Under the pieces are notes generated by a model. That model did not search any database. It worked only from the letters and a program-made list of their open reading frames with translations, and was not told the origin of the DNA. From positions 7,358 to 43,341 of the forward strand of contig MFEY01000008.1 in NCBI GenBank assembly GCA_001780035.1: 35,984 nt of DNA, in the 5' to 3' direction. This document shows, one piece after another, positions 1-35,984 of this stretch. This stretch comes from Candidatus Doudnabacteria bacterium RIFCSPHIGHO2_12_FULL_48_16. Its GTDB lineage: Bacteria; Patescibacteriota; Doudnabacteria; UBA920; O2-02-FULL-48-8. Both the position numbers and the translations under genes were made by a program. Each line of letters starts with the position of its first letter. Within the stretch, counting starts at the first letter, position 1.

Positions 1-1020
1 GGCGGATATGAAAATGTGCCGGCGCAACAAACCGTGACCTTGGCCAATGCCGCGACCGCTGCGCTTTATCGCTATACCCCTCATGTCTTCAACGGTAATT
101 ATAATTTTTGGAAATTTTATGCCCTGTGGTTTAAATATCCCAACGGCACGGTTATTCAAAGAGTCGGTGACAGCCAACAATATGTCATTGACAACGGAAC
201 CAAGCGGTCGTTTTCCAGTTTTGTTGCCGCTCAACGCCAGCTGAATTTGAACAACATCGTTGCGGTATCGCAAACGGAATTTGATTCTTACACGACGGAA
301 AAACCGCTGCCGCCAGTCAATGGCACCTTGATCAAAGGGGAGGCTTCGGAAACGATTTATCTGGTGGAAGATGCCAGCAAACATCCGATTTCATACCAGG
401 TGTTTATCCAGCGCAAATTTTCATTCACCAAGGTCATTAGTCTGCCGCAAGCCGAAGTTGATTCATATAACCTTGGAAATTATCTGGCGCCCATCGACGG
501 CACTTTGATCACCGGCAATGCGGACCAGACGGTTTATTTGGTTGATGCGGGCCAGAAACGCCCGATTTCGTATGTCATTTTCAAAGTCCGTAAACTCTCA
601 TTTGCCAAAGTCGTCAGATTGTCCGACGGCGAAATTGCCAATATTCCCGCCGGGCCGTATCTGACGCCGCCGGAGCAAACCGGCTTTAAAACCGCCAATG
701 ACGCTCAAGTCTGGTGGTATAAGGACAATCTTAAGCACTCGGTAACCGCATTTGTATTTAAGCAGCGGGCAGTGGCCAATTTCCCATTCTTGATTCTCTC
801 GGAAGCGGAGGTGGCCAACATCCCAACTGGCGCCGCGTTCCCGCCCAAAGACGGAACCGTATTTAAGGGTGATGTTTCGAGCGCAATTTATCTGATGCAG
901 GACGGCCTGAAAAAAATGCTCACCGCTGCGGCTTATCAACGGATGAGGTATCCCAAAGCGACAGTTTTGCCGCAGGCCGAAGTGGACAGCTATAATCCAG
1001 GGGACGACATTGTGAAATGA
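1..1020 (+). CDS. Surface/secreted repeat protein with several ~60-aa 'DGTLIKG...IYLVEDGxKxPIS...F...V..LPQAEVDSY' repeats (5' partial)
   Basis: Frame is open to the window edge (GGYENVPAQQ...), so the GTG at 16 is probably internal. Internal repeats are visible in the translation. Confidence 0.75.
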   Translation, partial: GGYENVPAQQTVTLANAATAALYRYTPHVFNGNYNFWKFYALWFKYPNGTVIQRVGDSQQYVIDNGTKRSFSSFVAAQRQLNLNNIVAVSQTEFDSYTTEKPLPPVNGTLIKGEASETIYLVEDASKHPISYQVFIQRKFSFTKVISLPQAEVDSYNLGNYLAPIDGTLITGNADQTVYLVDAGQKRPISYVIFKVRKLSFAKVVRLSDGEIANIPAGPYLTPPEQTGFKTANDAQVWWYKDNLKHSVTAFVFKQRAVANFPFLILSEAEVANIPTGAAFPPKDGTVFKGDVSSAIYLMQDGLKKMLTAAAYQRMRYPKATVLPQAEVDSYNPGDDIVK

Positions 1021-1934
1021 CCAATATCATTGAGGTTAAAAATTTAACCAAGCGCTACGAAAAAGTTACCGTGGTTGACGGTATTAATTTTGAGGTCAGA
1101 CGAGGGGAGATTTTCGGCATTTTGGGACCCAACGGCGCTGGCAAAACCACCACCCTGGAAATGATCGAAGGATTAAAATCCATAACTTCTGGGCAAGTGA
1201 TCCTGAATGGCCATGACGTCAGTAAGGAGACCCGCAAGGTTAAATTTTCCATTGGGGTGCAGCTGCAGTCCTCCTCCTTTTTTGACGGCTTAAATTTGAT
1301 TGAACTGCTGGAAACTTTTGGCGCGTTGTATAACCGAAAAATTGACGCCATGGAATTACTGCGCGAAGTCCAGCTGGAAGAAAAAGCCAAGGCTGAAGTC
1401 AAAGAGCTCTCCGGCGGACAAAAACAGCGGTTTTCAATCGCGGCTGCCCTAGTCAACGACCCGAAAGTTTTGTTTCTTGACGAGCCAACCACCGGTCTTG
1501 ATCCGCAAGCTCGCCGCAATTTATGGGATTTGATTTCCTCCATTAACAAGAAAGGCAAAACGATTGTTCTAACCACTCACTACATGGATGAAGCTGAAAT
1601 TTTATGTGACCGGATCGCGGTCATGGATCATGCCAAGATCATCAAATTGGATATAACTGAAAATTTATTGAAACTTTCCGGGCTTGATACCGCCGTTCAT
1701 TTCCGCGTCGACAAACCCTGTTCTATCGAACATCTGCAAGCCCTGGCCGATATCAAAGAAGCCTATGAGGAAGGTCATGGTTATCGCCTAACCACGGCCA
1801 ACGCGGAAGGGACGCTGCCCGCCCTGTTCAAGCACGCGAAGGATTGTGGATTCAAACTGATCGATTTGCAGTTGCATCAGCCGACCTTGGAAGATGTTTT
1901 TCTCAAGCTGACCGGTCATGCCCTCCGGGATTAA
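1017..1934 (+). CDS. ABC transporter ATP-binding protein
   Basis: Walker A GPNGAGKTT, signature LSGGQKQR, Walker B VLFLDEPTTGLD. ATGA overlap with the upstream gene. Confidence 0.95.
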   Translation: MTNIIEVKNLTKRYEKVTVVDGINFEVRRGEIFGILGPNGAGKTTTLEMIEGLKSITSGQVILNGHDVSKETRKVKFSIGVQLQSSSFFDGLNLIELLETFGALYNRKIDAMELLREVQLEEKAKAEVKELSGGQKQRFSIAAALVNDPKVLFLDEPTTGLDPQARRNLWDLISSINKKGKTIVLTTHYMDEAEILCDRIAVMDHAKIIKLDITENLLKLSGLDTAVHFRVDKPCSIEHLQALADIKEAYEEGHGYRLTTANAEGTLPALFKHAKDCGFKLIDLQLHQPTLEDVFLKLTGHALRD

Positions 1935-1965
1935 ACACCCCAGACGGGGTCTGGAGTGTTTAAAT
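1935..1965. terminator. Strong hairpin after the ABC ATPase gene (no clear T tract)
   Basis: AAACACCCCAGAC ggg GTCTGGAGTGTTT, 13-bp stem with one mismatch. Confidence 0.5.
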
Positions 1966-2000
1966 ATCGCCCAGCAGGCATTTTTTAAGATGTAGACACG

Positions 2001-2546
2001 ATGAAAGAAATTGAGGTTAAAGCCAAAGTACGGAACAAAGCCGAACTCTTGGGCAAAATTAATGCTCTCGGAATTAAACTTGGTCCGGAAATAATTCAAA
2101 AAGACACGATTTTTGTCCCGCCAACACTCACGAGTCTGCCGGCGGAGATCGGTGTGCCTATTTTGCGCATCCGGGAACAGGGCAATAAGTTTATCTTAAC
2201 GCTCAAGGTTCGTCTAAGCAATGGTTTGGACAAACAGGAAAGCGAAACGGAAATTTCCGATCCAGTGGCGGCGCGCGAAATCATCCTTTCCACCGGCTTT
2301 AAAGCCATGGAATCATTTACAAAAAAGCGGCAGAAGGCCAAATACCAAAGTTGGGAAATTTGCGTCGATGAGGTGGAAGGGTTGGGGAGCTTTGTTGAAG
2401 TCGAGGAAATGTCAGAAGACGGCGATAGCGAGACCATCCAAGCCGAATTATTTAATTTTTTGAAAACCTTGGGCATCACGGAAGCCGATCGCGAGCACTA
2501 TGGTTACGATGTTTTGATTTGGCAGAAGGGCCAGGGGAAGTTATAA
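2001..2546 (+). CDS. CYTH-domain / class IV adenylate cyclase-like protein
   Basis: N-terminal ExExK motif (KEIEVKAK); CyaB/ThTPase-like size and pattern. Confidence 0.85.
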   Translation: MKEIEVKAKVRNKAELLGKINALGIKLGPEIIQKDTIFVPPTLTSLPAEIGVPILRIREQGNKFILTLKVRLSNGLDKQESETEISDPVAAREIILSTGFKAMESFTKKRQKAKYQSWEICVDEVEGLGSFVEVEEMSEDGDSETIQAELFNFLKTLGITEADREHYGYDVLIWQKGQGKL

Positions 2547-3176
2547 TTTTTCCCAATCCATCCAAGCGGTCAGTTCTGATTCTTTTTGCACGTATCCGCG
2601 GGTGTCGATTTTCATGCCCTTGTGAATTCCCAAATGCAAATGTTTGCGTTCACCGCCGGTTTCTTGGGGCGGTTGGCCGAGGACCCCAATTCGTTCGCCA
2701 GCGGTCAGCGGGTTGCCTTTGTTTTTGGCAACACTGTTTAAGTTTAGGTGGCCATAAACAACCGTGATGGGCTGGTGGTTAATTGAGCAGGATTGGATCA
2801 GGTAGCCGCCGTAGCCAGCAGCGGTTTTTTTGTCGACAATGCTCCCGTCGCAAATGGCGTATACGCTTACGTCGACGTCAGCTTCTTCGGCAAAGGTTTC
2901 AAAATCGGTACCCGTATGGAAACCGGTAAATCGTTCCGGCGCAACCGGGGAATTTTTGGGCGTCACATAAGTCCCAAAGGATTTTTTGGTAACCCGCTGC
3001 CCGGCCCGGTCGATGGGGTCAACGAGCACTTTCTGCGGCAGAACTTCTTCTTGATACATTGCCGTTGCAACGGTCATTTCGGCCTTGCGGCTGTCCTTTT
3101 GATGCAATGATGAGGCCAACAGCGCCAACAAGGCGACGAGGCCGATTCCAATAGTTTTATTGAGGTCAAAATGCAT
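2541..3176 (-). CDS. M23 family metallopeptidase with N-terminal membrane anchor
   Basis: HTGTDFE (HxxxD) and HLHLGIH (HxH) motifs; hydrophobic N-terminus. Confidence 0.85.
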   Translation of the reverse strand: MHFDLNKTIGIGLVALLALLASSLHQKDSRKAEMTVATAMYQEEVLPQKVLVDPIDRAGQRVTKKSFGTYVTPKNSPVAPERFTGFHTGTDFETFAEEADVDVSVYAICDGSIVDKKTAAGYGGYLIQSCSINHQPITVVYGHLNLNSVAKNKGNPLTAGERIGVLGQPPQETGGERKHLHLGIHKGMKIDTRGYVQKESELTAWMDWEKL

Positions 3177-3206
3177 AAATGGAAGTTAGTGTCGATAATA
3201 TAAACG

Positions 3207-3249
3207 AAGCCCAAGCAGTTTTGTGACTTGCTGGGATGGGCTTTTTTTT
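3207..3249 (+). terminator. Intrinsic terminator (plus strand)
   Basis: AAGCCCAAGCA...TGCTgggaTGGGCTTTTTTTT. Confidence 0.6.
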
Positions 3250-3283
3250 ATCCTCGAAATTCATTATAATAAAGCGAGTAAGA

Positions 3284-3322
3284 ACCTCACCCCCGGCCCC
3301 TCTCCTGGGCAGGAGAGGGGAG
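3284..3322. repeat. Interspersed CCTCACCCCCGGCCCCTCTCC...GGAGAGGGGAG palindromic repeat, copy 1
   Basis: Shared with 4778-4822 and 25401-25438 (inverted). Confidence 0.8.
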
Positions 3323-3343
3323 TTCTAATTTGTAGAGAACCGA

Positions 3344-4777
3344 ATGTTACAGATCGGACGCAACATATTTAGCCTCTTAGTTTCCAGGATATTGACCGCC
3401 ATTATCCTGTTTTTGGTATATACGCGCCTGATTCAATATCTGGGGCCGGAACAAGCCGGCCAATATGGATTGCTGGCCGCGTTCTTGACTGTCTTCGGTT
3501 TTTTTGTCGATTTGGGCATGCAACAGCTGGTGATCAAAAAAATCAGCGAGAATCGGGCAGAAGCCGGGAAGTATCTGGGTAATTATTTTGTCATCCAGTT
3601 TTTGCTTGGTATTGGCTTTATGCTGATCCTTGATACCATCGTGTTCACCGGATCTTATCCGCCACTGGTCAAGCAATCGTTATACATTACGGGAATTGGA
3701 CTGGTGCTGTCGTCAATGACCATGCCGCTGATGGCCGTGATCAACGGGTTTCAGAGGCTCTCGATCATTGCCCGGGTGAATTTTATCAATTCCCTGATTA
3801 ACGCCTGTATGATGCTGTTGGCGATTATCTATCATAAGAATATTTTGTTTTTAGCGTTTATCCCCGGCGCTGTCGCCTTATTTGACGTTATCGCTTACGG
3901 CATTATCGTCCACCGGCGGATCACACCGTTTAAATTCCAGTTTGACTGGCCATTTTGGAAGCAGTTGTTTGCCTGGAACCTGCCGTTTATGTTGCTGACG
4001 ATTTTCAGCATTTATAACCGGATCGACGCCCTGATTTTGCCCCACCTTCGAAGCTACGTCGAAAACGGCTATTATACGGCAGTATATAAATTCTGGGATA
4101 CACTGGCGTTTTTGCCGGCGGTGGTCGCCGCGGCTCTTTATCCTTATTTTGCCGATAAACTGTCCCGGGGCGAAACCGAAGAGGCTCGGAACGTCTTGAC
4201 CATCTATACGCGCTACATGATCGCGCTGGCCATTCCATTGTCGGTTGGGGCTTATTTTTTGGCTGAAAAAATTACGGTTACTTTTTTTGGCGCCGCATTT
4301 GCGCCGGCCGCGCCCGCGCTCTGGCTCCTGGTCGCGGCGGTTTCAATATTATTTATCTATGTTCCGGTCAACAGTCTAATTATTTCCCAGCGAACCAAAA
4401 CCGCAACCATAATCACCGGGGGCACCCTGGTATTCAATTTGGCTCTAAACTTACTATTGATTCCCAAATTTGGCTTTATCGTGGCGGCGATTGTAACCTT
4501 GGCTTCCGAGCTGATTCAACTGGTCGGATACACGATCGTGGTCCAGCGGAAAATTTTGGCTTTCCCGTATCTGGTTAATTTTGTTAAACCGATAATCGCT
4601 GGCGCCGTCATGGGCGTTGCGCTGATCATTCTTAGTTTTTTAAACGTCTGGGTTTCGATCCTGGCCGGCGCCGTGATTTACGGGGCCAGCCTGTTACTGC
4701 TCGGATTTTTCCATTGGCACGACTGGGAATTGCTTAAGGCATCGATTAATTTTCGCAAACGACTTAATACAGATTAA
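3344..4777 (+). CDS. Polysaccharide flippase (Wzx / MATE-like oligosaccharide flippase)
   Basis: About 12-14 hydrophobic segments; N-terminal NIFSLLVSRILTAII...YLGPEQAGQYGLL typical of flippases. Confidence 0.85.
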   Translation: MLQIGRNIFSLLVSRILTAIILFLVYTRLIQYLGPEQAGQYGLLAAFLTVFGFFVDLGMQQLVIKKISENRAEAGKYLGNYFVIQFLLGIGFMLILDTIVFTGSYPPLVKQSLYITGIGLVLSSMTMPLMAVINGFQRLSIIARVNFINSLINACMMLLAIIYHKNILFLAFIPGAVALFDVIAYGIIVHRRITPFKFQFDWPFWKQLFAWNLPFMLLTIFSIYNRIDALILPHLRSYVENGYYTAVYKFWDTLAFLPAVVAAALYPYFADKLSRGETEEARNVLTIYTRYMIALAIPLSVGAYFLAEKITVTFFGAAFAPAAPALWLLVAAVSILFIYVPVNSLIISQRTKTATIITGGTLVFNLALNLLLIPKFGFIVAAIVTLASELIQLVGYTIVVQRKILAFPYLVNFVKPIIAGAVMGVALIILSFLNVWVSILAGAVIYGASLLLLGFFHWHDWELLKASINFRKRLNTD

Positions 4778-4822
4778 CAACCCCACCCCCGACCCCCTCC
4801 CCTCGTCAGGGGAGGGGAGATC
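4778..4822. repeat. Interspersed GC-rich palindromic repeat, copy 2
   Basis: CCCCACCCCCGACCCCCTCCCCTCGTCAGGGGAGGGGAG. Confidence 0.8.
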
Positions 4823-4840
4823 TAAATAGAAAATAACCAT

Positions 4841-5956
4841 ATGAAAATTGGATTAGAAGCGGAACGGGCCAACCTGCCCAACCCCACCGGAGTCGAACGA
4901 TACGCGGCAGAGTTGATCAAAAACTTGGCCCGGCTGGATTCAAAAAACGAATATATTTTGTATTTCCGGACTAAGCCGCAGCCGTGGTTTTATGAACTGC
5001 CCAAGAATTTCCATATCCGGTTGATTCCGTTCCCGAAATTCTGGACTCAGATCCGGTTAAGTTGGGAAATGATTACCCACCCGGTCGATGTGCTGGTGAT
5101 TTTGGCTTCGGTGTTGCCGATTATCCACCCTCGAAATTCAATTTTTACCACCCATGACGTGGCTTTCGAGATGTTCCCACAGGCGTTTACGCGCTTTATG
5201 CGGAATTATCTGATCTGGTCAACCCGGTTTGCGGCCAAGCATGCGCGCAAAATTTTGGCCGCCTCGCAGGCGACTAAGGACGACCTGGTTCGGTTATATA
5301 AAATTAACCCGGACAAGATCACGGTGACGCTGCTCGGCTTCAGTTCGGAGGAATTTTACCCGCGCCAATACGAACAAGTGCAGGCGGTGTTGGATAAATA
5401 CGGCTTGGTTTACCAAAAATACGTATTATTCGTCGGCACGATCCAGCCGCGTAAAAATGTCGAGCGCCTGGCCGAAGCGTTTCATAAACTGCGCAAGCAA
5501 TACCATGTGGAAGAAAAATTAGCGATCTTTGGCGGCCGGGGCTGGCTGTGGGAACCGATTGTGAAAAAGATCAAGATGGTGGGCCTCGACGGGTCAGCCA
5601 AATATTACGATTACGTGGCCAAAGAAGATCTGCCGTTTCTGTATGCCGGGGCCAAACTGTTGACTCTGCCCGCTCTATACGAAGGTTTTGGCCTGCCGCC
5701 GCTGGAGGCAATGGCCAGCGGGGTGCCGGTGGTCGTGTCGAATATTTCGTCTTTGCCCGAGGTCGTGGGCGAGGCCGGCGTTCTGGTTGATCCCAATTCC
5801 GTGGACTCGATTGCCGAAGGGTTGCTGAAAGTTTTGACGGATAACAATTTGCGGCAAGAGATGATCAGTAAAGGGTTGGAGCAGGCCAAAAAGTTTTCCT
5901 GGGAAAATACAGCCAAAAAGACTTTGGAAGTGATTGAGTCAATAAATGTAGATTGA
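4841..5956 (+). CDS. Glycosyltransferase family 4 (group 1)
   Basis: C-terminal YEGFGLPPLEAMASGVPVVVSNISSLPEVVGEAGVLVDP motif. Confidence 0.93.
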   Translation: MKIGLEAERANLPNPTGVERYAAELIKNLARLDSKNEYILYFRTKPQPWFYELPKNFHIRLIPFPKFWTQIRLSWEMITHPVDVLVILASVLPIIHPRNSIFTTHDVAFEMFPQAFTRFMRNYLIWSTRFAAKHARKILAASQATKDDLVRLYKINPDKITVTLLGFSSEEFYPRQYEQVQAVLDKYGLVYQKYVLFVGTIQPRKNVERLAEAFHKLRKQYHVEEKLAIFGGRGWLWEPIVKKIKMVGLDGSAKYYDYVAKEDLPFLYAGAKLLTLPALYEGFGLPPLEAMASGVPVVVSNISSLPEVVGEAGVLVDPNSVDSIAEGLLKVLTDNNLRQEMISKGLEQAKKFSWENTAKKTLEVIESINVD

Positions 5957-5963
5957 TTGTGCA

Positions 5964-6015
5964 ATGCTGAACTTGATTCAGCATCTCAGACGAGATCCTG
6001 ACTTTCGTCAGGATT
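5964..6015. repeat. Pair of adjacent small palindromes
   Basis: ATGCTGAACTTGATTCAGCAT and ATCCTGACTTTCGTCAGGAT between two CDSs. Confidence 0.55.
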
Positions 6016-7273
6016 GCGAAAGGCTATGCAAATATTTTTAATTACAATTTTTACGCTTTTATCGGCAATTAGTTTTTTGCTGTTTTTATATAAATATAAA
6101 TTTTTTCCGTTGTGGCTGATGCTGTCGGTGTGGTTTGTGGCCATCGCGATTTCTCAACTGGATCTGTCGAGCCTGGAATGGGTCTGGCCGGTAAAATATT
6201 GGGCGCTGATTGGCGTCTCTTTGGTTAGCTTTGCTTTGGGATCGTGGCTGGGAGAAAGAAGGCGGCCGGTCAAGCGAGAAAATACAAAAATAAAAAATTT
6301 GCGTTGGGTAATTTATATTTTGTTTCTCGTCTCTTGTTTATGTTTGTATCTTTTTTATAAAAAAGCTGGCAATTTTCCGCTCTTGGCACCTGACCCGGAT
6401 GAGTTTCGTTTTGTCGCGGATGACCAAGTGCCCGGGCTGGTCAATTACGCGGCCCAGTTGGCGCGAATTTTTATCCCGTTGAGTTTCTTTTTGATGTTTG
6501 CGGAAACCTTCAATTGGAAAAAACATTGGGACTTAGTGGTGCTTTGTTTGCTCGGCACCGCAGGCATTATCCTATTCGCGTCCCGCACCCAAATATTTTT
6601 CATCGATCTTTGGGTCATGGCCTTGTATTTGTTGATGCGCCGCCCCAATCTTAAACAGGCGTTGAAATTTTATCCTTTCTTTTTAATTGTTTCAATTGTG
6701 GTCCTCTCTCTGGTGCCAATTATCCGCCAGACTAGGAGCTACGGATCCGATTATCTGGGAACCATTACCGGGATCGACACTTCTCATTACAATAAGCTGC
6801 AGAAAGCCTTGGTCCCGATCTATGTCGGGGTGTCATTTAACCAGCAGGCGCTGCTGCATGCCGAGCAGTATTATCAGACCCACGAGCTCCAGTATGGCAA
6901 AGTTTCGCTCGATCCCTTTACCAATATTTTCGGCAAGCTTATCAGGCCGTTAAATAACCTGAAATCGAATTACGATTTGGGCGCCATTTTCTATCCCTGG
7001 TGGAATACCGGAACATATTTGTTCCCGTTTGTGCAGGATTTCGGCACCGCCGCGTTTTACTTTGTGCCATTTGTTTTCGGCCTCATTTTGACCCTGCTTT
7101 GGCGCCACTGGCAGGTGAATCCGAATTTTTTGACCATCAATCTTTACGCTTACGCGATTTTTTTCATCGTCATGGGAGTATACGTGTCGTTTACCGTTCG
7201 CGCTGAGATGTATTTGGATCTGATGCTGTTGGTTGCCAGCTATTTATTTGTGACAAAAAAACATGAGAGTTAG
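6014..7273 (+). CDS. O-antigen/oligosaccharide polymerase-like membrane protein (Wzy-type)
   Basis: Multi-TM protein in a glycan cluster; RQTRSYGSDY loop; real start probably ATG 6026. Confidence 0.7.
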   Translation: MRKAMQIFLITIFTLLSAISFLLFLYKYKFFPLWLMLSVWFVAIAISQLDLSSLEWVWPVKYWALIGVSLVSFALGSWLGERRRPVKRENTKIKNLRWVIYILFLVSCLCLYLFYKKAGNFPLLAPDPDEFRFVADDQVPGLVNYAAQLARIFIPLSFFLMFAETFNWKKHWDLVVLCLLGTAGIILFASRTQIFFIDLWVMALYLLMRRPNLKQALKFYPFFLIVSIVVLSLVPIIRQTRSYGSDYLGTITGIDTSHYNKLQKALVPIYVGVSFNQQALLHAEQYYQTHELQYGKVSLDPFTNIFGKLIRPLNNLKSNYDLGAIFYPWWNTGTYLFPFVQDFGTAAFYFVPFVFGLILTLLWRHWQVNPNFLTINLYAYAIFFIVMGVYVSFTVRAEMYLDLMLLVASYLFVTKKHES

Positions 7274-8300
7274 CGTAATTATCCTGCCGTTTCGCAAAAC
7301 TGAAATCATCAAACCCGTGTTTGATGCGATTTTGGCGCAGACGCATAAAGATTTGGAAGTGATTGCCGTAATCAACGACCCGGCGGATGGATCGAAGGAA
7401 GTTATCCAGAAAAATCACCCCCAGGTTAAAATTATCGAGCCGGGCTGGAATTCCTGGTTCGCGGCGGGGAATAATCTCGGTATCAAAGCGTCCAGCGGCG
7501 AATTTATCCAACTGGTCAACGACGACTTGATTTTGGAGCCGACTTACATTGAAGAAGCGCTTAAGGCTTTTGCTGATCCCAAGGTTGCGGCCGCCACCGG
7601 CAAGATTTTGCGCTATGATTTTAGAAATAACAGAAAAACCAAGATTATCGACACGGTGGGAGTCAGTATGTCCAAATCCGGCCGGGCCCGGGACATTGGC
7701 CAAAATCAAGAAGATAAGGGTCAATTCGACTACGCACTACAAACTACACACTACAACCAAGTTTTTGGCGTCTCGGGTGCGGGGCCGATGTATCGACGGA
7801 GCGCTTTGGAGCGGGTAAAGTATTGTTATTCTGTCTTTGCGAGCGAAGCGAAGCAATCTCAGATTAAGATTGCCGCGTCGCCTTCGGCTCCTTGCAATGA
7901 CAGATGCGAATTCTTTGATGAGAGCTTTTTCGCTTATTGGGAAGATGTGGATCTTTCCTGGCGGTTCAATAATGCCGGGTATAAAAATGTTTATGTGCCG
8001 GCGGCCGTGGCCTATCATGGCCGCACTGCGGGGCAAGCCGCGGGCGGTTACCTGCATTTATTGAAATTTATCAAGCATCACAGTAAATTATCGAGCCAGG
8101 TTAAAAGGCTAAATTACAAAAATCATATCTTGATGTATGTTAAAAACACCAAATATATTCATCCGCTGTTCATCCTGCGCGAATTGGCCATGCTGGCATA
8201 CGTTCTGGTTTTCGAGACCTCGACTTTGAAAGTGGTTCCCGAATTATTCCGCCAAATCCCTCAAATTTTAAAGAAGCGAAAACAATGGCAATCCAATTGA
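7263..8300 (+). CDS. Glycosyltransferase family 2 (rhamnosyltransferase-like)
   Basis: N-terminal GT-A pattern; FFDESFFAYWEDVDLSWRFNNAGYK motif. Confidence 0.9.
   Translation: MRVSVIILPFRKTEIIKPVFDAILAQTHKDLEVIAVINDPADGSKEVIQKNHPQVKIIEPGWNSWFAAGNNLGIKASSGEFIQLVNDDLILEPTYIEEALKAFADPKVAAATGKILRYDFRNNRKTKIIDTVGVSMSKSGRARDIGQNQEDKGQFDYALQTTHYNQVFGVSGAGPMYRRSALERVKYCYSVFASEAKQSQIKIAASPSAPCNDRCEFFDESFFAYWEDVDLSWRFNNAGYKNVYVPAAVAYHGRTAGQAAGGYLHLLKFIKHHSKLSSQVKRLNYKNHILMYVKNTKYIHPLFILRELAMLAYVLVFETSTLKVVPELFRQIPQILKKRKQWQSN
7831..7903. repeat. Palindromic repeat ('TTTGCGAGCGAAGCGAAGCAATCT...AGATTGCCGCG...GCAATGACAG') inside a CDS
   Basis: 73-bp imperfect inverted repeat CTGTCTTTGCGAG.../...CTCCTTGCAATGACAG, read through in frame. 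Confidence 0.85.
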
Positions 8301-8854
8301 CTTATTTCGTCCACGGCACGACGACGGACAATGAAAATAATATTTCCACGGGCTGGAATCAGGGAGAATTGTCGGAGTTGGGAATCCGACAATCAAAGGA
8401 GCTACGCAATCAAACTCAGGGCCAGAATTTTGACGTCGTGTTTTGTTCTGACCTTGAGCGAGCGATGATTACCGCCCAACTGGCGTTTGCGGGCCGCGCG
8501 CCGATCATCCCCGACGTCCGGCTCCGGGAATGCAACTATGGCGAGCTTAACGGCGGTGATTCCAAAGTCGTGGAGCCATTGCAGGAAGATGTCCGTTATA
8601 AATTTCCGTCAGGCGAAAGCTATGAAGATGTTAAAGCGCGGATTAATGAATTTTTAAAGTTCCTTCGGAAAAACTACGATGGCCAATCCGTCGCCATAGT
8701 TTCGCACAAGGCACCGCAGATTGCTTTGGATGTATTATTAAAAAATATGACTTGGGAACAGGCCCTGGCTTCTGATTGGAGAAAAACCAAATCTCCGCCT
8801 TCGTCAAAACTTCGGCGGACAGGCTGGCAGCCGGGATGGAAATACGTATTTTAA
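8285..8854 (+). CDS. Histidine phosphatase (phosphoglycerate mutase-like) family protein
   Basis: YFVHGTTTDNE...GWNQGELSELG...FCSDLERAMITAQ...GESYEDV. Confidence 0.8.
   Translation: MAIQLTYFVHGTTTDNENNISTGWNQGELSELGIRQSKELRNQTQGQNFDVVFCSDLERAMITAQLAFAGRAPIIPDVRLRECNYGELNGGDSKVVEPLQEDVRYKFPSGESYEDVKARINEFLKFLRKNYDGQSVAIVSHKAPQIALDVLLKNMTWEQALASDWRKTKSPPSSKLRRTGWQPGWKYVF
8798..8825. repeat. Short palindrome TCCGCCTTCGTCAAAACTTCGGCGGA inside the C-terminal coding region
   Basis: Inverted repeat seen directly; encodes SPPSSKLRRTG. Confidence 0.7.
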
Positions 8855-8855
8855 T

Positions 8856-9710
8856 ATGGATTTATCAGTTATCATTTTAACCTACAACGCCAAGGACTTG
8901 TTGCGGCAGTGCCTGCAATCCGTTTTTGCTTCAGCGACCGGCTTTGAATTTGAAGTCCTGGTCCCGGACAATGGCTCAACTGACGGGGCGATTGAAATGG
9001 TGAAAGCCGAATTCCCACGGGCGAAATTGATTGAAAACGGCCGTAACTTGGGTTTTGCCAAGGGTAATAACGTCGCGATTAAACAAGCGGCTGGGCGGTA
9101 TGTGTTGTTGCTTAATCCCGACACAACGGTGCGGCTTGAGACTTTGGATTTATCCATCAAATATATGGACGCGCATTCGGATGTCGGCATCATGGGCGGC
9201 AAGGTCATCTTGCCCAACGGGCAATTGCACGAAGCCTGCAGGCGCCGGTTTCCCAATCCGGCCAATGCTTTTTTGCGCCTCTTCGGGTTCCGCAAATTTT
9301 CCAATTACAATTACCGCAACGTCCCGGTCAATCAGGAGATGGAGGTTGATTCCGTCGTCGGCGCCTACTTGCTGATCCGCAAATCCGTTATCGATCGGAT
9401 CGGACTCCTCGACGAGCGGTTTTTCATGTATGGCGAAGATTTGGATTGGTGCTGGCGGGCCAAGGCGGCGGGATTCAAGGTCATGTATTACCCGAAAGCC
9501 GAATTGACGCATTATTTGTATGGCTCGGCCAGGTTCGTAAAATTCCGATCGGTGGCCTGGGCGCATGAAGCGATGAAAATTTTTTACCGGAAACACTACG
9601 CCAATCAGCACAACCCGTTATTCAATGCCTTGGTCTACCTAGGGATAGGTATCCGCATGTATCTGGTGCTAATCATCAATATTTTTAGACACAAAAAAAC
9701 AGTCCATTAG
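8856..9710 (+). CDS. Glycosyltransferase family 2
   Basis: SVIILTYNAKDLLRQCLQSV...DNGSTDG...LLNPDTTV...FFMYGEDLDWCWRAK. Confidence 0.95.
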   Translation: MDLSVIILTYNAKDLLRQCLQSVFASATGFEFEVLVPDNGSTDGAIEMVKAEFPRAKLIENGRNLGFAKGNNVAIKQAAGRYVLLLNPDTTVRLETLDLSIKYMDAHSDVGIMGGKVILPNGQLHEACRRRFPNPANAFLRLFGFRKFSNYNYRNVPVNQEMEVDSVVGAYLLIRKSVIDRIGLLDERFFMYGEDLDWCWRAKAAGFKVMYYPKAELTHYLYGSARFVKFRSVAWAHEAMKIFYRKHYANQHNPLFNALVYLGIGIRMYLVLIINIFRHKKTVH

Positions 9711-9717
9711 ACTGTAA
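9695..9717 (-). terminator. Intrinsic terminator (minus strand), distal of a tandem pair
   Basis: Minus strand: ACAGTCtaatGGACTGTTTTTTTG. Confidence 0.75.
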
Positions 9718-9754
9718 AAAATTGGCGCATTTCTTTTTTATGGAAATGCGCCAT
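9715..9754 (-). terminator. Intrinsic terminator (minus strand), proximal of a tandem pair
   Basis: Minus strand: TGGCGCATTTCcataaaaaaGAAATGCGCCAATTTTTTAC. Confidence 0.75.
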
Positions 9755-9974
9755 GGGATGACGGGAGCGACTGCATGGCTGCGAAGGAGAGAGCCGAAAG
9801 TTCGTTGCTGGTAGAGTTTTGACTTTTGTTTCGGGGTGCAGCGTGGATTGCAGCGCATCGAAGTGATCACGTGCCCGTAGGATTCAGCCAGTCACTTGGA
9901 CCGTACAGTTTCATGCGAATTGGTTGCTTCGCCGTTGTGGTCCGTTGTTTTAGCCGATTTCCCCGCGCTGTGGC

Positions 9975-10145
9975 TTACGAAGTAAGGCGCTTGTGCGTAG
10001 TGCGGTGTAGGATTCGGTCGATCATCCTCATCCGTGTCCTCCTAGTTGGATTTGCGGTGCGACCAGGGATGCGGGCGTTTCCGCGTCGACTTTTTGAACC
10101 GACTTCTGGTGATAGTTTCCTCCTGTCGCCTAGCGCCTTGAACAT
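9975..10145 (-). CDS. Small basic ORF, 56 aa (MFKALGDRRKLSPEVGSKSRRGNARIPGRTANPTRRTRMRMIDRILHRTTHKRLTS)
   Basis: Open ATG-to-TAA frame starting 17 nt after the predicted TSS; below the ORF track length cutoff; coding status uncertain. Confidence 0.3.
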   Translation of the reverse strand: MFKALGDRRKLSPEVGSKSRRGNARIPGRTANPTRRTRMRMIDRILHRTTHKRLTS

Positions 10146-10168
10146 CTTTACCGACGCTGGATAGGAAA

Positions 10169-10197
10169 AGTATATTACTCAATTAAATTGCTGTCAA
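10169..10197 (-). promoter_or_regulatory. Sigma70-type promoter TTGACA-N17-TATACT (minus strand)
   Basis: Minus strand: TTGACAgcaatttaattgagtaaTATACT. Confidence 0.8.
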
Positions 10198-10220
10198 AGA
10201 TTATCAATGCCTATTAAATG

Positions 10221-10248
10221 TTTACTTATTTTTTGAATTTGCTATAGT
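10221..10248 (+). promoter_or_regulatory. Promoter TTTACT-N16-TATAGT for the S41 peptidase gene
   Basis: The -10 ends 7 nt before ATG 10256. Confidence 0.6.
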
Positions 10249-10255
10249 TAAGCCT

Positions 10256-11506
10256 ATGGAATTACATCCCGAAACAAACACCAGCTCCAGGCAAATGCGT
10301 TTTTATGCTATTATTATGGTTTTATTCGTGGCGGTTTTCGGCTTGGGATATGGCGTCGGCGAAGGCCGAGTCAAACTTGAATCAGGCAAATTAAACATAT
10401 CCAAAGGCAGCGTGGCCACTTCGGCCGACTACTCACTGTTATGGGAAGCTTTGGATGCGGTCAACGGTAAATATGTCGACCGGCCGCTGGATCAGCAAAA
10501 ATTGCTCTATGGCGCCGTGGATGGGATGGTTGCCGCCACCGGGGATCCATACACCACTTTTTTTGATCCGGAGGAGGCCAAGCAGTTTACGGAAGATCTC
10601 CGCGGATTTTTCAGCGGCATCGGCGCCCAGATCGGCATGAAGGACAAGCAAATTGTGGTCATCGCACCGCTGGACGGCACGCCAGCTCAGAAAGCGGGGA
10701 TTGCGCCCGGCGATGCGATTTTGGCGATCAACGGCGAGACGACCGAGGGCATGGCAGTGGATGTGGCGGTAACCAAAATCCGTGGCCCGATCGGCACAAA
10801 AGTCACGCTCAAAATTTTACCCAAGGATCAGAACGAGGCCAAGGATGTCACTATCACTCGGGCCAAAATTGAAATTAAGAGCGTGAAGCTCGAAACCAAG
10901 GAAGTGAACGGCCCCGCCGCTGCGGGCGGGACAAGTAAAAAGATCGCGGTCATCAAGCTGTCGGAATTTGGCGAGGATACCAAGGGCCTGCTGGATCAAG
11001 CTGTCGGCACAATAACTACGGGCAATTACAGCGGAGTGATCCTCGATCTGCGCAACAATCCCGGCGGATACCTGGATACGGCTGTGACCACTATTTCGAA
11101 TTGGATCGATGCGGACAAGGTCGCGGTCAAGGAAATCGGCTACAATAAAAAAGAAAATGACTACAAAACCGCAGGTCTGCCGCGGCTCAAGGGCATGAAG
11201 ACGGTTGTTCTGGTCAATGGCGGTTCGGCTTCGGCTTCGGAAATTGTTTCCGGCGCGCTTCAGGATTACAAGGTCGCGACGCTGGTCGGGGAGAAAACCT
11301 TTGGCAAGGGATCAGTTCAGGAATTGCAGGATTTGAAGGGCAACACCGAAATTAAGATTACCGTGGCGAAATGGTTTACACCCAAAGGGCGGGGGATTGA
11401 TAAGACCGGCCTGGAGCCGGATATTAATGTCGAGCTGACAGCGGATGATATAAAAAACGAGAAGGATCCGCAGATGGATAAAGCGATGGAGTTGCTCGGT
11501 AAATAG
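10256..11506 (+). CDS. S41 family C-terminal processing peptidase (PDZ domain)
   Basis: PDZ region GIAPGDAILAINGE; VLVNGGSASASEIVSGALQD; GEKTFGKGSVQ. Confidence 0.95.
   Translation: MELHPETNTSSRQMRFYAIIMVLFVAVFGLGYGVGEGRVKLESGKLNISKGSVATSADYSLLWEALDAVNGKYVDRPLDQQKLLYGAVDGMVAATGDPYTTFFDPEEAKQFTEDLRGFFSGIGAQIGMKDKQIVVIAPLDGTPAQKAGIAPGDAILAINGETTEGMAVDVAVTKIRGPIGTKVTLKILPKDQNEAKDVTITRAKIEIKSVKLETKEVNGPAAAGGTSKKIAVIKLSEFGEDTKGLLDQAVGTITTGNYSGVILDLRNNPGGYLDTAVTTISNWIDADKVAVKEIGYNKKENDYKTAGLPRLKGMKTVVLVNGGSASASEIVSGALQDYKVATLVGEKTFGKGSVQELQDLKGNTEIKITVAKWFTPKGRGIDKTGLEPDINVELTADDIKNEKDPQMDKAMELLGK
10913..10930. repeat. In-frame GC-rich palindrome CCCGCC-gctgcg-GGCGGG
   Basis: Seen directly; encodes the PAAAGG linker in the S41 peptidase. 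Confidence 0.6.
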
Positions 11507-11686
11507 CGCTCGGATGTCGCCCGAAAAAAGACGTCCCGCTGAGGCGGCACTAAGTGCTCACCCCATTGGAAAGGGGTTCGCAATTCTTTTTTCGGCAACA
11601 TCCTCGCTTTTTACCTCGCAAGAGGAAGAAGAAAAAGAAATTGAGGCCCAGGCGAAAGCTTGGGTTTTGTGTTATAATAAATTGCC

Positions 11687-13552
11687 ATGACATCACAAGA
11701 AATACGCGAAAAGTTTCTTAAATTTTACGAATCGAAAGGCCATGATCATAAGAGGATTCCTTCGGCCTCTTTGGTGCCGGAAGGCGATTCAACTACGCTT
11801 TTTACCGGTTCGGGCATGCAGCCCATGATGCCATATCTTTTGGGAGCGAAACATCCACTCGGCAATAGGATTGTGGATTCTCAAAAAAGTTTCCGGGCCG
11901 AGGATATTGAAGAAGTTGGTGATAATCGCCACACAACTTTTTTTGAAATGCTTGGGAACTGGTCATTTGGTGATTACTGGAAAGAAGAACAATTGAGTTG
12001 GCTTTTTGAATTTTTAACGAAAGAAGTCGGACTCCCGCCCGAACGTCTTTATGTATCTGTATTTGCTGGTGATCGGGAGAATAATATACCGCGGGATGAA
12101 GAAAGTCCGGCAATATGGCAAAAGCTTTTTGGGAATGCCAAAGTAGTAGAACTTATTACGGAAGAACAAGCCAGCAATCTTGGCATGCAAGATGGTAAAA
12201 TCTTTTATTATGGTTCCAAGAAAAATTGGTGGAGTCGGGCGGGGATACCATCAGATATGCCAGTAGGCGAACCGGGCGGTCCAGATTCAGAGGTATTTTA
12301 CCGATTTGATGTTGAACACGATGAGAAATATGGAAAATATTGCCATCCAAACTGCGATTGCGGCCAGTTTATGGAAATCGGCAACTCAGTTTTTATGGAA
12401 TATGTAAAAACCGAGAGAGGTTTTGAGAAATTGAAGCAGAGAAATGTGGATTTTGGTGGTGGTTTGGAAAGAATTACCGCAGCATCAAATAATACTTCAG
12501 ATGTTTTTCATATTGATTCGCTTAAAGTAATTGTTGATAAAATTCAGACCTTAGCACAGAAACAAGATTTACACGCAGAAAGAATTATTGCTGATCATTT
12601 ACGCGCGGCTGTATTTTTGTTGGCGGACGGTGTTACCCCTTCAAACAAAGATCGCGGCTATATTCTGCGCCGGTTGATCCGCCGCTCCGTGACTTGTGGG
12701 CAAAAAATCGGAATAGAACAGGATTTCACTTCCGAGATTGTAAAAGTAGTTGTGGAGGTTTATAAACAAGTTTACTCTGAATTGAATCAAGGGAAGATTG
12801 GCGTGGAAATCAAAAAAGAAGAATTAAAATTTCGTGAAACCTTAGGGAGAGCAATGGTCAGATTTGATGAAGTGGTTGAAACGTTTATAAATGGTCAATT
12901 AACAGATAAAATATTACAACGTCATACAGTTTTCGATTTATTTCAGTCATACGGCCTTCCGTTTGAAACTATAAAAGAGCTTGCAAAAGAAAAAGGTATA
13001 GGGATAGATGAGGTTGCTTTTGAGGAAGATTTAAATAAGCATCAAGAACTCTCCCGTACACAATCCGCGGGACAGTTTAAAGGCGGACTGGCTAGTCATT
13101 CGGACAAAACTGTTCGCTTGCATACGGCCACGCATTTGATGAATGCGGCGCTGCGGAAAGTTTTGGGCGAGAATGTCTGGCAGAAGGGGAGCAACATTAC
13201 GGAAGAGCGAACTCGGTTTGATTTTACGCACGATGCGAAAATGACCGATGAGCAAAAACAGGAAGTTGAAAAACTGGTCAACGATTGGATCAGCCGGGAT
13301 TTGTCTGTGAAAAAAGAAGTCATGCCTCTGGAAGAAGCCCGCAAACTGGGCGCCATCGGGGTGTTTGGGGAAAAATACCCGGATACGGTATCCGTTTACA
13401 CGGTTTTGGATTCGAAAAACGGAGAAGTGGTTTCCCGCGAGTTTTGCGGCGGCCCCCACGTGGAGCATACGGGCGTGATTGGCAAATTCAAAATCCAAAA
13501 AGAAGAGGCTGTCGCCGCCGGCGTGCGCCGAATTAAAGCCGTGATTGAATAA
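11687..13552 (+). CDS. alaS: Alanyl-tRNA synthetase (short form)
   Basis: RKFLKFYESKGHDHKRIPSASLVPEGDSTTLFTGSGMQPM...; HTATHLMNAALRKVLG; C-x3-H near CGGPHVEHTG; no C-Ala region. Confidence 0.93.
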   Translation: MTSQEIREKFLKFYESKGHDHKRIPSASLVPEGDSTTLFTGSGMQPMMPYLLGAKHPLGNRIVDSQKSFRAEDIEEVGDNRHTTFFEMLGNWSFGDYWKEEQLSWLFEFLTKEVGLPPERLYVSVFAGDRENNIPRDEESPAIWQKLFGNAKVVELITEEQASNLGMQDGKIFYYGSKKNWWSRAGIPSDMPVGEPGGPDSEVFYRFDVEHDEKYGKYCHPNCDCGQFMEIGNSVFMEYVKTERGFEKLKQRNVDFGGGLERITAASNNTSDVFHIDSLKVIVDKIQTLAQKQDLHAERIIADHLRAAVFLLADGVTPSNKDRGYILRRLIRRSVTCGQKIGIEQDFTSEIVKVVVEVYKQVYSELNQGKIGVEIKKEELKFRETLGRAMVRFDEVVETFINGQLTDKILQRHTVFDLFQSYGLPFETIKELAKEKGIGIDEVAFEEDLNKHQELSRTQSAGQFKGGLASHSDKTVRLHTATHLMNAALRKVLGENVWQKGSNITEERTRFDFTHDAKMTDEQKQEVEKLVNDWISRDLSVKKEVMPLEEARKLGAIGVFGEKYPDTVSVYTVLDSKNGEVVSREFCGGPHVEHTGVIGKFKIQKEEAVAAGVRRIKAVIE

Positions 13553-13553
13553 A

Positions 13554-13943
13554 ATGCCCGAACAAGATACATTTCAAGTGGCGGTTAAGGGTTTGAATTT
13601 TAATTTGGACGGGAAGGTTTTAATGATCAAGGACGATCAAGGTGAGTGGGACTTGCCCGGCGGTCGGATTAACCACGGAGAAAATTTACCGCAAGCCCTA
13701 GAACGAGAGTGCGATGAAGAACTGGGAGTAAAACCGAGGATTATCGATAGCAAAATTATTGTTTGGTCCGGGCAAAATACTGACGGAGCCTGGCGTGTCG
13801 ATATTTGTTATCAGATTGAATTCGCTGATACCAATTTTAAACTCAGCTCAGAAAATGTCGAACACGGATATTTCAATGGTGAAGAAGCGAGGAAATTGAA
13901 AATATCCAGTCACTTAAACGGATTAAAAGAAATTTTCCCATGA
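13554..13943 (+). CDS. NUDIX hydrolase
   Basis: Nudix box GGRINHGENLPQALERECDEELGV; ATG at 13554 preferred over the TTG at 13545. Confidence 0.92.
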   Translation: MPEQDTFQVAVKGLNFNLDGKVLMIKDDQGEWDLPGGRINHGENLPQALERECDEELGVKPRIIDSKIIVWSGQNTDGAWRVDICYQIEFADTNFKLSSENVEHGYFNGEEARKLKISSHLNGLKEIFP

Positions 13944-14740
13944 TCGACTTATCCAAAACTTCCGGCTTGCCGATCGAGCTGAAAGAAGATTTACGAATCA
14001 AGTTCAACCCACCGATGGCAAATCGGGAGCCGACTTATGTCCGGAAATTTTCTCAAGTCCTGCCGGTGTTGCTCGACCCAAAAATTGTGCCGCCCGTCGA
14101 GGAAACTTATCTGGGTTATCGCGCCTTGGCTCTGCCGCAGGACGAAGAATTGTTCCAGACCGCGCATTTGCAATATGATTTAACGATTGTCCCGCCGCTC
14201 AAACTCGGCCGGGAATTTAACAAAACTATGGGCCATTATCACGCCAATCTGCCGGGCACGGCCGTGGCGCATCCGGAAGTATACGAGGTCCTGCATGGCA
14301 CGGCTTTGTTTCTTATTCAAAAAATGGATCCAGATTTCAAAGAAGTGTTCTCGGTTTATGCCATTGAAGCCCAAACCGGAGAGAAGGTTATTTATCCACC
14401 CAACTACGGGCATATCATGATTAATGTCGGCAATGATGTCCTGGTTACGGCCAACTGGCTCTCGACCGACTATCAGCCGATGTATGAGCCGGTCTCTGGC
14501 AAACAAGGCATGGCTTATTATGTGGTCGCCGGCCAGGGCAAACCTTATGATTTTATACCCAATCCGGCTTACGGTCCCGCTTTGGCGCCAGTTCGGGTGC
14601 TGAGCAAGAAATTTATGGCCAATTTTCCGATTACCGGCGCCAAGCCAATCTATACCGCCGCAGTGATCAACCCGAAAAACCTGGCTTTTCTAAATGACCC
14701 GCTGAAATACGCGGTGGAGCTTTCCACGATCACTTCTTAG
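13940..14740 (+). CDS. Archaeal-type (cupin) glucose-6-phosphate isomerase
   Basis: NKTMGHYHANLPGTAVAHPEVYEVLHGTALFLIQ...PPNYGHIMINVG cupin-GPI pattern. Confidence 0.85.
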   Translation: MIDLSKTSGLPIELKEDLRIKFNPPMANREPTYVRKFSQVLPVLLDPKIVPPVEETYLGYRALALPQDEELFQTAHLQYDLTIVPPLKLGREFNKTMGHYHANLPGTAVAHPEVYEVLHGTALFLIQKMDPDFKEVFSVYAIEAQTGEKVIYPPNYGHIMINVGNDVLVTANWLSTDYQPMYEPVSGKQGMAYYVVAGQGKPYDFIPNPAYGPALAPVRVLSKKFMANFPITGAKPIYTAAVINPKNLAFLNDPLKYAVELSTITS

Positions 14741-14756
14741 TGTTAAAATTGAATCA

Positions 14757-16355
14757 ATGGCAACCCCCATCATAAAACTCGGCAAAAAGGACGATATTGC
14801 CTCGGTCGTTAAGAGAATCAAAGACCTTCGCGAGCGCGAAGTCATCTTTGAATTGGAATCCGGCTCGGCCCTGTTGCGCAGCTCTGACAACTTAAAGCTC
14901 ATGAAACGAACCGGCGAGGCGTTGGGCAAAAAAATCCGGGTGACGACTGACGACGAGATCGGCAAGATTCTGGCCAAGAAAGCCGGCGTGCTGCTGGGCG
15001 ATTTGGAAGTCAAAATGCCCAAAGGCGGAATCAGGGTGGCCCGTTCCGACGTTAAACCCCGGTTTTCAGACATTCTGGGCGGCAGTCGGATCCCCAGCCG
15101 AGCTGTGGGTAGGGTCGTGGAGAAAGCCAATGCTTTTGCTGTGCCCAAAATTTCCATGCCGACCCTGCCAAAATTTAACTGGAATTTTGGGGAACATAAA
15201 ACCGTCAAGATTTTCCTGGCGGCGCTGGCGGGATTGATTGTTGTTTGTTTCGCCCTGGCGATTTGGTTGCCGAAAGCCACAATAACACTGATGGCTCGCT
15301 CGGAATCGATTACTCGGGATTTTGAAATTGTGGTCGACAAAACCGTGGCCCAAGCCGATCCTGATAATCTGGAAATTCCGGGTTTTGTGGTGGAGAAAGA
15401 AAAATCCAAAACCGAAAGCTTCCCCGCCACGGGCAAGGAATCTGTCGGCCTCAAAGCTGCCGGGGCCGTCACACTTTATAATTTTACAAACAATACCCTG
15501 ACGCTCAAAGCCAGCACCACGACGCTCGTGGCTAACGGTCAGAAATATAAATTTACGCATGACGTCACGGGACTTAAGCCGACCCAGGGCACACAAGCCA
15601 AGCCGGATCTCGCTTCCTTGATTCCGCCAGTGCCGATCGTGGCCGATAGCGGGGGAGAGAGCTCCAACATGCCGCCCGGAACAAAATTTGAGGTCGTCAA
15701 TGCGGCGCTCGGCAACCAAAATGTCTATGCCATTAACCAAACCGCAATCACCGGCGGCAAAACAACAACCTCGGCGACGGTGTTTTCGCAACAGGACTTT
15801 GACAACGCCGTAGCCAGCATGGTTAATGCCATCGTCGCCGAAGCCGCGGCTGAAGCAAGCGAAACAGCGGGTGGGACGATCCAACTGGTTGACAGCGGCC
15901 TTGTGAAAACCGTTCTCGCCAAAACCGCCAACAAGGAGATCGGCGATCCGGCGGAAAATTTTAACATGACCGTGATTGCCAAAATTTCCGGGCTCGGATT
16001 CCGGCAGCAGGACGTGATCGATGTTGTGGTCTCCAAAATCAAACAGGTGCTGTCCGCGGACAAATATCTGGCGGATGAAGGCAAAAATACCTATACGGCC
16101 ACCTACAAAACGATCGATTCAGCCGGCGGCCAAGGGGTTTTGGCCGTACACTTTGAAACCACGGCCGCTTATAAAGTCGATAGCAATAACTTAAGCAAAC
16201 TCCTGGCCGGTAAAAATGAATCCGAGATTAAGGAAATACTCCTAAGCAAGCCGGAGGTAGATACGGTTAAAGTTGAATTTTGGCCCAAGTGGTTGACTTA
16301 CAAAGCCCCGCGGTTCAACGGCAAAATTTACATCGAAACCAAACTATCGCAGTAG
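14757..16355 (+). CDS. Baseplate J/gp47-like membrane protein of the kind seen in CPR genomes
   Basis: Single TM (KIFLAALAGLIVVCFALAIWLP) then GAVTLYNFTNNTLTLKASTTTLVANGQKYKF repeat-type domain. Confidence 0.6.
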   Translation: MATPIIKLGKKDDIASVVKRIKDLREREVIFELESGSALLRSSDNLKLMKRTGEALGKKIRVTTDDEIGKILAKKAGVLLGDLEVKMPKGGIRVARSDVKPRFSDILGGSRIPSRAVGRVVEKANAFAVPKISMPTLPKFNWNFGEHKTVKIFLAALAGLIVVCFALAIWLPKATITLMARSESITRDFEIVVDKTVAQADPDNLEIPGFVVEKEKSKTESFPATGKESVGLKAAGAVTLYNFTNNTLTLKASTTTLVANGQKYKFTHDVTGLKPTQGTQAKPDLASLIPPVPIVADSGGESSNMPPGTKFEVVNAALGNQNVYAINQTAITGGKTTTSATVFSQQDFDNAVASMVNAIVAEAAAEASETAGGTIQLVDSGLVKTVLAKTANKEIGDPAENFNMTVIAKISGLGFRQQDVIDVVVSKIKQVLSADKYLADEGKNTYTATYKTIDSAGGQGVLAVHFETTAAYKVDSNNLSKLLAGKNESEIKEILLSKPEVDTVKVEFWPKWLTYKAPRFNGKIYIETKLSQ

Positions 16356-16358
16356 TTT

Positions 16359-17372
16359 ATGTCAGAAAGAGAAGTTAATCCGGAAAACTTAGTTCTAGAT
16401 AATTCAGGGGATAAACCTCAATTAGAAAAACCGCAATCCAAAAAAACGGCTGTTTCAAGACGCCGTTTTTTAAAAACAGCCCTGAAAGCGACTGCCGCCG
16501 GTATGGTCGTCGGTCTGCCTAAAATTGAAAATGAAATTCAGAATGATTTCAATGAAGAGCAGTTAAAGAAGGAAATTGAACAAATCTCCTCGGCCTTGAA
16601 GAGGGAATATAATTTAGACATCAGCACTAATCCCTTCAATAATCCGGGATTGGAAGAAGCTTATGACATTACCGGAGAGAATGCTTCTTTGGCTGAACAA
16701 GCGGATGCTTTGAAATGGTTTAGCGCCGAAATCGGCAAATATTCGCCGCACTATGTCAAAAATTCCGGTCTCAAAAAAATCAGTATCTCCAAAAGCTTGA
16801 TGGTCGGGAAGGATAATGTTGCCGGTTTGGCAATTGGTGATAATTTTTATATTTCTCTGGGTGGTAACCTAGGAGATATTTATAGTTTGGCTGGCTGGTT
16901 AGAATCTTCGACCGTGAAGGAAACGTTTCATCATGAGTTTTTTCATACCGCTGAAGGAATAGACGATGAACAATGGGCGAAATTAAATAGTGTAGGGCGG
17001 AATGCGTATGTACGAACTTGGCAGTATAATGTAGATTGGAAAAGATTCGATAAAGAGTTGGTTAGAGAACTTATGCAATGGGTCAGGCCAACGGGTTTTG
17101 CCGGTCGATATGGGTTAAAAAATGAAGGGGAAGATCAGGCAACCATGGGTGCTTTGTTAATGACAGACCCCAAAAAGGTTTTCGACATAGCCAAAGAGGA
17201 AGAAGTCTTTAGGAAAAAAATGGAAGTCTGTCTCGCGTTTTTTAAAAAATTAAGCGACGGGCAAATGGACGAAATTTTCTGGCGAGATTTGATGGCCGGA
17301 AAAGTCAATGCCGATTATTGGAAGAATAAGCGTGGTTCAGCAGGGGATCGGTTGACTGTATTGGAACAATAA
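16359..17372 (+). CDS. Putative Tat-exported zinc metalloprotease-like protein
   Basis: SRRRFLKTALKATAAGMVVGLP (twin-Arg signal) and HEFFH (HExxH). Confidence 0.6.
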   Translation: MSEREVNPENLVLDNSGDKPQLEKPQSKKTAVSRRRFLKTALKATAAGMVVGLPKIENEIQNDFNEEQLKKEIEQISSALKREYNLDISTNPFNNPGLEEAYDITGENASLAEQADALKWFSAEIGKYSPHYVKNSGLKKISISKSLMVGKDNVAGLAIGDNFYISLGGNLGDIYSLAGWLESSTVKETFHHEFFHTAEGIDDEQWAKLNSVGRNAYVRTWQYNVDWKRFDKELVRELMQWVRPTGFAGRYGLKNEGEDQATMGALLMTDPKKVFDIAKEEEVFRKKMEVCLAFFKKLSDGQMDEIFWRDLMAGKVNADYWKNKRGSAGDRLTVLEQ

Positions 17373-17398
17373 ACAACGCCCAAGGGGGCGTTGTTTAG
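17373..17398 (+). terminator. Terminator hairpin
   Basis: AAACAACGCCCaagGGGGCGTTGTTT. Confidence 0.7.
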
Positions 17399-17525
17399 GA
17401 AATAGGCACAGAATCTAATTATAATCCTTTTTCGCGGCTTTGTCAACGCCTTTACCTAAATAATGGCCAATATTAGCCATTATTTGATCTGGAACCAGAT
17501 TATAAATTACAACAGAGTTTGGGAT

Positions 17526-17554
17526 TTGACACAAGTCCCATATTTTGTTAAGAT
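17526..17554 (+). promoter_or_regulatory. Promoter TTGACA-N17-TAAGAT for the infA/ribosomal protein operon
   Basis: Seen directly; predicted TSS about 17561. Confidence 0.65.
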
Positions 17555-17567
17555 TCTTAGGCAATTT

Positions 17568-17669
17568 ACCCCGTTAGAGATTAAATTTTTTATAACTGAC
17601 GGGCCGCCAAATTGGTTTAATTTAAATCAAAACACCGTTTTAGCTCTTAATACGGATCTCTAACGGGGT
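17568..17669. repeat. 102-bp element with perfect 14-bp terminal inverted repeats (copy A)
   Basis: ACCCCGTTAGAGAT ... ATCTCTAACGGGGT. Confidence 0.85.
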
Positions 17670-17682
17670 TTAGCCCACTCAT

Positions 17683-17931
17683 ATTCCTGGTACACAAGAC
17701 TTAGGGACGCAAAGCCCACAAAAGAACACCATAGAACTTGAAGGCAAAGTGATAGAAACTTTGCCCAACGCTGTTTTTCGTGTGCAGATTGAGTCCGGAC
17801 AGGTCATTTTGGCCCACATTGCGGGAAAATTGCGGGTGAACAAGATCAGAGTTTTGCCGGGTGACAAGGTTATTGTCGAAGTTACCCCGTATGATCTTAC
17901 GCGGGGACGAGTAATTCGTCGGCTCAGATAA
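17683..17931 (+). CDS. infA: Translation initiation factor IF-1 (start codon uncertain)
   Basis: [66 protein letters not shown]; frame open upstream to 17674 with no ATG/GTG/TTG. Confidence 0.85.
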
Positions 17932-17956
17932 CAGTTAGCAAATACCAGATAACATC

Positions 17957-18070
17957 ATGAAAGTTCGCGCATCAGTCAAACCATTCTGCAAGAAGTGCAA
18001 AGTTGTCCGCCGCCGCGGCGTCATTTTTATTATCTGCGAGAATCCGAAGCATAAGCAAAGACAAGGGTAA
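17957..18070 (+). CDS. rpmJ: 50S ribosomal protein L36
   Basis: [37 protein letters not shown]; 37 aa, absent from the ORF track. Confidence 0.95.
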
Positions 18071-18075
18071 TTAGG

Positions 18076-18131
18076 ACTCAATTGCGGATTACGGGTTAAC
18101 GAATTAAATCCGCAATTCGCAATCCGTAATA
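18076..18131. repeat. Imperfect inverted/tandem repeat of ATTGCGGATTACGG / CCGCAATTCGCAATCCGTAAT
   Basis: Seen directly in the rpmJ-rpsM spacer. Confidence 0.65.
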
Positions 18132-18150
18132 AATTAATCAATCAAGATTT

Positions 18151-18546
18151 ATGGCGTTAGTCAGAATTGCAGGGGTAACTCTCCCACAACAAAAAAGAAT
18201 TGAAGCGGCTCTGCCGTATATTTTTGGTGTGGGCTGGTCAGGTAGCAAGCGCATTTTGGCCGCGACCAAGATTGATCCCGGCAAACGCACTTCCGAACTG
18301 AGCGAATCCGAAGTCGCCAAGATCCGCGAATTTATCGAAAAGAACTATATGGTCGAAGGCGCACTCAAGCAGCAGATCGCCGGCAATATCAAGATTAAGA
18401 AAGAAATCGGCTCATACCAGGGGATCCGCCATATGCGCGGCTTACCGGTCCGTGGCCAGCGCACCAAAACCAATTCCCGAACCCGCCGCGGCAATGTCCG
18501 CAAGACTGCCGGTTCCGGCCGCAAGAACGCCAACGAAAAGACATAA
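18151..18546 (+). CDS. rpsM: 30S ribosomal protein S13
   Basis: MALVRIAGVTLPQQKRIEAALPYIFGVG...IRHMRGLPVRGQRTKTNSRTRRG. Confidence 0.97.
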   Translation: MALVRIAGVTLPQQKRIEAALPYIFGVGWSGSKRILAATKIDPGKRTSELSESEVAKIREFIEKNYMVEGALKQQIAGNIKIKKEIGSYQGIRHMRGLPVRGQRTKTNSRTRRGNVRKTAGSGRKNANEKT

Positions 18547-18564
18547 TAATTGGAATTAAGAAAC

Positions 18565-19002
18565 ATGAATCAAGAATCAGGCACAACTCAGGATAGCAAA
18601 GCCACAGCGGTAACAAACGCTGCGGCGCCGAAGCGGGCCAAAAAATCCAGGATTAAAGTTACCCGCGGACGGATTTATATCCAATCGAGCTACAACAATA
18701 CGATTATTACCGTGACTGATGTTGCGGGCAATGTCATTGGCTGGGGCTCGGCCGGCCGCACCGGATTTAAGGGCAGCAAGAAATCCACCCCGTATGCCGC
18801 GCAGAGAACCATGGAAGACGCTTTGATGCGATTAAAGGATTCCGGCCTGAAGGAAGTAGACGTGTTTTTAAAGGGCATCGGCACCGGCCGCGAATCGGCG
18901 ATCCGGGCCTTGCAAGGCAGCGGTTTTGAAATCCTGACCATTCAGGATCAGACTCCGATTCCGCATGGCGGCGTCCGGCCGAAGAAAGCAAGACGCGTCT
19001 AG
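18565..19002 (+). CDS. rpsK: 30S ribosomal protein S11
   Basis: GRIYIQSSYNNTIITVTDVAGNVIGWGSAG...PHGGVRPKKARRV. Confidence 0.97.
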   Translation: MNQESGTTQDSKATAVTNAAAPKRAKKSRIKVTRGRIYIQSSYNNTIITVTDVAGNVIGWGSAGRTGFKGSKKSTPYAAQRTMEDALMRLKDSGLKEVDVFLKGIGTGRESAIRALQGSGFEILTIQDQTPIPHGGVRPKKARRV

Positions 19003-19104
19003 CGTTATACGGCAGGGCTACGAGTATCGGCAAGGGTCTAACGTAAGACGTTAAACGCCTCACGATACGCGCCGCTCCGCCGAATAACTTTTAACTCATT
19101 TATT

Positions 19105-19713
19105 ATGGCAAGATATACAGGACCCAAAATCAGACTTTCGCGCAAATTCGGCACCGCTTTTACCAAAAAGGCCGAGAAGTATTTGGCCAAGCGAAATTAC
19201 CGGCCCGGCCAGCACGGACAAAATCCGCAGCGCGTATCGGAGTTCGGCATGCAACTGCGCGAAAAACAGAAGGCCAAAATCATTTACGGCTTAATGGAAC
19301 GGCAATTCCGCAAATATTATGAATCCGCCAGCAAGAAGGTCGGCGTGACCGGTGACGTGCTAATGCAGCTTTTGGAAATGCGCCTGGATAATGTCGTGTT
19401 CCGGTTGGGCTTTGCCCAAACCCGGCCCCAGGCCCGCCAGCTGGTCAGTCATGGATTTTTTCAGGTCAACGGCCAGAAGGTCAATATCCCGTCTTATCAG
19501 GTCAAAGTCGGCGACGTTGTCAGCGTGCGCGAAACCAAGCAGAAATCCCAATACATGAAAAACGCCGCGCCTGCCCTCTCTCAGGCCCAGCCGCCGGAAT
19601 GGGTGTCGCTGGATGCCAACGCCTGGTCCGGCAAGATTCTCTCCAAACCCAGCCGCGAACAGCTCGATGCCACCGTCAACACTCAGCTGATTGTCGAATA
19701 TTACTCCAGGTAA
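19105..19713 (+). CDS. rpsD: 30S ribosomal protein S4
   Basis: MARYTGPKIRLSRKFG...RLDNVVFRLGFAQTRPQARQLVSHGFFQVNG. Confidence 0.97.
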   Translation: MARYTGPKIRLSRKFGTAFTKKAEKYLAKRNYRPGQHGQNPQRVSEFGMQLREKQKAKIIYGLMERQFRKYYESASKKVGVTGDVLMQLLEMRLDNVVFRLGFAQTRPQARQLVSHGFFQVNGQKVNIPSYQVKVGDVVSVRETKQKSQYMKNAAPALSQAQPPEWVSLDANAWSGKILSKPSREQLDATVNTQLIVEYYSR

Positions 19714-19740
19714 AATAAAATTTAATTAATTTTAACGATT

Positions 19741-20670
19741 ATGGAAAATATCCAGCTCCCCAAAAAAGTCTCGTTTGAAGATTTAGGCGATCATAAATAC
19801 CGGGTCGTCATGGAACCGCTCTATCCCGGCTATGGCGTGACTTTGGGCAATTCGCTCCGCCGCGTTTTGCTGTCGTCTCTGCCTGGTGCTGCCGTGGTTG
19901 CGGTCAAGATCAAGGGCGTGGATCATGAATTTTCCACCGTGCCGAACGTCAAGGAAGACGTGATTGAAATTATTTTGAATCTAAAGCAGGTGCGCCTCAA
20001 ACTTCATTCCGACCAGCCGGTCAGACTGGAACTGAAGGTCAAGGGCGAAAAAGCCGTGACCGCCGGTGATTTTAAGAAAAACTCGGACGTGGAAATTATC
20101 AATTCGGATATGCATCTGGCCACCCTGGACGGCAAGTCCGCCGAACTGGAAATGGAAGTGGTCGTGCAAAAGGGCCGCGGTTATGTGCCGGTGGAACAGC
20201 GCGAAAACGAGAAACTGGAAATTGGCATGATTGCCGTGGACGCGATTTACAGCCCAGTCAGGCGCGTCAATTATGAAATCAATAATGTCCGTGTCGGCCA
20301 GATTACCAATTACGACGAACTGATTCTGGATTTGGAAACCGACGGCACCGTTTCCGGAGAAGATGCGATTGACCAAGCCTCTTCGATTCTAATGCAGCAC
20401 TTCGCCCTGTTGGCCAAGGAAACTCTGACCGCCAAGGAAGAAGTGCCGGTTTTGGACGTCGCGCACGAAGAAGGCATTAAGACTTCCGAAGAGGATGATT
20501 TGAAGTCTTTGGGATTGTCCAACCGTTCTTACAACGCGCTGCTTAAAAACGACATCAGCCGGGTTTCCCAACTCAAGGGCATGGATCGGGAACAGCTCAC
20601 CGCACTCGAAGGCCTGGGTGAGAAATCGATTGAAGAGATTGAAAAAGCCATTAGCGAAATGCAGAAATAA
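19741..20670 (+). CDS. rpoA: DNA-directed RNA polymerase subunit alpha
   Basis: EPLYPGYGVTLGNSLRRVLLSSLPGAAV...; alpha-CTD LGLSNRSYNALLKNDISRVSQL. Confidence 0.97.
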   Translation: MENIQLPKKVSFEDLGDHKYRVVMEPLYPGYGVTLGNSLRRVLLSSLPGAAVVAVKIKGVDHEFSTVPNVKEDVIEIILNLKQVRLKLHSDQPVRLELKVKGEKAVTAGDFKKNSDVEIINSDMHLATLDGKSAELEMEVVVQKGRGYVPVEQRENEKLEIGMIAVDAIYSPVRRVNYEINNVRVGQITNYDELILDLETDGTVSGEDAIDQASSILMQHFALLAKETLTAKEEVPVLDVAHEEGIKTSEEDDLKSLGLSNRSYNALLKNDISRVSQLKGMDREQLTALEGLGEKSIEEIEKAISEMQK

Positions 20671-20678
20671 TTGACCAC

Positions 20679-21053
20679 ATGAGGCATTTAAAGAAGAAGA
20701 AAATCGGCAAGGGACGGGATCACGCCAGGAAACTGGTGCGCTCTTTGGCTGCCTCCGCGATTGTTTACGAGAAAATCCAAACCACGGAAGCGAGAGCCAA
20801 GATTACCCGTTCGGTCGTGGAACGGCTGATTACCAAAGCCAAGTCCGCCATAGGCGGATCCGCCTTCGGCGGAAAAGACTCTTTACATCTCAAGCGCCAG
20901 ATTTTTGCTGCTCTGCCGGCCAATGCCGCGCGCAAAACCATCGAAGTTCTGGGGCCCCGTTTTAAAGACCGCAAGGGCGGCTACACTCGGATTGTCCGCT
21001 TGGGCAAAGCCAAAGACGGTATGCCGAAGGTTCAGTTGGAACTCTTAGATTAG
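20679..21053 (+). CDS. rplQ: 50S ribosomal protein L17
   Basis: MRHLKKKKIGKGRDHARKLVRSLAASAIVYEKIQTTEARAK...GGYTRIVRLGKAKDG. Confidence 0.95.
   Translation: MRHLKKKKIGKGRDHARKLVRSLAASAIVYEKIQTTEARAKITRSVVERLITKAKSAIGGSAFGGKDSLHLKRQIFAALPANAARKTIEVLGPRFKDRKGGYTRIVRLGKAKDGMPKVQLELLD
20844..20873. repeat. Two back-to-back 15-bp palindromes inside rplQ
   Basis: TCCGCCATAGGCGGA TCCGCCTTCGGCGGA. Confidence 0.85.
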
Positions 21054-21064
21054 AATCAAGAATC

Positions 21065-21484
21065 ATGAAAACATTCATTCCGAAAACCAAAGACACCAAG
21101 CGCTCCTGGTATGAAGCTGATGCCAGCCAGTTTACGCTGGGTCGCCTGGCTTCCAAAGTGGCAAGCATCCTGCGCGGCAAGCACAAGGTGACCTTTACCC
21201 CGCACATGGATCTGGGTGACTTTGTGGTTGTGAAGAATGCTGAGAAGGTCAGGTTTACCGGCCGCAAACTGGCCCAGAAAAAATACCATCGTTTTTCCGG
21301 CTACCCGGGCGGGCTCTACACCAAAACCCTGGCCAAGCGCATGGAAACGGAGCCGGAAAAAGTTATTCGGGACGCCGTCTACAATATGATTGACAAGAAT
21401 CGCCTGCGTAAGCACATTCTGCGCCGCTTAAAAGTGGTGACCGGCGAGAAGCACGAATTTCACGTGGAAAAGCAGATTAATTAA
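21065..21484 (+). CDS. rplM: 50S ribosomal protein L13
   Basis: WYEADASQFTLGRLASKVASILRGKHK...YHRFSGYPGGL. Confidence 0.96.
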   Translation: MKTFIPKTKDTKRSWYEADASQFTLGRLASKVASILRGKHKVTFTPHMDLGDFVVVKNAEKVRFTGRKLAQKKYHRFSGYPGGLYTKTLAKRMETEPEKVIRDAVYNMIDKNRLRKHILRRLKVVTGEKHEFHVEKQIN

Positions 21485-21493
21485 TTTTTAAAC

Positions 21494-22063
21494 ATGGAAG
21501 CAACCCCAAAAAAATTATCTCATAAGTCTGCGGTCGATAAACCGGCCAAAAAGCCCGCCGTCCGCAAACCGGCCGCACACAAGCCAGCGGCCGCCAAAAA
21601 ACCGGCGCATGTTGAATCAACGCCACCCGTTGAGCCGGAAGAAGCCGTAGCCGAAAAGCCGGCCCGGGTGCCCCATGGCAAAACTTTTTATGCCGTCGGT
21701 CGCCGCAAGACTTCGGTTGCCCAGGTTTTGACCCAATCGGGCAACGGCACAATCACGATCAACCAGCTGCCGTTTGAAAAATATTTTCAATCCGCGGAAC
21801 TCCAATATATTGCCAAGCAGGCTCTGGTCAGCTTGGGTCTGGAGAAGACTTTGAATGTCAAAGCTAAGCTCCAAGGCGGGGGCATCCATTCCCAGGCCGA
21901 ATCCTTCCGCCATGCCGTGGCGCGCTCCTTGATCAGTATGAATCCGGAATCCCGCCGCACACTCAAAAAACTCGGATTCCTAACCCGCGATCCGCGCGTC
22001 AAAGAACGCAAAAAACCGGGACTCAAGCGCGCCCGCCGCGCCCCGCAATTCAGCAAGCGTTAA
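21494..22063 (+). CDS. rpsI: 30S ribosomal protein S9 with Lys/Ala/Pro-rich N-terminal extension
   Basis: YAVGRRKTSVAQV...GGGIHSQAESFRHAVARSL...TRDPRVKERKKPGLKRARRAPQFSKR. Confidence 0.95.
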   Translation: MEATPKKLSHKSAVDKPAKKPAVRKPAAHKPAAAKKPAHVESTPPVEPEEAVAEKPARVPHGKTFYAVGRRKTSVAQVLTQSGNGTITINQLPFEKYFQSAELQYIAKQALVSLGLEKTLNVKAKLQGGGIHSQAESFRHAVARSLISMNPESRRTLKKLGFLTRDPRVKERKKPGLKRARRAPQFSKR

Positions 22064-22106
22064 ACAACGCTCGGACTTCGAAAAAATCCTCGCTACAGAA
22101 AATTAA

Positions 22107-22129
22107 AAACCGCCGAAAGGCGGTTTTTT
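22107..22129 (+). terminator. Terminator of the ribosomal protein operon
   Basis: AAACCGCCgaaaGGCGGTTTTTTG. Confidence 0.85.
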
Positions 22130-22186
22130 GACGCTCGGACAGGGTCGAATTCCCGAAAACTGCCGGTTGATTCTTATAATAAAAAA

Positions 22187-22232
22187 AGTCGCCGGGTCTT
22201 GATTGGAGGTCTCAAGACCGCGGCGCGGATGG
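22187..22232 (-). terminator. Intrinsic terminator (minus strand) for the 22.2-23.1 kb operon
   Basis: Minus strand: CGCCGcGGTCTTGagacctccaatCAAGACCCGGCGACTTTTTTT. Confidence 0.8.
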
Positions 22233-22238
22233 GGTGTG

Positions 22239-22517
22239 TCAGCTTTCGTAATCAACCGCCGGCCATGAGATCGGCCAGATTGCTGTCACGAGTTCGATGA
22301 TGGCAATGACGATCAGGCAGATCGCCCAGGTCAACATTACGTTTGCGAAATCGAGGATCGGGGCGGTGTGGTTGATCGTCGCGATCGTCGAATCGATTGG
22401 CCACGCGAGCAGGTTCACGATGGAGAGGGTGAAAGCGACCGCCAGCGCGATCCTTAATCCTTCCGGCGTGTGGTTTTTCTGTTCGAGCTCGTCCAGAACA
22501 CGTTCGGTAGAGGTCAT
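22239..22517 (-). CDS. Small membrane protein (92 aa, ~2 TM)
   Basis: MTSTERVLDELEQKNHTPEGLRIALAVAF...; SD AAGGAG and ATGA overlap with the upstream gene. Confidence 0.65.
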   Translation of the reverse strand: MTSTERVLDELEQKNHTPEGLRIALAVAFTLSIVNLLAWPIDSTIATINHTAPILDFANVMLTWAICLIVIAIIELVTAIWPISWPAVDYES

Positions 22518-23122
22518 GTCGTCTCCTTGCGGCCGATGCTCCTCACGGCCAGATATATGATCCAGGCCATTAAGATCGCGGTGCCGATGACCGACACCGT
22601 CATGTTGATGCGGATCAGAAAGTCGCCGCCGGTGATGTTCGCGTAGAGCATTAGCGGCTGGATACAGAGTGCCGCGAGGGCGAGCGCCAGGACGAGTTCG
22701 ACCCACGAGTTCAGGGGACGCTCATTGGTCTTGGCATTCCAGATCAGACGAAGAATCCGGGAATAGCCCGGACGGCGTTGTTCGAAATCCATGAGCCCCT
22801 CCTGACCGAGGCGAAGGCGGTTAGCCTCGGTTTCTGGTGACGGGATCGGGAGGAAGTCCGGCAGCACGCTTTCCGTCTGCCCGAACATCTGCCCGTCAAT
22901 GATCCAGGTATTACCCCCCTTGGGGTGCTTGCGGTGTTCAATTAGGCCGGCGTTGGCGAGCAGACGCAGGACGCGATCGGCTGCGACATGATCGGTTGTG
23001 CCGAGGACCCACTTCCAGTCGTCTTCCTCAGCCAGCGACTGGACTAGTTTCACTAAACGCGCGCGAGTACCAAGTTCGGGCACCGGCTCGAGTAAGGCCT
23101 GCTGTGCGGGTTGATTGGACAC
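22514..23122 (-). CDS. Membrane protein with N-terminal winged-helix-like region and C-terminal TM pair
   Basis: GTG start with SD GAGGAGG; VAADRVLRLLANAGLIEHRKHPKGGNTWII resembles wHTH; two hydrophobic segments. Confidence 0.65.
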   Translation of the reverse strand: MSNQPAQQALLEPVPELGTRARLVKLVQSLAEEDDWKWVLGTTDHVAADRVLRLLANAGLIEHRKHPKGGNTWIIDGQMFGQTESVLPDFLPIPSPETEANRLRLGQEGLMDFEQRRPGYSRILRLIWNAKTNERPLNSWVELVLALALAALCIQPLMLYANITGGDFLIRINMTVSVIGTAILMAWIIYLAVRSIGRKETT

Positions 23123-23206
23123 TTAGCTCCTCCTCTTGGGATGAATAATAGAGCATATACGTTTTTTGGGCAATTAGCTATAATAGGTCCATTGAGGAGG
23201 AATCTA

Positions 23207-23758
23207 ATGATCACTACGCTGTGCGTGCTGGCGTCGGTCGCAATCGGATTCTACTTGATGATGTACAGCCGGGAGCGCTGTTGGCTGGGGGCGTGGGAGC
23301 TTGCCGCCGTCATCGTCTATATTCCGGTGGCGCTGATCTTCGTCGAGAACTATCCGGATTATGACAAGAACCGTGGGCCGAAGGACACCGACAACCTCGT
23401 GCGTCATCAACTGTTCCGGATCGCTGTGCTGGGCTCCTGGTTCGGTTGGACCATGATTCTGCTGGCGCCGATAATGTATTTGCGCGGCCGTTGGGATTTT
23501 GTCTGGCCGGTATGGGGAACGTTCCTGATCTTTACAGCGGGTAGGCGCATGTTCGCTTACCGCGGAACATTTGGACCGAACCTGGCCGTCATGATGGTAG
23601 GATGTGCTTTCATGGGAGCAGGGGATAGCCAGGTTGCCAACAACTATTCAACTCTGGTCATCCTGGCCTTCGCCCTCGCCTGCTATTTATACGCTGACCG
23701 GGTTGACGCCGCATGGAAAGCCCGGATGAGACGCCATTATCAACCACCCACGCAGTGA
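23207..23758 (+). CDS. Multi-TM membrane protein of unknown function (183 aa)
   Basis: SD GAGGAGG 6 nt upstream of ATG 23207; TATAAT at 23168-23173; ~5-6 hydrophobic segments. Confidence 0.65.
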   Translation: MITTLCVLASVAIGFYLMMYSRERCWLGAWELAAVIVYIPVALIFVENYPDYDKNRGPKDTDNLVRHQLFRIAVLGSWFGWTMILLAPIMYLRGRWDFVWPVWGTFLIFTAGRRMFAYRGTFGPNLAVMMVGCAFMGAGDSQVANNYSTLVILAFALACYLYADRVDAAWKARMRRHYQPPTQ

Positions 23759-23772
23759 TCTTCCACGGCTCC

Positions 23773-23829
23773 CGCGAGCCGATACTGACTGGCGGGCTGG
23801 CCACCTTCGGGTGTCGGCTCGCTTTTTTA
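23773..23829 (+). terminator. Terminator after the 23.2 kb membrane protein
   Basis: CGAGCCGA...TCGGCTCGCTTTTTT. Confidence 0.65.
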
Positions 23830-23837
23830 AATAAAAC

Positions 23838-23873
23838 GAGGGTGAGCGCGCCTTGGCGCACTCACCCCAGAAC
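23838..23873 (-). terminator. Terminator (minus strand) for the 23.9-24.2 kb gene
   Basis: GGGTGAGTGCGCCaaggCGCGCTCACCC followed by TCGTTTTATTT on the minus strand. Confidence 0.6.
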
Positions 23874-23882
23874 TTGTAACCT

Positions 23883-24230
23883 TCAGGCCTTCTGCTCGAC
23901 GCGAGTCTTCTTTGATGATGACCTGCGGAAAGCCAGGAGACAGAGACCCCCGACAATGACACCGACGCCCAGCGCGAAGGCGTAGAGCCCGCCGATGGCC
24001 AGGATCGCAATGGCCACGACGCCGACGACTTCTCCGCTGAAGAGCTGGCTGTAGAGCCGGCGCCTCTGTTGTGGAGTCCGGCCACGGACGTCGCCGAGCC
24101 AGAAGAACAGGTATTTGACTTCCAGCCAGACGATCCCGGCCGCCGCGGGCATCCACGCATACGAGTGAAGGAAGGCGATCCAGCCGAAGTTAGAGAGCCA
24201 CGCCGGCAGCGGCAGAAACGGCAAACCCAT
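23883..24230 (-). CDS. Small membrane protein of unknown function (115 aa, ~3 TM)
   Basis: SD CAGGAGG before ATG 24230; hydrophobic segments; basic C-terminus. Confidence 0.65.
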   Translation of the reverse strand: MGLPFLPLPAWLSNFGWIAFLHSYAWMPAAAGIVWLEVKYLFFWLGDVRGRTPQQRRRLYSQLFSGEVVGVVAIAILAIGGLYAFALGVGVIVGGLCLLAFRRSSSKKTRVEQKA

Positions 24231-24326
24231 AGTTGATTCCTCCTGATTGCTGAATAATAGAATATATCTCTGGGCCAAGCAAGAGCAATGCTTGAAACAA
24301 AATCGCGGCCAATACGATAAAAGGTT

Positions 24327-25010
24327 ATGAAAAAAGGCTTAATCATTCCAATCAGTTTGGCTCTTTTGATGGTTCCGGCATTCATTTGGGCCCAGAATGC
24401 CAGCCAGTTTGCCGATCCGTGCCTAGTCAGGATTTACCACACCAACTTCATGCTGCCACAAGAGGGCGGAGCCGTTGTCAGCGGCCCCGAAGGCTTGTTT
24501 TTTGCCCGCACCTATCTGCCCGGTTGCGAACATTCAGCCGATGGTCTCCAGGTGGTCGCGCGCGGGAGTATTGCCGGCACCAGCACGAATAACGGATTTG
24601 TGGCGCCGGTAACCGGAGTGTCCAATGCCGGCTCCAGTATCGTCAATTTTTTCCTTGGCAATTCCTGTTTGGTCCCCGTTTACCACACAGATTTTTTGTT
24701 TCCCCCGGAAGGCGGTGTAATAATTCGCTCCGCTGATCAGTTATACTTTGTACCAACCTACCTACCGGAGTGCGCCCAGGCCGCGACAGCCGGCACGGTG
24801 GTCAAAAAAGCGGGGGACACGAATGCGGCGGTTATTCAGCCCACAGGAACCGGCGGCGGCCAGATCCTCAATCTGGCTTTGGGCGATCCTTGTCTGGTCC
24901 CCATCTATCACACCAACTTCCAGTTGCCGGCCGAGGGTGGTAAAATCACCCGGATTGGCAACCAGCAATATTTTGTGAGGACTTATCAGTCAGGATGCGA
25001 AAGGTACTAA
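24327..25010 (+). CDS. Secreted protein with three ~70-aa Cys-containing repeats
   Basis: Signal peptide MKKGLIIPISLALLMVPAFIWAQ; repeats DPCLVRIYHTNFMLPQEGG / NSCLVPVYHTDFLFPPEGG / DPCLVPIYHTNFQLPAEGG. Confidence 0.8.
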   Translation: MKKGLIIPISLALLMVPAFIWAQNASQFADPCLVRIYHTNFMLPQEGGAVVSGPEGLFFARTYLPGCEHSADGLQVVARGSIAGTSTNNGFVAPVTGVSNAGSSIVNFFLGNSCLVPVYHTDFLFPPEGGVIIRSADQLYFVPTYLPECAQAATAGTVVKKAGDTNAAVIQPTGTGGGQILNLALGDPCLVPIYHTNFQLPAEGGKITRIGNQQYFVRTYQSGCERY

Positions 25011-25061
25011 AAAATAATTAAATAAGCCCGGTCAACCGGGCAGAAAAAGAAGGAGCATTAT

Positions 25062-25325
25062 ATGGGACTCATTTTATGGATTGTATTTGGGGCGTTGGTG
25101 GGCTGGTTGGCCTCGATTATCATGAGCACTGATGCGCAAATGGGGGCGCTGGCCAACATCGGTGTCGGCATTGTGGGCGCCATCCTCGGCGGCTGGATTA
25201 TGAGCTTGCTCGGATATCCGGGAGTTTCCGGGTTTAACCTATACGGTTTACTGGTTGCGATCTTGGGCTCGATTGTGTTGATCTGGATCGTGCGCATGGC
25301 CCGGAGCGGCGCCGTGGGCCACTAA
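25062..25325 (+). CDS. GlsB/YeaQ/YmgE family small membrane protein
   Basis: MGLILWIVFGALVGWLASIIM...GIVGAILGGWI; SD AAGGAG. Confidence 0.9.
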   Translation: MGLILWIVFGALVGWLASIIMSTDAQMGALANIGVGIVGAILGGWIMSLLGYPGVSGFNLYGLLVAILGSIVLIWIVRMARSGAVGH

Positions 25326-25341
25326 CTTTGACGGCAGGAAG

Positions 25342-25374
25342 AAAAAGCCGATTCTGTGGGGGATCGGCTTTTTG
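25342..25374 (+). terminator. Terminator
   Basis: AAAAAGCCGATtctgtgggggATCGGCTTTTTGA. Confidence 0.8.
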
Positions 25375-25400
25375 ATTTGGTTTTTCTACCGTTCGGTGCC

Positions 25401-25437
25401 GCCCTCTCCCCCTGGGAGAGGGGCTGGGGGTGAGGGT

Positions 25438-25438
<1 letters not shown>
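25401..25438. repeat. Interspersed GC-rich palindromic repeat, copy 3 (inverted)
   Basis: CCCTCTCCCCCTGGGAGAGGGGCTGGGGGTGAGG. Confidence 0.8.
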
Positions 25439-27265
<1,827 letters not shown>

Positions 27266-27267
<2 letters not shown>

Positions 27268-27367
27268 CCCGTTAGAAATAGCTTAGTTGATAATTGATGC
27301 GTTTATATAATTCGCCCGTTGAATATAATTTTGCGGTATATAGACTTTACAAAATTTCTAACGGGAT
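27266..27367. repeat. 102-bp element with perfect 14-bp terminal inverted repeats (copy B)
   Basis: ATCCCGTTAGAAAT ... ATTTCTAACGGGAT; overlaps the typA start codon. Confidence 0.85.
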
Positions 27368-27401
27368 TCATAACAATTAATGATACACCAAATTGGCGAT
27401 A

Positions 27402-27430
27402 TTGACAAGGGGGCAAAAAAGGAGTATAAT
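27402..27430 (+). promoter_or_regulatory. Consensus promoter TTGACA-N17-TATAAT for rnpB
   Basis: Seen directly; predicted TSS about 27438. Confidence 0.85.
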
Positions 27431-27437
27431 TATATTT

Positions 27438-27825
27438 GCTTTCTTAAAGTTAGTGCGCAATCAAGCCTAAAGTTTACTTTAGGTTAGGAAAGTCCGAACA
27501 CGTTGGTTGAATGAAATCCTCGCGAGTTCATGCAGCCTCACGTAGCGGGTAATCCCCGCCATGAGTGATCAAGGGATGCGAACAGGAACGCTTGCGGCCG
27601 AGAGGCCGTAAGCATCCGGCCAAGTGGCCGGATGACGCCTGGCGGCAACGCCGGGAGTGAAACGGCTAAATTCCTACGTGACAGTGCAATGTCAAATAGG
27701 TCCCGATTTATCGGGACGGGTTGACAGCTTGAGCCAAACAGCAATGTTTGGCCCAGAGAGATGATTGCTTCCCCCGATTTATCGGGGTCAGACAGAATTC
27801 GGCTTATAGCTATCTTGGAGAAAGC
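27438..27825 (+). ncRNA. rnpB: RNase P RNA (class A-like)
   Basis: GGAAAGTCCGAACAC; GGGAGTGAAACGGCTAAATTCCTACGTGA; GACAGAATTCGGCTTATAG; P1 GCTTTCT/AGAAAGC. Confidence 0.88.
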
Positions 27826-27829
27826 ATAT

Positions 27830-27857
27830 AAAAATCCACCAATTGTGGATTTTTATA
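27830..27857 (+). terminator. Terminator after rnpB
   Basis: AAAAATCCACcaattGTGGATTTTTATA. Confidence 0.75.
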
Positions 27858-27872
27858 TTGGTGGATAACCGA

Positions 27873-27901
27873 TTGACCCGGCCTTCGTTTTTAGGTATAC
27901 T
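27873..27901 (+). promoter_or_regulatory. Promoter TTGACC-N17-TATACT for the RRM gene
   Basis: Seen directly; predicted TSS about 27908. Confidence 0.7.
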
Positions 27902-27988
27902 GTTCATGTTTCCTTTAGTCGAAGGGAAGCTAATTAAAACATTGGGCTCAATTTAAGAGTTTCCCTTTGTTTGAAGGCTAATAATCAA

Positions 27989-28321
27989 ATGGGTAAGAAA
28001 TTGTTTGTCGGCGGTTTGCCTTACGCGACCACCAGCGATGAATTGAAGAATCATTTCATGGCTGCCGGTAACGTTGTGAGCGCACAGATCATCACCGACA
28101 AGTTCTCTGGCCGATCCAAAGGATTTGGATTCGTCGAAATGTCTTCCGATGAGGAAGCAGCCAAAGCCGTTGAGATGTTCAATGGTCAGGATTTCGGCGG
28201 TCGCTCCTTGGCGGTCAACGAAGCTCGTCCGAAAACCGAAGGTGGTTCTCGTGGCGGATTCGGTGCCAGCCGTGGCGGATCCCGTGGCGGATTCGGTGGC
28301 GGTCGCAGAGACGAATACTAA
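27989..28321 (+). CDS. RRM RNA-binding protein with Gly/Arg-rich tail
   Basis: KLFVGGLPYATTSDELKNHF (RNP2), SKGFGFVEM (RNP1), RGGFG repeats. Confidence 0.95.
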   Translation: MGKKLFVGGLPYATTSDELKNHFMAAGNVVSAQIITDKFSGRSKGFGFVEMSSDEEAAKAVEMFNGQDFGGRSLAVNEARPKTEGGSRGGFGASRGGSRGGFGGGRRDEY

Positions 28322-28343
28322 TTAGATTTAGTTACAAGAAGCT

Positions 28344-28374
28344 TCGTCCCGATTTATCGGGACGGGCTTTTTTG
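28344..28374 (+). terminator. Terminator after the RRM gene
   Basis: CGTCCCGATTTATCGGGACGGGCTTTTTTG. Confidence 0.8.
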
Positions 28375-28437
28375 TTGGCGTAAAATATGGTATAATAAAA
28401 CGGTAAATTTTTGATTTTTAACCAATTGGATATCTGA

Positions 28438-29859
28438 ATGAAACGTTCAGAGTTGTTGTTCAACGTAATTTCAATTTTTGTGGATTGGCTCATGCTATTG
28501 CTGGCGGGGCTGACCGCTTTTTATTTGCGCTTTCATTTGTCGCCCCTGCGGCCGGTGCTCTATCAGCTGACATGGAGTCAGTATTTTCAGGTCCTGTTCG
28601 AAGCCAGCCCCTTGATTATTTTGATTCTGGCCCTGGCCGGATTGTATAATCTCAAAGGCACGCGCCGGGTTTCCGCCGAACTTCTCAAAATCCTGTTGGC
28701 CGTGTCTTCCGGCCTGCTGGTCATTATCGTGCTGTTTTTCTTCAACCAAAGCGTTTTTCCTTCCCGTTTGATTGTGCTGATGGCCTGGGGCTTGGCGATC
28801 GTGTTTATCAGCTTTGGCCGGCTGATTCTGCGCCAGATGCAGGTGCGGATGCTGCGGCGCGGTATCGGTTTGCACCGCCTGGTGGTAATTTATCCCGCGG
28901 ATAAGCCGCATGAACTCATGGACACAATCGGCAAGCGGCCAGAGTTGGGATTCAAAATCGTGGGTAGCCTGCAAGCCGACTTGCCCATAGCCGAACTGCT
29001 GTCGTCCCTGGAGCAATTGCGCGTCCAAAAAGGGATAGATGAATTGCTACAGGCTGATCCCATGCTTGATCCGGCCGCCAGCGGCGAGATTTTGAAATTT
29101 TGCCGCGACTTTGGAATTAAGTTTAATTTTGTTCCGAATTTTTTTGAAACCGCGACCGGCAACGTGGCGGTCGAGACGATTTCCGGCACGCCGGTGATTG
29201 TGCTCAAAAACACGCCGCTCGAGGGCTGGGGCCGGGTCATTAAGCGCCTGGTCGATATCACGGCCGCCGCGGCCGGATTGATAACTTTAAGCCCGGTGTA
29301 TCTGTTGGTCGCCATTGCAATCAAGCTGGATTCCCGCGGCCCGGTGTTTTTTCATCAAGCGCGCGCCGCCGGGCTGGGCCAGTTTGAATTTTATAAATTT
29401 CGCTCCATGCACTACGAAATGAGCGAAGGCACGGCCGCCGGCGATAAATTGCGCGAACAGCTGGAAAAGCAAAACGCCCGGCTTGGCCCTTATGTTAAGA
29501 TCAAAAACGATCCCCGGGTCACCCGGATTGGCCGAATTATCCGTAAAACCAAGCTGGATGAATTGCCGAGCCTCTGGCATATTCTGCGCGGCCAAATGAG
29601 CCTGGTCGGGCCGCGGGTGCACATGACCAAGGAAGTTGATCATTTCCGCAACGAGTATAAACATTTGTTTGTTATCAAGCCGGGTGCCACGGGCTTAACC
29701 CAGATCATCCAGGCTTCCGACAACCCGGAAATTTCCTGGGAGGAAGAAATCAAGCTGGATGCATTTTATATCGAAAACTGGTCCCTCTGGCTCGACCTTT
29801 ATATTATTTTCAAAACCATTTTAATTTTGCTCGGGAAGCGCCCGAAAGTGGATTATTAA
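28438..29859 (+). CDS. Polyprenyl glycosylphosphotransferase (exopolysaccharide sugar-1-P transferase)
   Basis: N-terminal TM bundle; FYKFRSMH...[25 protein letters not shown]...KPGATGLTQ. Confidence 0.95.
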
Positions 29860-29861
29860 AT

Positions 29862-30533
29862 ATGCGCAACCAACTTTCGACCGTAGTTGAAAAGCTGAAT
29901 TCAAAATTCCACCCGGTTTCGATTTTTTTGTATGGTTCAAGAGCCAAAGGGGATTATCAGAAACACAGCGATTATGAAATCGGGATTTTGTTCCACGACA
30001 ATGAATATGTTCACCGTAAGGATATTCAGAAGCATTGCCCAGCCAAGTTTAATGTTTTTCCTTTTCGGCTGAGCGAATTTTTGATTTTTAAATCAGATAT
30101 CCCGTTTCAAGAAAAGATTTTTTTTAAGGAACTGCGTTTAACCGCACAGACACTTCGGGGTCAGGATATCCGTGGCATTATTCGTGAACCGGCAATTGCG
30201 ACAATCAATTTGGTTGAAGAAGTCCGGTTTTTAATGGGCCGGGCTTTGTCTGCGATTACAACGTTCCGTGACTATGACGAAAAGACGGCCAAGCATTTGT
30301 TTTATAAATCCTGTTTGTTTGGCTTCCGAGCATTGATCATACACACTCAGAATAAATTTCCGATCAATTATCACAGCATTTATCTTTTATCCAAGCGGGC
30401 TAAAATTTTACCAGCTTATAAAAAATTAATTTCGGATGCCTACAAGGTCAGGTTGGGTTTTAAATTAAAAGAAAGAGATTTGTATACCAATATCAGTTTT
30501 TTAAATTACGTTTTGCGGAGACTTAAAGGATGA
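29862..30533 (+). CDS. Nucleotidyltransferase (MNT-type) fused to an alpha-helical, HEPN-like C-terminal domain
   Basis: FLYGSRAKGDYQKHSDYEIGI; C-terminal helical region with RALIIH (Rx4H). Confidence 0.65.
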   Translation: MRNQLSTVVEKLNSKFHPVSIFLYGSRAKGDYQKHSDYEIGILFHDNEYVHRKDIQKHCPAKFNVFPFRLSEFLIFKSDIPFQEKIFFKELRLTAQTLRGQDIRGIIREPAIATINLVEEVRFLMGRALSAITTFRDYDEKTAKHLFYKSCLFGFRALIIHTQNKFPINYHSIYLLSKRAKILPAYKKLISDAYKVRLGFKLKERDLYTNISFLNYVLRRLKG

Positions 30534-31621
30534 AGATCGCGTTGGTGCACGAATTTCTCAATCAGTTGGGCGGCGCGGAGCGCGTGTTGGAAAATTTTCT
30601 CAAAATCTGGCCCGACGCCACTCTGCATGTGATTTTTTACGATTCCAAAAAGACCCACGGGGTTTTTGAGCCAGCCAGGAAAAAAATAAGCTATCTGGAC
30701 AAATGGCCGCTCACGCACCGGCACCCGAAATTATTTTTGGCCCTGCTGCCGAAGGTTATCGAAAGTTTTCGGTTTGATGATTTTGATGTCGTGGTTTCGG
30801 ATTCCTCCTCGTTTGCCAAGGGGGCCAAGAGTCGGGGCAAGTTGCATATTTGCTATTGCCACACCCCGACCAGGTTTTTGTGGACGAACGATGAGTATTT
30901 GGGGCAGCAGCTCTACCCGGCACCGCTGAGGTGGCTGGGGCAACTGATTCTGCCGGCCATCCGCCAGTGGGATTTTCGGGCGGCGCAGGGGCCGGATTTT
31001 TACATTGCCAATTCGGTCAATGTCCAGATGCGGATCAAAAAATACTATAAGCGGGATTCAATCATTATTCCGCCGCCGGTGGACACGGAGTTTTTTCATC
31101 CCGAGGAATCGAAAGAGGATTATTTTTTAGTGGCCGGCCGGTTAGAGCCATACAAGAAAACCGATCTGGTGGTCGCAGCGTTCAATGATTTGGGATTAAA
31201 GTTGAAGATTGCCGGTTCCGGGACCCAGCTGTCGGAATTGAAAAAAAAAGCCGGGCCAAATGTCGAATTTTTGGGCCGCGTCAGCGACGAGGATTTGCAA
31301 AAACTTTATGCCAGAGCCCGGGCTTATATTTTTCCGGCCGAGGAAGATGCGGGAATTTCCATCGTGGAAGCGCAAAGCTGCGGCATTCCGGTATTGGCGT
31401 TCGGCGCCGGCGGGGCCCTAGAAACCGTGATCTCCGGCCAGACCGGGGAATTTTTCAAGGAGCAAACAGCCGAAGCGATTAAGCAGGCGGTTAAAAATTT
31501 CGACTCGACTAAATATGATCCGTTGAAGATCCGAAGGCACGCGCAGCAATACGACAAATTAATTTTTCAAGAAAAGGTCAGGAAATTTGTAGAAGAAAAA
31601 TATCTGGGGTTTAAAAAATAG
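30530..31621 (+). CDS. Glycosyltransferase family 4 (group 1)
   Basis: MKIALVHEFLNQLGGAERVLENF; AEEDAGISIVEAQSCGIPVLAFGAGGALETV. Confidence 0.95.
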   Translation: MKIALVHEFLNQLGGAERVLENFLKIWPDATLHVIFYDSKKTHGVFEPARKKISYLDKWPLTHRHPKLFLALLPKVIESFRFDDFDVVVSDSSSFAKGAKSRGKLHICYCHTPTRFLWTNDEYLGQQLYPAPLRWLGQLILPAIRQWDFRAAQGPDFYIANSVNVQMRIKKYYKRDSIIIPPPVDTEFFHPEESKEDYFLVAGRLEPYKKTDLVVAAFNDLGLKLKIAGSGTQLSELKKKAGPNVEFLGRVSDEDLQKLYARARAYIFPAEEDAGISIVEAQSCGIPVLAFGAGGALETVISGQTGEFFKEQTAEAIKQAVKNFDSTKYDPLKIRRHAQQYDKLIFQEKVRKFVEEKYLGFKK

Positions 31622-31624
31622 TTC

Positions 31625-31655
31625 AATACTGCATTACTTTCTCGTATTGCAGTAT
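31625..31655. repeat. 31-bp dyad, copy 1
   Basis: AATACTGCATTACTTTCTCGTATTGCAGTAT; identical to 32174-32204. Confidence 0.9.
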
Positions 31656-31675
31656 GAGGAAGCGCGCGCTATAAT
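31647..31675 (+). promoter_or_regulatory. Promoter TTGCAG-N17-TATAAT overlapping the right arm of the dyad
   Basis: Seen directly; ATG at 31684. Confidence 0.55.
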
Positions 31676-31683
31676 AAATTTAT

Positions 31684-32175
31684 ATGACAAAATTATCTCG
31701 AACCTCTTTAGACTTGAAGGATTTTGGCCGATATATCAACAATGTTTGGTCGGTTTTTACTTTATTGGATTCGAAAGAAGATGTTCGAGCCTTTTTCCAC
31801 AGTTTGTTTACGCACACGGAATACAAAATGTTCGCTAAACGGTTAGAAATTGCTCGACGGTTGATTGAAGGTGAGACGTATGAATCAATCGCCCGCGATC
31901 TGAAGGTAACCGAGCATACCATCGCAAGCATCAGCAATATTTTGGCTCGTGACGGTTATGGTTTTAAAATTGCGCACCAAAAGCTTCAAGGTTTAGATCA
32001 AGCCCACCAAAAGAAGAGAGAACAGCGCCAGGATTATTTAGAGCGTAAAAGATGGCCAAAATTCAGAGAGCAAATTTTAGTAGAGGGGCTGGTTAAAGCG
32101 GGAACTGCCAAAGTCAGCAGTTTATTAAGAAAGCGTACCCGTCAATCCACCGCCAGAAAGCAATTAAGTGTTTAA
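31684..32175 (+). CDS. TrpR-like (YerC/YecD-type) DNA-binding protein
   Basis: FFHSLFTHTEYKMFAKRLEIARRLIEGETYESIARDLKVTEHTIASISNIL. Confidence 0.8.
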   Translation: MTKLSRTSLDLKDFGRYINNVWSVFTLLDSKEDVRAFFHSLFTHTEYKMFAKRLEIARRLIEGETYESIARDLKVTEHTIASISNILARDGYGFKIAHQKLQGLDQAHQKKREQRQDYLERKRWPKFREQILVEGLVKAGTAKVSSLLRKRTRQSTARKQLSV

Positions 32176-32204
32176 TACTGCATTACTTTCTCGTATTGCA
32201 GTAT
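32174..32204. repeat. 31-bp dyad, copy 2
   Basis: Identical to 31625-31655; overlaps the stop codon of the TrpR-like gene. Confidence 0.9.
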
Positions 32205-32218
32205 TAAAAATGTAAATT

Positions 32219-33337
32219 ATGAAAATTGGGCTTGATTTAAGAATGTTGGGCGGGGGATCAGGGATTGACCGTTATGCCAGCTCCCTGGCCCATGAAATTT
32301 TATCCGCCAACGGCAGAATCGGGCGGCATGAATACGTGTTGTTTTTGCGTAACCAACATCTAGCGCAAAACTTCAGGCAATACGACGCGAAAATTGTAAT
32401 CGCCAACATTGCGCATTATTCCGTGGCCGAACAGCTTAAGCTCCCTGGCATTTTGCGCGCCGAAAAACTCGATCTGATGCATTTCCCGCATTTTAACGCC
32501 CCAATTTTTTATAAGCGGCCGTTCGTGGTCACCATCCATGATTTAACCCACACGTTGTTTCCCGGCCGCAAAAAATCGCATTTTTTTCACCGACTGGCTT
32601 ACTATGCGGTATTTGCCAACGCCATCCGCAATTCCAAACAGATTATCGCGGTATCGCAGTCAACGAAGAAGCAGATCGTAGATTATTATTCGATTGACCC
32701 ACAAAAGATCACGGTTATATACGAGGGTTTCAACCAGCTTTACAAAATGTTGGATAAAGAAGAGGCTTACCGGCAAGTTGCCCAAAAATTCGGCATTCAA
32801 AAACCGTTTTTGCTCTACGTCGGCGTCTGGCGGCGGTATAAAAATTTGCCCATGCTGGCCCAAGCGTTTGATAAGTTGCGCGGCCGGGGATTAGATATGC
32901 AATTAGTTCTGGCCGGTGAGTCAGATAAGCACTACCCAGAGATCGAGAAGCAAATCAGACTAATCACTAATCACAAATCACTAATCACTCCTGGGCGGGT
33001 CACCGACGAGGATTTGAAGCTGCTTTACAATGCTGCGGTTTTATTTGTTCTCCCCTCGCTGATGGAAGGATTTGGCTTAACGCCCCTGGAAGCGGCGGCG
33101 TGCGGCACTCCCGTGGCCTGCTCCGATATTCCGACGTTGAGGGAAATAATGGGCCAGGGGGCAGAGTATTTTGATCCCAATAACCTGGAAAACATGACTG
33201 ATGTTCTGCTTGAGTTATTAAAAAGTCCGAAACGTTTAGAAGAGTTGGCGAACCTGGCCCTAAGCCGTTCCAAGTTTTTCAGCTGGCAGCAGGCGGCGGC
33301 GGAGACGGTCATGGCATACGAGGAGGCTCTGCAATGA
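32219..33337 (+). CDS. Glycosyltransferase family 4 (group 1)
   Basis: LMEGFGLTPLEAAACGTPVACSDIPTLREIMGQGAEYFDP. Confidence 0.95.
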   Translation: MKIGLDLRMLGGGSGIDRYASSLAHEILSANGRIGRHEYVLFLRNQHLAQNFRQYDAKIVIANIAHYSVAEQLKLPGILRAEKLDLMHFPHFNAPIFYKRPFVVTIHDLTHTLFPGRKKSHFFHRLAYYAVFANAIRNSKQIIAVSQSTKKQIVDYYSIDPQKITVIYEGFNQLYKMLDKEEAYRQVAQKFGIQKPFLLYVGVWRRYKNLPMLAQAFDKLRGRGLDMQLVLAGESDKHYPEIEKQIRLITNHKSLITPGRVTDEDLKLLYNAAVLFVLPSLMEGFGLTPLEAAACGTPVACSDIPTLREIMGQGAEYFDPNNLENMTDVLLELLKSPKRLEELANLALSRSKFFSWQQAAAETVMAYEEALQ

Positions 33338-34413
33338 AAATATTATTGGCCGGCGGCGGCAGCGGCGGTCCGGTCTCGCCGGTGTTGGCCGTGGCCCAAC
33401 AAATCCGTAAACTTAAGCCGCGGGCCGAATTTTTGTTTGTCGGCACCCGCCAAGGTCCTGAACGGGCCATGGTCGAGGCTGAACAGATTAGATTTGTCAC
33501 CGTGCCGGCCGCCCGCCTGCGCCGCTTTTTTACGCTCAAAAATCTGGCGGCGCCGGTTGTTTTCGTTGCCGGGTTACTGGCGGCGTGGCGAATAATTTCC
33601 CAATTCCGGCCGGAATTGATGTTTTCCGCCGGCGGCTTTGTGGCAGTGCCCGTGGCTTGGATCGCCCGGATGTTTGGCGCAAAAATCGTCATCCACCAGC
33701 AGGATGCGAAAGTCGGACTGGCCAACCGGTTAATTTCGCCGATTGCTTCCCAGATTACGACTGCATTCGAAGCCACCAGCCAGCAATTTTATTCCGGATC
33801 GGGATTGATTGGCAAGCTTAAAGCCGCAGTCTGGGTCGGCAATCCCGTGCGGGAAGAATTATTTGTCCCGCCCGGCGCTGTGCAATTGCCATTCAAACTT
33901 CATGCCGATCTGCCGATTCTGCTGGTTTTGACCGGGGCCACCGGCGCCGCGCAAATTAATTTTTTGGTCAGTCAGATTTTACCGGCCCTGGTCAAAAATT
34001 TTCAGATCGTGCATCAAACTGGCCGGGGCAAGAACGAGACAAAATTCGAGGATGTCAATTATCACCCGGTCGAATTCTTGCCGTTTGATCAATATGTTTA
34101 TTTGTTGAAAAAATGCCAACTGGTGGTCTGCCGCGCCGGCCTGTCGACGATCGCCGAGTTGTCGGCTTTGGGCAAAGTGGCGGTTGTCATTCCGATGCCG
34201 TTTACCCATCAGGACAACAACGCGGCGATTTTGAAGTCTACCCGATCAGCAATTGTGCTTGGCCATGACCAGGCCAAACCTGCTATCCTGCTTAAGGTGA
34301 TCACAGCGCTTAATTTCGATCCCCAGGCTTTAAACGAGCTTTCCGTGAATATTTCAAAATTAATGCCGCATGATTCCGCGGCGGTATTGGCGCATATTGT
34401 CTTAAATCAATGA
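33334..34413 (+). CDS. murG: MurG-like undecaprenyl-PP-MurNAc-pentapeptide GlcNAc transferase
   Basis: MKILLAGGGSGGPVSPVLAVAQQI; AKIVIHQQDAKVGLANRLISP; CRAGLSTIAELSALGKVAVVIPMPFTHQDNNA. Confidence 0.9.
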   Translation: MKILLAGGGSGGPVSPVLAVAQQIRKLKPRAEFLFVGTRQGPERAMVEAEQIRFVTVPAARLRRFFTLKNLAAPVVFVAGLLAAWRIISQFRPELMFSAGGFVAVPVAWIARMFGAKIVIHQQDAKVGLANRLISPIASQITTAFEATSQQFYSGSGLIGKLKAAVWVGNPVREELFVPPGAVQLPFKLHADLPILLVLTGATGAAQINFLVSQILPALVKNFQIVHQTGRGKNETKFEDVNYHPVEFLPFDQYVYLLKKCQLVVCRAGLSTIAELSALGKVAVVIPMPFTHQDNNAAILKSTRSAIVLGHDQAKPAILLKVITALNFDPQALNELSVNISKLMPHDSAAVLAHIVLNQ

Positions 34414-35372
34414 TCCAACGACCAAAAATCGGGCTGGCTTTGTCCGGGTCCGCTGGCCGGGCGGCCGCGCACGTCGGCATAATTGAAGTTTTTCTGGAAA
34501 ACGGCATTCCCATTGACGTGATTGTGGGCTGTTCGTCGGGCGCCCTGGTAGCGGTCAGTTACGCGGCCGGGACTATGGATGCCATGAGACAGATATCCCT
34601 AACCATCAATAAAAGGATTCTCTGGGACCATGTTTCGCTGCGGGGAGCCAGGGGCGGTTTGTTCCATTTCCACAATCCCGTGGCCGAAGATACTCTCAAA
34701 AAAATAACGAAAGGGTTAAAATTTGAAGATTTACCAGTCAAAGCTGGCGTGACCACCAGCGATATCCGGAGCGGGGAATTGATCACCATCACGGCCGGCA
34801 GCTTAACCCAGGCGCTGAAAGCTAGTGTAGCTTTGCCAGGACTGTTCGAGCCGGTAATGATCAATAACCGCCTTTTGGTGGATGGCGGACTGATCAATGT
34901 CGTGCCGGCGCTACCGACCAAACAGCTGGGAGCCGACATTGTCATCGGTATTGATTTGGCCCGGACGAAATTTTTATATCAGAGAAAGCTTTGGTTTTGG
35001 CGGATTATCCGGAGCCTGCGGCGCCTGGTTGGGATCGAATACGTCCATTATCAAATTATCAGCCCGCTGACTTCCAAAATTCTGGACCGGCTCGAATCCA
35101 ATGGTTATAAGCGAAGCCATGTCCCCAACATGCTCCGGGTTTTCTTTTGGGGAGTCGACCATTCGTTTGATGTGGAAAAGGAGCTGAGCGAGGAACAGCG
35201 AGCCTGTGATATTATGATCGAACCGGATGTTAAGACTTGGTCAGGCAAATGGGGGTTAAACAACATTTGGGGTATTTATCAGGAAGGCCGCCGCGCCGGT
35301 TTGGCAGCCATCCCGCAGATCCGGCAGCTTATGGCCAAACATGAGCAAGAAACCGAGAAAGTAAAGGTATGA
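34410..35372 (+). CDS. Patatin-like phospholipase family protein
   Basis: IGLALSGSAGRAAAHVGIIEV...GCSSG (GxSxG)...DGG (catalytic Asp motif). Confidence 0.9.
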   Translation: MIQRPKIGLALSGSAGRAAAHVGIIEVFLENGIPIDVIVGCSSGALVAVSYAAGTMDAMRQISLTINKRILWDHVSLRGARGGLFHFHNPVAEDTLKKITKGLKFEDLPVKAGVTTSDIRSGELITITAGSLTQALKASVALPGLFEPVMINNRLLVDGGLINVVPALPTKQLGADIVIGIDLARTKFLYQRKLWFWRIIRSLRRLVGIEYVHYQIISPLTSKILDRLESNGYKRSHVPNMLRVFFWGVDHSFDVEKELSEEQRACDIMIEPDVKTWSGKWGLNNIWGIYQEGRRAGLAAIPQIRQLMAKHEQETEKVKV

Positions 35373-35984
35373 AATTAACCGAAGCCGGAAAAATTTATTG
35401 CGTCGGCATCGGCGGGATCGGCGTAGCGGCCATTGCGCGGATTTTAAAATCGCAGGGCCGGGAAGTTGCCGGTTCGGATTTGCGCCAATCGCAGGTCACC
35501 GACAGCCTGAAAAATTTTGGTATCCAGGTTTTTATCGGCCATAAGGACGAGCAGCTTAAGGATTTCGACCCGGACATTGTAGTTTATTCCCAGGATGTCA
35601 GCGAATCTTCCGCCGGTTTTGGGGAGATCCAGATGGCCAAACAGTTGAATATTCCCCTGATCACTCAGGCCCAGGCCGTCGGCGCGCTGATGGAAGGCAA
35701 ATACGGCGTGGCCGTCACCGGCACAAACGGCAAATCCACCACCACCGCAATATTGGGATTAATTATGGAACAGGCCGGGACTGATCCGTCGGTTCTGGTT
35801 GGCACCATGCTGTCGCTCGAAAACGAAAGCGAACGCTTCCGGGCCAATGCCCGCGCCGGTAAAGGGAAGTATGTGGTGGCGGAATCGGATGAATATCACC
35901 GTAAGATGCTGGAGAACCAGCCGCAGATGATCATTATCACCAACATTGCGGAAGACCACCTCGATTACTATAAAAATTTGGCCG
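35369..35984 (+). CDS. murC: UDP-N-acetylmuramate--L-alanine ligase (3' partial)
   Basis: IYCVGIGGIGVAAIARILKSQGREVAGSD; GVAVTGTNGKSTTT; NIAEDHLDYY; no stop before the window end. Confidence 0.88.
   Translation, partial: MKLTEAGKIYCVGIGGIGVAAIARILKSQGREVAGSDLRQSQVTDSLKNFGIQVFIGHKDEQLKDFDPDIVVYSQDVSESSAGFGEIQMAKQLNIPLITQAQAVGALMEGKYGVAVTGTNGKSTTTAILGLIMEQAGTDPSVLVGTMLSLENESERFRANARAGKGKYVVAESDEYHRKMLENQPQMIIITNIAEDHLDYYKNLA

Follow-up and report, generated by a model that had tools for sequence, protein, structure and literature searches.

A candidate mini-ORF transcript with strong ribosome-binding sites in one family of Doudnabacteria

Analysis of the window, i.e. the whole stretch of 35,984 nucleotides from a Doudnabacteria genome, points to an unannotated transcription unit on the minus strand, between a glycosyltransferase gene and a peptidase gene, which appears to be real, lineage-restricted and fast-evolving. 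The explanation that fits best, held with about even confidence, is a ribosome-loaded mini-ORF transcript specific to one Doudnabacteria family, acting as a dual-function RNA with tiny basic peptides; the dual-function part of this reading, i.e. peptides plus a role of the RNA, is probable. The locus has kept its position, promoter and ribosome-binding sites despite an almost complete turnover of the RNA body, and ordinary sequence-based methods of RNA discovery would fail on such turnover. If translated, the near-cognate, Arg-rich leader peptides would join the repertoire of reduced CPR genomes. Literature searches returned nothing about non-coding RNAs or small-peptide RNAs of Doudnabacteria.

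Promoter, terminators and genomic setting

The predicted promoter (TTGACA-N17-TATACT; 10169..10197, minus strand) agrees with the consensus in 11 of 12 letters and is the top-scoring site of the 4 kb scanned, in which 12 promoter-like sites with at least 9/12 consensus letters were found versus 4.9 expected from shuffles. Both this promoter and the roughly 450 nt without a long ORF that follow it had been described in the original prediction and are borne out, the ORF list containing no minus-strand frame of at least 90 aa within 9695-10197. With the start placed 7 nt after the -10 box, the predicted transcript would span about 470 nt (9693..10162, minus strand) from the promoter to the terminators. 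Two consecutive intrinsic terminators, likewise anticipated, are present in the sequence and in the MFE fold. Terminator 1 (TGGCGCATTTC...GAAATGCGCCA-ATTTTTT; 9716..9753, minus strand) has a stem of 10-11 bp and a loop of 9, and terminator 2 (ACAGTC-TAAT-GGACTGT-TTTTTT; 9693..9715, minus strand) was the only one reported by the terminator scan, since loops were limited there to 8. Terminator 2 overlaps the 3' end and stop codon of the opposing glycosyltransferase gene, its U-tract being the antisense of the Lys-Lys codons of that gene, and its hairpin and U-tract are partially conserved in relatives. The unit is thus equipped with a predicted promoter and terminator of its own, and downstream of it the minus strand contains no gene for it to attenuate.

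Two plus-strand genes, named from their sequences, serve as synteny anchors: a GT2-type glycosyltransferase gene (8856..9710), tail to tail with the unit, and an S41 (CtpA-like) peptidase gene (10256..11506), divergent from it. The S41 gene is present in 47 of the 49 genomes of the order. Among the 13 family genomes that carry it, seven (G000, G004, G008, G003, G013, G010 and G006) show, at the equivalent place of the GT2/S41 junction, a divergent promoter in which the TTGACA is perfect, followed by a unit of 0.4-1.0 kb with Shine-Dalgarno (SD) sites and a terminal hairpin. A similar-sized gap with weaker promoter-like sequences occurs in G007 and G009, giving 9/13 when these are counted, and the remaining four genomes are without the unit, having either short gaps (G011, G002, G001) or another gene (G005). 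In the sampled junctions of other families of the order only short or AT-rich gaps were found, with no such unit. The S41 protein tree fits one gain plus losses as well as several gains. The Doudnabacteria hits among GTDB contigs were all duplicates and added no genome beyond those already in the comparison set. The unit is single-copy, as searches with three different members as query found no second copies elsewhere, and a degenerate DRILHR pattern matched in the window and in G004 only.

The promoter and the last terminator can be aligned among the relatives, while the body has diverged almost beyond alignment except for short blocks; of the conservation on which the original prediction was to be judged, that of the promoter and last terminator was found and that of the internal sequence mostly was not. 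The predicted transcription unit is well supported and rises above chance, because the position and divergent direction of its promoter are common to the relatives and because GGAGG is enriched over dinucleotide shuffles.

Several observations concern the neighbouring genes. At the GT2/S41 junction of G005 (L043), the place of the RNA unit is taken by a metallo-beta-lactamase-fold-like gene (minus strand, upstream of the S41 gene; positions 653-1294 in a stretch of 1557 bases), so that this junction tolerates insertions. Weak matches to the Rfam family Rp_sR47 (Rickettsia sRNA47) in L033, L034, L035, L037, L040 and L042 fall on the S41 coding region, and perhaps Rp_sR47 represents no more than the antisense of ctpA-like genes. 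In a GT-like ORF of the window (7263-8300, plus strand), an in-frame stretch SVFASEAKQSQIKIAASPSAPCNDR at about 7845-7935 resembles the translated palindromic repeat elements known in other bacteria. An alanyl-tRNA synthetase-like ORF (11687-13552) encodes 621 aa and is shorter than the usual enzyme of roughly 870 aa.

Ribosome-binding sites and mini-ORFs

The two expected AGGAGG motifs are located at 10119..10124 (ribosome-binding site 1) and 10038..10043 (ribosome-binding site 2), both on the minus strand. The 16S tail of the source genome, also given as CCTCCTTT, contains GGATCACCTCCTTT, which makes GGAGG sites good ribosome-binding sites. The nine units together contain 27 GGAGG versus 6.6 expected from dinucleotide shuffles, and 9 GGAGG-N3-8-ATG versus 0.31 (about 30-fold); CCTCC is not enriched in these units against the same shuffles. 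The unit of L041 has no GGAGG. With the tail CCTCCTTT present, sequestration of the anti-SD by the GGA motifs of the unit is possible. The other role proposed for these motifs, titration of a CsrA-like protein, is unsupported: CsrA (PF02599) was found in 0/5 family genomes, while three control genomes gave matches, and a CsrB/CsrC-like RNA was rejected on this ground. A repeated GAATCCTAC motif does occur twice, as had been noted, but relatives do not share this repetition, which is thus probably due to chance.

In the window, the putative mini-ORF 1 (ITRSRFKKSTRKRPHPWSHRKSN, then stop; 10042..10113, minus strand) begins with ATC 5 nt after AGGAGG, and its stop codon overlaps ribosome-binding site 2. 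The first SD of the seven clear members (GGAGG in six, AGGAG in L039) is followed at +4/+5 by a near-cognate codon in 7/7 cases, versus 11/35 in a control set of promoter-GGAGG sites of the order. These codons are ATC in the window, TTG in L034 and L039, ATA in L033 and L040, and ACG in L035 and L037; in L042 no near-cognate start is clearly recognisable at the usual spacing. An ATG 3-12 nt after the first SD is found in 0/7 clear members and in 24/35 controls (Fisher p = 0.001), p-values serving as guides only, since the near-cognate pattern was noticed before it was tested. Near-cognate codons, ATA, ATC and ACG among them, usually make poor starts. The frames opened by them are 23-90 codons long and Arg-rich in all seven clear members, with 23-37% Arg/Lys in each. 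Aligned by hand, mini-ORF 1 of L037 and L040 gives 34 aa in the near-cognate frame with whole-codon gaps, and both peptides end in RRCxA followed by the stop codon.

A second mini-ORF, with an ATG start, follows in most members; judged by eye, equivalents are possible in L037, L039 and L033. The window copy, mini-ORF 2 (MRMIDRILHRTTHKRLTS, then stop; 9975..10031, minus strand), is putatively coding and conserved in L034 (G004), where it corresponds to MQMLDRILHRKTHARIISTKKI. Its coding signal is suggestive only, as sense and antisense frames of this window/L034 block match about equally well. In rate of divergence the mini-ORF peptides nearly equal the RNA, and Pfam gave no match to them. Of the identities put forward originally, a polycistronic small-peptide mRNA appears to fit the window copy best, because AGGAGG stands at the mini-ORF starts and these positions recur in the relatives, with the coding signal staying suggestive. 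On the opposite strand, a 112-codon ORF (9826-10164, plus strand) was rejected as a gene; it has no Pfam match, and the long antisense frames that recur in relatives show no homology outside conserved DNA blocks.

Outside the family unit, an early GGAGG after a TTGACA promoter, with no long ATG ORF close to that promoter, was observed in L078, L089, L091, L099 and L103; farther on, and beyond a hairpin in L089 and L103, comes the actual ORF, which has a start of its own. The Doudnabacteria order may commonly use leader ORFs or STAB-SD-like sites, and these leaders hint at a wider theme.

Folding, proposed mechanism and competing explanations

No credible Rfam match was obtained for the unit at gathering or relaxed thresholds. 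It had been stated that hallmarks of tmRNA, RNase P, 6S and SRP RNA were missing, which is confirmed for the first two by their location, tmRNA being found elsewhere in the source genome and a class A RNase P RNA gene at 27445-27822 (plus strand), outside the unit; 6S and SRP RNA are excluded only by the absent Rfam match. Compared with dinucleotide shuffles, stable folds are predicted in six of nine units, with z from -3.5 to -7.0 (L037 -7.0, L039 -4.8, L041 -4.7, L040 -4.4, L033 -4.2, L035 -3.5), and moderate ones in L042 (-2.5) and L034 (-2.1). The window copy, at z -0.9 to -1.1, folds hardly better than its shuffles. In a 3' block of L037 and L039, none of the 34 predicted pairs is broken and 8 are preserved through changes, which affect both partners in 2 of them; this covariation concerns the one alignable block of two sequences, the rest of the body being unalignable. 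The window/L034 block that contains mini-ORF 2 has almost no common fold. The structured RNA of the original prediction is accordingly a suitable description of the relatives and not clearly of the window copy. Going by these predicted folds, the relatives carry the structured part, and for the window copy the mini-ORFs give the best description. It is the strong folding in most relatives that leads to the reading as a dual-function RNA.

In the mechanism proposed for such an RNA, a strong sigma-70-type promoter would drive a transcript of 0.4-1 kb ending in intrinsic terminators, and ribosomes would load it at two or more strong SD sites. Site 1 would open the Arg-rich mini-ORF at a near-cognate codon, and since such a start behind a strong SD implies slow initiation, the 30S subunit may linger there. 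A 30S subunit held at site 1 may, like STAB-SD, shield the 5' end from RNase J, an enzyme present in 5/5 genomes examined. In the window copy, translation through mini-ORF 1 would reach site 2, which serves mini-ORF 2, so that translational coupling is plausible. The folded RNA would have its own role, probably a trans-acting one. A further formulation, considered unlikely, is a ribosome-engaging RNA class of one CPR family, in which the repeated SDs, non-AUG start and Arg-rich chain would hold or sense initiating ribosomes (IF3/30S status) and the folded body would regulate.

A structured RNA without any coding role, in which the GGAGG sites bind free 30S subunits as a ribosome sponge or as a STAB-SD-like 5' stabiliser blocking RNase J and the mini-ORFs are incidental, is rather doubtful. 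It would account for the strong folds of the relatives, the covariation in the L037/L039 block and the first SDs without an ATG at 3-12 nt in 7/7 members, a feature shared with the early GGAGG sites of other Doudnabacteria leaders. RNase J occurs in all five genomes, and recruitment of 30S without initiation, with RNase J1 blocked, has a precedent in STAB-SD (PMC4113751). However, the roughly 30-fold enrichment of GGAGG-N3-8-ATG and the near-cognate Arg-rich frame after the first SD would be superfluous for a pure docking site, and pairing within the folds is predicted for many of the GGAGG sites.

A decaying gene, i.e. an ORFan mRNA with promoter, GGAGG, ATG ORF and terminator whose frame has eroded, is distinctly unlikely. 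Doudnabacteria commonly have promoter-GGAGG-ATG genes whose proteins are of unknown kind, and another gene does lie at the junction in G005. Decay should, however, also affect the promoter, and seven species retain a perfect TTGACA together with a strong SD despite the diverging body; moreover, SD sites are enriched rather than lost, and most units fold beyond their shuffles.

Also very improbable is a type I toxin-antitoxin module of the hok/sok kind, in which a leader ORF and a toxin ORF are coupled on a stable folded mRNA accompanied by an antisense RNA. The folded mRNA, the adjoining mini-ORFs and the weak first start would agree with it, as would the SD1 region, which in L040, L033 and to some extent L035 can pair close to the 3' end. 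This pairing is weak in L031 and absent from L034, L037 and L039, so a common 5'-3' foldback sequestering SD1 was rejected as inconsistent across members. Furthermore, the peptides are basic and not hydrophobic, the unit is single-copy, and no strong plus-strand promoter lies inside it, only 9/12 sites at 10147-10176 and 9686-9713. Least probable of all is a chance promoter with chance terminators in an intergenic insertion giving no functional transcript, for although the unit is known from sequence only and the hairpin of terminator 2 overlaps the GT2 coding sequence, seven genomes have the promoter conserved both in its position and in its sequence, and the SD sites are enriched.

Comparison with known systems

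The hok/sok type I toxin mRNAs are folded and stable, with adjoining mini-ORFs, a weak first start and membrane peptides. The unit resembles them in its predicted folding, adjoining mini-ORFs and weak first start, and differs from them in its basic rather than membrane peptides, in a 5'-3' foldback not common to the members and in that no antisense promoter was seen within it. The infC gene (IF3) is autoregulated through its AUU start. With infC the unit shares a near-cognate start behind a strong SD, an IF3-sensitive design, but it contains no initiation factor gene; to regard it as an IF3 sensor by this analogy is speculation.

At the STAB-SD of Bacillus thuringiensis cry3A (PMC4113751), 30S subunits are recruited with no translation being initiated, and RNase J1 is blocked. 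The likeness consists of an AGGAGG near the 5' end, no AUG at normal spacing and the presence of RNase J in the host. In contrast to STAB-SD, the unit has a near-cognate mini-ORF behind the AGGAGG and no long ORF downstream.

The closest known systems also include the dual-function small RNAs, such as SgrS/SgrT, RNAIII and VcdRP (PMC8672173, PMC5521070). In contrast to these, the unit has two or more SDs, a near-cognate first start opening an Arg-rich frame, very fast evolution and no sequence match to them. As in these RNAs, there is a promoter and a terminator of its own, a predicted folded RNA of a few hundred nucleotides, one or more short ORFs behind a strong SD and no downstream gene. 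As interpreted here, the unit would count as a variety of dual-function or small-peptide RNA and would not constitute a new category.
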